From assembly GCF_038396675.1 (NCBI RefSeq), contig NC_088920.1, forward strand, positions 64,474,001 through 64,538,000: a DNA stretch of 64,000 nt. The letters are read 5' to 3'. The notes under the pieces are model-generated. The model saw nothing but the letters and a program-made list of their open reading frames with translations, was not told the DNA's origin and did not search any database. Positions 1 through 64,000 of the stretch are shown piece after piece. Made by a program: the position numbers and the translations under genes. This stretch comes from Hydra vulgaris (Eukaryota > Cnidaria > Hydrozoa > Anthoathecata > Hydridae). The stretch's first letter is position 1. Each line of letters begins with the position of its first letter.

Positions 1-134
1 TTGAATGTTTTTAAACTACTAGCTGGTGTTTTATAAATAGCATTAATTATAAAATTATTAGCTAATTTATTTATTATCTCAACGCATAATGCCTCACAAT
101 CTGTATTGTTTACATTAAGATCTTTACGCTGAAT
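1..134 (-). mobile_element. LINE endonuclease-domain fragment (cut by window edge)
   Basis: Read on the minus strand from about 134 to 1, one frame gives residues typical of the middle of an APE-type endonuclease of CR1/L2-like non-LTR retrotransposons: DLNVNNTDCEALCVEIIN followed by a segment ending NAIYKTPAS. In the family this strand is followed by the YRPP-like turn and the GDFN motif, which would lie beyond the left edge. The start side (135 onward) is not recognisably endonuclease. The fragment is short, so the clade is not resolved; being LINE-derived is fairly secure from the E-x-L-C-x-E-I-I pattern. Confidence 0.6.
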
Positions 135-424
135 AAAATCAATAGAATTGTGAACGTATATGATCTATTCATAGTGACAATTTCTTGTCTTTTTAAAGAA
201 ACATTGACATGTTTAGCGTCCCATTGTTTCCAAAACGGCTTACTCAGGCTAGAAATAAAAATACAAAAATAGTAAAGCTAACTTTTCAATACTGTAGTAA
301 AGAAAAAAAAATTGTCAATACAAGTAAGACTTTGCATTATTGATTTTCTTTTTCTGTAAATTTGTTTGAAACTGACATGGACACAGAAACTTACAACTTC
401 AATATTTAATAATACAATAACATT
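135..424. other. No recognisable gene
   Basis: AT-rich sequence between two minus-strand coding remnants. A short minus-strand stretch around 215-260 could encode LSKPFWKQWDAKHV, which looks coding, but I cannot place it in a family. No promoter, RNA gene or repeat structure is evident. Confidence 0.4.
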
Positions 425-714
425 TTTTTACCTTTTCTTCAAAATACCTTTCCTTCCATATGCAGTAAAAGTAATAAACTTTCTTCTATCTTTTTGTTAA
501 CATGATCTCGAATTTTTAACACACCCATAATAAAATTTGATATTGCAGAATATCCTCGTTTTCCATCAATTTTGCACCATTCTACAACTTTGTTTATCTG
601 TTTGTTTCATCTTTATTTTATCTTTAATTACTTTATAATTGCTTTAGATTTTTTCCTTGGCTTTTTAATTACAGAACGTGCAATCGTTGCTACTCTTAAA
701 GTAAACTTTGGCAT
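425..714 (-). pseudogene. Remnant of an unidentified transposon-type DNA-binding protein
   Basis: From the ATG at 714 (minus strand) the frame begins MPKFTLRVATIARSVIKK, then breaks near 630. About 20 bases on, another frame continues with NKVVEWCKIDGKRGYSAIS and on to HMEGK, followed by GTATTT, a possible splice donor, near 425. The combination of a short basic start and a W-C-K-x-x-x-K-R-G stretch resembles the N-terminal part of proteins I associate with cnidarian transposons, but I cannot name the family. It is broken by stops and has no catalytic domain here. Confidence 0.3.
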
Positions 715-1077
715 CATTATTATTTTTATCTTTAATAACAAACAGTTTAAACGTTTGCAACAATTACTGTACAAATAAAAAAATTTAAAAACACAGAACA
801 GCAATTTTCTTATTATTAAGTCTTTTTTTGAAATTGTTAAATATGAAGCCATTAAAGCTAAAAGTTTTTAAAAGAAATTGAACTGTTATAAGAATTACTT
901 CCATCATTCAAAATAAACTTTAAGATATAAAAGGAAGAAGAAAATAAAATATTATTAAATAATTTTAATGCATTATTTGGGTGAAATAAAATGATTTTTA
1001 TATTTATTTTAAAAAACCATTAATTAATTCCAGATTTCTTACTATTATATAATACTTATATAAGACAGATAATAACA

Positions 1078-1120
1078 TGCAAGAGTTATACCAGTTAAAA
1101 CTGCAAGAGTTATACCAGTT
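1078..1120. repeat. 19-bp direct duplication at LINE 5' truncation point
   Basis: The 19 bases TGCAAGAGTTATACCAGTT occur at 1078-1096 and again at 1102-1120, separated by 5 bases. The second copy is the start of readable reverse-transcriptase sequence (RVIPVLKSGD). The duplication sits where the LINE is 5' truncated, so it may be a small template-slip product of the insertion. Confidence 0.7.
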
Positions 1121-2481
1121 CTCAAATCGGGTGATCCTTCTAATGTCTCTAATTATAGACCTATCTCCATTCTTCCTTGCTTCTCTAAAATACTGGAACG
1201 AGTAATGTAAATAGACTATTCTCTTTTCTAGAAACAAATAATATTTTATACAACAAACAATTTGGGTTCAAAAAAGGTCATTCAACTGATCATGCTATTC
1301 TTAAACTTGTTCATGATATTTTTCGAGCCTTTGATAACAAAGAGTATACATTAGGTATTTTTATAGACCTTAGCAAAGCCTTCGACACAGTTGACCACCA
1401 TATCTTAGTAAAAAAACTAGTAAATTACGGAGTTAAGAATGCAAATATAGTTTGGTTTAAAAGCTACTTGTCTGATAGAAAGCAGTATGTTTCTTATGAT
1501 GGTAGTAAAACTGACAATAGGACAATCACTTGTGGAGTTCCTCAAGGATCCATTTTAGGACCGCTTTTGTTTTTAATTTACATTAACGACTTAAGCAGAG
1601 CTTCGAATATTTTAGACTCTGTTTTGTTTGCTGACGATACCAATTTATTTTATTCCCATAGTAACATAAAAACTCTATTTAAAACAGTCAACGAAGAACT
1701 GTTAAAAGTAACTGAATGGTTTAATACAAATAAATTGTCATTAAACTTAACCAAAACTAAGTATATTTTTTTTCATCGCTTTTATCAAAGAGACGAAATT
1801 CCTCTAAAGCTCCCAAATATTAGCATCGGGAATCAATTTATAAAAAGAGAACACTCAATGAAGTTTCTAGGTGTTCTTCTTGACGAAAATATCACCTGGA
1901 CAAACCACTTAAAACTAATCGAAAATAAAATTTCTAAAAATATTGGCATACTTTATAAGGTAAAACCTTATCTAAATCAAACTTGCTTAAAATATATCTA
2001 CTTTTCTTTTATTCATTGTTATCTCAATTATGCTAACATTGCTTGGTGCAGCACCAATAAAAAAAAACTAAACAAACTATTTAACAAACAAAAACATGCC
2101 ATAAGAATAATATCCAACGCAGACCATCTCTCTCATTCACAACCACTATTTATTAATCTAAAAATCTTAAATGTTTACCAAATAAATATATATCATCATT
2201 TAATTTTTATGCATAAAATCAATAACGATACGATGCCAAATATTTTTAAAACGCTATTTAAAAAAATACAGCACAAATACCTTACTAGACATGCAAAAAA
2301 TAATTATGTTCAAGCTAAAAATCACTTTGAAGCCACTAAGTTTTCCATCACAACTAGAGGCCCACAACTATGGAGTAAAGTAATTAGAAATGACATCAAA
2401 ACGCTTGCAAACATAAATATTTTTAAATCAAAACTAAAAGAAATAATTTTAATTAATCAAAACATGAAGGACTTCTTCTAG
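1104..2481 (+). pseudogene. LINE reverse transcriptase, CR1/L2-like, one frameshift
   Basis: This is the RT of a 5'-truncated non-LTR retrotransposon. In order it shows RVIPVLKSGD and SNYRPISILP (fingers), FGFKKGHSTDHA, motif A as FIDLSKAFDTVDHHIL, the CGVPQGSILGPLLFLIYIND block near 1534-1590, the catalytic LFADDTN at about 1625-1640, then SLNLTKTKY and FLGVLLDENITW of the thumb, ending with a C-terminal tail and TAG at 2479-2481. The frame is continuous except near 1208, where a single missing base after an RVM codon run shifts it. Catalytic aspartates are intact. The endonuclease domain and ORF1 are absent, so it is a dead 5'-truncated copy, but little decayed. Confidence 0.9.
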
Positions 2482-3014
2482 AGCTATATTTATTTGTTGG
2501 CCTTTAAAATATTGTATAGTATATTTTCATTTTATTTGCAAAGGTTTAAAAACTTAGTTCACTAAAAAACTTATTTTTTTATTTTTTATTTTCTTTTTAT
2601 GAAAAACTAAAGGTCTTGCTATAGAAGTTTAAACTCTTTTCATTATATTTCCTAATTAAGAATTCTTAATCGCAATAATTAAAAACATTTATATATAGGT
2701 TCAAATATCATTTTTGTCTGTTTGTTTCTTTTTCATTTTTGCTTTGTGTTCAATTATATTTGAAAATAAGTTTTAGAATTTATTATCTCTATTTTTTTTG
2801 TCTTTTTTTTTTGTTTGTTTGTTTGTTTGTTTTTTGTTTTTGTCTTTGTTTGTTTTGTTTTTTGTTTTTTTTTATAAAAAAAAAAAAAAAAAATATTTAA
2901 AAAATTATAAAAAAAAAATACAAAAAAAAATTTTCTTTTTTTTTTCTTTCTTTTCTTTCTTTTTATATTTGATAACTTTTTTAATGACAAGATTTGATAG
3001 CTATATTATTTACG
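2482..3014. repeat. LINE 3' flank and T-rich/A-rich simple sequence
   Basis: Downstream of the RT stop lies AT-rich sequence without open frames of note. From about 2790 to 2960 it becomes a (TTTG)n/poly-T tract followed by poly-A and poly-T runs. Apparent open frames on both strands here are low-complexity artefacts (F/C and K/T runs). Confidence 0.7.
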
Positions 3015-3082
3015 GATTATTGGGAGCTTGGCGATAAGACTATTTTGTCTTCTTCTTGCCCCCGCCATGTGTATATTTTACC
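3015..3082 (+). repeat. Dispersed repeat, copy 1
   Basis: This about 68-bp stretch, containing CGATAAGACTATTTTGTCTT and the GC-rich core GCCCCCGCCAT, recurs in reverse orientation at 39,921-39,990 with a few differences. Similarity fades into AT-rich sequence on both sides. It looks like the conserved piece of a larger non-coding interspersed repeat; no coding potential or clear termini. Confidence 0.7.
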
Positions 3083-3744
3083 AATACGAGAGTTGTAATT
3101 ATTTTTAACGGCAAACTTATAACTTTAAAAAAAAAAAAAAAAACATAAAAAATATCTCGTCGATTGAATTATTTGTTAAGGAGATATCAACAATAACAAG
3201 ATTGTCTTTTTAAAGGCACCTTGCCCAAAATAGACAAATTTCAAATACAAACAAAACATTAAAAAAAAATTTGATTTCTGTTTTTACTCGCCAGGAAGAG
3301 ATTATATGGCTCTCGACAAAATAAAAATAAAAAGATAACTTTAAAAAAATATGTTACTCAAAATATTTCAAACCAATTTAAATTTGTTTTCTATTTAAGG
3401 GCGCTTTATCTGTAGCATGTTTCGTTAAGTATTGTATTTGAAAGTCGTGTTATTTTTCATTTAAACTTTTGCAATCTGTTAAATTATATTGTGGGCTTCA
3501 TAATTGGTTATATGCATATTTTTATAACTTCTGAATTATGTACAGGGCCGGATTAAGACATTTGTAGACCTGGGGCTGTAAATATAAGAGTGACAAAGTG
3601 GTGGTCGCCTAAAAATGCCGAGCGGGAACAGTACTATACCATAGGGGTCAGGGTCGCCTTGAATTTGGCGGCCAACTTCAATTCAGTCATGAAATTAAAT
3701 CTGTTGCTTATTTATGTCTTTTTGAAAAAGGTAATTTTTTTAAT
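3083..3744. other. Non-coding; a hAT-like terminus at about 3544
   Basis: No gene is visible. At 3544-3580 the sequence CAGGGCCGGATTAAGAC has the CAGGG-type start used by many hAT elements, but I find no matching inverted end, so it is probably the stump of a non-autonomous element. The rest is AT-rich. Confidence 0.3.
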
Positions 3745-3881
3745 GGTCAGAGCACCGCCGAAGTGCATTTAAAAGGAAGTTCACGCCTCCTTTCTTACCG
3801 ATATTGTAAAAACTTTCCCGGAGATGGCGTCAAACCACAGAATCTTCTGATGCAAGCACGTTAACTACTGCCCTACGGCTG
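3745..3881 (-). mobile_element. tRNA-derived SINE, 3'-truncated copy
   Basis: Read on the minus strand this starts with a tRNA-like head (GCAGCCGTAGGGCAGTAG, a degraded A box) and runs into the SINE body containing GGAGGCGTGAACTTCC and the GTGCTCTGACC block. It matches the copies at 8400-8599 and 12,087-12,283. The last part of the body (the CTTCTGGGAGCACC block plus A tail) is missing. The head is diverged beyond use as a Pol III promoter. Confidence 0.8.
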
Positions 3882-4628
3882 CAAAGTTGAATTACTTAAG
3901 TAAATTTTTTTTTCCGGATATTTCTTTTGCTTGTTGTTTTTATATTTTTACATTGCGACCAGTTTCGATATCTTTAAAAAGTTTTTGTTTAATTTTTATG
4001 GAAATTAGTTCTTTAATGCCTCAGCGACATCAGAAAAAGTACACTGTTCAGCTTATTTTTGTAATCGTGTGACAAAACTTACAGTACCTTTTTTATTTAT
4101 TTTGCAGAGCCAACAACACCGGTAGGATTAAAGGCACAGGAGAACGTGCCCCCCTCAGGTCCCATTCACACGAATGAACAATTATCAAATGTCTACGGTA
4201 ACGAAAGTCATAAAATTCAAAATAAAACTTAAATATAATATTTTAGCTCTATATATTTATTCGCAACGCTTCACAAACTCCCAAGAAATTGATTTTAAAA
4301 ACTAACAATTACACGAAAAAAAAGTTATCTGTTTTCTTGCAAAAATGAAAAAATGGTGACAGGTCAGAGGGTCAATCTTTTTTATAAGAGTTTGATGCAG
4401 CTCCACCAGCTTCAATACGGCTCTGACTATGTACAAGTTCTTTGTGCTCAGTAGCAAGCCCACAACACCGCGAATAAAGACTTCGGTAAAGGTTTTTGGT
4501 TTTAGAACAAAGGTTTTTAAAGTCAATGTAAATTTTATGTCTGAGAACACATAAATAAACAGGACAAACTTTAGAACATTATACAAAACTTTTTGCTAGA
4601 AAAGTTAGAGTAATAATTATATATGTGA
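3882..4628. other. No recognisable gene
   Basis: AT-rich with a short GC-rich patch at 4115-4180. Two open stretches (about 3887-4072 plus and 4302-4586 minus) have no recognisable motifs and look fortuitous. No RNA gene or inverted repeat was found. Confidence 0.4.
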
Positions 4629-4717
4629 ACTACATTAATTTGCCGAATATTATAACTACATTAATTTGCCGAATATTATAACTACATTAATTTGCCGAAT
4701 ATTATAACTACATTAAT
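4629..4717 (+). repeat. 26-bp tandem repeat, 3.4 copies
   Basis: The unit ACTACATTAATTTGCCGAAT plus ATTATA occurs three times without change (4629-4654, 4655-4680, 4681-4706) and then as an 11-bp partial copy. The second half of the unit (TTTGCCGAATATT) reappears after a 13-bp interruption at about 4730. Identical units indicate recent expansion. Confidence 0.95.
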
Positions 4718-5249
4718 AAAGGAGAACAATTTGCCGAATATTAAAAAAACAAATTTAATGATAAGATTTTTTGTGTGGATAAATTAGGTATAAGTTTTGT
4801 TCCAAAAGTAATGAGCTCAGTATTAATCTTCTGTTTTGACAAAAGTTTAATTTTTAAGTATATCAAAGTATGCGGCTTTCTTTATCACTACCTAATTTAA
4901 ATATTGGTATTGGTTTGATCATAGATGTTCGCAAAGCTTATGAAGTGGTTGATAACAACATTCTGATAAAACAGATATATACTAGGAAAGTCAGGGTATC
5001 CCTAATGATTGATTCTCTTCAAGTATTATGAATCACGTGCAATTTTTTTTTAATTGATGGGTTTAAATGCATATATAATTTTACTAAAGAGTATTAAATG
5101 TTTCAAAAATGCTTCTTATAAGTTTTAAAAGCGCAAATTCAATTTAAGTCTGTGCAAATGCAACCACGACTCTATTTAAAAGCAAAGAAAAAAACACATA
5201 CTGAAACTTTTTAGTCCCTGTGTTTTTTCTTTCTGTTTTCCTGCAACGG

Positions 5250-5410
5250 GTTGCCTGTAAGGCAACTTTAGTTTGTAGGGTTTTTTTAAAGTTGCCTGTA
5301 AGGCAATCGTTGAGTAGTTTGTGTGTCTTGAGTGTTTTTACCTTTGTCCTACACTGGGTTGCTGTAAGGCAACTTTAGTTTGTTAGGCATTTAGTTGCTT
5401 CAAAAGCAAC
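5250..5410 (+). promoter_or_regulatory. Four related short hairpins in the 5' leader
   Basis: Four small inverted repeats with the same kind of stem stand in the leader: GTTGCCTGTAAGGCAAC (5250-5266), GTTGCCTGTAAGGCAAT (5291-5307), GTTGCTGTAAGGCAAC (5358-5373) and GTTGCTTCAAAAGCAAC (5394-5410). In the fourth the stem has changed on both sides (CC/GG to CTT/AAG) so that pairing is kept. This looks like selection for RNA structure upstream of the ORF at 5506, perhaps for protein binding or translation control. Function is inference. Confidence 0.75.
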
Positions 5411-5505
5411 ATATGAGTAGAGAAGATTGAGTATGTGTAAGATACGAGCGTTGAAGGAAAACAATAAATCGTCAAACCCTGACCACGCTATAATATAATC
5501 TTAAT

Positions 5506-6771
5506 ATGGAAAGATCAAAAATCGAATTAGACTTAAATGTCTCCAATAAAAGTTACGCTGAAGCTACAGCAACTAATTCTAACCCAATATTGTCTAATGA
5601 ATTTAGCACATTGAAAAGAACCCTTTTGTGTGAAATAACAGAAAATATAACTGAACCTAATATTTTATTCGCTCTTGAAAACGCCAGTTTAGATCATGAT
5701 CTGGAAGGCCTGAAAATTATTCGTAAAGGGACAATGGTCGAACTCGTCATGAAAACTGACAAGTCGAAATCGTTGATCCTTGAACATGGACTTTTAATTA
5801 ATGGTGTAACCCACTATTTTTCTAACTCTACCCCAACTAGAAACTTATGCAAACGAGTTGCAGTATCGGTAATCGGTCTGCCTCTCGAGAAAAAATATTT
5901 ACCTGTCGGGGTGGCTCTTGAGCAACTCGGATATGGGAAACATATACACACAAGAGCAGTGTATCGCAAAACGCCCAAAAACGGAACATCCTACTATACA
6001 GGAATTCTAGTTGCTATGATGAATCAATTAAATAAACCAATACCAAGATCTTTAAAACTATGCGGGTATAACGTCAGGATAATCTATACCGGACAAAACA
6101 AAGAAGATAACCTAAAACCAAAAGAAAACTTTGTAGATGCGACCGAAGAACCTAGGAAAAAAGTAACGGAAACTAATGAAACAAAAACATCGGAAGAAAT
6201 ACCTGAACCAACAATTAAATTTTCTAAACCACAAGAATCAGAAGTCCCTATGGTGATACGCCAAAACTCTGTCGAAAACCAAATTTTAAACAACGATACA
6301 AATAACTTGAATAAAACAAAAGAAAAGATACCCGAACAAATACCACAGTTACCTGAAACAAATTCTCAAACACAAGAAACTGAAAATCACATGGAAGAAA
6401 GTCTAAGTTTGAACAATAATAATATTGCAAACAAAATCGAACCTCATAACGACAACATCATAAATGAAGTAAACATAGAAGAACTAGAAAAACAAATTGA
6501 ACTTCCCTCAGAATATCTTCGCTTAGATTATACTGGGAGACATGTTTACAACTTAAATTTATTCTACGGTTTTGATAAAACAAAATGCTCGGAAGATGAA
6601 CTATTAATATTTAAGGCATACAAAAAAGCAGAATATGATCAGAGAAAATTCGAAAGAAAAATAAAAAGAAGCAAAGTAAATAATTTAGCCGTCGGACAAC
6701 CAAGGGATTATACTAAAAGGAATACACAAATCCAAAATAATTCTTCATACAATCATGACGACTGGACTTAA
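5506..6771 (+). CDS. Intact ORF1-like RNA-binding protein of a non-LTR retrotransposon
   Basis: 421 codons without interruption, start MERSKIELDLN. Residues about 100-205 have the character of the RRM-like part of LINE ORF1 proteins: CKRVAVSVIGLPLEKKYLPV, then LEQLGYGKHI, then LKLCGYNVRIIYTGQ. After residue 210 comes a long acidic, N/T/E-rich linker, then a charged C-terminus (residues about 325-421) with YLRLDYTGRHVYNLNLFYGF and a basic KKAEYDQRKFERKIKRSK helix-like stretch. The usual CCHC knuckles are absent. It probably coats retroelement RNA. The open frame in otherwise decayed DNA suggests a young insertion. Family assignment rests on general architecture, not on a search. Confidence 0.6.
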   Translation: MERSKIELDLNVSNKSYAEATATNSNPILSNEFSTLKRTLLCEITENITEPNILFALENASLDHDLEGLKIIRKGTMVELVMKTDKSKSLILEHGLLINGVTHYFSNSTPTRNLCKRVAVSVIGLPLEKKYLPVGVALEQLGYGKHIHTRAVYRKTPKNGTSYYTGILVAMMNQLNKPIPRSLKLCGYNVRIIYTGQNKEDNLKPKENFVDATEEPRKKVTETNETKTSEEIPEPTIKFSKPQESEVPMVIRQNSVENQILNNDTNNLNKTKEKIPEQIPQLPETNSQTQETENHMEESLSLNNNNIANKIEPHNDNIINEVNIEELEKQIELPSEYLRLDYTGRHVYNLNLFYGFDKTKCSEDELLIFKAYKKAEYDQRKFERKIKRSKVNNLAVGQPRDYTKRNTQIQNNSSYNHDDWT

Positions 6772-6852
6772 ATTTAATACAAAAAACAAAAGTAAGACTC
6801 CAAAAATTAAAACTTTAAATATTATATCAAAAAATAAACACATCTTTAATTT

Positions 6853-6888
6853 AAAAAAAAAAAAAAAAAAAAAATAGATATATATATA

Positions 6889-6924
<36 letters not shown>

Positions 6925-7479
6925 CCATCAGCTTTAAACTAAGAAATATAAAAAAACAAAGGTGTTACATTAAAAATTAACTACAAAAAATTAACTACAA
7001 AAATTAACAAAAAAATTTTATAAAATTTTCATAAAAATAAAAAAAAATAAAAAAAAAAATTTTTTTTTTAATAATAACAAAATCTTTTTTTCCTAGTATC
7101 ATACAGAAAACGCAACACTTTTATAAAACTTAATCATTGATTTGATTAATTCTGGTGAAATAGCAATTTAGGTTTTTTTTCCTGCTAATAAAAGCATACC
7201 TTCTTCATGTTTAAACTTTGCAAAGATTTAAATCAAACACTTCAAATATTTGAAATATTTTTACGTAATGACGATTATAGTACAAGTGTTAACATTTCCG
7301 ACTTAAGGCTGTGAGAGTCACTAAAGTAAATTTTTCGATTTAATAAATTAAAATGTCTATATCATAAATTTTGTTTACATTATTGTTTAAAATAGTGCTG
7401 TTTTTTTCTGTTGTTTAAAATATAAGATCGCCATTTTCTCACTAATGATTCTGCTCTTTACTTTTTTCACTAATCTCTT
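6853..7479. other. Poly(A), (TA)n and AT-rich non-coding stretch
   Basis: The A run is followed by (TA)n to about 6920 and by A/T homopolymer runs to 7080, including a perfect A9/T9-type palindrome near 7050-7070. From there to 7480 I see no gene or repeat structure. Confidence 0.6.
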
Positions 7480-7850
7480 ATTTGTTCCTGTATAGAATAT
7501 TGTTGTCATATTTTATTATTCATCTTTTATATTGTTGTCATATTTATATCATATTTATGTCATATATATATGCAAAGTCTCATCACTTTACTGTATTTTT
7601 GCTAGCATGCTTTAAAAACTTTTATATGCCTAGTTTTTTTCCCCACATCCTTTTGGAACTTTCTCTCATCTTTATGTTTTCCTAACTCATTAAACTTCAA
7701 CTTTTCAAGTCTTCTGCCAATCGTTTATTTGGTCTTTACTCTATTATTTATTTTCTAGTAATTCCCAACTTAATACCCAAGCTTATTAATTCTAGTAACT
7801 CCTAACTTAATAGTGACTGCTTGTAGTGTTGTTGGGAGTGAATCAGAAAT
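7480..7850 (+). mobile_element. Degraded LINE C-terminal tail
   Basis: The plus strand shows eroded pieces of the C-terminal tail of a CR1-like LINE: SFFPHILLELSLIF near 7635-7680, then a LFKSSANRLF-like stretch. It ends near 7811-7850 with CTGCTTGTAGTGTTGTTGGG, which matches the 3' end of the better preserved copy at about 14,115-14,145. Stops are frequent. It is a 3' remnant only. Confidence 0.55.
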
Positions 7851-8399
7851 TGAAAAAAAATTGATTTAGTCGCAAGTCCAAATATTTTCAAGTCGAAACA
7901 ACATTAGTTATACTTTCATGCATTCTTACTGAATGCAATTAACCAAATACAACCCAATTTTCAATATCTATAAATTCATTTCTAACGTCCATTGTTCATA
8001 TTTGGAAAATAAACATTAAACATTTTTTGTAAAACTTTTAAAAATAGACCACAACGTGCTGCTACCACACTAGCGAAAAGCAAACTTCATTAAGCATGGC
8101 ACAATTATTAGTTATGTAAACGCAGATTTTTGCATAACTACAACAGTGTAGTCAACTGAGTTGAAATTGTTAGTACAAGGGATCTGTTATATTACTTAAA
8201 GAAAAATGAACAACAGCATTTGTTTAACGACTGTTTTATTCTCACCTGACTTTACTAACTCCCTAACTAAGAATTTTCCAATGCATGAAATTTTAAATGG
8301 GACAGATTGGGAGTGGCTTCTTGAAGTTATGATTCTAATTTATTTTTGATAAATATTCTTAGAATAATTATTTTTAAAAGGGTTTTATTAATTATTGTT
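7851..8399. other. No recognisable gene
   Basis: AT-rich sequence without long frames, tandem repeats or visible inverted repeats on either strand. Confidence 0.4.
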
Positions 8400-8599
8400 T
8401 TTTTTTTTTATTGTAGTTATTTAGGTGCTCCCAGAAGTCCGTACGTTCTTATCACAGAGCACCGCGGAAGAGTATTTAACAGGAAGTTCACGCCTCCTTC
8501 CGTACCAATGTCGCTTGTTGGACTGGAGCTGGCGTCGAACCTCGGACCTCTAGGTTCTGAGCCAGAACTCTAACCACTGCGCCATGGCTGCACGGCGGC
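8400..8599 (-). mobile_element. tRNA-derived SINE, near full-length
   Basis: On the minus strand: a tRNA-like head with A box TGGCGCAGTGG (complement of 8574-8584), B-box-like GAGGTTCGACGCC, then the body with GGAGGCGTGAACTTCC and GTGCTCTGTGATAAG, the terminal block CTTCTGGGAGCACC, and a tail TAAATAACTACAATAAAAAA. This is the best preserved head in the window, although the tRNA fold is no longer perfect, so it is a SINE and not a tRNA gene. The tail motif recurs in the 3' fragment near 40,440-40,488. Confidence 0.88.
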
Positions 8600-9305
8600 T
8601 GATTTTTAATATACAGATTAATGAAAAATAAACATGACAGATGTATATATTATTGGATAGGTTATAAGACTGTTAAAAATAAAATGTTTAAAATAATATA
8701 CTGTTAAAAATAAAAAAAATCATAAAAAAGTTGGTACAACAGCATTGAAATTAAAAAATTCATTACAAAAGTACTCTGATGAAAAATTTAAAAATTGTAG
8801 ATTTTTAATATTTTACTGTAAATTAGTCTGTAGTGTCTACTAACTACTCTGAGAAGAATGTCTACGATCATCTGCGATTTTGAATTGATGGTCTTTTAAA
8901 CAAATTTAAAAAAAGTTTAAACTTTTTTTTTTCATTTATTACAAAAATAAACAAAAAAATAACTGAGGCATGAAAAACTAATGAGTAAATTTGTTTTTGT
9001 GTTGCCTTGAATAAAAGTTATTTTCTTTAACTTCAAGTGTCAAGTCAATTTAAATAACTATTCAAGAAAAAATATTCTTCAGTAGATTTTGCCAAAAGTC
9101 TTCAAAAACTAGCTTGTTCAACAAGCCAATTTTTGAGGTAAACAGATTCCATCTGTTGACCAACTTCGCACCCCTTCTTTATATAGTAGGCTGGGGTAGA
9201 TGTATTTATAATTGTTTTCAGTTTAAATTGCTGAGTGCTGGATCTTTATGACTCATCTACATAGATTTTGATCTGTTTTTATGACTAGACAACTCATTCT
9301 ATTAT
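8600..9305. other. No recognisable gene
   Basis: AT-rich sequence with only short fortuitous frames. Nothing repetitive within the window was noticed. Confidence 0.4.
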
Positions 9306-9311
9306 CTTCTA

Positions 9312-9515
9312 CCCAGCTAGCACACACGCGTTGATAAAACGTTAGAACAATGTTGTGCGTTGGCCCAACATCGACTATTAACGTTGTTTTTATATCATTT
9401 TGGTTACAAACGTGACGTCGCCAACAACGAAAAAATCAACGCTGTATTTTAAGTGGGCATTTTGTAATATTTTTCGTTGATTTAACATTGTATTTTACGT
9501 TGGCACGACATTGTA
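9312..9515. repeat. Terminus of an AACGTTG-rich repeat starting CCCAGC
   Basis: From CCCAGCTAGCACACACG at 9312 the sequence carries many copies of AACGTTG/CAACG-type motifs (TTGATAAAACGTT, ACAATGTTG, CCAACATCG, TTAACGTTG, CAACAACG and others). This layout, a CCCAG start followed by dense ACGT-centred motifs, is like the ends at 60,787 and 63,986 (reverse), although the motif itself differs (AACGTTG here, AAACGT there). The BED-hAT at 9524 has inserted immediately next to it. Confidence 0.55.
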
Positions 9516-12036
9516 CTTAACTTTAACCATGAGCGAGACTACGTTTTTTTAAACCGAGACGAGACCGAGACGAGAAGTTATTACTTCTCGTGAGACCGAG
9601 AACAAGACGAGACGAGAAATTTAACAATTTTTAAAAACAAATTTATTAAAATCCAAATTAAAAAAAAAATGTATACATGGTTTTGACAAATAGACACAAA
9701 TGACATTTGTCAGATATGTAAACAACTTTTTCAAATATTAATTCAGAATTTTTTTGCCAAACTTTTCCAACAAGACAAAGTTTTCTCTGATTAAGATGAT
9801 TTGTTCTACTTTTTCTGGGTGTAAGTTGTGTCTGGATGATCGGACGACATTTCCACCTGACCTAAACACTCTCTCTGATTTAGTTGAACTTGCTGGAATA
9901 GCTAAAATTTGTCTAGCTAATGAAGAGAGTTCTGGCAATGTATTTGAATGCAATTTCCACCAATAAAGAATCGGAAAGTCTTTTTTGGCATCAGGGAGAT
10001 ATTCATACTGGCACATTTCGCTCAAAAAAGGATTCAGTTCAGATGTTGGCTCTTGTGTTTCAAGTCTGACGTTTAACTTGCGCTTCAGTTTTGAATTAGG
10101 GGACAAATCTGCTGAGAGGACTCTGGCAACAGGTTGGCACTCAACATTATCATTAACCTGTGAGGCTAACCATTCTTTCGTTGTTTGAAATTTTTTGAAG
10201 AGCTTCAAGTGAAGTCCCTTTAAAGCAGGATTTAATTAGTTTGCTGCAGCACTCAATAAGTTTCCGGTGTGACAAAGAGGAAATCTTTTCTCAATGCAGC
10301 TTTTCAAGTTTTTTGCATACAAGACACCGTAGCCATTTTTCCATTCGTCTCAATAAATTGATCAATTTTGTCATGGATTAAATAAAGAGAATCGGCAACA
10401 GTGTTAATTGTTGGAATAGACTCAGCCTACCAAGTTTCTGTAGCTTCTTTAAATGGTGCCAAAATTTCTACTGCTCCCTCGATTGATTTCCACTGTGATG
10501 CATTGATGGTCTTTGAAGAAAAAATATCTTCATTTGCACATAAGCTGATAATTGCACTCTTTAGATGTAGGACAGAAGCCATGCAATCCAGTTCACTATT
10601 CCATCTTGTGTCAACAGATTGGCGTAACTGTCTAAAATTGATTCCTTGAGCGTCTGATTCTGATTCAAGCAACTCAGCTGCAACTGTTGACTGGTGAGTT
10701 AAAGAAGCCAAATCTTTGCATTTTTGCAACGCATCATCCATTCCAGCAGTCATTCCAAATGAGTCTCGAACTGCACATTGCAAAATATGATTGTTGCACA
10801 AGTATTGGTCAAGGCGCTTTGACAATTTGACTGCAAGTTTCATGTTTCTTGCCTGGTCGTTCACGCAGTGCATTAGCAAAACAGCAGGCAAATTTAGTTC
10901 TTCTAAGAAAGAATCCAGCTTTCCTTCAATTAAGATACCTGTGTGTCTGCCTAGGAACTGTTGGACATGGGGTATCCAGTGATGTAGTCTCCAATTTTTG
11001 TCAATAGCATGAAAAGTCCAAGAGATGTAGCTGTCCTGAGCTCTAGAAGTTCAAAGGTCAGAAGTAAATGCAGCACTTTTTAGATTTGGCGTAATCTCCG
11101 TTATTATGCTCTTTATTCCAGCTTGAACTTCTCTTGACCGAATTGAAAGCTTTCTTGAATATGTTGTTCTGTGATGAAGGCTCAGTTTAGGGTTTGCAAT
11201 GTCAAACAATTTCTTGAAACCTCTTCCTTCGACTGCTGAAAAGGATACCAGATCAGTGCAAAAGTATTCCAGCATTGCAGAGTCAAACTGTTTTTGAATG
11301 GAATTGTCTTTGTCATATTTGAATTTGTTTCGAGCATTTCGACCATGGTTCGTTGTTTCTTCTTAGGAGGAGGAAGAAGAAGAGAGTCGTCAGTTTTTTC
11401 AGAATACTCAACGTAATCTTGGCTGTGTTTTTTTTCGAGGTGACGATGAAGTCCGCTTGTGTTTCCATCTTTTGTTTTTAAAGACTTTTTGCACGCCTTG
11501 CATTCAGCACTGTCACTTGTTTTTTGAAAATATCTACAGATTTCGTTTTTTCTTGGTGACATTTTTGATAGTTGAAATGAGGCAAGAATATTTCTTTTCA
11601 ATATGAACAATATGTGTCAAGTTGAATTCCACTGGTAAACTAATGAAATTAAGTCAAAAGTGCACCATTTCATACAAAAAGTTTTTGTATTTAAAATCTA
11701 ATTAAAAATATTTAAAATCTAATTAAAATTTATTAATTAGATTTTTTTTTTTATCTAATTAAAAAATCTAATTAAAAATTTAATTTGTTTTTGTCAAAAA
11801 CATGTTACATTTTTAATTAGATTTATTAAAATCACGGAGTCAAAATATTAATTAACTAAAAAAACAAATTATTAAGCATTTTGTAAATTATAATAATTTT
11901 TAAATTGGAAAATAATATAATATTTAAGTCTCGTTCTACTTCTCGCGAGAATTTTCTATTTCTCGTTTCTCACGAGAAGTCCCATTTCTCACGAGAACGA
12001 GAACGAGACGAGATCTCGCTCATGGTTACTTGACTT
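9516..12036 (-). mobile_element. BED-finger hAT transposon, copy 1, with 8-bp TSD
   Basis: The element occupies 9524-12,028. Its ends are TAACCATGAGCGAGA (left) and its complement (right). They are followed by purine-rich GAGACGAGAA motifs that occur many times at both ends and could be transposase-binding arrays. It is flanked by CTTAACTT (9516-9523) and CTTGACTT (12,029-12,036), an 8-bp target-site duplication with one mismatch, as expected for hAT. Two relatives lie in the window: a 3'-truncated one at 24,903 and a 650-bp deletion derivative at 49,099. Confidence 0.92.
9738..11562 (-). pseudogene. hAT transposase with BED zinc finger (broken)
   Basis: Starts MSPRKNEICRYF at 11,562. Residues about 13-45 form a BED-type finger: CKACKKSLKTKDGNTSGLHR with a following H-x-x-x-x-H-type ending LEKKH. 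A Lys/Pro-rich linker follows, then the RNase H-like core with HCVNDQARNMKLAVKLSKR, RDSFGM, and SVDTRWNSEL. The C-terminal dimerisation domain has WWKLHSNTLPELS, LARQILAIPASSTKSERVF and SSRHNLHPEKVEQIIL. It is split by a frameshift near 11,280, a stop near 11,052, a TAG near 10,427 and further breaks near 10,210-10,430. It once cut and pasted the surrounding element; this copy cannot. Confidence 0.9.
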
Positions 12037-12086
12037 TTATCGGAATTCAATTTATTTGTTTTATATTTTAGTTTATGTATATATTT

Positions 12087-12283
12087 GTGCGGCCGTGGCG
12101 CAGTGGTTAGAGCGTTTGCTTAATAAGCAGGAGATCCAGGGTCGAAACGGACTTTGGACGTATTTTCGCGACACGGTATGGAAGGAGGCGTAAACTTCCT
12201 GGTTATAGGCACTTCCGCGGTGCTCTGTGACAAGACCGTTAGGACTTCTTGGGGCGCTTAAAAAAAAAAAAAAAAAAAAAAAA
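12087..12283 (+). mobile_element. tRNA-derived SINE with A tail
   Basis: GCGGCCGTGGCGCAGTGGTT begins a tRNA-like head with an A box (TGGCGCAGTGG). A possible anticodon arm follows, TTTGC with GCAGG around the loop TTAATAA, which would read AAT (Ile-like). The B box is degraded (GGGTCGAAACG). The body contains GGAGGCGTAAACTTCC and GTGCTCTGTGACAAG, ends in TTCTTGGGGCGCTT and is followed by more than 20 A residues. The tail length suggests a fairly recent insertion, yet the B box argues that this copy is not transcribed from its own promoter. Confidence 0.88.
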
Positions 12284-12432
12284 TATACACATCAATTAAC
12301 ATATATTTATGCACAAATATAATTTGTATATAATTGTATATATTGTAATATTTCTATGTATATACGTATATATTTTTATATATGTATGTATATATTATAT
12401 ATGTATGTATACATTATAGATACATGTACCCT

Positions 12433-13012
12433 GTAGTACCAATTGAAGTGCGAAGTTTGTTTAAACTTGTCATGTTAACAGGCATGTGCTTTTTATATAG
12501 TTCCCGCATTTATTTGTATTGTTTGAATAGATTCTAGATGACTCGTTGTTCAATGGGGAACAATGGTCATTCCAACAAGACAGTGCCCCTTCGCACAAAG
12601 CGAAGACAACACAGAGGTGGTTGACAGCCAATGTGCCCGATTTTATCTCTACGGATGCCTGGCCGTCAGCATCACCAGATCTTAATCCATTGGATTATGC
12701 AATCTGGTCTAAACTGGAGGCGAAGGTGTGCTGCAAACCTCACACTTCCGTTGATGCCCTCAAGCGATCACTTCTCAGAGAATGGGATGCTTTATCCATG
12801 GATACCGTGCGTAAATCAATCGAGGAATGGCGTCCAAGACTGGAGGCGTGCATACGGGCAAAAGGGGGTTATTTCGAGGACTCTCTTTATTAATGTGTAC
12901 TTTAGCATTTTAACTAAAACATAACATGCATATAATATGTATATATTAAAAAAAAACATGTTCTCTTAAATTTTTTTACTGAATTAAAATTTCGTACTTC
13001 AATTGGTACTAC
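12433..13012 (+). mobile_element. Internally deleted Tc1/mariner element
   Basis: Terminal inverted repeats: GTAGTACCAATTGAAGTGCG at 12,433 and the complement of GTAGTACCAATTGAAGTACG ending at 13,012. Between them, only the C-terminal third of a mariner-type transposase remains. The flanks are TA-rich (TATGTATG-type simple sequence) on both sides, consistent with insertion at TA, but the exact TA duplication cannot be fixed. Confidence 0.85.
12530..12893 (+). pseudogene. mariner-type transposase, C-terminal part only
   Basis: The open stretch begins directly inside the left TIR region (ILDDSLFNG) and carries two of the catalytic regions of the DDE/D core: WSFQQDSAPSHKAKTT (second Asp) and SPDLNPLDYAIWSKLE (third acidic position, here D), then a typical C-terminus ending KGGYFEDSLY. 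The first Asp and the N-terminal helix-turn-helix region are missing. The remaining frame is intact and well conserved, so the deletion may be more recent than the coding decay elsewhere. Confidence 0.88.
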
Positions 13013-13619
13013 TAGGTATATATTATTATGTATGTATATGTATTATATATTTATGTATGTATATATTATTTATTATTATATTATATATGTATGCAGATAT
13101 GTATATATATTGTTTATATTTGTATATAATTGTATATATATGTACTTATTTTTTTTTTTAGTTTAGGAGGGGTCATTAATTTTATATTTTTTATTTGTTT
13201 ATTTCAAATTTTATATTTTTGTTTGGTTTTGTACTTTATTATTTTGTATGTGTTTAAATCTGCTTATATAGTTTTGTTTACTTTTTTGGGTTTTTATAAT
13301 TTTTTAATTTTTTGTTATATACGTACTTATACATATACACTTTATTCATTTTCATGAATCAACATTTACTTATAACTTTTATAACTAATGCTTGTACTTT
13401 TTAACTAATGATTAAAGACGCATTATTCATGTTTGTTTTGCTTGTGGCTTGATATTTTGTTATATAAAAAAGGGAAAAACATTTATTAAAATACATTTCC
13501 ATAATCAACTGAAATAGTTGAATGAAAAATAGTTCATAAAAATTATAAAAGTATGGGGTTTTACAGATTTGGTTAACGTTGATCCATATACATTGAATCA
13601 ATGTTGATCTTTATACATT
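13013..13619. other. TA-rich simple sequence, no gene
   Basis: TATGTATG-like degenerate simple repeats to about 13,150, then T-rich sequence. The open frames here are hydrophobic low-complexity translations (poly-F/I/L/Y) and I do not regard them as genes. Confidence 0.55.
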
Positions 13620-14150
13620 AGATAAACGTTGACAAAGACAAAGATGAATTGTTTGCTAAAAAATTTTCATTAATATCATATGTTGATTCCAATAATCACA
13701 TCCCACCTGATATAGCTAAAAAACAGGTTGATCCATTACTTGACATTCGTATCACTCCAGCTTCTGTATTTAAAATTATTTCCTGCTTAGACTCTTCTAC
13801 AGTTTGCTTCTCTTTTTTTTTCTATAAATACTATAATGGTCGTAGCTCTAAAGAACTAGCGTCCCTTGTGTCATCTACTAAAATTTATTTTCGTGTTACT
13901 TGTCATTCAATTAAGTCTCACTCTTTTACTGTGACTATTCCTATGTGCTCGACAAACACTTATTTGTCTAGTTTTTTCCTCGGACATCAGTTCTTTTAAA
14001 TACGCTCTCTTTTTCTTGTTTTCTTGATTCATATGATTTACTTATTTAGCCTTATAGACTTTTTTTTAGCTTTATGTACATTTTTTCTCCTTCAGTATCT
14101 TCTCACTCTAATAGTGTTTGCTTGTAGCCTTGTTGGAAGTGAAGCTGTGA
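13620..14150 (+). pseudogene. LINE with RT domain deleted (linker joined to C-terminal tail)
   Basis: One open frame of about 116 codons (13,649-13,999) reads as a fusion. Its first half, FAKKFSLISYVDSNNHIPPD then ITPASVFKIISCLDSS, is the endonuclease-RT linker of a CR1-like LINE. Its second half, FFYKYYNGRSSKELASLVSS then SFFLGHQFF, is the extreme C-terminal tail. The whole RT is missing between, with the join at about 13,805. The remnant ends in the family 3' sequence TGCTTGTAGCCTTGTTGGAA (about 14,122-14,141), shared with 7811-7850. Confidence 0.75.
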
Positions 14151-14454
14151 TACATACTTTTGAAGCTCCACGATGTACGTCCAATTAAGAACATATTGAG
14201 CTCCTCCAATAAGTTTAATCTCAACTATAAAAATATTAAACAATAAAAAACATTTGTGCCATCCAAAAAGCTTAACATTTTTTTGAAGTTTATAACGGTG
14301 ATTGATGACAACGTTGACTTGAAATTTAGAACCTGGTATATACATAGAAAAAACATCTGAATTGTGTAAAATGTTTAAATGTTCTTTTTAAAACTTATTA
14401 AATATATATTAAAACAGTAAACAAAATATTTAAAAAGTTATAGCGATTGCCAAT
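14151..14454. other. No recognisable gene
   Basis: AT-rich; the minus-strand frame at 14,103-14,345 has no recognisable motifs. Confidence 0.4.
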
Positions 14455-14670
14455 TATTGGATCCCGGAAACACGAATACCCCAAAAGGTTGCCCCTATAC
14501 TAAATGTAAGGGTAATGAGTTATTAATTTTTTTTTCTTTTAATATTTTGTACTAAATTAAAAATCATCGACAGGTTTTAATTTTTATCTAATAATCTGCT
14601 AGAGTTCAATTATAGGGGATTGTACAATTTTTTAAGGTCATAAGTTTTTTTTTATTATTATTTCATTTAT
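14455..14670. mobile_element. Diverged relative of the foldback repeat family
   Basis: Contains GGATCCCGGAAACACG, ACTAAATGTAAGGGTAATGAG, AATCATCGACAGGTTTTAAT and AAGGTCATAAG in the same order as the foldback copies at 21,285 and 50,126 and as the inner part of the TIR at 43,936 (ATTCATCGACAGATTTCAAA). No clear inverted partner remains, so this is probably an old half-element. Assignment rests on short ordered matches. Confidence 0.45.
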
Positions 14671-15078
14671 TTTGCTGTTTAACAATAAATAATCAACAGT
14701 TTCTTTTTACAATGACCTTTATGAAATTAAGAATTAAACAAACAAGGGATTAAAGAAAATGAAAATAAAAATAAATCATCGCAATCTTTTTATAGAACCC
14801 TTATATATATTTTCAATAGAATATAGATATTAATTTAACCATTAATTTAAATTAATATCTTTATAGAGCTGCGTTTATCAGTAAATCAAATATAAATATA
14901 AAAAAAATGAAAAAATAAAATGAAACAACTTCAGAGTTACTCAAGCACAATTTTAAATTTTAAAAATTTATTTTTTGATTAAAAACTTCAATGAACTTAA
15001 AAAAAATGACTTTGCCATACATTTAAATCCTTTTTGACAAATATTCTTACATCATATTTGAATTCTTTTTAATAATTT

Positions 15079-15081
<3 letters not shown>
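14671..15081. other. No recognisable gene
   Basis: AT-rich non-coding sequence leading into a (TA)n array. Confidence 0.4.
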
Positions 15082-15169
<88 letters not shown>

Positions 15170-15240
15170 CAGGAGTGGACCAAGGATAGATCCTTCGGGT
15201 ACTCCACATAAAATATTTTATTATTATTTTCGTCAATATG
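15082..15240 (-). mobile_element. LINE RT fragment fused to a (TA)43 microsatellite
   Basis: On the minus strand, just before the array, one frame reads CGVPEGSILGPLLS (about 15,210-15,168), the invariant RT block that in intact LINEs continues as FLIYIND. Here it runs straight into (TA)n at 15,082-15,167, which translates as YIYIYI. The array therefore begins exactly where the conserved IYIN codons (TATATAT-like) would be. Other frames are broken. Confidence 0.75.
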
Positions 15241-15590
15241 CACATATTTTACAATGTTATCTTAAAGATCTAATAAATATATATAATTACAATCTGACTG
15301 GAGCAAGCAGAAGACAAAATGCCTTATCATCAAACCACTTCGTGAAATAGAGAAAAATTTAATTTTATAAGTTCTGATATTATACAAAAGAATGAAACCA
15401 AAATGTTTGGAAAAAAAAATTAAAGAGTTTATAAAAAAATTTATAAAGTTTGCAAACTAGAAAAAATTAAAAAAAAAAAATTTACAAATCGTTACATATA
15501 CGTATCGTAATATATACATATTCAATACAATACAAAATATATATATATATATATAAATATTTAAAAGAGATTTTGAATTTAAGAAGATTC
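15241..15590. other. No recognisable gene
   Basis: AT-rich with a short (TA)n at about 15,536-15,556. Nothing coding is recognised. Confidence 0.4.
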
Positions 15591-17191
15591 TAAACATTTC
15601 GATGATTTATGTTCTTTTGCCGAACATTTCAACAGTTGCTTTGCAAACATCGACCCTAACATGGGGTCTAAATTTCAATGCCCAAATACTTATTTTGAAA
15701 CCTATCTTACAGGTCTACATAGCGAACTTATGGTCTAAGTTATGATGAACTCAATGCTGCAAGAAACTCTCTAAAAATTGATAAAGGATCAATGAGATTT
15801 GTTTCAAGATACCAATAAGTGTCTTCCCAGTGATACGTTAATCCATATTCAAAATTTTTAAATCTTCAATTACAACAGGAACTGTTAGTCGTACCAATAT
15901 TTAAAACCGGAGAGTCGTTTTCATTTAATAACTACAGATCCATCTTAATCCTTCCAGTCTTTTCTAAACTTCTAGAACGAATAGTTTACAATAAACTATT
16001 TAAATATCTAACTAATAACAATATCTTGAAAAAAAAACTGTTCGGTTTTCAAAAGCAACATTCAACCAAATATGCGATATTAGATCTTGTAAAAAAAATA
16101 AATGATTCTTTTGATAATAACAAATTTGTTCGAGGAATCTTTATTGACCAATCAAAAGTATTCGATACTGTTGATCATGCTATATTATTTTTAAAAATGG
16201 AAAAATATGGCATTAAAAATGTTGCTTTAAAATGGTTTGAGAGCTTTTTTATAAACAGATGGGAATCTGTTATTACGGATAAAAATATTCATTCAAAATT
16301 GTTTAATATTAAATGCGGAGTTCCCCAAGGCTTCATTCTAGCTCCCTAACTCTTCTTACTATACATCAATGACCTTCCAAAATTCTCAAACAAACTTAAT
16401 CCTATAATGCAGATGATGCTAATTTATTTTATTCATCTACTTCTATCATAGAACTCTTTGAAACTGCAAGTTGAAAATTTTAATGCTTGGTTTAAAACAA
16501 ATTATAATTCAATACAGAAAAAACAAACTACATACTATTCCATTCCAATCAAAGAAAAAAGTCTAAATATTTATAATTACCAAATATATTATCTTTTCTA
16601 AAAATAGAAAATAAAATTATCAAAAGAATCAAAATTTTTTGGGTTATCGATAAGAATTTTTCATGGAAATCATGGAAACCCCACAAAAACTTTTTACATA
16701 CATTACATTAACATTTTATTCAAACCTACTATACGTATGGTAATATAGTATGGGAAAATACCCATAGATCCAACCTTGTGGCACTCTATCGGCATCAAAA
16801 ACATTCTGCAAGAATAGTATTTAATGAAGATAAGTTCATTCATGCTGAACCTTTTTTATTTTATAGACGTTTAGTGCATTAGAAACCGAAAATTTCTTAA
16901 TGCACTAAACGTCTATAAAATTATCGTTTATCAAAATTTGTTGTTCATGCTTAAATATAAACTTAAACTTTCCCCATCACGTTTTTCAAAAGAGTTATTT
17001 AAATGCAGTAGAAATAGATATGATACTCGAGAAATAGGAAATTTTAATGTACCAAATATTTATAATTTTAATACCGAATTAAAACAGACAAATGTAAACA
17101 AAAAGAAAGTTATATCAAAAAATAAAATTCTTTTATTTAAAAAAATGAAAGAGTGTATGTATTGCTTAAATTTAGTAAGTGTTCTTTTATA
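15591..17191 (+). pseudogene. Decayed CR1/L2-like LINE, linker through RT to C-terminus
   Basis: Pieces in order: HFNSCFANIDPNMGSKF (linker, about 15,640), SYDELNAARNSLKIDKGS, FSKLLERIVYNKLFKYL, then the longest open part (16,026-16,349) with LFGFQKQHSTKYAILDLVKK, FIDQSKVFDTVDHAI, and KCGVPQGFILAP followed by a stop. A recognisable ADDANLFYSS lies near 16,410, and HQKHSARIVFNED plus a C-terminal tail extend to 17,191. Many stops and shifts. Motif A has drifted from SKAFDT to SKVFDT. Same broad clade as the RT at 1104. Confidence 0.85.
16858..16921. repeat. 28-bp near-perfect hairpin inside a LINE
   Basis: Arms 16,858-16,885 and 16,893-16,921, differing by one base, around a 7-bp spacer; both contain TATAGACGTTTAGTGCATTA or its complement. 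The second arm is the expected LINE sequence (ALNVYKI); the first is an inverted copy of it inserted upstream. This is the product of a local strand switch during replication or repair. Confidence 0.9.
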
Positions 17192-17537
17192 GTTCTTTTA
17201 AAAATATCAATAGATTTTATTTTTTTCATATTTTTTTCAAGAACCGAGTTTCACAAGCGTGGTCATCGATATTCAGAAGTCAGATTTGTTTAGTGGTGCT
17301 AGTGGAAGGAAGTTATTACTTATTTAGTGTCTTGTTTCTTATTTAGGATTAATCAGGGCCGTACCAGGCCAACTTTGCGCTTCGGGCAAGCAAATAAAAT
17401 TGCGCCCCCCTCCCAAAAAAATATACAAAAAACACATTATATATATATATATATTTACATGAAAAAAATTAATTATTGATCACAAAATTTATCGCATCAA
17501 GTTAAAAGAACAATTTGTCACCAATGTTTCACAAACT

Positions 17538-20108
17538 TCAGTTCAAGGTCACTTTTCTGGCTTTTTTGGAGGCAAAGTCACTAATGACATCATCAAAATC
17601 AAGTGCGTTGGCCACTTCATGTTCAATTGAAACTACTGCCAGACAAGACAAACGTTCTTGGCCCATAGTTGATCTCAAATAGTTTTTTATGATCTTAAGT
17701 TTACTGAAACTTCTTAAACACGTGGCAACTGTACACACGTGGCAACGGTGAGGAAGATGCGAATAGCAATTGCCGTGTTAGGATAAGCATCAGTGAATGA
17801 GTATTTATGAATTAGCTGCAAAATGTCCATCGGGCTAGATTTTTCAAAGTTTTCCATCATGGCAGCAGCTTGATATTCAAAGCTTGCCATTTCTGACTGG
17901 AAATCTGAAGAATCTAAATCTGCCTTGTAAATTTTAGACAAATTTTTGGCTTTAGTCTTAAGTTCATCCACTGAACTTTTGGGGAGAGAATGTCCACTGA
18001 GGAAGTCAAAATCTGAGGATACTGCAGACATAGCTTCAAACCGCCACTCAATTTGTGTGAGAATGCTGTCAAACACAAGGTTGCACTGGGATCCGAAATT
18101 TGTTTCTGGTGACAAACGGCAAAAGTCATCTTCAGCTTCATAAAGTGCCATCTGCTTCACTTTGCGCTTTCTCTTCATAGGAAAGTCTCCTTCAACTCCA
18201 ATTTGGATAGCTGTTTCTGCAGCAGCTTTGATAATGTTGTCCACCCCAGCATCTCTCAGATTCTGAATGGAAGCCTTCAGTCCTTTCATTTTTTTTGCTG
18301 CAATGTCAATTGAAATGTTTTTAGACTGAAGCAGTTTGTTTTCCCGGTCAATTAAAGAAAGAATTTGACACCAAAAATCCAACAAACACAGAAAACTGAA
18401 ATCAATTTGAATGATGAGCTCTTTTGCACTGCAAACTGAGACAGCATTTGTCTTGGGAGTGTGAATTATGGATTCCAAAACTTGAAGAACTTCTTTTATT
18501 TGTCTGTGTAGTGGGATGATTGCTTCTTTTTTGGCAGACCATCTTGTATCACTATTTCCCTTTAGTGAGATGGTCAATGTTTTCATCAGTTTTTCCCATC
18601 TTAAGGTAGAACTTGAGAAAAAGTTAAAGATGGCTTGAACTTTTCCAAAGAATGTAATCATGAGTGGAGAAACTTCAGCAGCATGGACACCAACAAGGTT
18701 TAAAGTGTGAGCTGCACATGGAACAAATCTTGCAAACTCATTTAGAGAATGGATGTGAGCTCGGACGCCATTATATTTTTCAGACATATTGGCTCCATTG
18801 TCGTAACCTTGGCCCCGACAATCAGAAATGCTCAGGCCATCCTTCTCCAGTTTATCGGTGATTTCAGCTGCAAGGCCCTTTCCAGTTTTTTCGTGAGATT
18901 CAATGAAGTTCACAAAGCTTTCCTCAATTGTACAGGTTTCCTCAGTGATGTGGACATACCTGATTATTTGAGTCATCTGCTCTTTGTGGGAGGCATCTGG
19001 AGTGCAGTCAAACTAAACAGAGTAGTATTTAGCTTCTCTGACATTTGACAAAATTTCATTCCTGACTTTCTGCCCAAGTAATTCAATCAGCTCATTTTGA
19101 ATTCGAGGAGAAAAGTAGGATGTTGTGGTTTTCTTTGCCTTAACGGATGCAACGTGTTCAGCCACTAAAGGATAATAATGGCTTATCAGCTCAATTAAGT
19201 TCAGAAAGATGCCACGTTTTGCTCTCCAATTACTTCTGTTGACCCCGAAGGGCAAGATTGTTCTTGGCACAGAACAAAATTGCATCAACAATCACTTTCA
19301 AGATATCTCTCCACTTTTTCATCTCTCCGTTGATAACTCTCTGCAGATCAAAATCCAAGGTCTTTCCTTCCTTGAGATTTTTTTCCAGATTTTTCCAATC
19401 AGAATAACATCTTTGGTGTTCATTGCTGTTTTCGTGTACTGGAATTCTTGGGTTTAGTTTTTTCCAGTCACAAAATCCTTTTGAAATTTCTGAAAAATTG
19501 TTGGTTTTTGTCGTTGAAAATAGCAGACAGCAAAAACAAAACAAAGAATCTTTTTTGTTGCTGTACAGCAGCCAGTAGCAAACAAATTTTTCACCATTGG
19601 GATGAATTTTTTCATACCATTTTGAGCTGAAGTGTCACATTCTGTTGTCAAAGTCACAAAGTGTGTTTGGGAAAAATTCTCTTCTTTCTTGCTCCGGCCC
19701 ATGCTGAATCAAAAAGCACCTTGTTTTATTTGTCATTTTAGGCCATGTAGCTGGATCACTGTGTTGAAAGTTTTCTCCTGAGGTTGCTGAAATTTCTGAG
19801 ATTTCAGGAGGAAATTCACTGTTGCCCATTCCAAATTCGTCTTGACTTTGGCCAATGAAAATCTCCTTTTCAATTAATTTCAATGGATGATATGAATTTA
19901 AGTCAGTAATTAAAGATGTAGCAGCAACTTCAGCTGTTGAATCATTATCAACCTCATTGCAAATATCCTCTGAAACAATTTGTTTTTCCACAGAAGAGTT
20001 TGTTACCAACCACTTCTTGAATCAATTTCTTAGTTTTGCGTCACTTTCAAGACGGTCTCTTCTTTTCTTCTTAAATTCAGCACCAGATAATTTTTTTGCA
20101 CGATTCAT
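17538..20108 (-). pseudogene. hAT transposase, ZMYM1-like (TTF finger + DUF4371), broken
   Basis: Starts MNRAKKLSGAEFKKKRRDRL at 20,108. In order: acidic N-terminus; TTF/ZMYM-type segment WYEKIHPNGEKF, CFCCLLFST, HQRCYSDW; then NNLALRG; and the DUF4371-like core with FDCTPDASHKEQM, GKGLAAEI, CRGQGYDNGANMSEKYNGV, CAAHTLNLVG, GNSDTRWSAKKEA. The C-terminal dimerisation segment is SFSKLKIIKNYLRSTMGQER. Damage: TGA in place of what was probably CGA near 20,025 and 19,634, frameshifts near 19,240 and 19,208, a TAG near 19,015, and a small duplication near 17,725-17,750. The 420-codon core frame is otherwise intact. Confidence 0.92.
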
Positions 20109-20522
20109 TGTAAAAAATAATGTTCAGAAAATACAACTTTTTATTTTTTAATTGCGCTCTTCTATTATTTATTTATTTTTTTTTCTTTTCTTCTCCCTCT
20201 TTATTTTTATTATTATTTGCTTACTTTACTTTCTTTTGCTTTCATTTAATTTGTTTCTTCATTTAAGCCGCTTAAATTAAGCGTTCTTATTTTTAAATTC
20301 GAAGTTCTTTTTGTCTTTATTTTTTTCTTTTTAGAATAATTTTTAATGTGTGCGTTAAATTAATTTATATGATCCTTAATGAATCATTTGTTTATATTAT
20401 AAATAATTATTGGTTTTTAATTGTCGTTCTTAAATTCAGCACCAGATAATTTTTTTGCACGATTCATTGTAAAAAATAATGTTCAGAAAATACAACTTCT
20501 TAGTGTTTAAGGGCGCTCTTCT
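20068..20522. repeat. 95-bp direct repeat spanning the transposase start
   Basis: The stretch 20,068-20,163, which contains the transposase ATG and its first codons in reverse, is repeated at 20,428-20,522 in the same orientation with a few changes. About 264 bp of T-rich sequence lies between. The outer copy carries a second start region (complement of GCACGATTCATTG) that is not followed by the rest of the gene. Either the T-rich block was captured together with a tandem duplication, or it is an insert whose arrival duplicated its flank. Confidence 0.85.
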
Positions 20523-20729
20523 GTTTGGTAAATGAGCTTTTATTTTAAAGTTCGTTCAGGAGGCGCAATTTTAATTACTTTTCTTATCAACATAAAAGTG
20601 ACGCCACGCAAATTAGTTTCATAATGTGAAAATAAATAAATTAATTTGGGGAATTGTGCGCCCTCCCAATTTTGGCGCCTCAGGCCGCGGCCTGGCTGGC
20701 CCCGCCCTTGGTACGGGCCTGGGATTAAT

Positions 20730-21284
20730 TAGAAAAAAATTTTTATTTAAATACTTTGGAATTATTTCATTTTGAAGTTTAAGCATAAATACCAAGTTAT
20801 GGTAGATATTTAGTTCGTATACGTTTAATACGTTTATTTTGTATTTTAAAGGTTCTCGATGAAAAGACTTTTCTTAGTTCATTTAACGTAAGACTTAGTC
20901 TTCTGCGAGTTTCCTTACAACTACATAGTACTACTAATATATGTTAATATTTATTTTCAACAAATAACATATATTTTCAACGACAACGACAAGCCCTAAG
21001 TCCCTAGTAGCCCTGTGGCGCGACGGACATTGACACATTTTAAAGTACAATTTTCTAGATAAAAACGGCATTTCAGAAAAATTATCTATGGCATTAAAAC
21101 TAAACTAAAAATACCAGATGATATAGTTTTCTGGCTTTTAAGTTAAAAACCTTTATAAAAAAATAGAAATTAAAAATTTTTATTTTCTCGTAAACAAACT
21201 AATTTCTCTTTACTAAACTAAACTCTTCTTTTTACATAAATAAAAACTTTTTGCATGCATAAATATAAATAATCACTTCGGTGA
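20730..21284. other. No recognisable gene
   Basis: AT-rich. A small patch near 20,990-21,055 (CCCTAGTAGCCCTGTGGCGC ... ACATTTTAAAGTACAA) resembles the one at 24,015-24,060 and may be a LINE 3' end. Confidence 0.4.
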
Positions 21285-21690
21285 CGGATCCCGCACTTTT
21301 TGTGTTTGAGCTAACATCCAGACATGGAGCAAACTCCAAACATTTTCATGTTTATACTTATATTGAATAATGAGGCTTTGCAAAAAATTGCGATGATTGG
21401 AGGCTGGGAGCAAATAAGCCCCAAAATTTTATCCCTCAATCCTACCCTTAACGTGAAGGCAGCAAGTTGATAAAATATTTTTTGTACTATTATTAACTAT
21501 ATTTATTAATAAATTTTAGTTCAAAAGTTTTATAGCATTATTTGTCAGCGTTCAAAAGTTATGACCATATAAAGTTTGAACCCCTCCTCAATTTGAGGGG
21601 TTAAAAGTTATTTCATCATCTTGTTGCCCTTACATTTGGGGTGAGAGGGATAAAATTTTGGGGCTTATTTGTTCCCAGCTTCCAAATATT
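21285..21690. mobile_element. Foldback element, right end lost
   Basis: Begins GTGACGGATCCCGCACTTTT, matching the end of the complete foldback at 50,126. Inverted arms of about 75 bp: 21,406-21,480 (CTGGGAGCAAATAAGCCCCA ...) and 21,604-21,679 (its complement, ending GGGGCTTATTTGTTCCCAG). Near the centre lies a small GC-rich hairpin (AACCCCTCCTCAATTTGAGGGGTT, 21,577-21,600). The right outer third present in the complete copy is missing. No coding capacity. Confidence 0.82.
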
Positions 21691-22812
21691 TATTTATTCC
21701 CATTATCCTTCATAAAATGTTCCATAACTTTTCACAACAACATTAAAAGTGCAATCTAAAAAAAACTTTAACAAGATTTAAATGATTAAAACTGTTCTTT
21801 ATGCGTCTTCTTAAGTTTTTAAAAGCAAAATATACTAAAGGCCTTGCACCTACTGCGCTCAGCTGAACTCAGAATATTTGACTGTAAATTTTTTACATAT
21901 GAGAGTGTAATTTAAAGTAGATCACATGTGCGGTCTAGTGCGGCTGAGTGTTTTTTTGCTTGTGTGAAGGTAGGTGTTAAAAAAATGTTGCGCAATTTTA
22001 AGGGGTTTTATTGAAAAACACTTTAAAAAAAAGCCGTAAAAAAATTTAAAAAATCATGGTAGGGAAAAATTATATTATTTTTAGAGTTTTAAAGGTTCTC
22101 TAGATTAAATTTAACAAAAGAAATTACTCTAATATAAATGTGGGCTTTGAAGGGTTTTGCTCACCTCGCACGTACTGTGCGATGATGAAATTCGGCAATG
22201 AAGTGATTCTCCCGCTATAGATTTCTCAATACTATTTTATATTTTACCTAATAATAATGCTCATAGGAAGATATAGCTAGCCTGGTGAATCTACAGCATT
22301 TTCAATATCTCTGATTGGGGTTGCCACAGTTACTGGAATGACAATTGTTTTAGCTTTAAACGCAGGATCATCTTCTAATAATTTGATTACAAAACATTGT
22401 AGCTTTATAAACCATTCGAAAATTTTTATGAACTAATTGCTACAGATTTGTTTTGATATAGTAAATTAATTACCAAACAGAATACTCTTAACATATTGAT
22501 GGGTAATGATGTAGAAAAAGAAAAGTTGCACAAATTCAAATTTACGTTAAATGAACTATTTCAAGAGTTTTTTCATATAAAAACACATGTTTGTTAGATA
22601 TAGCTGTTAAATTTAACAAGATACTGGTTATTGTATTTTAAAATTAGTCATAAAAAATTAACTCTAATATAAATAGACAGTAAATAATATCAAATAAAAC
22701 AACAAACTTTGATAAACTTATACTTAATACGCTATCACATAAAATAGTTATACATTAAATACTTTTAAAGAACAAAAATAAAGATCTATTAGCTCTGGAA
22801 AAATATAAGTTT
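21691..22812. other. No recognisable gene
   Basis: AT-rich. Around 21,845-21,985 a GC-richer patch carries CACCTACTGCGCTCAGC and, 100 bp on, GTGCGGCTGAGTG ... GAAGGTAGGTGTTA, a loose inverted pair that may be a worn short inverted-repeat element. No open frame of interest. Confidence 0.35.
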
Positions 22813-22861
22813 AAATGTAATGAGTTATTAGTGTAATCAACACTAATAATTCATTACATTT
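22813..22861. repeat. 21-bp hairpin, 7-nt loop
   Basis: Arms AAATGTAATGAGTTATTAGTG and CACTAATAATTCATTACATTT (22,813-22,833 and 22,841-22,861) pair at all but one position. It lies in otherwise featureless DNA and is followed by poly-T. Most likely a local inversion-duplication. The hairpin is too short and isolated to call a microRNA precursor. Confidence 0.85.
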
Positions 22862-22883
22862 TTTTTTTTTTGAATTTTTATAG

Positions 22884-22979
22884 TTACCTCTTAGATAATT
22901 TTATGGATACCTCTTACATAATTTTCATTGATACCACTTAGATAATTTTTATGGATATCTCTTAGATAATTTTACTCCA
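22884..22979 (+). repeat. 24-bp minisatellite, 4 copies
   Basis: Four contiguous 24-bp units of the type TACCTCTTAGATAATTTTATGGA starting at 22,884, 22,908, 22,932 and 22,956, each with a few substitutions. Older than the 26-bp repeat at 4629, judged by divergence. Confidence 0.9.
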
Positions 22980-23449
22980 ACAATTATAACTTTTTACTAT
23001 TATGTAATTCAATGCTACAACTAAACTAAAGCTATTTTTAGGTTAAACAAAAATACATGGAAACTGATTTTTTTTTTTTTTTTTTGTTCTTTTTCTAATA
23101 AATTTATTATAATTTTTCTTTTCTTTCTAATAATTATAATAACCTTTTCTTCATTATTCTTTTTCTGTTAATTTGTTAATTTTTTACCAATTAGTTTGGT
23201 ATTTTATAAATTAATTTTTTTTAAATCAATAATATACAAAAAAGTGCCACACTCAGTGTATTTTGATGCCAGATCTTTATATGGTTAACTTTTCTGACTT
23301 CAATAATTTTTCTTGCTTGTAATGTCAGTGTTAATATGTAACTGTACAAAAAACTGTTCAGGAAAAAATGTATACATTTTACTTCATTTGTTAAATTTTT
23401 AAATAGAGTAATAAATATCCGATTGTCGTTTTTTATATACAAGTAGAAG
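22980..23449. other. No recognisable gene
   Basis: T-rich, AT-rich sequence with poly-T near 23,070. The minus-strand frame at 23,221-23,442 has no recognisable motif. Confidence 0.4.
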
Positions 23450-23895
23450 TAGCCCGCCGAACATTTAAAAATTACAAACTACGGTAGAATGAGTTCTGAC
23501 GTTATAGTAACGGAAGACGTAATGGAAAACTAATCTCCGCTATCAAATAATGAAAGGAGAAATTTATTTTTGTGTCTACATTTAGAAACTAATTCGCCTC
23601 TTTTGTTTAGCAGATTGTCTCCTTCGTAAAATAATCTTTCGAATTTCTGGTTTAAACAAAGCTTACAAATTTTTGACGCAGGATTGTGTGTTTTGCAGCA
23701 TTTAATAATATTTCATTTGATTGAAGATGTAAATTTGTTTTCTTTTAATTCCCATACTTCCTTAGACAGCTCAGTGTCGTTTTTGTACTTTTTTATTTTA
23801 AAGGGTTTTATATGGTTTGCATAATGTAGCTTAAAAGAGGTTTCGCTTATCCCAATGTATAATTTATTTTTTTTAAATCATTATAATACACAAAA
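23450..23895 (-). pseudogene. GIY-YIG endonuclease end of Penelope-like element 1
   Basis: Minus strand reads KLYIGISETSFKLHYANH (the YIG half of the GIY-YIG motif with the conserved R/H-x-x-x-H-type segment), then KKYKNDTELSKEVWELKE, CCKTHNPASKICKLCLNQKF and CRHKNKFLLS. These match, motif for motif, the better preserved copies at 28,408 and 30,350. The domain nicks DNA for target-primed reverse transcription. Interrupted by stops. Confidence 0.75.
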
Positions 23896-24234
23896 GTGTT
23901 TGCATTGAGGTTTTTTTTTATTTTTATTTTTATTTTTTTTTTGCTCTTATATATTCAAGTAAAAATAATCGTAATACATAGATCAAAATAAGAACACGGA
24001 TACTCGTAGAGGGCCTAGTGGTCCTGTTGTCGAGTAAAGTTTACAATATTTTAAAATCGTCAAGAACCGTTTACAGTATTTAAAAATCGTTCAAAAAACA
24101 AAAAACAAAGAACAAAACAAAAAAACAAAAAAACCGAGCTTAAAAAATATACAAATATGTTATCTAGTGAGACGATAATTTTTTTAGTTTACTTTTAAAA
24201 GTTGCGTAACTCAAACCCTGAGAAAAATCAAATT

Positions 24235-24545
24235 TTTTCGAAAACTATTTTGTTACACAAAAAAGCGCCACGATATGAAATAAGGGATTTTCCAAAATTT
24301 GTATGGCTTTATTAACTTTTAATATTTTATAAGCAATGTTGAGTTCTTTTAATGAAATATCAATATTTAGTGCTGAGTTACATGGAAAAATAGATTCAAA
24401 TATTGTATTAGTTATGTTTGGAATATTTTTAGCTAAATTCGACCCAACAGTTACAAAGAAGTTATTTATCTCATTTGCTATCTCTTTCAGATTATATAAA
24501 AAGTTATTGTTAACTTTGATAACTTTAGGCAAGTTGCATGTTTTT
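24235..24545 (-). mobile_element. LINE linker fragment nested in the Penelope element
   Basis: Minus-strand frame with FLYNLKEIANEINNFFVTVG, SNLAKNIPNI, FESIFPCNS and ISLKELNIAYKILKVNKA, the classical region between endonuclease and RT in CR1-like LINEs (NSFFVNIGPNLA / L-K-x-N-K-A). The RT that should follow is absent. Lower-complexity sequence from 23,900 to 24,230 may be its 3' end. Confidence 0.7.
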
Positions 24546-24589
24546 ATTTTATGATTTCCTGTAATTTAATTTAAAATTTGTCATATGCG

Positions 24590-24900
24590 CTTTAAATTAT
24601 GTTTGAATTAGGTTTATTTGAGCGTACGGTTGCTTGGTAAACGATGTTGTTAGACAAACAATGGTTGTTTAGTGGACAAAGAGATTTTTTAATGCAATTG
24701 CAGATTTTTCTGATATTTTTACATCACCATATAAAATATATTTGTTTGTGTGAGTTGATAATAGATTTAATGTTTGGCATGCAGGATTAGCTTATCTTAA
24801 TTGTGTTTCTGTTAAATATTTTGTGTAGTTTGTTGTTTTTAGGAAAATGCTATTCAATTAGAGTTAAAAAGCTTTGACCAATTTAAATTGTAAAATTTTT
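24590..24900 (-). pseudogene. Penelope-like element 1, Cys-rich segment before the endonuclease
   Basis: Minus strand: KLHKIFNRNTIKISYSCMPN, then CNCIKKSLCPLNNHCLSNN and IVYQATV. The C-x-C-x(5)-C-x(5)-C pattern, just before the YIG motif, is the Cys-rich element typical of the Penelope endonuclease region and also seen at 30,296-30,345. Ends at the hAT insertion at 24,903. Confidence 0.72.
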
Positions 24901-25356
24901 ACTAACCATGAGCGAGATCTCGTCTCGTTCTCGTTTCTCGTGAGAAATGGGACTTCTCGTGAGAAACGAGAAATAAAAAATTCTCACGAGAAGTAGAACG
25001 AGACTTAAATATTATATTATTTTCCAAATTAAAAGTTATTATAATTTACAAAATGCTTAATAACTTGTTTTTTTAATTAATTAATATTTTGACTCCGTGA
25101 TTTTAATAAATCTAATTAAAAATTTAATTTGTTTTTGTCAAAAACAAATTAAATTTTAATTAGATTTAAAAAAAAAATCTAATTAATAAATTTTAATTAG
25201 ATTTTAAATATTTTTAATTAGATTTTAAATACAAAAACATTTTGTATAAAATGGTGCACTTTCGACTTAATTTCATTAGTTTACCAGTGGAATTCAACTT
25301 GACACATATTGTTCATATTGAAAAGAAATATTCTTGCCTCATTTCAACTATCAAAA

Positions 25357-26929
25357 ATGTCACCAAGAAAAAACGAAATCTGTAGATATTTTCGAAAAAC
25401 AAGTGACAGTGCTGAATGCAAGGCGCGCAAAAAGTCTTTGAAAACAAAAGATGGAAACACAAGCGGACTTCATCGTCACTTCGAAAAAAAACAAAGTCAA
25501 GATTACGTTGAGTTTTCTGAAAAAACTGACGACTCTCTTCTTCCTCCTCCTAAGAAGAAACAACGAACCATGGTCGAAATGCTCGAAACAAAGTCCAAAT
25601 ATGACAAAGACAATTCCATTCAAAAAAGTTTGACTCTGCAATGCTGGAATACTTTTGCACTGATCTGGCATCCTTTTCAGCCAGATCAGTGCAAAAGTAT
25701 TCTATAGTGCAAAAGTATATTATATATCTTCGAAAAAGGAAGTGGTTTTAATTTCTTAAAACCACTTTCTTTTTCGAAGGAAGTGGTTTTAAGAAATTGT
25801 TTGACATTGCAAACCATAAACTGAGCCTTCATCACAGAACAACATATTCAAGAAAGCTTTCAATTCGGTCAAGAGAAGTTCAAGCTGGAATAAAGAGCAT
25901 GATAACGGAGATTACGCCAAATCTAAAAAGTGCTGCATTTACTTCTGACCTTTGAACTTCTAGAGCTCAGGACAGCTACATCTCTTGGACTTTTCATGCT
26001 ATTGACGAAAATTGGAGACTACATCACTGGACACCCCATGTCCAACAGTTCCCAGGCAGACACACAGGTATCTTAATTGAAGGAAAGCTGGATTCTTTCT
26101 TAGAAGAACTAAATTTGCCTGCTGTTTTGCCAATGCACTGCGTGAACGACCAGGCAAGAAACATGAAACTTGCAGTCAAATTGTCAAAGCGCCTTGACCA
26201 ATACTTGTGCAACAATCATATTTTGCAATGTGCAGTTCGAGACTCATTTGGAATGACTGCTGGAATGGATGATGCGTTGCAAACATGCAAAGGTTTGGCT
26301 TCTTTAACTCACCAGTCAACAGTTGCAGCTGAGTTGCTTGAATCAGAATCAGACGCTCAAGGAATCAATTTTAGACAGTTACGCCAATCTGTTGACACAA
26401 GATGGAATAGTGAACTGGATTGCATGGCTTCTGTCCTACATCTAAAGAGTGCAATTATCAGCTTATGTGCAAATGAAGATATTTTTTCTTCAAAGACCAT
26501 CAGTGCATCACAGTGGAAATCAATCGAGGGAGCAGTAGAAATTTTGGCACCACTTAAAGAAGCTACAGAAACGTGGTCGGCTGAGTCTATTCCAACAATT
26601 AACACTGTTGCAGATTCTCTTTATTTAATCCATGACAAAATTGATCAATTTATTGAGACGAATGGAAAAATAGCTACGGTGTCTTGTATGCAAAAAACTT
26701 GAAAAGCTGCATTGAGAAAAGATTTCCTCTTTGTCACACCGGAAACTTATTGAGTGCTGCAGCAAACTACTTAAATCCTGCTTTAAAGGGACTTCACTTG
26801 AAGCTCTTCAAAAAATTTCAAACAACGAAAGAATGGTTAGCCTCACAGGTTAATGATAATGTTGAGTGCCAACCTGTTGCCAGAGTCCTTTCAGCAGATT
26901 TGTCCCCTAATTCAAAACTGAAGCGCAAC
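25357..26929 (+). pseudogene. hAT transposase with BED finger, copy 2 (truncated)
   Basis: Same protein as at 9738-11,562: MSPRKNEICRYF start; the BED finger has lost one Cys (CKARKKSLKTK instead of CKACKKSLKTK) and carries KKQSQ where copy 1 has KKHSQ, so two zinc ligands are gone. A hairpin-rich insert breaks the gene at 25,669-25,780. The longest open part (26,115-26,702) holds HCVNDQARNMKLAVKLSKR and SVDTRWNSEL. It ends before the dimerisation domain at the 26,929 junction. Confidence 0.88.
25648..25779. repeat. Two adjacent hairpins from templated insertion
   Basis: Hairpin 1: arms 25,648-25,668 and 25,681-25,701 (AATACTTTTGCACTGATCTGG and complement). Hairpin 2: arms near 25,728-25,751 and 25,756-25,779 (CTTCGAAAAAGGAAGTGG ... 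and complement). Copy 1 has neither: there the sequence runs straight from the first arm of hairpin 1 to AAGGAAGAGGTTTCAAGAAATT. The extra about 90 bp is thus built from inverted copies of immediate neighbours, the signature of serial template switching. Confidence 0.88.
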
Positions 26930-27762
26930 AATTATTAAAAATAACTTTACTTGATGAGTTGGCGGACAGTCTTAGCTCGATATTTTTTGAAAGATTATTT
27001 ATTATATTAGTTGGATGGTTAGAATCAGCAAGTACGTAACTTAGCTTATTATTAGGCTTGCAGTATGATTGAAATGAATTTTGAATAAGCTTAAATCAAG
27101 ATAGTTAACAATTTTAACATTGCAATCAATAGAGATATTGAGATTGTTACGTTTGAAAACTTGAACGACATGCTTTTCTATTTTTTCCATTTGGTCGTGA
27201 ATTTTGTTTGTAAAAACAGCTAACCCATCACCTCGATATAAACCGAAATCATTTTTAATGTGAAACTGCGAAAGTTGATTTAAAAGATAAATACCAACTT
27301 GTTCGCAAACTTCCGCGCCATTATAGGCTCCCACGTAACATCAAACAATCCTGCTTTCTTTTTAATAATGAAAGATTTTCTTGCATGACGTATAGTGAAT
27401 TTGCTTTTCTCGTCTATTATTATATGTTGCTCGGCGAAGGTAATTGAATTATTGAGTATGTTTTCATCGATTGACGAATAAAAATCATTTATGTCAAATG
27501 CTAATAATTTACAAAGGTGTTTATCATCGATTTTTCGGAACCAATTTATTACATTCTGCGTATTTTGCTATTGTTTTAAACAGTGCCTGATTTTTAATTC
27601 CGAGTTAATATTGGATAAAACAAATTTTGTCAGTCTTCCTACCTCATTCTTTGCAGGATTTAAAAGACGCACAGTAGAGTTGTTTAGGAAGTTGGCTTTA
27701 TGATCTTTTAAAGCTATAAAACAATCGGCACTGCCGTTTATTTTGGTTCTATTAAATAGATC
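26930..27762 (-). pseudogene. Penelope-like reverse transcriptase, element 1
   Basis: Minus strand from 27,762: [35 protein letters not shown], then WFRKIDDKHLC, and motif A as LAFDINDFYSSIDENIL (Asp kept). Motif B region: LFDVTWE, and GAYNGAEVCEQVGIYLLNQL. Motif C is GLYRGDGLAVF, where the usual DD is GD, so the catalytic site is lost. KIVNYLDLSLF and YCKPNNKLSYVLADSNHP complete the thumb. Several stops. Ends at the junction with the hAT copy. Confidence 0.85.
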
Positions 27763-27765
27763 ATG

Positions 27766-27909
<144 letters not shown>

Positions 27910-28009
27910 TGTGTTAGTGTATTCTACAAACAGAGTGCTCAATGTTCTAAAACAACAGAGCAAAAATAACTTAGTAAAAACATTTATCTAATTTTTGATT
28001 ACTTCAACA

Positions 28010-30170
28010 CTGTGTTTCATCATGAGTAGGTTCATCAGGAAGAATGTCTAAACATAAAAAAGTTTTTTAATTTATAGAAAAGTTATTTCACAGGAAGTTA
28101 TGAATTGTTATAATTAATTATGTAATAAACTGGAGTATTATGCAACCAGGAAGTTGCATCAACTACATTAGATAATTAAGAAATCGTGAAAAGAATTCTT
28201 TAGAATTTGGATAAATTTGGACTGGTCATTTGTTTTTATAATTTTTTAAAAGGAACTTATTTTCATGCCTGCATTTAGAAATTAATTCTGATTTTTTATT
28301 CAGTAAATTTTCTTGATCTAAATGAGTAATAATTTAAAGTTTTTCTTGTAAACATAGTGTACATTTTTTGAAAAGTTATTATAGGCACGCGCAGTTTTTA
28401 GGATAGATCAGTTTAATTTAAAATTAATATTTTTTTCTTTTAGTTGCCAAATATATTTAGACACCATAGTTTCTTTTGAGTATTTTTTATGTTTAAAAGA
28501 TTGTTTGTGATTGGCATAACGTTTTTTCCATTTGCCCTCGGTTAAGCCAATATAATGTTTATCAGGGTTGTTTTGCGAGGAAACAATGCATTTGTAAATA
28601 ATATTTTTTGATAAGCGATTGCCATTCATAGGCAATTCATAGCTTACTTTAATAGTGTTTCTGTTAAAAATTTTGTGCAAATTATTAGAGGGAAATGTTT
28701 ATCAACTAATTTTAAAAATGCTTTTCCAATGTTTGTTGAAACATTTTTGCTGTACGGAGGGTTGAACCAAATTATATTTCTATTTCTATTTCGCTTTTTT
28801 GCAATTTTTGTTTCAAATTTTAGCTCGAAATTTTTAAATCTGCTTTTTTTAAGAGCATCTTCATACACGCGTTTGGAAGAGTTAAAATTATTTTCATTAG
28901 AGGAGTTTTGATTAAGTCTATTGTTTATTGAAATGGGAATTTGTTTTAAGATTTGAGGGGGATGATTCGAATTTATATTAATATACGATAATTCATCATT
29001 AGGTTTTTTATAAGGCCTATAAGACTTTTCCGAGAGGTTAAATGTGAGGTCAAGAAAATTCACAATTTTTAAATTAATGTTTATCTCAATTTGGAAGCCA
29101 ATGTTTTTGAAAATTTCTATAATATTTTTTCTGACTTTGTCAAGTTGAGGCCCTGATTTTTTTTTTGCATTGTTATTAAGCCATTATCGCGGTACAAGCC
29201 CATTTGATTAAAATGAACTATATTAGCTAGGGAATTTAAAATATATAAGTCTACAAATTCGCAAATTTCTGCTCCGTCGTAACTTCCCATTGCTACATCA
29301 AAGCATTCGTGCGTTTTTTTTTTCTTCCACGTCTCGTTATTAAAATAGAGTAGCGTTTTTCTGCAATGTTTCAATAGACAAATAGTGTCGTTTGTAATTT
29401 CAGTATGGGTTTTCCAAATTCTATTGTTTTATCTAAAATTTCTGCAGTAATTGAGGGGTAAAAATCATAATTATCAAGTTGTATAAACGTGCATTCGTTT
29501 TTATTACTAATTTTAGAAAACCAATTTATAACATCAGTGGTGTTTTTCCACTGTTGCAAATTTAATTTTTTCCGAATAATATTATTTATTTTGTCTAATT
29601 TAATTTTACTAAGGTGCCCTAGTTCACTTTTTGAAGGTACTAGTAGCCTACAAGGGAGTTTATTTTCAAAATTTGGTTTATGATCTTTTAGTATGATAAA
29701 CGCTTGCGCTGGTGCGACTGATTCAATTTTAACATCTAAATTAATTGTTTTAGCAATGTTTTGGCCTTCTAAATTAATTGAATTTTCTAAATTTTTCGGG
29801 GCATATTTGGTATATGTTGCTTGTTTTATCAGCAAAAACTAAGATATTAGGGTTTGATTTTATATTATTAATGTCTAACTTGAGTTCCTTTTGGAAATCA
29901 TTGTTAATATTTCAAAATTTTATTGTTTTAATCAAGTGTAATAAATCTTTTTCAAAGTTTTCTAGGTTAGGAATAAATGGTGGGGCGTTTTTTGTTTTGA
30001 ATCCAAAATTTTCTTTTTGGTTATTTTTAATTATAAGGCTTTTTTTGTTTTCAGATTCTAAGAAAAATGGGCTTTTCAACGAATTCTTTTAATAAAGTGT
30101 CATATTTTTTCAATTAAAGAAATGGTATAACTTTTTTTGTCTGGGATTGGGATATTTTTAAAAAATTTTT
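28010..30170 (-). mobile_element. Penelope-like element 2 (RT + GIY-YIG)
   Basis: Minus-strand element, 5' side near 30,170. N-terminal region (FKTKNAPPFIPNLENFEKDL) around 29,990-29,930, RT 29,835-28,690, endonuclease 28,680-28,220, 3' untranslated region to about 28,010 with AACACTGTGTTTCATCATGA, also present at 51,340. Its 3' part is repeated in inverted orientation at 30,190-30,945, so the two copies stand head to head. Confidence 0.85.
28408..30060 (-). pseudogene. Penelope-like RT and GIY-YIG endonuclease, element 2
   Basis: In order on the minus strand: AFIILKDHKPNFENKLPCRL and VPSKSELGHLSKIKL; motif A IQLDNYDFYPSITAEIL; DVAMGSYDGAEICEFVDLYI; motif C GLYRDNGLIT (DN instead of DD); thumb FLDLTFNLSEKSYRPYKKPN, ELSYININSNHPPQILKQIP; IIWFNPPYSKNVSTNIGKAF; then KHYIGLTEGKWKKRYANHKQ of the GIY-YIG nuclease. 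Relative to the inverted copy at 30,190, the Cys-rich segment (CNCKQKIDCPLNGKC) is deleted between KVSY and MNGNRLSKN. Frameshifts near 29,370, 29,120 and 28,660. Non-functional, but recent in appearance. Confidence 0.87.
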
Positions 30171-30189
30171 AACAGAAATACTTTTAAAG

Positions 30190-30945
30190 TAAGCTATAGC
30201 TGTACAAAAAATATTGAAAGAATTATAAAAGGCCACAACTACGCGTTAATTAATAAAAATGAACATATAAAAGAAAAAAACACTGATTATTGTAATTGTA
30301 AACAAAAAATAGATTGCCCTCTAAATGGAAAATGCCTTTCGAAAAATGTAATTTACAAGTACATTGTTTCCTCACAAAACAACCCTGATAAACAATATAT
30401 TGGCTTAACCGAGGGGGAATGGAAAAAACGTTATGCCAACCACAAACAATCGTTTAAACACAAAAAATATTCAAAAGAGACTATGCTGTCAAAATATATT
30501 TGGGATTTAAAAGAAAAAAATATTAATTTTAAATTAAACTGGTCTATCCTATAAACTGCGCGTGCCTATAATAACATTTCCAAAAAATGTACACTATGTT
30601 TACAAGAAAAATTTGAAGTTATTACTCATTTAGATCAAGAAAATTTACTGAATAAAAAATCAGAATTAGTTTCTAAATGCAGGCATGAAAATAAGTTCCT
30701 TTTAAAAAATTATAAAAACAAATGTCCAAATTTATCCAAATTCTAAAGAATTCTTTTCACGATTTCTTAATTATCTAATGTAGTTGATGCAACTTCCTGG
30801 TTGCATAATACTACAGTTTATTACATAATTAATTATAACAATTCATAACTTCCTGTGAAATAATTTTTCTATAATTTTAAAAACTTTTTTATGTTTAGAC
30901 ATTCTTCCTGATGAACCTACTGAAAGTGAAACACAGTAGAGTAAT
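30190..30945 (+). mobile_element. Penelope-like element 3, 3' part in inverted orientation
   Basis: Plus strand: SCTKNIERIIKGHNYALINK, the Cys segment YCNCKQKIDCPLNGKCLSKN, KYIVSSQNNPDKQYIGLTEG (GIY-YIG), KYIWDLKEKNINFKLNWSIL then a stop at about 30,553, and after it in the same frame style [20 protein letters not shown] and [19 protein letters not shown]. The untranslated end to 30,945 is the complement of 28,013-28,230 with few differences. This is the intact-endonuclease version of the copy at 28,010. Confidence 0.87.
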
Positions 30946-31312
30946 TCCATGTCAAAACAACCAGGCCATGCAACCCTATGTCCTTGGATTTTCTTTATAT
31001 TTTTACCATAGTTAGTACATTATAAAATAAGATAAATCCCAAAATTTCAAGGTCTAACTCCCAACGGTTCGCAAGTAATGGTTGCTTTAATTTTGGCTAC
31101 TATTATTGTTTTGGTCATTTCCCGCCTATTTTAAATTTACATTTCTCCTTATAAAACCAAGTCTTTAAACATGTGAATTCTAAAAATAAGTGACTTAGTT
31201 AATCTCAAGGTGAGGAATTTGAATATATAAATAAAAAACTCATTTTATAATTAAAAAGTACCTAAATATCAATTATAAATGTTAAAATAATGGACACCTG
31301 CCCCAGTAAAAC
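30946..31312. other. No recognisable gene
   Basis: Unremarkable AT-rich sequence between the Penelope copy and the left inverted repeat of the next element. Confidence 0.4.
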
Positions 31313-34300
31313 TTTTAGGTTTGCGGTAAATTTTTTAAGCTTTAAATTTCAAATTAGATCATTGTATGTTTGAAGAACATTGTGTGAAAAAATCATTTCT
31401 GCCAAATACATAGTTTTGTAAATATTTTACTTTTTGTACTATAAATGTATATATATTGCCATGGTAATTTACGAAAAATGATAATTCCTATCTAAATTGA
31501 AGTGTTTCTTAACTTATGTAAGTTTTTTTAATGTTTTTTTGTATTTCCTTTTTGTTTCCTTGTCTTTCCAAATTATTAAAGTTTAATTGTTGAATGCAGA
31601 CATATTCATCTAATTTAAATGTTGCAATTAATCCAACCTAAATAATGTAATTAGTACTTGTGCATTTTTAAATTTGCAAGTATAACGTTTTTTAATTCAT
31701 TATCAAAATGATTTCATGTGATATTGGTAAAGTTTTGAAGTCAGAATGCCATAAAACCTCATATTCTAGAAATAAAGAGATTTTTTTACTACATGTCCTA
31801 GACACTGATATTCGTCAAAACATTTTATGGAGATCTGAGTTGCGTGCTTGTGAAGAACTATTCAGCATCTGTAATCACCATTTTTACTACTTTGAAAAAA
31901 GATTTGAAAAAAAAAAGGCAATTGTTGTGATGTTTATAAAGTGCATAAAAAAATAAATAAAAGATAATTTGATTTCAAATATATGAATACTATCTGTAAA
32001 AGTATATAACACGTATCTTAAATATCCTTTTTTTTTTTAGGTAAATTTACAATATCTTTAATGTTGGCTAGACACTTTGAGTCATTAGGATTAAGAGTTT
32101 TACCTGGGTGAAAGTTATATACTAGCTGTAAGTCAAAGGCAGTTTTATCAGTAGAACACCCTAGTGAAAATGGAGTAGATGAAATATCGACGGACGAAGA
32201 CGAACCATTTACCCATATTAACTTATCCCTGGAAGTTTTAGAAGAACCTCCTATTAATTTACATTTTGTTGCTTTACATCAACGTGTTGCATCTGCAATG
32301 AAAAAATATAAAAAATCAATAAAAAAGATTGATGAAGATTTAGCAGCTCATTATGGAATAAGTAATTTGCATTTTATAGATAATTCTACTGCGTCTTATT
32401 CGAAAACAGATCAAAGTAAAGCATCTGATCTGGATAAACTGACACTATTGATGAAAGAAAAGATAAATCCTTCTGTTTATAAAAATAAATTAAAAATTCT
32501 CACTACAACTCCTGAATCTTGGTCTAGAGACTATGCTTCTAACTACTTTGAAGTTAGTGTGAATGCTATTCGAACAGCACGTTGTATGAAACAGGAGAGT
32601 GGCATACTTTTACTCCCATTGGACAAAATTGGAGAAAATATTGTCTCCATTGTTCAAAGTTTTTATGAAGATGATGAATACTCACAAATAATGTCTTATA
32701 AAAAAGATTATGTAAGTGTTGGAAAAGGAAAAAATAACAGAATACAAGTACAAAAACGATTGCTATTGTGTAACCTGAAAGAATTGTACAGATAATTTAA
32801 AGTTATAAATCCAGGGATTAATCTTGGAATTTCTAAATTTTGCAGTCTGCGTCATAAGTGATGTGTGTATGTGTTTATCATCAAAATGCAGTTCTTCTTT
32901 TATATGCAATGAAATGGGATATAACTTATAAACAATTAATGAAAAAGATTTGTTTTCAGTTATAAGTCTGTTTAATGTACGTTATAAGTTAGGAAATCTA
33001 AAAAAAGATATCAGTTTATACGGAAATTAAATTTGATATTACTTATACTTTTAATTATTATTATCATGACTTTAGTTATTATTATGATTATTTAATGATT
33101 ATTATAGAAAATTTAATAATAAATTATAGTAAATAAACTTGTTTTTTAGGTGGTTTGTGACATTTCAAAAAATTAGTGTATGGTTCATAGATGTTTGAGT
33201 TGTCCAGGAACAGATGTCTTACAGCTATTTCTTCTTGAAGAGCTTGAAGAACTTGATTTTGATGACGAGTTAAGTTTTAATCAATGGCAAGGTACTGACA
33301 GGACCCAACTCGTCACACAAACTGAAACTGTTGAAACTTATATAAAGTTAGTAGTGAAGTGTATTGATGAACTAACAGCTCACTCGTATATTTCTAAATG
33401 CCAAACAAAGTTTCTTAAAGATTTAAAATTCAAATTGAAAATTATGAATTTGTTGTGCAAGATAAGATCCAAAGTTATCATTGGTGTAAATCTGGATGCA
33501 CCCTTCACCCAGTTGTTTTATCCTATAAAGTAAATGGCATTATTTTACACGAATCATTTTGTTTTATGTCTGATGATGCGATACACAATACCTGTTTTGT
33601 CTATCAAATTCAGACTATTTTATGTAATTATATCAAAGAAACCCTTCCTTTAATTTTCAAATTGCATAACTTTTCTGATGGATGTGGAGGACAGTATAAA
33701 AGTTATAAAAATTTTCTAAATCCATGCCATCACTCAGAAGATTTTTTATTGGAAGCTGAATGGATATTTTTTGGAACTAGTCACGGCAAATCTTCTTGAG
33801 ATGCAATAGGCGGTACAGTAAAACGAACAATAGCAAGAGAAAGTTTGCAACGTCCAAAGAAAAATAAAATACTAACAATCGATGCAATGTTTGAATTTTG
33901 CACTCAAAAAATGCTCACAATAAAGTTCTTTAAAATTGATAAAGAAACTATGGTTAATGTTAGAGCTACGCAAAATAAACGATTTGAGAAGGGAAAAACA
34001 ATACCAGGAACTCGTGGATTTCACCATTGCATACCAGTTTCGAAAACATCTATGTTATTTAAAAAAACTAGTAACAATACAAATCCAAAATCCAAAAATG
34101 TAACTAAAAAATCAAGCATCTACATATGAATAGTTTTGGTGGATTGCAGTAGTCGAAGAAAAAGATGAAGAATATAATGATATAAAAATAAAGTTTATGC
34201 ATCCACACGGTCCATCTGAATACTTTTTCTGGCTGAAAAAGGATGATTATCGTTGGATACCAATCACCAATGTAATAACATTATTAAGTGCACCAACAAT

Positions 34301-34607
34301 AATATCAGACAAATATGAACTTTTAAAAAAAGATTTTTACAAAATTAATAAGTATATATTTGTAAATCAATAAATTTTTAATGGATATATTATAAAAAAT
34401 TGTATATCAATTCAAGTATGCATCATTTTTATTTATTTTGAATACTACGATAAGCGAAATATACTATATTTGCTTTTTTTGTAATATTTTTCATTTAATT
34501 TTTAAACTATGTATTTGGGAGAAATGATTTTTTCACACAATGTTCTTCAAACATACAATGATCTAATTTGAAATTTTACGCTTAAAAAATTTACCGCACA
34601 CCTAAAA
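31313..34607 (+). mobile_element. TIR transposon of uncertain DDE-like superfamily
   Basis: Inverted repeats of about 103 bp: 31,313-31,416 and 34,506-34,607, both containing GCGGTAAATTTTTTAAGC and CATTGTATGTTTGAAGAACA (or complements), about 93% alike by eye. They enclose a broken multi-exon gene on the plus strand. The outermost bases are uncertain: similarity fades at TTTTAGGT and I could not identify a target-site duplication. Confidence 0.8.
31708..34372 (+). pseudogene. DDE-like transposase family common in cnidarians (broken, multi-exon)
   Basis: First exon (from 31,708) MISCDIGKVLKSECHKTSYS, ... LRACEELFSICNHHFYYFEK, then after an A-run frameshift NCCDVYKVHKK: a Cys/His-rich N-terminus. 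The second exon starts after TTTTTTTTTTAG at 32,040 and carries HFESLGLRVLPG-stop-KLYTSC and the long frame 32,298-32,795 (TTPESWSRDYASNYFEVSVN, LCNLKELY), then a decayed HQNAVLLL. Third part 33,340-34,129: FVVQDKIQSYHW, HNFSDGCGGQYKSYKNF, FFGTSHGKSS-stop-DAIGGTVKR, candidates for the catalytic acids. The C-terminus (34,140-34,372) has FMHPHGPSEYFFWLKKDDYRW. I recognise the family by pattern but not its superfamily name. Stops and shifts make it inactive. Confidence 0.72.
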
Positions 34608-34630
34608 TTAGTTAAGTGTTTTTACTAATT

Positions 34631-34768
<138 letters not shown>

Positions 34769-34772
34769 TTTG

Positions 34773-35640
34773 TATCTGTAATTTATATTCTTATTCAAAT
34801 ATCTATAACTTGGTATGAAAAGATAGTCTTTAAAATGTGAAACCACTTCTGCTATTTCTTTATCACCAAATGTAATCACAGGGTTCATTGGCGAAAAAGA
34901 AATGTCCAAAAGAAAAATTAAATTACAGAATAAAGAAGATACCTTAATATCTTTGAAACATAAATCCATACTTGTTATTAAACTTAAAAACTTGTTATGT
35001 CAGTATAAATGTGTTGCACTGATGCATTAGTTTTATTAAAATTTTCTAAAGGAATGTTTTGGTAAATAAAAATACCATTTGGTAAATAAAATTATCTTTT
35101 TCGACTATACTTTCAATTAATTTTTTGTAGTTTGTTAAAATGGTTTATAAAATCCTGAAAAAATCTTTAGCAATTTTACCGATGTAATCTACAAAAATAC
35201 CAGCAGCTCGATTAGCTATCTAATACCAAGATCAACACCGTTTTTTAAATTAGCTTTAGCAAATCAGGGAAATCGGAAAATGGACGTTCATTTTTTGCCA
35301 AGTAGTATTGTATATAGTATAACTGCAATGAATTTCTTTTTAAGTGAGTCACGATCTTTTTCACCCATTTCTCATATCTTTTTCAAACGTCAATGCTTTT
35401 ATATATATTTTCTTTAAAACCTTCCGCACCCGATTTACTCCGATAAGTGATGAGGTCTGCTTTCTTATGTTGTTTACTGTTGCAATGGCTTCTTTTTTTA
35501 ATTGACGGAGTTCCACGGCAAATCCACGAAATGGAATTTTTTTTAATGTTTCTAATACGAAGTTCATGTTGCTTGCAAAGCAAGCAGCGTAATCTTACAA
35601 CATCATTTCCCTCGATGTCATACTCAAACTTTATTTCTTA
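34773..35640 (-). pseudogene. hAT-like remnant with an N-terminal Cys/His finger
   Basis: Minus strand from 35,640: EGNDVVRLRCLLCKQHELRI, then ISWICRGTPSIKKRS ... CNSKQHKKADLI, a C-x-x-C ... H-x-x-x-x-x-H-like finger. About 30 codons on, in another frame, come YYLAKNERPFSDFPDLLKLA and NGVDLGI, patterns of KIAA1586/ZNF862-like hAT relatives. A further piece (34,930-34,820) reads FSPMNPVITFGDKEIAEVVS. The RNase H core and dimerisation domain are gone. The family call is from pattern memory, hence moderate confidence. Confidence 0.5.
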
Positions 35641-36062
35641 ACTTAAATTAACAAACTTTATTTCTTAACTTAACTTAAATTCTTTTTCCCATTTCAAAGC
35701 AGTATTTAATTTACAATGGTTATCTTTAGTTTTTCCACTTCAAAACAGTAACTAAATTACAATGGTTATCTTTAGTTTTTGGTAAGAAAAATGAAGCCAT
35801 ATTTTTAAATATTTAGTTCACTTGATCTACTACGCTTTCAATTTAATATGTTTTAAACCTTTAGTTTTAAAAACTTTTAAACCTTTTCAATTTGCTCAAA
35901 ATGATTGTATATTGGAACGTCATTTTGCAAATTAAAGCCATTAAAGTCTCAAAGCCATAGTTATGAAATAGTCTCTTTTATTCTTCAACCCTTTATTACC
36001 ATCATAAAATTTTTGCAGACTTATAATAACTAACCGCCACTGACAATAACAAATAATACCAC
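35641..36062. repeat. AT-rich stretch with short duplications
   Basis: ACTTTATTTCTTAACTTAA occurs twice near 35,627-35,675, and TTACAATGGTTATCTTTAGT twice (about 35,711 and 35,757). No gene. CAGTGGCGGTTAG (complement, 36,030-36,042) has the look of a hAT terminus, but I found no partner. Confidence 0.6.
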
Positions 36063-36120
36063 GCTGGAACTTTCTGGCAGTGTTATGTATTAATACTTAA
36101 CACTGCCAGAAAGTTCCAGC
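36063..36120. repeat. Perfect 23-bp hairpin, 12-nt loop
   Basis: Arms 36,063-36,085 and 36,098-36,120 (GCTGGAACTTTCTGGCAGTG plus TTA, and the exact complement). Unlike its AT-rich surroundings the stem is nearly half GC. Perfect pairing points to recent origin by strand switching or to constraint. Not obviously part of a known element. Confidence 0.92.
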
Positions 36121-36281
36121 TTATAATTATAAGCCTTACAAACAATATTATATTTTGTTTTTTTTAATGTATCTTGTTTTTTGGTATCGATTTTTTCATT
36201 CCAATTATTATTTTTTTAAATATATATTTTTATTACTATTAATATTTTTAATTATATTATACTTACTAGTGTAAGTATGCA

Positions 36282-36553
36282 ACATGGCCCCCATGCCCAT
36301 GGCCGTTCAGATTGGAGGAAGGGGGGGGGGGGGTCAGGGTACATTGTCCCGGGACCCGGTTATGTTTAAGGGCCGTATAAAAAAAGAGGGAGAAAAAAAT
36401 TTGAGCTAATTTGACATTACATGGAGCGTATTTTCAGCCAAAATAGGGCCCGCGAAAAAATGCCCATGCCTCCCCCCCCCTACTTTTTGAGTCATTATGC
36501 CCCCCGTCGCCCATGTGTTAAATATTACACATGGGCGCGGGGAGCCATGGTTT
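36282..36553. repeat. GC-rich non-coding repeat with G12 run and a hairpin
   Basis: A compact island of GC-rich sequence: ACATGGCCCCCATGCCCATG, a run of 12 G near 36,321, TCCCGGGACCCGG, a run of 9-10 C near 36,470, and the palindrome CGCCCATGTG / CACATGGGCG (36,508-36,517 and 36,528-36,537) around TTAAATATTA. Composition like this marks the non-coding ends of some hAT elements, but no TSD was found. Confidence 0.6.
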
Positions 36554-36715
36554 ATATTCGTAGAATATAAAATATTCGTAGAATATAAAATATTTGTAGA
36601 ATATAAAATATTTGTAGAATATAAAATATTCGTCGAATATAAAATATTCGTCGAATATAAAATATTCGTCGAATATAAAATATTCATAGAATATAAAATA
36701 TTCGTAGAATAACTA
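36554..36715 (+). repeat. 18-bp minisatellite, about 9 copies
   Basis: Unit AATATTCGTAGAATATAA repeated about nine times with CGTAG, TGTAG, CGTCG and CATAG variants occurring in blocks, which suggests stepwise expansion of adjacent variants. Because the period is a multiple of three, it is open in several frames (IFVEYK on plus, NILYST on minus). I regard those as fortuitous. Confidence 0.95.
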
Positions 36716-37560
36716 TATATTTTTTAGAGTATTTATTTTTTATTCTTAGCCGATTTTGAAAGCTAAAGTTAAATGTTGCTAAAAGAGTCGGACAGTGGCA
36801 AAAACAAGTGACACATTTAAAAATAATTACCTAAGACGTTATTAAGTCTATACTATTTATAAAAATAATTACCTGAAGACGTTGGAATGTTTTAATTGAA
36901 GAAATTTCTTAAAAGCAGAGCTATTACTAAGCTGCCCTCACGGCTCCTTTATTCCAGTAGGGGGGGGGGGAGTAATTAATCCGGTTTCGGGACGTAGTGA
37001 TAAGGCAAATATTATCTTCTTTTGGCCCCGGTGATGTAGATTTTATTTATATAAACGACATTCTTTTTTTAATGACGAAATAAAATAAATAAATAAAGGG
37101 AGGAGGAAGGCAGCAAAATTAGGGACCCTTTTTCTAACTTTAGAGGGCCCTTTACTAAATTTGAGGATCTTTTTTTTTAGTAATACGTAGTAATTGAAGG
37201 TTTTTAAAATTTTGGGGCCTTAATGACAGATTTGAGGTAGTGCTCTGCCTCCTATGCTACGGCACTGATTAAAAGAAGAGGGATGTTTTGAAGGAAAAAT
37301 TCCTTTATATTTCTATGATAAAAAAGTTTTAACATAAAATATATATTTTTTTTAAACCTTTCTTTCTTTTATTATAGAAAAGAATATAAAATCAGAGATA
37401 GCATTCTAACTAAGTTTTTCCAATCTAAATTGTAAAGTTTCACGTTTCTAAAAAAAAAGCTCCTAAATTTTAAAATTAACCAATTAGCCTTTTTCAAACC
37501 ACGTTTTCAAACCTGGTAACTTTTATTTACTTGAGGGGACATTTTTTTCAAGCGCATTTT
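36716..37560. other. Non-coding; remnants of GC-rich element ends
   Basis: A G11 run near 36,961 and the block 36,975-37,270 (TCCGGTTTCGGGACG ... GAGGGCCC ... TTGGGGCCTTAATGACAGA) ending in the complement of CAGTGCCGTAGCATAGG, a hAT-like end. No transposase here. The rest is AT-rich. Confidence 0.45.
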
Positions 37561-37573
37561 ATGTTCAAACAAC

Positions 37574-37581
37574 TATATAAA
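37574..37581 (+). promoter_or_regulatory. TATA-like box upstream of the SAP-SWIM-YqaJ gene
   Basis: TATATAAA lies 40 bp before the ATG at 37,621. It is the only convincing TATA match near this start in locally less AT-simple sequence, but in DNA of this composition the match is weak evidence. Confidence 0.3.
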
Positions 37582-37620
37582 CAACATATATCGAACAACT
37601 GATAATAACTTTCTTTTATA

Positions 37621-39342
37621 ATGGAAAAAGCTTGTAAAATTGATCAGTTCACATTAGAAGAAGCTAGCGTGGTTAAAGAAACTGCAACTGCCAACTTCAG
37701 GCACAAAGGATGTACTTCTAAATCGAATTAAAAAGTTTAATCAATATCCGAATTTGCTCAACAAAATTAAGGGCAAGGCTGATCGAAATTTCAAATTTGA
37801 ATTCAGTTTAGATCCTTTTATAATACCACCAAATTCTGCAAAATTAGAAATAGAAGATTCTAAAATGCCGTTTGTAGACCAAAAGATATTTAAAAAATAT
37901 TTGTTGAATAAAAACGAGGAAAGAATTGGCCAACAAGAAAAAACTGCAAGTATGCTTCAAAGCAGAAAAATAGTAAATGTTAAGGTTTTTCAAACTAAGT
38001 TGAGTAACACTTTTGTAAAAGCAATGGTGAAAAATCATATGAACAAAATGCCAGACCTGCTGTTATTTTATTCGTTAATGGAGTGCCATTTAAATCACAT
38101 TGTCCTTGTCCAGTTGGTTCAGGTTGTTTATATTTCCACTTTTATGTTTACTTTTGTTTTTACAACATTACACATCTACAAAAGAAAAAATACTTGAGCT
38201 TACTTGAACACAAACACTTCAAAAATGGCACAAAAGAATTGCGAAAGGTTCTCTTCCTATGGTGCCTCTTAAAGACATTAAAGTAAAATCAGCAAAAATA
38301 AAAATAAAAAATAGCACTGTTTTATGTTCTGCTGCTGACCCTCACGCTTCATATTTTAAAAATGATTTTTCTAACATATCTCGTGTGCTAAAGGCAAAGC
38401 TCAAAAATGAGAAACCTGTAACTGAATATTTTTATTCAGTTCTTTCTAAATATGATAGTGGCAGACAATCTTTTTTAGAAGAGCATTTAACTTTTATCTT
38501 TGAAAAAAAAAGCAATTTGCCTTGCTGATCATGATTATACCAAAGCAATTTTATTTGATAAAACAATATTATTTGACGATACAATAAAGTTACATAGAAT
38601 TAACACGATAATAACAAATTTCAACAATTCTTCTTCAAATAGACAAATTAGTATTGCAAGCTCTGAAAAGGTTTTGACACAAGATATATTTTACCTATTG
38701 AAGTAATAAAGTGTACTTATACTAAAAAAGATAATAACACACTAAATATTAAGAACAGTACAAAGAAACAATTACTAATTAATCCAGAAGCAAAAGTTTA
38801 TATAGACATAAAACTTTTAAACTCATCAAAACCACAGGTAGCCAGTTATATAGATGTAACCCAAAATACTAAAGAGTGGTATTAGTTACGTAGATTTAAA
38901 ATTACTGGAACTCGATTGCCTCTTTTACTTGGAGTTCAGGGAAAAAATAAATTTATGGAATGCTGGAGTACTGTAAAAACTGGTAAAGGGGAAGATGACA
39001 AACCTTTGGCCATTAAAATAATTAAATAGGAGTTAAGTTTGAAAAAACTGCTATTTCTTATTTTAAAAAAGTTTCTCAATCAATAATTAAATGTTTCTTT
39101 ACACACCCTACAAAATACGCTTCGGGGCAATCCCAGATGCTCTTGCTGCTAGTGGCTTCCTTCTAGAGGTTAAAACAAGGGCAGAGAACTGTAATGGACC
39201 CCTTCAATCACTAGATCAATTTCCACATTATTATATACAATGCCAATTGCAAATGCTTTGTGCTGAAGCTGAACTTTGTATTTTATTATCTTATCATCCA
39301 AGCTACATACATAATTATCAACTACTTCAAATTTTAATATAG
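37621..39342 (+). pseudogene. SAP-SWIM-YqaJ nuclease protein (broken)
   Basis: Starts MEKACKIDQFTLEEASVVKE. After a frameshift near 37,700 a SAP-like segment reads LPTSGTKDVLLNRIKKF. Next come KGKADRNFKFEFSLDPFIIP, QQEKTASMLQSRKIVNVKVF and TFVKAMVKN. In a shifted frame the SWIM-type zinc motif FVNGVPFKSHCPCPVG is followed by a damaged CxH half. Then SLPMVPLKDIKVKSAK and an acidic linker. The nuclease begins at about 38,855 (TKEWY-stop-LRRFKITGTRLP, LLGVQGKNKFMECWSTVKTG) and has the PD-(D/E)xK signature GAIPDALAASGFLLEVKTRA near 39,128, then QFPHYYIQCQLQMLCAEAEL. Nuclease residues D, E and K are intact but the protein cannot be made in one piece. Probably a transposon accessory or gene-family remnant. 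Confidence 0.8.
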
Positions 39343-39920
39343 TTGATATTTAATGGACTTTATTTAACTTATTCATATTTCCTTAAATTTTTGTCATATA
39401 ACATTAAGTTTTTGAATCCTGTATTTGTATTTACCTTGCTATGTAAATACATAATACAGTGGTTAATCTATCTAGATCAACGGCTGTTATGAGTTATGAG
39501 AGTCTTAATGAAATTAGTTATAGCTGATTTTTAAGATCCATAAAAACTGAGAAACGGTTTGTTAAGAAACTAAAAATTTAAAGACCAGAATTTTTTACGG
39601 AACTTTCAATTTGCGATCACTTAATTCGCCCCTTGATAAGTAATCAAATTTAAAATTTGTCGAAGAATAACAAAGAAGTTAATTTTTTTTTTATTTAGAC
39701 TTTCGTCTACAACATCATTTGCATTTATCAAACAATATTATAATATTGTTCAAATTATTCTTATTTTTATTTTTAATAAAATGATAGCTATCAAATTATT
39801 TTTTTCAAATTTAATTTCGTCATTGATTTTTTTTTTCTCACATAAAGGCATTCTTTAATGCATTGGTTGATTTTGAATTTTGATAAATTTGCTGTTACAA
39901 ATTATTACTCTTCTTTTGTA
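39343..39920. other. No recognisable gene
   Basis: AT-rich; a small palindrome GTATTTAC ... GTAAATAC near 39,428-39,447. Nothing else seen. Confidence 0.4.
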
Positions 39921-39990
39921 AAATATACAAATGGCGGGGGCGAGAAGAAGACAAAAATAGTCTTATTGCGAAGCACCTAAATATCCTTGC
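39921..39990 (-). repeat. Dispersed repeat, copy 2
   Basis: Reverse-oriented partner of 3015-3082; both contain the GCCCCCGCCAT core and the AAGACTATTTTTGTCTTCTT-type stretch. See the entry for copy 1. Confidence 0.7.
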
Positions 39991-40408
39991 ATATTAAATT
40001 CATTAAAAAATTGTCATTAGAAATGATGATCGTGTGTTTTTCGGAAGTTTGAGTTTAATAAGTTCATTTAAAAGGTTTTAATCATGGGCAGAAACCTATT
40101 ATTTATATTTTCAAACTTTACAGGGAAGAGTTACCTAAAACCCTCGTAAATCCAATCTTGCAGCTAACTAAATGTTAGTGACTTTAAGTTTTACTTTTCT
40201 GCATTACTTTTGTACATGATCTTGTCAAAGTTATTGTAAAATTTGCAAAACATTATTCTGACAATATTTGCTTTAAAAAATGTATTATTTGCTGTTGGCA
40301 GTATACATTGTGAATGGCTGTTTTAGTAAGTATGATATTTCTAATTATAACCATTACTTATTTTTTGTTTACTCTTATAAATTTTTATCTATTTCATATT
40401 TACCATTA
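39991..40408. other. No recognisable gene
   Basis: AT-rich non-coding sequence. Confidence 0.35.
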
Positions 40409-40488
40409 TTTAGGCTCTTTCCGGTGCATTGTAACAGGACCGTAAGGGCTTCTGGGAGCACCTTAATAACTACATAAAAAAAAGAAAA
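40409..40488 (+). mobile_element. SINE 3' fragment
   Basis: GGCTCTTTCCGGTGCATTGT, ACAGGACCGTAAGGGCTTCT and GGGAGCACC followed by TTAATAACTACATAAAAAAA. This is the last about 60 bp of the tRNA-derived SINE plus its tail, sharing the TAATAACTACA tail motif with the copy at 8400. The tRNA-like head and first half are missing. Confidence 0.82.
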
Positions 40489-41911
40489 CATATCAAGTTA
40501 AACAACTGATTGTGCATTTCATTAATTTTTTTTCTTTCTTCTGCTATCTCAAAGCTTTCGATTTTCATAAATATTTTCATACAACGTTCCGCTTCAAGCT
40601 GGCTCGGGGCCCTGGGGCGAAATTTACTTGTGAAGCTCCGAAACCAAAATGTTTTCTATACAATCACATTGTAAATATGATTGTAAAAATTTTGATATAT
40701 AACAAGTATTTAAGGCAGTCCTTAAATTATTGGGGTCTGCGAATAAATTGTCCCGTTGTTGGAGCGGTCGTTCTCTCATATTGTTTTGCTCCCTTAGATG
40801 GCTCACATTAAAAAAAAAATATTTAATACAACAAATTGCAACGGTTCATATAAATTTTATTGTATTTTTGATGATATAAGAAACTCAAATTTCATTAAAA
40901 AAAACTGTAAATAAATTATATTTAAGGCAGCTTTCAACAAAATCAGAGGTAAAAAGGGCCAATTTCAAAACGATGTTTCTTGATAAATTTTGGTTTAATT
41001 CAAAAACGTTTTGGTTATAGCATCATTACATTATTTTCATTCATTTCTACGAGAAGAATGAAAAAATAATTAAAATATCAAAAACGGGACACAGTACTTA
41101 AAAAAATCACCAATTTATACATAATAAAAAAAAATGTGTTGTGTTATAAAAATTGAAAAAAATATTTTTAGTTGACCATATTAGTGCGTCTAAAATCTTA
41201 ATGATTAAGGAACATACACTTAAAATTTCAGCCAAATAGCTTTTCTTAATCTCGAGGTATCATGTTTTGAAGTTCAAAAAAAGAATAAAGTTAAAAAGTT
41301 ATGAAAACAATGGCCAAAGTTTTCCGATAAATAAAAATTATTAGCAAAAAAAATGAAACTAACCAATAAAAAGTTTAATAAGGTAATGTTAGTAGGTATT
41401 TTATGCAAAATGTATATATTTTCTGAAAGAATTATAAATTTTGTATATTAAAAAAAAAATTAGAATTTTTTTTAAATTGAGTATTTTTTTTATATGAGCT
41501 ACCTTAACTTTAAATGATATAATGTTAAAATAGAAAGCGAAAATAAATTACTTTACTTTCAAAAAAATAAATTATTACCATATTTCGACTAAATCGACTT
41601 AGTTGATTTTAATAATATATTAGTCGATTTTAGTCGACTTAAGAGATATATTAGTCGAGTTATTCAATAGTCGTAACAACACTAATTCTGAGCCTGTATT
41701 CCTATATTTGAAAAAATGCCTACCGTAAAATAGTTATTAAATCAGGGTTATTGTAAATGATAACGAAAAATTTTACTAAGTAATTAATTAAGTAAAAAGA
41801 AATATTTTATTAAGTAAAAAATTTATTAGCTTATTTATTTTATTAGATTTTATTAAGTAAATTTTATTAATTTCAATAAGGTTAAATAAAGGCTTTCTTA
41901 TAATAACGTTT
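40489..41911. other. No recognisable gene; AGTCGA-rich patch
   Basis: A GC-rich fragment at 40,595-40,620 (GCTCGGGGCCCTGGGGCG) may be a worn element end. At 41,585-41,680 short motifs related to TTAGTCGA(TTT/CTT) are repeated five to six times on both strands. The rest is AT-rich without coding signal. Confidence 0.4.
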
Positions 41912-42112
41912 TTAATGATTCATCACAAACATCAATGCAGCGCTGGTGCCTGTTGACTTGATTTGCTGAATGACGTCGTGAACAGTTGTCATTTGTAAAC
42001 GTGCGGCAATCGCACGTTCAGACTTCTCGTCTTCCATCATAAGTTTGGATTTAAGACGTTTTCCAGGTGATGTTGTCGCCATAGTCAAATGCAAATAGTA
42101 ATTCACAGCCAC
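41912..42112 (-). pseudogene. Possible Tc1/mariner helix-turn-helix fragment
   Basis: 67 codons from MAVNYYLHLTMATTSPGKRL; the segment LMMEDEKSERAIAARLQMTT followed by VHDVIQQIKSTGTSA has the layout of the N-terminal HTH of Tc1-like transposases (S-x-R-x-I-A-x-x-L ... V-x-x-x-I-x-x-x-x-x-T-G). The frame stops there and no DDE domain follows. Beside it lies a palindrome, GATTGGCT ... AGCCAATC (about 42,152-42,174), and then (TA)n. Confidence 0.4.
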
Positions 42113-42212
42113 GCATGCAATGGTATATATAACAATGACAAAACTGTTTTGATTGGCTGATACTTAGCCAATCACGCATGCAAAGCGTGATGGTGGAATT
42201 CCGAGGAATCCG

Positions 42213-42945
<733 letters not shown>

Positions 42946-43202
42946 GTGGTAAACTATAACACAGCTGGAAAACTCACAAATCTAAGAACAAGGTCAGTGA
43001 GAAATTCTCTGGTTAATAAGTTTGTTATACCACTATCATCAATGTACAAAATATTTACAAAATCTAATCTTTTTTTAAAAGAAAAATACATAATAAAACC
43101 AAAAAATCTAATACCGTTTCCATCCACCTCCCAAATGTGACTGATATTTACCCCTAAAATGTTAGTGTCTTTATTTTGAACAGTTAAGGTAAAATTTTCC
43201 AT
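42946..43202 (-). CDS. Unidentified open stretch, possible exon
   Basis: A minus-strand frame of 82 codons from 43,202 (MENFTLTVQNKDTNILGVNI, HIWEVDGNGIRFFGF, FLTDLVLRF). The composition is less simple than random AT-rich frames and a small hairpin precedes it, but no family is recognised. It may be an exon or a transposon fragment; the chance that it is fortuitous is high. Confidence 0.2.
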
Positions 43203-43258
43203 TTCCTCTGAAAGAACGGATAGAGCTATATGTACATATATAGAGATATATGAGCATC

Positions 43259-43304
43259 AACTATACCCAAAACTCTCTCAATAGAGAGTTTTAGGTATGG
43301 TTGT
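43259..43304. repeat. Imperfect hairpin
   Basis: CAACTATACC-C-AAAACTCTCT around a CAAT loop against AGAGAGTTTT-A-GGTATGGTTG. The inner 10 bp are perfect and the outer arms have one mismatch. Function unknown. Confidence 0.8.
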
Positions 43305-43366
43305 GTGGTGCTGAAGAAGGAGTCTTCAAAACTTCAGTAGTAGCATTACTAAGATTACCTATTAAA

Positions 43367-43578
43367 TATTGTTGCAGTTGCCAAACACAGAAAGAAATTC
43401 TGATGCTAATGATTTTGTAATATTTATAAAAAATCTATCAAGATTTCTTTCACTCTGGGTAGCAAGAACCACATCTGATGATAATACTTTAGTTCAAAAA
43501 CAGTCAATTTCTTATGAAAAAACTAAAAATGGGTCATCTCTTACAAGTCCGAGATCTGTAATTTTTAAGTATTACTAA
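43367..43578 (+). CDS. Unidentified open stretch after a good acceptor, possible last exon
   Basis: Follows TATTGTTGCAG, a good splice acceptor at about 43,378, and reads LPNTERNSDANDFVIFIKN, FLSLWVARTTSDDNTLVQ to a TAA at 43,578. The hydrophilic, mixed composition is more gene-like than most frames nearby. No family recognised and no upstream exon identified. Confidence 0.25.
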
Positions 43579-43624
43579 ACAAATATTTTATAAAATATTT
43601 TTTGCAATACAATCTTTTATTATG

Positions 43625-43706
<82 letters not shown>

Positions 43707-43707
43707 A
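43625..43707. repeat. (TA)n microsatellite
   Basis: About 80 bp of TA, roughly 230 bp outside the left end of the RAG1-like element. Confidence 0.97.
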
Positions 43708-43935
43708 TACAAAGTTTGATTAATCTAAAATAAGTAATTTTTATATTATTATTTATTCCTACGACTATCCTGCTTTTATAAAATTAGGTCATCCAATATT
43801 TTCTATTGGAACATGGTTTAGTAAGCACATATAGACACATTTTTGAATACGTGCATCATAACAAATGAATTTTGATTCCGTGGTTTTTATTGGTAATATT
43901 TCTGTACGAGAAATGCGCTAAATCAAGCTTTACTT

Positions 43936-44526
43936 CACGGTGCATAGGAACATACTCTAAGACCTTGCAACAAATCCCCAGAGATTTTATTTTTGATTAT
44001 CATTAGAAAACATTTCCTCATTCAAAAAATGTAAACGACAACTTTTTTTAGTGGGGGCCTGGGGAGAAAACACACATTTTAGGGCAGTGCCCAGGAATTT
44101 TGTCGTTCAAGATAGGTAGCTAATAAGCATGGGGCATACTCAAGTTTTTAGTATGTTGATACTGGTAGCAAATGAGGATGACTTGCAAAAAATTAAGGTA
44201 ATTGAAGCTAAACCAACCCCGCCCCGATCCCTAACTGCCCCCTTCCTAGAACTACGTCTCCTTTAATCGTAAATTTTTTTTTTTGTTCTATCATAAAGGA
44301 GATCAAAATTCATCGACAGATTTCAAATTTCATCAAAAAATCTTTTTTCGTTTAAGATTTATAACAATGCAAAGCCTAAAATTACCCCCTGAAATAACCT
44401 TAAATGGTCTCAACTTTTAAACGAAAAATTTTTTTTTGATGTAACTTGAAATCTGTCGATGAACTTTGATCTAGTTTAATATAAAACAAGCAAAAAGTTG
44501 AAAAGTGTTTTTTGGAACCATACCCT
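43936..44526 (+). repeat. Left ~590-bp terminal inverted repeat
   Basis: Outer end CACGGTGCATAGG; the first seven bases differ from the V(D)J heptamer CACAGTG at one position. Inside are GTGGGGGCCTGGGG, GCATGGGGCATACTCAAG, ACTTGCAAAAAATTAAGG, CCCGCCCCGATCC and ATTCATCGACAGATTTCAAA. The order of the last motifs is shared with the foldback repeats at 21,285 and 50,126. No RSS-like nonamer is evident at 12 or 23 bp. Confidence 0.95.
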
Positions 44527-44711
44527 GGGGAGGGCTATAAGGGGTCGAGAAGGGTTTGCTACAATTATTTATTACAGTAAAAAAAAAACTCTGATTTTTA
44601 TGCTTACATTATGATTGATATTTTACATTTCAAAGTCATACTAAACGTTTGTTCATAGGAGATTTAACACTTTACTTTTTACAACTACATTCCTGCAAAC
44701 AGAAAGCTACT

Positions 44712-47231
44712 TTAAAAGTGCTTGTAGTTGTAAGCAACAACCGCGTTTTTCAGCGCCTCTATATAGTTTGGGCTGTGCTCTCCAACTTTTCTCATTCGCC
44801 AAAACTGATTGAAATCCTGATGAATGGATTCGAGAGCTTGTTCAGTCCAGTAACCTAAGCCTATAGAACAGTAAAAGTGCAAAAGAAATGCAAGTTTATT
44901 TAATAAATATTCGTCGTAAATTATGCAAATTTTACGATTCAACTGTTGAAATAGAGTATTTAATTACTAAGATTATAAATTATTTTTAATCAAATTTAAA
45001 AGTTATTTATCATACCAAAGACTCCACCTTTCATGTTGATAAATTCAATAACATGTTGCTCAATTATGTGTACCTTCAAAGGAATTGTAGCCCTTAGATT
45101 TTTATAGCTCGTAGAGAACTCCTCTAGATCTTTAACATACGTGGAGCTTAATGATTTTCCAAAACAACCATGGACTATTTTTTCAAAATCTCTAAGTACC
45201 TTAATATATTTGGCAGCGGAAACTCCAAGACTAAACTCTTGAAAAAACAGTTCAAAGCTGTCTATGTTTTTAAGCAATTTATGACAAGCATTGCCTTCCA
45301 AACGATGCTGCCCTTGGTAGGACACTCTGCAGATGTTTATTTTAGACAGATATTGATTAACAAACTGTAACCCACACTCCTTGTTTTCAAATAAATTTTT
45401 TTCAATCTCTTTTAAAATTTTGTCTACAACACCTAGCAGTATATGTAGTCCAGGAATATTTACAAGTTCTAGTATTTTTTTGTTTTTGTTGCCTGTTAAT
45501 AAAGGGGAGTTAACAACATTAGTGTAATTTTTAGCTTTTTTTAAATTTGCACCATCAGCCATCCATTGGTCGTACAATGTACACAAAGACTCTAGAGTAT
45601 AATGATCAGCTTTTTGAAAGTCAGGAGATGACGTCATGCAATACGGACAAGGGTGTTTTGATGTTGCAGTTTGTTTTCCAACCATTTGAAGCAAAATCTT
45701 TAGATCTTCAAATACTGTGTAATCTAAGGATGAAATGTTTAGCTTATCCAATATTAACCGCAAGTTATGGTATTTTTCGTTCAATGAAGGCAAAAAGGCC
45801 AATATAATAGTTTTGTGGACGCTTGAATCTTTAAAATCTTTGCACGCATATCCGTCACTCTTGCTCAGTTTCTCTGGAATTTTATTATTTTTTAACTCTG
45901 GTTTTAGGGTTATTGACAGTGTAACTTTTAGGAATCCCTGCCCTCCATCTACACCTAATTTGATATCAACATCATTTGTTTCTTGACTTCTGTGATGAAG
46001 TACCATTGCTACGAGTTCTTCAATGTCATTGCAATACACAATAGGAGTATCTTTTTCTACCAACTATACATTCATAAAAAATCAAAATGAATAATACAAA
46101 TTGCAATCTAGCTATAAAACAATTTTTTTGGAAATAGTTTACTTACCTCTTCGCTTTCTTTTAATTTTAATAGCAATGGGAGTTTATCACAATTGAATAA
46201 ATTTCCAATTATTTCGTTGTTCTCAATCAGTTTAATATTGAAACCGGATTCCACACTTTTTCGTCCTGCCTCACTTCTCAGAAATCGTGCAACTTCAATC
46301 ATGTTGCGATTACTTATAAATCATAATAAAGTTATTAATAAAATTGGCTTTAAACTCATGACAAATTTATTTTTAAAAGTATTTTTAAGCAACAAAAATT
46401 TACCTGGAATGTAGTTTTAATTGAAGTTTGTTCAATTTATCTAAAGAAAAGAAAGGTTTCTTAACCTCAGTCTTTCCGAAAGAGACAGTGAGTTGCTTCG
46501 GACCAAAGGTTTTCAAAACTAAGGTGTTCTCTGAGTCATTTGTGCTGAAATCTTTGATAGAGCTGGACAGAACTTTTCCTTGCGTTGTTGGGGATGTTGA
46601 TTTTACAATGGCAGTCAAATTCTTTTGTCTTTCTAATTTCGTACAGGGATGTGGAATTCCCTGTCCCACTTGGGCATAACAATGTTGACAAACTAGTCTT
46701 TCTGCAGGTTTATTTGAAACATCTTCAGCGCCTTGATAAACGAGCTTTCCCGAAACACAATCAACCATTGGGGCCAATATTTTTTCCATTTTTGATTTGC
46801 GCCCATTTTCACAAATAAAACATTCACATTTTTTCCCTCTAATAACTCTGGTATTCAGGTCTAAATTTTATAGCACTTGTATGACAACTATAATAACTAA
46901 AATAGCGAAACTAAATTTTAAATGAAGTAAATTAAACATCAATATAGTTATAATTACCTTCATAATACGGCCGCATAATGAAGTAAGGATCAGTCCCTGC
47001 AAGCTTTTTTCTACATTTTGAGCAAAGCATGGTAGGAAGGTCAGGATTATCCGCTGAATAATCTTTCCAGAATATAGTTTTGATAAGGTTTGAGTAGTCA
47101 TTTTTCTTTTTATTTAGATTTAAATAAGTTGTTTCAGGGTTATTTATTGGTCTTAAATCCGTGCCTTTCCTGAAGCAGCAAATGCAAAATTTTTTTACAA
47201 AATCACTATGTTCTTTTGCATGTTTAGGCAT
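44712..47231 (-). CDS. RAG1-like DDE transposase, five exons, intact frame (697 aa)
   Basis: Exons 47,231-46,958, 46,860-46,404, 46,312-46,147, 46,063-45,016 and 44,860-44,712, all with GT/AG introns; 2094 nt joined, open throughout. Residues 16-73: C-I-C-C ... C70-x-x-C73 with an LIKTIF segment between, like the RAG1 N-terminal region. C103/C105/C108, then C149-x-x-C152 ... H162-x-C164. The core has D338 (GVDGGQG), D419 (EDLKILL), C438-x-x-C441 (HPCPYC), H631 and H636 (KVHIIEQHVIEF), and E655 (GYWTEQALESIHQ). In RAG1 the second Asp to CxxC distance is 19 and the two His are 5 apart, as here; the final Glu follows the second His by 20, here 19. It probably cleaves and joins its own TIRs in the nucleus. 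Assignment by motif spacing, not by search. Confidence 0.85.
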
Positions 47232-47661
47232 TTTAAATGAATGCTTCAAATAAAAACTTCTGATATGGATTGATAATATTGGCATGATATATCGGTTATA
47301 TCAATCAAATGTCAATATAATGCGTATAAACACATGTCAATATAATGGCTAAAAACATGCTTTCAGTTCGTATATCAACGCGTGCAAAGAGTTATTATGC
47401 AACTGTTAACAATTAGCAACTGCTAACTTTTACTAATTGTTAATAATTAAAGGTTGCTTTGCTTTGTTTTTATTTCAATAAAAATGTAAATAGAAAGTAA
47501 TAAAAATTACTTATCCGTCTGTAAATTTTAATGTTAAACAAAAATTTTTAAAAACTTTAAAAAATAAAATTGATAAATCTATCACAAATATTTCTGAAAA
47601 TTTAAATATGGGGCATGGGCATGATTTTGTGGTGTTCGAGAAAATTCCCCAAATCCCCCCT

Positions 47662-48251
47662 AGGGTATGGTTCCAAAAAACACTTTTCAACTTTTTGCTT
47701 GTTTTATATTAAACTAGATCAAAGTTCATCGACAGATTTCAAGTTACATCAAAAAAAAATTTTTCGTTTAAAAGTTGAGACCATTTAAGGTTATTTCAGG
47801 GGGTAGTTTTAGGCTTTGCATTGTTATAAATCTTAAACGGAAAAAGATTTTTTGATGAAATTTGAAATCTGTCGATGAATTTTGATCTACTTTATGATAG
47901 AACAAAAAAAAAATTTACGATTAAAGGAGACGTAGTTCTAGGAAGGGGGCAGTTAGGGATCGGGGCGGGGTTGGTTTAGCTTCAATTACCTTAATTTTTT
48001 GCAAGTCATCCTCATTTGCTACCAGTATCAACATACTAAAAATTTGAGTATGCCCCATGCTTATTAGCTACCTATCTTGAACGACAAAATTACTGGGCAC
48101 TGCCCTAAAATGTGTGTTTTCTCCCCAGGCCCCCACTAAAAAAAGTTGTCGTTTACATTTTTTGAATGAGGAAATGTTTTCTACTGATAATCAAAAATAA
48201 AATCTCTGGGGATGTGTTGCAAGGTCTTAGAGTATGTTCCTATGCACCGTG
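47662..48251 (-). repeat. Right ~590-bp terminal inverted repeat
   Basis: Complement of 43,936-44,526 with about eight single-base differences and a T11/T10 difference. Between it and the start codon (47,231) lie 430 bp that should contain the promoter of the transposase gene. The repeated TGTCAATATAATG at about 47,310 and 47,334 is the only notable motif there. Confidence 0.95.
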
Positions 48252-48255
48252 ACTT

Positions 48256-48543
48256 TCAACTCATTAACTAACAACTGCAAACAAGATATTTCTGCATTTT
48301 AACTTATTATTTTTCTTAACTCCATTTTTTTTTAGTTTTTGTTTGGATACCCTACAGTGTGATAAATTATTTTATTTTTTTCTAATATCAAGTTTGCTGA
48401 TAGACAGTTAACTTTTCTACATTTTTTTAATTTTGTTTTCTTTTTAATTGAAAATTTTCATGCTTTCCTAGTTTTCTTTTTAATTTAAAATTTTAAGTAA
48501 TCTCATATGTTGTCTGAGATGAGTATCAACTTTCTCGCATTTT
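48256..48543. other. No recognisable gene
   Basis: AT-rich flank of the transposon. Confidence 0.4.
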
Positions 48544-48969
48544 TTACACTTCATTTTCATTTCTGTTGATCAAATGTCTTAAATTTTTTTCTATCAGTAT
48601 TATCGTTGATGTTAACAAAAAAAGTGTTTGTTTTGCGCCTAGCTGGAATAAAAATAAACTTTTCCTCCAATACTTTAAATATGGAATCCAATTAATGGTT
48701 AACCTTTTTTTAAGAGTCTGGACGTCTTTATAAAGCCTATTTAACTTGTTTAGAACAGTTCGAACTGTGCAATGACCATTTTCTAATATCATGATTTTAT
48801 GCAGCTTTTTGGCAATGATAAATAATTTTTTGCTCTCTGAAAAAAATGCATAGATAGCAAAACCATTTTTAAATGGAACAGTGGTATTATCAGCTTTAAA
48901 GGAGCCAATATAATTGTAAAACTCATATAAAGTCTTAGCTGTTTCAAAAGTATCCATTTTTATAACCAA
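48544..48969 (-). CDS. Unidentified 141-codon ORF or gene remnant
   Basis: Minus-strand frame MVIKMDTFETAKTLYEFYNY, FKNGFAIYAFFSESKKLFII, VLNKLNRLYKDVQTLKKRL. A second frame on the same strand continues with EEKFIFIPARRKTNTFFVNI, which looks equally coding, so a frameshift near 48,660 is likely. Length and mixed composition make a real coding origin plausible. I recognise no family. It stands between the RAG1-like element and the hAT derivative and may be a fragment of an older transposon or host gene. Confidence 0.3.
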   Translation of the reverse strand: MVIKMDTFETAKTLYEFYNYIGSFKADNTTVPFKNGFAIYAFFSESKKLFIIAKKLHKIMILENGHCTVRTVLNKLNRLYKDVQTLKKRLTINWIPYLKYWRKSLFLFQLGAKQTLFLLTSTIILIEKNLRHLINRNENEV

Positions 48970-49090
48970 ATTTTGAATATACTGTTCCTCTAAATAATTC
49001 TAAAAAATCACAGAAATATAACAAACTGGTACAAAATAATGAGGTTTTAAAATTAATTACAAACATTATAGTAATAATCATATACCATAT

Positions 49091-49756
49091 AATAAAGTTA
49101 ACTATGAGCGAGACTAGGTTTTCTCAAACCAAGACGAGACCGAGACGAGAAGTTAGTACTTCTTGTGAGACCGAGAACGAGACGAGAAATTTAACAATTT
49201 TTGAAAACAAATTTATTAAAATCAAAGTAAAAAAAAAAAAGATGTAAACATGGTTTTGACAAATAGACACAAATGACATTTGTTAAATGTAAACAACTTT
49301 TTCAAATATTAATTCAGAATTTTTTTGCCAAACTTTTCCAACAAGACAATGTTTTCTCTGATTAAGATGATTTGTTCTACTTTTTCTGGGTGTAAGTTGT
49401 GTCTGGATGATCGGACGATATTTCCACCTGAGCTAAAAACTCTCTCTGATTTAGTTGAACTTGCAGGAATAGCTAAAATTTGTCTAGCTAATAAAGAGAG
49501 TTCTGGCAATGTATTTGAATGCAATTTCCACCAATCAAGAATCGTAAAGTCTTTTTTGGCATCAGGGAGATATTCATACTGGCACATTTCGCTCAAAATA
49601 GGATTCAGTAATATAATATTTAATAGTTCAATAATATAATATTTAAGTCTCGTTCTACTTCTCGCGAGAATTTTCTATTTCTCGTTTCTCACGAGAAGTC
49701 CCATTTCTCACGAGAAACGAGAACGAGACGAGATCTCGCTCATTGTTAAATAAAGT
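49091..49756 (-). mobile_element. 650-bp deletion derivative of the BED-hAT, perfect TSD
   Basis: Element 49,099-49,748 flanked by AATAAAGT on both sides (49,091-49,098 and 49,749-49,756). Ends TAACTATGAGCGAGA and the complement of TAACAATGAGCGAGA. Internal sequence matches the two ends of the copy at 9524: the transposase C-terminus on one side, the TCTCGTTCTACTTCTCGCGA region on the other. About 1.85 kb is deleted, with a short AATATAATATTTAA direct repeat near the join (49,608-49,645). Mobile in trans, judging by its perfect duplication. Confidence 0.94.
49309..49604 (-). pseudogene. hAT transposase C-terminus (dimerisation domain only)
   Basis: Minus-strand frame MSEMCQYEYLPDAKKDF, WWKLHSNTLPELSLLARQIL, SSTKSERVFSSGGNIVRSS, HPEKVEQIILIREN. 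It is a cleaner version of the same segment in the copy at 9738 (SERVFSSGG here, SERVFRSGG there). No start, BED finger or catalytic core remains. Confidence 0.9.
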
Positions 49757-49956
49757 ATAATAAAAGTATATAACAAATATATCCAGAGATGTATTTAGAT
49801 ATCATAATATGATTTAGATGATTATTATAGAATGTATTCAGATTTTATAATATGATTCATATAATCTGAATACATCCTTGTATATATTATGTATATAACA
49901 GACATACATGCATACATATATGACTATTATAAATTAAAAAAAAAGCTAAATATAAA
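49757..49956. other. No recognisable gene
   Basis: AT-rich flank with the loose duplication GATTTAGATGATTATTATAGAATGTATTCAGATTTTATAATATGAT-type sequence (49,790-49,870), then degenerate TACATA repeats. Confidence 0.4.
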
Positions 49957-50123
<167 letters not shown>

Positions 50124-50125
50124 CA

Positions 50126-51500
<1,375 letters not shown>

Positions 51501-51639
51501 TATTTCAATAATTTCAAATTGTGAACCATTTTGTTACAGTTTATAACTAATACAGCCTAATATTTGAACCTTTTAATACTTTAGAAAAACCTGATCTAGT
51601 AAAAATGATATAACATTTCAAAACTTTCCTTATAAAAAC

Positions 51640-54600
51640 GCTTATTTCTTATAAGGTAGTTGAACTTTTAAATCAATAAGAAAAATTAAAAGAACTTGAA
51701 GAAAAATTAAAAGAACAGCGTGAATTAGTATATTTTTATGCTGAGGGTGATTGTTCTAGAAAAGTATTTGTTCACAAAGTATGTTTGTAGAATGAATCAT
51801 CGACAAACATTAAAAAAACAACGTTACCGCTCGCAAAAAAAAAAGTTCCAAAATCGATTTAAAAACACTCGAACAAGAGGCACCAATCGAAGTACGTATT
51901 TAGGTTCGCTATATTTTAAATCTTTTTTGTTCTGGATATATATTATTTTGTCTTATTTCAATTTTTTTTTTTTTTTGATTTTAAATTTTATATTTTAAAA
52001 TGGAGAACAACTTTTCTACAAAATTCAACTACGAAGCTTTAAAGCTTTGTAGAATTGTGATATTGACAATGGAATTTTTTTGTGTGAAAAAGCTTTTCAA
52101 CTGAGTATTATCAATCTCTGAATCTACTCATTTTCTTTCTCATTCGAAGTATGAGTAAAATATTTTACTTCATAACTTCCCACGATTTCAAAGTTTTCTG
52201 CCTTACAGAAACGTGGCTTAAAAAATAATGAAAAAAACGCTCGTTTTGAATTAGCCAATTATGCATCAGTTCATCAATCGCGTCAAAATCATGCTGGTAG
52301 TGGAGTGAGTATTTTTATTTGCTACTCTTTAAATTTTATTGAGTAATGATTTTTGCGTGAACGAAATAGTTTGTGATTCCGTTATGCATTGAAATAATAA
52401 ATAAAAAAGGGTTGAAACATTTTTGTAAACTCTATTTATAGACAACTAGGTGGAAACTTGAAAAGTTTCAAAGCTCACATTAATAATTTTCTGACTAAAA
52501 CCCGTAAAAATCGGAAACATGTATACTTAGTTGGAGACTGGAGACTTTAACATAAATATTTTAAATTATGCATCGAAAAATGATGCTAAATGCTTTATTG
52601 ACACCATTTCGCCATATAGTTTTATTCCAACAATAAATAAGGCAACAAGAATAACAAAGACATCGTCAACATCAGTAGATAATTTAATAACAAACGATTT
52701 TCACAATTGCTGCGTTAGATTAGGCATAATTAAAACCGATGTAAGTGATCATTTCCCTATTTTTCTAACCACGAAAAACAAAACATTAAAAAATAATTTC
52801 CTTAAATAAAAATATTGGTGCGTAAAATCAATGAAAATTTCCTAGCACATTTTCGCCATCTATTCAAAAACTCGGTTGATTGGTACTTATTGTATAAAAT
52901 ACAAAATGCAAATAATGCTTACGAATTATTTCTCGCGTTTTTCAGTAAACAATATCGTAAGGCATTCCATTTAATCGAACAAAATTTAAATTCTAGGACT
53001 ATTTTCAATCCGTGGATGACAAAAGGTTTAATCAAATCATCAAAGATAAAACAAAAACTATATGAAAAATACATAAGACATAAGACATACTACATAAGAC
53101 ATACTAAGACATAAAACGTATCTTAATGAAATAATATACGAAAACTACAAAAAGTTGTTTGAAGTTTTTAAAAAAAATCATATTATGAAAAGCTATTGGA
53201 AAAAACTAATGAAAAAAAAAAAAAGCTATAATCAAAGAAATAATTGCTAAAAATATGTTGATTAAAAACAACTTGCCACAAAACTGTTAATTGATGAAAA
53301 ACTTGTTTATTATAAAAAAACCATAGCTGAAAAACTAAACAGTTTTTCTTGAGACTGGTCTAAATCTGGCGACTAAAATTCCATCAAGTACCATAAACTC
53401 ACCTTATTTGAAACTTACCTCGAAACAGCAAATAATATTATGACAGAACTAAATTTAAATATAAGAGAGTTGCGTAGTGCTTTTTCCACTCTGAAAAATA
53501 ACAAAAGTGCAGACATAGATAAAAATAGCGTCAATTTAGTTAAATTAGTCTTTGATATTATTATACCCTTATCGTTTCACATTTTTATTCTCTCATTAAC
53601 GCCTGGTATTGTATCAGATAAACTTAAAATAGATAAAATCACAACGATTTTTTAACTCTGGTGAAATAACAAATGTTTCAAACTACAGACCTATTTCTGC
53701 CTTACCTTGTTTCTCTAAATTGCAAGAACGCATTATGTTCAATAGGCTTTATAATCATTTAGTATCAAATAATATTCTGCACAACAAAAAATTTGTGTTT
53801 AAAAAAATCATTCTACGGATCACGCGGTAATTGAACTTGTAAACTTTGTATACTTTTAATAAAGATTTTTTTATCTTAGGAGTTTTCATTGATTTATCCA
53901 AAGCATTTGACACTGTCAATTACAAAATCCTGATAAAAAAATTAGAACTTTACGGAGCAAACAACTTAAACTTACTTTGGTTTAGAGACTACTTGACTAA
54001 CAGGAAACAATGCATAACCTATGAAACAAGTGAAACAAAAAAAAAAAAACTAATAATGACGACGCTGACAATTCCAATCTGTTTTATTCACACAAAGATA
54101 TAAAAGTTCTGTTTAAAAGTTTTAATGAAGAATTATCTAAAGTAAATGAATTGTTTGTAAGTAACCGCCTTTCACTAAATGTAGGAAAAACAAAATTCGT
54201 CTTGTTCCACAAACCAAATAAAGTTGATAATATTCCACTTAAATTGCCAAATCTTTTATACAATAAAACAGAAGTAAAAAGGGAATCTACTGTTAATTTT
54301 TTAGGAGTAATTCTTGATGAAAACTTGCCATGAAAGTTTCATTCAATCCATTCTTAGGCATTTCATTCAAACCATTTTTAAATACTGGGGCTCTAATGAA
54401 AATTTATTTTTCATTTATTCACGGCTATCTTTCCAACTGCAGCAATGCATGGGGAAGTACAAATTACGGAAACCTCAAAAAGCTTTATAGTAAACAAAAG
54501 CATGCTTATAGGATTGTATTTGGGGTAAACAGAACTGTGTATTGCGAACCACTATTAAATCGTTTTAAGGGCTTAAATATTTATAAACTAAACTTTTGTT

Positions 54601-54890
54601 GTTGTTATTGTTATAATTATTATTATTAATATTATTACTATTACTTTTCATGTTTAAAATCATTGATCAACTTGATTATCTCCACATTGATTATCTCCAC
54701 TTGATTATCACATTGATTATCTCCACTTTTATTTCTATCATACTTTTGTAAAATATCTCATCATCCGACAGAGTTTTTGATGAATAACTTTGTTGTTTCG
54801 AGAATTAATTTTAAAATGAATTCTTATCGAATTCAACATCGAGGACCTATATTATGGATAGTTTATTAAAAAGTTCAATAAAGAACACTA
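51640..54890 (+). mobile_element. CR1/L2-like LINE, endonuclease + RT, internally deleted
   Basis: The longest LINE in the window. A possible ORF1 tail (EKLKELEEKLKEQRELVYFY near 51,690) precedes the endonuclease from about 52,070 and the RT to about 54,630. A C-terminal tail piece (NNFVVSRINFKMNSYR, HRGPILW) lies at about 54,785-54,860. (TTG)n/(TTA)n simple sequence at 54,595-54,640 and tandem TTGATTATCTCCACA near 54,670-54,730 interrupt the tail. No target-site duplication found. Confidence 0.8.
52174..54330 (+). pseudogene. LINE endonuclease-reverse transcriptase polyprotein (broken)
   Basis: Endonuclease: FKVFCLTETWLK (about 52,185-52,220), YASVHQSRQNHAGSGVSIFI, then VYLVGDFNINILNYASKNDA, TKTSSTSVDNLITNDF and IIKTDVSDHFPIFL (catalytic GD-N and SDH). 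RT: NVSNYRPISALPCFSKLQER, HSTDHAVIELVN, motif A FIDLSKAFDTVNYKILIKKL, YLTNRKQCITYET; then the frame jumps directly to ADNSNLFYSHKDIKVLFKS. The CGVPQGS block and the first D of FADD are deleted at about 54,047-54,060. The thumb SNRLSLNVGKTKFVLFHKPN and VNFLGVILDENLP remains. Several stops and frameshifts. Catalytically dead. Confidence 0.88.
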
Positions 54891-55608
54891 CTTACTAGAA
54901 AATTTTAAAACGGTTTCTAAAAGAATCTTACTTCACACACCTTGTAAAGTTTGGGTCATAATACCAAATACTTTCCATCAAAACTATTTGAACCCTAGAA
55001 AGTACATGCTAAGCCAAAATGCCTAATTTTAAAATCTAGAATTAAAATCTTGAAGAGATATTCACTTTTTAAAAACCACATTGTAAGTCCTAGAAAAACC
55101 TTTTTTTTTAAATAAGTATTTTATATAAAAAATTCTCCAAATTACAAACTTCAAACAATCCAAGAACAGATTCAAAATGTTATCCTTTAAACATAAAATT
55201 AAATTTTATTATTCTAAACTTCATATAAGCCAATTCAAAAGAATTTTTAATAATCATATTGATTTACAAAAATTCTGTGCCAATAACTTTAAAACTTTTT
55301 GCTGTTGTAATCCAAAATAGAGTTCAAAAGTTGTTTGGGGTAATCTGGGTGAGAGATATCACGCTTATATCTCTCCCGATGGGTTTTAAAGTAAGAGCCA
55401 TTGTCTCAGTTGCCTATTCACTGAAGAGCCCAAGTGCCATGGTTCTTTTTGATGAGTTGTTGCACATGGGAAAAGGTTGCATAAGCTTTTGGTGTAACTG
55501 AAATTTTCAACTTCAGGTTACTTGTCTTGAATTTTTTGATTCCCTTGCTTTACCGATTACACAATTGTACATGTAAAGCAAATTTTTTTGAGTTGGAGGC
55601 TAGTGACT
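54891..55608. other. No assignable gene; one small hairpin
   Basis: An 80-codon plus frame (55,259-55,501) contains KLFAVVIQNRVQKLFGVIWV and AYSLKSPSAMVLFDELLHMG. I do not recognise it. Within it a hairpin GAGAGATAT ... ATATCTCTC (55,351-55,375, 7-nt loop) is perfect. The rest is AT-rich. Confidence 0.35.
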
Positions 55609-55824
55609 TAATGTACATTAGTGCGGGTCAAATTTTTTTTTTTAAGAAGCAGCATATTGTGGGGGGTTCCTGTATATGTGTATAGGATGTATACCAATTT
55701 TTAGGTCTGTGCTAGTCTCCGTAGGGGTCGCACACAAAATCTGATTTTTAAGCATTTTAAAGAAAAAGGGGTATAAGAAACTTTTATATTTAACTATTTT
55801 ATAATTGTTTTATTTTATTTTATA

Positions 55825-58030
55825 TCATTGTAATGAATTAAATATACTACAAAAATGTTCTACTAAAATTCTGTTTAGGTATTTTATTAGAATAGGGGAT
55901 TCAAGATGTTTAAAAAGGATATAAGCTTTAAAATGCTTTCTGTAAAATGCATTTCCATTGCGCTTTCCAATCAAATTTAGGCATTTTCCCCCTCGACTCC
56001 AACAGGTTATTACACATTTGTGACTTTTTTCATAGCCATATATATTTTCTGATGCCTTTGTACTCAAACTATTCTTTTCATATTCTGACTATGACAAGGA
56101 TACTTTGGGATACTTAATGGAGTGTCATTGGCTTTCAAAATATCTTCATTTGAATAGTTTTAATTCAGTAAAGGTGGTTAATGAGTTTCCTCAATGTTCC
56201 AATTTATTAATTCACAGTAATCTATGACTCCAAGATTTAATGTTGTAAGAAGTTTGAAATGTCTATTGGATTCGCTAGTAAACCTGGATTCAAGTATCTT
56301 TTGAATGGCTGTAGTTCTAACTTTCATCACTTATCATTGCCAATAAAATGTTCTCTGGGTTAGCGAAATATGAGTTTTGCTTCAAAACTTGCTCCCTTAC
56401 CTCATATTTTACATCAATAATTGCATTTTTAACTAGTTGAGCAATATATCAAAAATTTTGAGCACCATTGAATGCCAAATAATTTGATTTGATTTGGAAC
56501 TATCCTGGTGCATAGCATTGCATAATTATTGTAACCAAGTCAATAAGTTCTTTTGTTGGCTTTTCTGTAGAAATTTATAAGCGTAGAATACGATTTGCTC
56601 TTGTGAGCCACCGAGCATGATGAATGTTTCCGGGAGAGGTTTTAGAGATTTCATTTGAAACATCTCCTGATTGAATAGATAAACAGATACTGTAAAGATA
56701 TTTTTGATCTGAACTTAATTCACTAAAGATATTATCTGGAATTAAATGAAAAAAACCATTGATTTTTTTGAAAGAAACTACTTCTAAATTAGTTAAGTCT
56801 TCTGTTATGTTTTTACCAATTTCTCCTTTAAATGATCCAGGGCCAGAAGTTTTTCCATCAATCAACTCAAATACATGTTTAAAGGGAAGTTCATTTAAAT
56901 GTAGTTGACAAACGAGCCACTTCATTGGTCTATCGAATTCTGTTTCAATTAATTTTATCACTCCTCCAAATTTTCCAGTATTTACTACAGTTACATCACA
57001 TAAGACAGCATTTAAAGAACCGCTGCGGCCAGCTTCAAATATTAAATGGAGAATTTCATTAGCAATGCAGCGAGAAGTTCCATTATCAGATGTTAGATGA
57101 TCTATATAGCTTCTGCTTGGTTCTCTAACAATTGTAATATGTTCATCTTTAATTATCCCTGCAGTTGTTATTGTATTGTCTTTTCTTCCATCAAAACCAA
57201 TACATTGTAATTTCAAATTTTCGCATTTCTCTCATTTACATTTTTTTGTCCAACACGAAGTCTTTCTCTTTCTACTTTTTTCCTATCAAGCTTATTTGAT
57301 TCATTTTGTATACCCATGTCTTTTAGAGCAGCATTGACAATAGCAGCAGTTGCTCTGCAACTGACACGATCTGCTATGATTGCTAGTTCATTGTAATGAA
57401 ACCTATTTTGATTACATTTTTTTAAGACATTAGATTCGTATAGCTTGTCATATTCATTATTAGATTCATCTAATATGATATTATCCTCAGATTCATAAAA
57501 ATTGTCATTGGTAATTTGTCTATCAGTATCTTTCTCAACATTTGTATGTATATTTAACTGTTTTTTTTTCTTTTTTCAGTTTTCTTTAAAGTAGATGTGT
57601 AGGCACGATCAAGTAGTCCAAGTTGATTTGTGCGTTTCTTTTGCCCAACAAACGCATCCCATTTTTTTATTGGAACTTTAAAAGTACATCTGCATTTTTC
57701 TCTTTCTACTCCTAAGTCATAACAGTTGCATGAACATATGTCAAACATGTTGTCAAAAGCTTTCAATTTGTCATAAAAATTAGCGTTTCTTCTAAGTCTT
57801 GAAGTTTTATTTAAATTGGATTCTTTTTCCATTAATCTACATACTTTTGAGAATACTCCCTCTGTTTCGATTTTTGGAATACTGAATTTATGCCAAATAT
57901 TTTCAATTTCAGTGGTAACTAATCTGTAACATTCATGAGCAGAAATTGATCCTTTGCCTTTAGCATCTTCATTTCTACGAACATAATAGCAATATTTCAC
58001 AACATCTCTTTTTGTAGGAATCATTGCAGT
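55825..58030 (-). pseudogene. DDE-like transposase family protein, broken by A-run frameshifts
   Basis: Minus strand from about 58,050: FPTAMIPTKRDVVKYCYYVR, IPKIETEGVFSKVCRLMEKE, FDICSCNCYDLGVEREKCRC, then after a frameshift in an A run (about 57,565) NEYDKLYESNVLKKCNQNRF, LAIIADRVSCRATAAIVNAA. A second A-run shift lies near 57,240. Core: LQCIGFDGRKDNTI, NAVLCDVTVVNTGKFGGVIK, KWLVCQLHLNELPFKHVFEL, DGKTSGPGSFKGEIGK, LSSDQKYLYSICLSIQSG and HHARWLTRANRILRL. The C-terminus is decayed, to the open stretch 56,067-55,825 (CWSRGGKCLNLIGKRNGNAF). I know this family as a widespread uncharacterised protein of cnidarians and aphids; candidate catalytic residues are the Asp in FDGRKD and CDVT. Confidence 0.72.
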
Positions 58031-58260
58031 CGGAAATTTAGAACCTTGTCCAAATGTTAAGTTGTCAGTTTTACTGCGAGTATGAAATGTTGCTATGATA
58101 CAATGTGTTGCTTATTATTAGTTATATTTTATTTTCAATTACTGAAAATAAAAAGTAGGCAAATATATATACAAACAATAAATATACTATGTATAGAGAC
58201 TAAAATGCAACAAATAGAATAAACCAAAAAATTACATAGTAGCATAGCAAAAGCTCTTTT

Positions 58261-58323
58261 GCTGACATGATATCATATTTTGCTGACATGATATCATATT
58301 TTGCTGACATGATATCATATTTT
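58261..58323 (+). repeat. 21-bp tandem repeat, 3 identical copies
   Basis: GCTGACATGATATCATATTTT occurs three times exactly (58,261, 58,282, 58,303). Each unit contains the palindrome ATGATATCAT. It lies upstream of the transposase gene of the surrounding element (which reads leftwards), where a regulatory role is possible but unproven. Confidence 0.95.
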
Positions 58324-58620
58324 GAAAGATGATGAAGTTAAAAATTTTGAAATTGAAAATTTTTTTTTACCTTAAGTTTTTATGTAAATAGAATGTATAC
58401 CCCAAAAAAAAAAATTGGGGGGCAAAAATTAGGGTGTGTGGTGCAACCCTAAGGGGAGGGGGTGTAAAATAAAATAAAATTAGTCTACATAGTTTTTATA
58501 CCAATTAAAAAACTCCACATAGTGATGCTTGTCAAAATTTAAAAAAAAGTATGGTTTTGACCCGCCCTAATGTACATTATGCAAAGAAAGTAATTTTCAA
58601 GTTATAGTCAGTTATTTGAC

Positions 58621-58621
<1 letters not shown>

Positions 58622-58714
<93 letters not shown>

Positions 58715-58721
58715 ATATATG

Positions 58722-58790
<69 letters not shown>
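58622..58790. repeat. (TA)n microsatellite
   Basis: About 168 bp of TA with a GTATATGTATATGTATATAT interruption near 58,716, just outside the right end of the preceding element. Confidence 0.97.
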
Positions 58791-58791
<1 letters not shown>

Positions 58792-59664
58792 AGAAATCAG
58801 TCGGGTGCTTTTTAAGGATTCACCTCACTCATTTTATTCGTAGGATCGCCTCTGATTATACTGAACACTATAATGGCATTGTTATACTTACGTATAAATA
58901 ACATATAAGATCGTTGGGTGGTAAAAAGTTTATTTGTGCTTTTGGAAGTGATTCAGTTTCTAGCGTCATGTTGAGTTGCATCAAAAGCATTGCACGGAAT
59001 ATTTAATTTTTACAGAAATGTACTCGAGTTTAATTTTTACATTACAACTGCCTTGCAAGTATATTACATCTTTAAACGTGTCGTTGCAACACAACTGTCT
59101 TGCAAGTAGATTATTTCTTTTGACGTACCCTTATATCACAATAATAAAAATATTAAAAATTTCGTATATTGGAAAATTTTAGTGACATAAAAGTTTATCT
59201 TCTCCCGTTTCAATGACTGTGGAAAAGTTTCTTTCTTAAATATTAAATCTATTTCCGTGTTCTAAAACGGAAAGATATATTAACATTTAAAATAATATTT
59301 GTCTTTAGAAACGGATAATACGCAAAAAGATGCGTCGAAGAGTATCAAAGTTATACAAAAGAAGAGAGTTATATTTATAGTTACCTAAGTTGTAGATATT
59401 TGCTGAGGATTAATTTCTCTTTAATAGTAGAGAGATACTAATCCTTATTTTATGGAGATACTAATCCCCATAAAAACTACATTGTAGTGGTTTTTAAATT
59501 TTATCATAATACTACAAGCAACGTAAATAAGAGTTGGAAAGTATATAAAACTGAAACTTTTAAATAAACAAATGTTAGTACATATTTAAAGATTTAAATT
59601 TATATATTTAGATAAAACCCTGAGTCGTGAATATAATTAAACTAAAAAAAGTGTATATATAAAT
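58791..59664. other. No recognisable gene
   Basis: AT-rich. Short imperfect direct repeats near 59,045-59,110 (ACAACTGCCTTGCAAGTA / ACAACTGTCTTGCAAGTA) and a small hairpin at 59,407-59,441 (GGATTAATTTCTCT ... AGAGATACTAATCC). Confidence 0.45.
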
Positions 59665-59931
59665 ATGGCTTTAAATAATTTGGAATGGTGTAGAGAAAAA
59701 ACAGTATGCAACGCCATTGAGCGCTTTCATAGGTCTAAAGCAACTGTGCCAGACATTAATAGACCAAAAGAAGATCTTAAAGAAATTATGAATTTACTTG
59801 GAGACTTTTTGAAGGAAAACTACAATTTATGTGACAAAATTTGTTACGCAGGTCAGCTTTTTATTTTTTATTTACTCTTTATTATTGTCTGCATTTCTAA
59901 TAATAATTTATTTTTGAATGAAGATTTTTAG
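59665..59931 (+). CDS. Unidentified ORF, possible first exon
   Basis: From the ATG at 59,665 the frame reads MALNNLEWCREKTVCNAIER, TVPDINRPKEDLKEIMNLLG, CDKICYAG, then turns hydrophobic and AT-simple (LFIFYLLFIIVC). That change coincides with a GT at 59,852, so the coding part probably ends there. GTATATATAAAT directly before the ATG is TATA-like. It has gene-like composition, but no family is recognised and no second exon found. Confidence 0.3.
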   Translation: MALNNLEWCREKTVCNAIERFHRSKATVPDINRPKEDLKEIMNLLGDFLKENYNLCDKICYAGQLFIFYLLFIIVCISNNNLFLNEDF

Positions 59932-60269
59932 GGTAATCATCAAATTTGTTTTCATTGTTAATTAGCCAAAACTAATCAAAAATTAAACAAGATTTTAGAG
60001 AAAAACCTGCCACAATTGAACGTCAACTGAACGCAATTTTAGGCGCAAACTGATCATGATTATACTAAAGTTTAAGTGCAAAAGCTAATTATGGTTAAAC
60101 CTTAACAAGCGGTTAATGTATTTATTACAAAAACAAAAGGCTTTCTTCTCCAGCCCTTTTTCTTTCTTCCTATAAAAATTTGAAATATTTAAAATAGTAA
60201 AAATAAACGTGTAAGGTAATTTAAGATTTTTGTATTTAGCTAAGGGTGCCTCCAATCTGTTTTAATCTC
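59932..60269. other. No recognisable gene
   Basis: AT-rich non-coding sequence. Confidence 0.35.
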
Positions 60270-60440
60270 ATATTAAAACTCTCTTTAAAGTAGTTAATGA
60301 TGAAGTAAACTAAATGAATGGTTTATTTGTAAAAGATTCTCACTTAACGTTAACAAAACTAAGTTTATTCCCGATTTTAAAATTAATGATATAAATATTA
60401 CTAGACAAACATCTGTAAACTTTTTGGGTATTATTTTAGC
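60270..60440 (+). mobile_element. LINE RT thumb fragment
   Basis: Plus strand: TLFKVVNDEV then, in shifted frame, NEWFICKRFSLNVNKTKF and TRQTSVNFLGIIL, the segment that follows the FADD motif in CR1/L2-like RTs (compare VNEELLKVTEWFNTNKLSLN at 1690 and VNFLGVILDENLP at 54,290). Only this piece remains. Confidence 0.75.
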
Positions 60441-60786
60441 GCTGCGTCTGAAAATGTCATATCTGAAATTATTACCCTCCCTACGCCACAGGTAAAACTG
60501 ATATTGATTTGTACGTTTGCAAACACAAATTAGAAAGTATTTTTTCTTTATGCAATCTTGTATAAGTGTGCGTGACACATAAACATAAACCGAGCCTATT
60601 AGAAACATTGATCAATCTAGAAAACTGTGTGAAGGAATATTTCTTAACCAAACACAATTAGGGATTTTCTCAAATGGGGTGGGTTTTGCGTATGAGATTT
60701 TGGTGCCATCTTTATAGGGAATAAATGAATCAAGATGTTATAACAAAATAGTATATAAACTCTATCTATTTTAATAAAAGACAATA
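60441..60786. other. No recognisable gene
   Basis: Mixed AT-rich sequence between the LINE fragment and the next element end. Confidence 0.35.
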
Positions 60787-62810
60787 CCCAGTAAACACAC
60801 AAACGTCTACTAAACGTCAAAACAACGTTTCAATATAACTTTCAGATTTGGTCAATTATCCGTTTAGAATGAAATCCAGATTAACGTTTAGAACAAACGT
60901 CCATAAAACATCTATATTCGAACGTATTTTAAACGTCTATTATAGGATTATTATACGTATATAAAGCGTTTAGATTTAGTCTAAGTAAACGTATATTAAA
61001 CTTGTCTATTAGTTTCTTTGATTTAGTTAACGTAAGTTTATTTTATTTAAGTTTTAAAACTAATTTAAGTTAAAATTACGTTATAACTTTTTCACTTTTT
61101 ATAAGTAATAAGAGCTATGTAGGTCGTGAAATTTATAAATAGGATTTAGTTATAAAAGATCTGGTCTTATTTTTTATATTTTTTATAACTATTATAATAT
61201 GTTTATAAACTTTCATAATAAATTTTATAAACTTTATAATATATACTATTTATAAAGTTTAAAACTTTATAAATAGTTTTATAATTTTACAAAACTATTT
61301 ATAAAGTTATAGACTTATATACAACGTTTTCATATTGTAAGGATTTAAAGAAAAAATGTTTGTGCACTATACTTGTTTATGTTTCGATAATTAAAAAAAT
61401 TAAATGATCAAGCTTTTCGCAGTGGAAATATTATATTAAAAAATTTCTATCAAATAGTTTTTAAACTTAATCTCATTAGCAGAAAAAAAAAATTTTACAT
61501 TAAGATTAAGTCAAAGATTACTTTTAAAATTAATAAACCCATAAACAAATATTTTGGATCACTGGTTTATGCATTATCAAAAATCTTCCTAGAATACCAT
61601 CTATCACTTGTTTATCATGCACCTGTTTGTGCAACATCATCTTCAACATTCGTATCCTGATCGTTTGATTTCGTAACCTGATTTGTAACCGCAAAAAACT
61701 AGGGTAAATTGTTAGCATTTTAAATGTACATTCATAAATTAAAATTGGAGTTACACAGAACAACTTTACATATAGAGGATTTTCTGAATGGAATTTTTCC
61801 GAAATTTCCTGTACCATCCATGTTTATTTTCGACATTAAAAATTTCGCAACATTGTGCCATTTTATATACAGTGGCTTTTACCAGCTCTGTTCTACCAAT
61901 TTTCTTTAGCAAATGTAACTAAATTAAGCTAAAATGCATCTAAAATAAAAAAATAAAAAATTTATTTATCAAACCTCTTGATTAATGCAAAGATGAATAC
62001 CTACTGTTAGACTATCATACTAGCGCTTACAAAATGAATTTAAACTGTTTATAAAACTTACAAAAAAAGTTTTTGCAGCAGGACTTGCATAACGAGAGCC
62101 CAGCAACTCATATTTTTTAACTGTGTCAATGTTGCGATCAATAATTTCTAAAATATCTGAGTCCATTAATTTGTTGGCATTTAGGAAGGTAAATTGTCGC
62201 GATGAGAGATTTTTAACTTCCATGAATTAGAATGGCGCTCCCAACACTCGTTTATTATTTATTAATCAGTCGTTTTGCTTTCAGTTGTTGTAAGGAAGTG
62301 AATCGTGAAAACGCATCTAAATTAATTATTAAGCCAATAAAAAGTAATTTTTTAATAATTTTTTTTTATTTCGTTTTAATTATGCCTATTTAGACCACGT
62401 GACTTAAGCTGTTATGTGAGTCTTCTGACCAATTGCTATATTACTATATTATAATATAATAAACGTTTATTAAACGGCGATCAAACGTTTAGAATAACAG
62501 CTTATAGTAGTCAATATTGCAAACGTTTGATTGACCTTTAATAAACGTATAAATTAATTTAAAGCGTAGATTTTAAATCTATAAATGTTTACGTTTAGTT
62601 AAGGTTGATTATAGGTTTACAATATTGACTAACATAGTCGGTATTCTAAACGTTAGATCGACGTTTAGTAAACGTTTATACAAAAATATTTGAAATATAC
62701 ATTTCAAATCAAGCCTCGATTTTTAGTCAATAATAGGTCGCTAAACGTTTTATCTATTTTTTGACCAATTTCGACTAAATATTAGCCAACTCTGAACTCT
62801 GTGTTTACTG
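60787..62810. mobile_element. Element with AAACGT-rich subterminal arrays
   Basis: The left end CCCAGTAAACACACAAACGT and the right end (complement of CAGTAAACACAGAG) share the 11-bp inverted repeat CAGTAAACACA (60,789-60,799 and 62,800-62,810). Behind each lie about 230-300 bp in which AAACGT or ACGTTT occurs ten or more times on both strands, often as TAAACGTTTA-like palindromes. The interior is AT-rich and holds one small gene candidate on the minus strand. No target-site duplication is apparent, and no DDE domain is present. Confidence 0.65.
62062..62223 (-). CDS. Small exon inside the AAACGT element, unknown protein
   Basis: ATG at 62,223; 54 codons MEVKNLSSRQFTFLNANKLM, DSDILEIIDRNIDTVKKYEL, YASPAAKTFF, then a consensus donor GTAAGT at 62,061. 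A possible second exon after TAATTTAG (about 61,920) continues in phase as LHLLKKIGRTELVKATVYKM and onward to a stop near 61,770. The charged, non-simple sequence and consensus donor support a real gene. Its position between the two arrays suggests an element-encoded accessory protein, but I recognise no domain. Confidence 0.4.
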
Positions 62811-63029
62811 TGTTACTCTGTGTTGATACTCCAAATAAAAAAAAGATTTACATGAGTTATGTTTCAGAATGAACTGTATCCTTTTTTAACTCAAAAACTA
62901 AAAAGAAAAGCAGAAAGTATGTTTTAAATACTATATTCAAAAAGTGTTTTAAAAAAAGGAGAAGGCACTTTAGGACAACAACAAAATAGGATTATTTACT
63001 TTGTTGAGCAGAAAAATTGTGAGTGTCAC
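62811..63029. other. No recognisable gene
   Basis: Short AT-rich gap between the element end and the SWIM fragment. Confidence 0.35.
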
Positions 63030-63272
63030 AGCTTTAACTGATTTTAGTTCACCTAATACATTGTTTGTAAGAGTACTTATAAAAAATCTCACGGAGAACA
63101 ATTTCATCCTGCTGTAATATTATTTAAAAATAAAATTCCACAGAAATCTTATTGTGAATGTCCAGTTAGTATAAGTGGGCTATGTTGCCATGCTCTTGCA
63201 TTATTTCTAAAAAACTTTTATAAAATTAAGGAAAAAATGTTATCGCTTTCATGTACTGCAAAAAAAAATAGA
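63030..63272 (+). pseudogene. SWIM zinc-finger fragment related to the 37.6-kb protein
   Basis: Plus frame: KSTYKKSHGEQFHPAVILFK, then SYCECPVSISGLCCHALALF and KNFYKIKEKMLSL, then a stop at 63,270. C-x-C ... C-x-H is the SWIM pattern with all four ligands present, unlike the damaged one near 38,090. The flanking words (PAVILF, K-I-K-E-K) align with those around the SWIM in the SAP-SWIM-YqaJ pseudogene, so it is probably a second member of that family. No SAP or YqaJ part is seen here. Confidence 0.7.
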
Positions 63273-63889
63273 TAAAAATTAGCACATAGAAACAATTGTT
63301 GTAGCAGACCCAGAAAATTCAAAATTCAAGAGATATTCTAAAAATAAAAAGCAATATAAAGTCTAAAACAAGATACGAAAATTCCATTTGAGCCACATTG
63401 TTACAAAGTTTTATTTAAGTCAAGTGTAAAATCTTCATAATTATTTTGACCTCAGCTATGGCTTTACACAAATGGCTGCTTGTTGCTTGGTAGATCAGCA
63501 TTATATCAAAGAAAAAAAGAACTTACAATGCTGACCATGTTTCTCCTGATCTTAAAACGTTAACCACAATAAAGTATAATATTAATAATGTATAATAATT
63601 AATGGAAAAAAAGATTTATGCTATTCCTAAAAATATATATTAGATCGTGATTCAACAAGTACTTAAAAAAAAAAAATTCATCTCAATTATTATTAACTAG
63701 TATTAAAGAAAATAATGTTCATAAAACAAATATAAAAAATAACAATATATCTGCAAGCAATAAAAACAATAGTATTCAATAGAGGAAAAATTGCAGAAAT
63801 CAATATTAACGTTCAGAACATGTACCCTACTGATCCTATTAAACTTCCTATTAAATTAGAAAAAATTTTCAGTAAAACTAAATAGCTGT
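63273..63889. other. No recognisable gene
   Basis: AT-rich sequence with A runs and no clear coding signal. Confidence 0.4.
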
Positions 63890-63986
63890 TAGTCAACATT
63901 AGGCGTATTATGAACGTTCAAAAAACGTTCTGAACGTCTTTTAAACGTTCTAAAGACGTCTTTTTAGGACCAAATGCCGGCTGGGA
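63890..63986 (-). repeat. Right terminus of another ACGTTC-rich element
   Basis: Read inward from 63,986 on the minus strand: CCCAGCCGGCATTTGGTCCT, then AAAAGACGTC, AGAACGTTTAAAAGACGTTC, AGAACGTTTTTTGAACGTTC: dense GAACGTTC/GACGTC motifs behind a CCCAG end, as at 9312 and 60,787. The matching left end is not in the window or is one of those two in diverged form. Confidence 0.6.
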
Positions 63987-64000
63987 TTAAACCACTACGC

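Follow-up and report, generated by a model that had tools for sequence, protein, structure and literature searches.

A complete Chapaev-type transposon with an unbroken transposase gene in Hydra vulgaris, probably a survivor of a single burst

The window analysed here, a stretch of 64,000 nucleotides of Hydra vulgaris DNA (NC_088920.1, positions 64,474,001 to 64,538,000), contains a transposon with both of its ends, a target-site duplication (TSD) and a five-exon gene (Table 1). An earlier reading of the bare sequence, the first-pass annotation, had described ACTT flanks, CACGGTG termini and terminal inverted repeats (TIRs) of roughly 590 bp with about nine differences. This description holds to the base: the termini read CACGGTG on the left and CACCGTG on the right, and the two TIRs, each close to 598 bp, align over 599 columns with nine substitutions and one 1-bp gap, column 1 being the adjoining base of the TSD. 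Each TIR also contains an imperfect palindrome (44276-44496 and 47689-47915) with arms of 85-88 bp that are 82% complementary and a loop of 51 bp, a possible binding or folding element. Elsewhere in the window, long open frames lie at 1189-2481, 5494-6771 and 17714-19012, the first of which looks reverse transcriptase-like by eye.

Table 1. Features of the element, in window coordinates
Feature	Position	Strand	Remarks
Complete Chapaev element, 4,316 bp	43936..48251	gene orientation minus	lies between the two TSD copies
TSD ACTT, left copy	43932..43935	.	single at empty sites L063 and L064
TSD ACTT, right copy	48252..48255	.	single copy at empty sites
Left TIR, ~598 bp	43936..44533	+	imperfect internal palindrome 44276-44360 / 44412-44496
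Right TIR, ~597 bp	47655..48251	-	internal palindrome 47689-47776 / 47828-47915
Exon 1, 274 nt	46958..47231	-	start codon at 47231; first half of N-terminal zinc-finger (Chapa-like) region
Exon 2, 457 nt	46404..46860	-	remaining zinc-finger region, CxC-2-C and C2C...HxC
Exon 3, 166 nt	46147..46312	-	
Exon 4, 1,048 nt	45016..46063	-	most of predicted catalytic core: D338, D419, C438/C441, H506, H631/H636
Exon 5, 149 nt with stop	44712..44860	-	bears predicted catalytic glutamate E659
Codon of D338, predicted first catalytic aspartate	45947..45949	-	by motif; corresponds to RAG1 D600, outside local alignment
Codon of D419	45704..45706	-	aligned with RAG1 D708
Codon of E659	44829..44831	-	aligned with RAG1 E962

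The five exons sum to 2,094 nt of minus-strand coding sequence including the stop (274+457+166+1048+149), which encodes 697 aa, and they are separated by introns of 97, 91, 83 and 155 bp. The stop-free GT/AG chain proposed in the first-pass annotation was confirmed as the one with the longest product among 2,016 GT/AG chains tried, a number limited to hand-set windows around the four introns. Full-length relatives of 729-767 aa, all of them unnamed environmental proteins, can be aligned with the product over its whole length, first cysteines through to final residues, with 25-30% identity, in support of the gene model. Additionally, the first splice junction is spanned by the Hydra vulgaris nr protein P0020 and the other three by P0001, also from Hydra vulgaris, the third of these lying in a variable loop. 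Three uncharacterized Hydra vulgaris genes (LOC124812537, LOC124811278 and LOC124812416) encode the same kind of protein, with 54-60% identity in the shared parts, but represent a different, related family, and compared with the window gene their models are incomplete. At C7:34996585-34997493, a sequence related to the transposase core, with 53% identity, sits in a stop-free open frame of 1,981 residues, possibly a fusion or tandem structure.

The first-pass annotation had proposed two genomic checks, for further copies and for empty sites with a single ACTT, and both gave a positive result in the genome searched (911.5 Mb, 15 contigs). For one haplotype of Hydra AEP, passages of a published study give 334 Mb of putatively active transposable elements, 36.6% of the genome (PMC12220107). 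At least 39 further copies of exon 4 were found at about 98-99% identity by an exon-4 DNA search; copy numbers are lower bounds throughout, as scoring covered 40 candidates in each of two genome searches, out of 615 in one and out of 324 in that for exon 4. Among 27 exon-4 matches with at least 95% amino-acid identity over nearly the whole exon, 14, the window included, are free of stops, and frameshifts may remain in these. For whole-element comparisons, 20 regions were taken by similarity to the window's TIR. L041 and L048, each with one end unaligned, were left out of the 18-copy sets used for TSDs, divergence and coding changes; the same two, and then L069 and L070, were added for the neighbour analysis and its 23-copy alignment.

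Eighteen copies have two ends, namely 16 of the 18 in the main copy set together with L048 and the window, and 13 of these 18 carry a perfect 4-bp TSD, two of them in AT repeats where the duplication is ambiguous. No TSD was seen in the remaining five (L035, L040, L043, L047 and L050). Among the main set's 16 two-ended copies, 15 read CAC and GTG at their two ends, the exception being L037, which begins GAC. Because perfect 4-bp duplications occur in 13 of 18 two-ended copies, a chance origin of the ends and TSD is excluded. When the flanks of the window copy were joined, 12 genomic places matched across the junction with 72-85% identity. Six such empty-site loci were fetched, of which two (L063 and L064) have ACTT once and four have CCTT once; these single tetranucleotides directly indicate that insertion duplicated 4 bp. 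The flanks themselves (43773-43935 and 48256-48465) belong to an older dispersed repeat, found at these 12 places, that hosts the element.

The Chapaev superfamily reportedly goes back to work of Kapitonov and Jurka in 2007. Its hallmarks, as given in passages of one published study, are 5'-CAC/GTG-3' ends, a 3-4-bp TSD and the protein motifs C(2)C, LH and H(4)H, with a TSD of 4 bp in the non-Chapaev3 Chapaev group and of 3 bp (TWA) in Chapaev3 (PMC4079192). An N-terminal complex zinc finger, Chapa, has been described for Chapaev in part of another account, which places it in RAG1 as well (PMC4411706). The window element has the CAC and GTG ends, and its 4-bp TSD recurs in the copies and collapses to one unit at the empty sites. 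The protein carries C(2)C as C438/C441, LH as L505-H506 and H(4)H as H631/H636; D338, D419 and E659, identified by motif and alignment, form a predicted catalytic DDE triad. It also bears a Chapa-type N-terminal finger, for which the statistics of the RAG1 comparison below (HH probability 2.2%, P 0.022) give modest support. The same motifs occur in Chapaev3, which differs in its 3-bp TWA duplication according to those passages; the window has ACTT, which is no TWA, and 4-bp duplications recur among the other copies. By these published hallmarks, as far as the passages set them out, the element is classed from its sequence as a complete Chapaev-type transposon of the CMC/CMCT clade, sharing ends, TSD length, DDE core and Chapa finger with the 4-bp-TSD group; its TIRs of about 598 bp may set it apart from that group.

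Database searches brought up no family name. A Pfam scan of the 697-aa protein found no family above the cut-off, the nearest being zf-AD below it, and among relatives, scanned against Pfam in sets of 26 and of 6, nothing rose above chance except the same sub-threshold zf-AD. The PDB sequence search returned nothing with the protein and one chance match (E 1.3) with profile A3, and none of the relatives from the protein searches (3, 27 and 15 proteins) is named Chapaev, Transib or RAG. Published trees of Chapaev and Transib already include entries from Hydra, as far as the portions used here go, so the element is of an already known kind; the legend of a Chapaev3 tree, for one, names such entries (PMC4079192).

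When a 26-sequence profile (own sequence P0001) was aligned with human RAG1 using hhalign, 275 core columns were matched at 20% identity, and RAG1 residues D708, C727, C730, H795, H937, H942 and E962 fell in register with window residues D419, C438, C441, H506, H631, H636 and E659. RAG1 D600 and window D338 correspond as a motif match only, outside the local alignment. The alignment has a probability of 0.7% and a P of 0.076, and 12 of 300 shuffled RAG1 cores scored as high, none of them aligning over more than 122 columns. The core comparison suggested with the first-pass annotation, run here as a pairwise hhalign, thus puts the residues in register but with low significance. For the N-terminus, a six-sequence alignment (A4) matched the human RAG1 N-terminus over 107 columns with cysteines in register (probability 2.2%, P 0.022), a score reached by 0 of 300 shuffles; with a 150-aa piece, 1 of 300 did so. 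This agrees with the view, in the part of the source used here, that the Chapa finger is also present in RAG1 (PMC4411706).

The register of the catalytic and zinc residues and the RAG1-like N-terminal finger, all of them shared with Transib, ProtoRAG and RAG1, would also suit an element of Transib/ProtoRAG type and so direct kin of RAG1, a placement that is very improbable on the remaining evidence. The protein has no match to PF12940, the Pfam RAG1 family, up to E = 10, and a PF12940 search of the genome found 24 other places, the window element not among them. Transib elements have a TSD of 5 bp, whereas that of the window element is 4 bp. Furthermore, identity to RAG1 is about 20% over the aligned columns, and no RAG2-like second gene was seen in the element. 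Membership in Transib/ProtoRAG is contradicted by these observations. Chapaev itself is described, in the passages used here, as a distant side branch that is only distantly related to Transib and is not the line from which RAG1 arose (PMC4411706). Accordingly, the first-pass assignment to the Chapaev/Transib/RAG1 branch in a cnidarian stands insofar as a Chapaev belongs to that wider assemblage, while the label "RAG1-like" was an overstatement, given the missing Pfam match and, on that partial account, the distance of the branch. Open frames resembling RAG1/Transib that pass the Pfam cut-off do occur in the genome, including one of 736 aa (C7:15156414-15157079) and one of 548 aa (C11:13122940-13123206).

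Over 19 aligned copies, the distance from the majority state ranges from 0.62 to 1.04% (0.70% for the window), with nearly all changes private to single copies, and pairwise distances average 1.61% with a minimum of 1.11%, so that no near-identical copies are found among the 19. The 19 copies form a star, the sign of one past burst. TIR divergence was rejected as a clock: the arms of the 17 copies with both TIRs differ by 1-12 substitutions per copy without tracking age, and the nine differences in the window copy give no insertion date, because TIR arms, unlike those of LTRs, are not reset at insertion. The pooled dN/dS of the 19-copy set is 0.90, close to neutral decay. In the 18 other copies, 16 nonsense changes and 32 frameshifting indels were counted, or about 2.7 disabling lesions per copy, a count that includes neighbouring indels, which may be one event or alignment artefacts; at this rate, about 7% of copies would be intact by chance. 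Coding sequence is intact in 2 of the 19, namely the window copy and L046, in which one TIR is missing, and one donor site is non-GT in 4 of the 18 other copies.

The first-pass annotation had taken the window copy to be recent and possibly still active, and several observations favour a recently inserted, active autonomous element: the intact 697-aa frame, GT/AG splice sites throughout, both TIRs and a perfect TSD are all present, and fewer changes fall in coding (6 of 2,094) than in non-coding positions (24 of 2,222; binomial P 0.002, the best of 19 tests). The copies on C1 share late derived states, indicating that movement or exchange continued past the main burst. In addition, the Hydra AEP study lists, in the passages used here, DNA elements including CMC-Transib among the putatively active (PMC12220107). 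However, the window copy, at 0.70%, is no younger than its siblings, the closest pair still differs by 1.11%, and two intact copies of 19 stand beside the 7% expected by chance. The six coding changes comprise five missense and one silent, as neutrality predicts; one of the missense changes, two residues before the predicted catalytic D419, is common to only 1 of the 18 other copies. A similar coding deficit is seen in L042, L043 and L047, all of which have broken frames. Because of the chance expectation, the neutral pattern of coding changes and the deficit in broken copies, the intact frame is not evidence of an active enzyme, and the claim of recent activity is not upheld; we regard an active, recently inserted copy as unlikely. 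The coding deficit might instead be read as host domestication, with selection at the window locus having kept the gene intact, but the changes are not skewed to silent ones, both TIRs and the TSD are kept and the broken copies show the same deficit, so this reading was rejected and retains next to no credence. The intact gene looks more like that of a lucky survivor, and the window copy has most likely lost its mobility or retains little of it. Taken together, we put the probability that this is an autonomous-type Chapaev transposon from a one-burst family, surviving in the window as a copy with an unbroken gene, at roughly 0.9.

We also examined where the copies lie relative to one another, using a list of 40 placed copies chosen by similarity to the window copy. 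Three of these (L069, L048 and the window) fall within about 113-116 kb on C1 (C1:64406147-64522251), and L047 and L043 lie 338 kb apart on C2, at 47.03 and 47.37 Mb. Under uniform placement, three pairs within 150 kb have a P of 0.0026 and five within 350 kb a P of 0.0005. At least two shared derived states, each present in at most three copies, were found in 6 of 253 pairs in the 23-copy alignment, and four of these six are among the five pairs within 350 kb (Fisher's test, 4.5e-7, for pairs that are not independent); the fifth close pair, L041/L070, has no such shared states. The sister copy L048 (C1:64443643 onward) is 3,889 bp long and has kept its ends, with several hundred bases deleted within one TIR. 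Segmental duplication of the linked neighbours was rejected, as L048 has a TSD of its own (TCTT) and its flank gives only short repeat matches to that of the window, and the flanks of L043 and L047 do not match. The sharing of derived mutations between neighbours suggests local hopping and/or gene conversion, and the latter may contribute at C1, because no single tree gives the mosaic of five, three and two states shared by the pairs of the trio. It is doubtful that the Chapaev family is still mobile in Hydra, moving preferentially over short distances; if it were, it would be a living RAG1 relative with an ancestral N-terminal finger, open to experiment.

Building on the observed ends, TSD, empty sites, copies, intact reading frame and motif register, the working of the element can be proposed as follows. 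The five-exon gene would yield a 697-aa transposase whose Chapa-type zinc-finger region at the N-terminus would probably mediate binding to the long TIRs. Excision would be carried out by an RNase-H-like DDE core made up of D338, D419 and E659, with C438/C441 and H631/H636 predicted to bind zinc, and transposition may pass through a hairpin or other intermediate. Integration of the excised element elsewhere would then involve a stagger of 4 bp. The family spread in one burst, and the window copy is among the survivors whose gene is unbroken.

Chapaev transposases combine a RAG1-type catalytic core with a RAG1-type N-terminal finger, so the window copy, intact and with its ends, TSD and gene model established, offers a useful place to begin testing how enzymes of this kind cut DNA, although it is not the only one. 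Taken by itself, the element does not inform the question of how V(D)J recombination arose, as Chapaev is a distant branch. The family's star-like history and the ties between adjacent copies also make a clean record of a single burst in Hydra.
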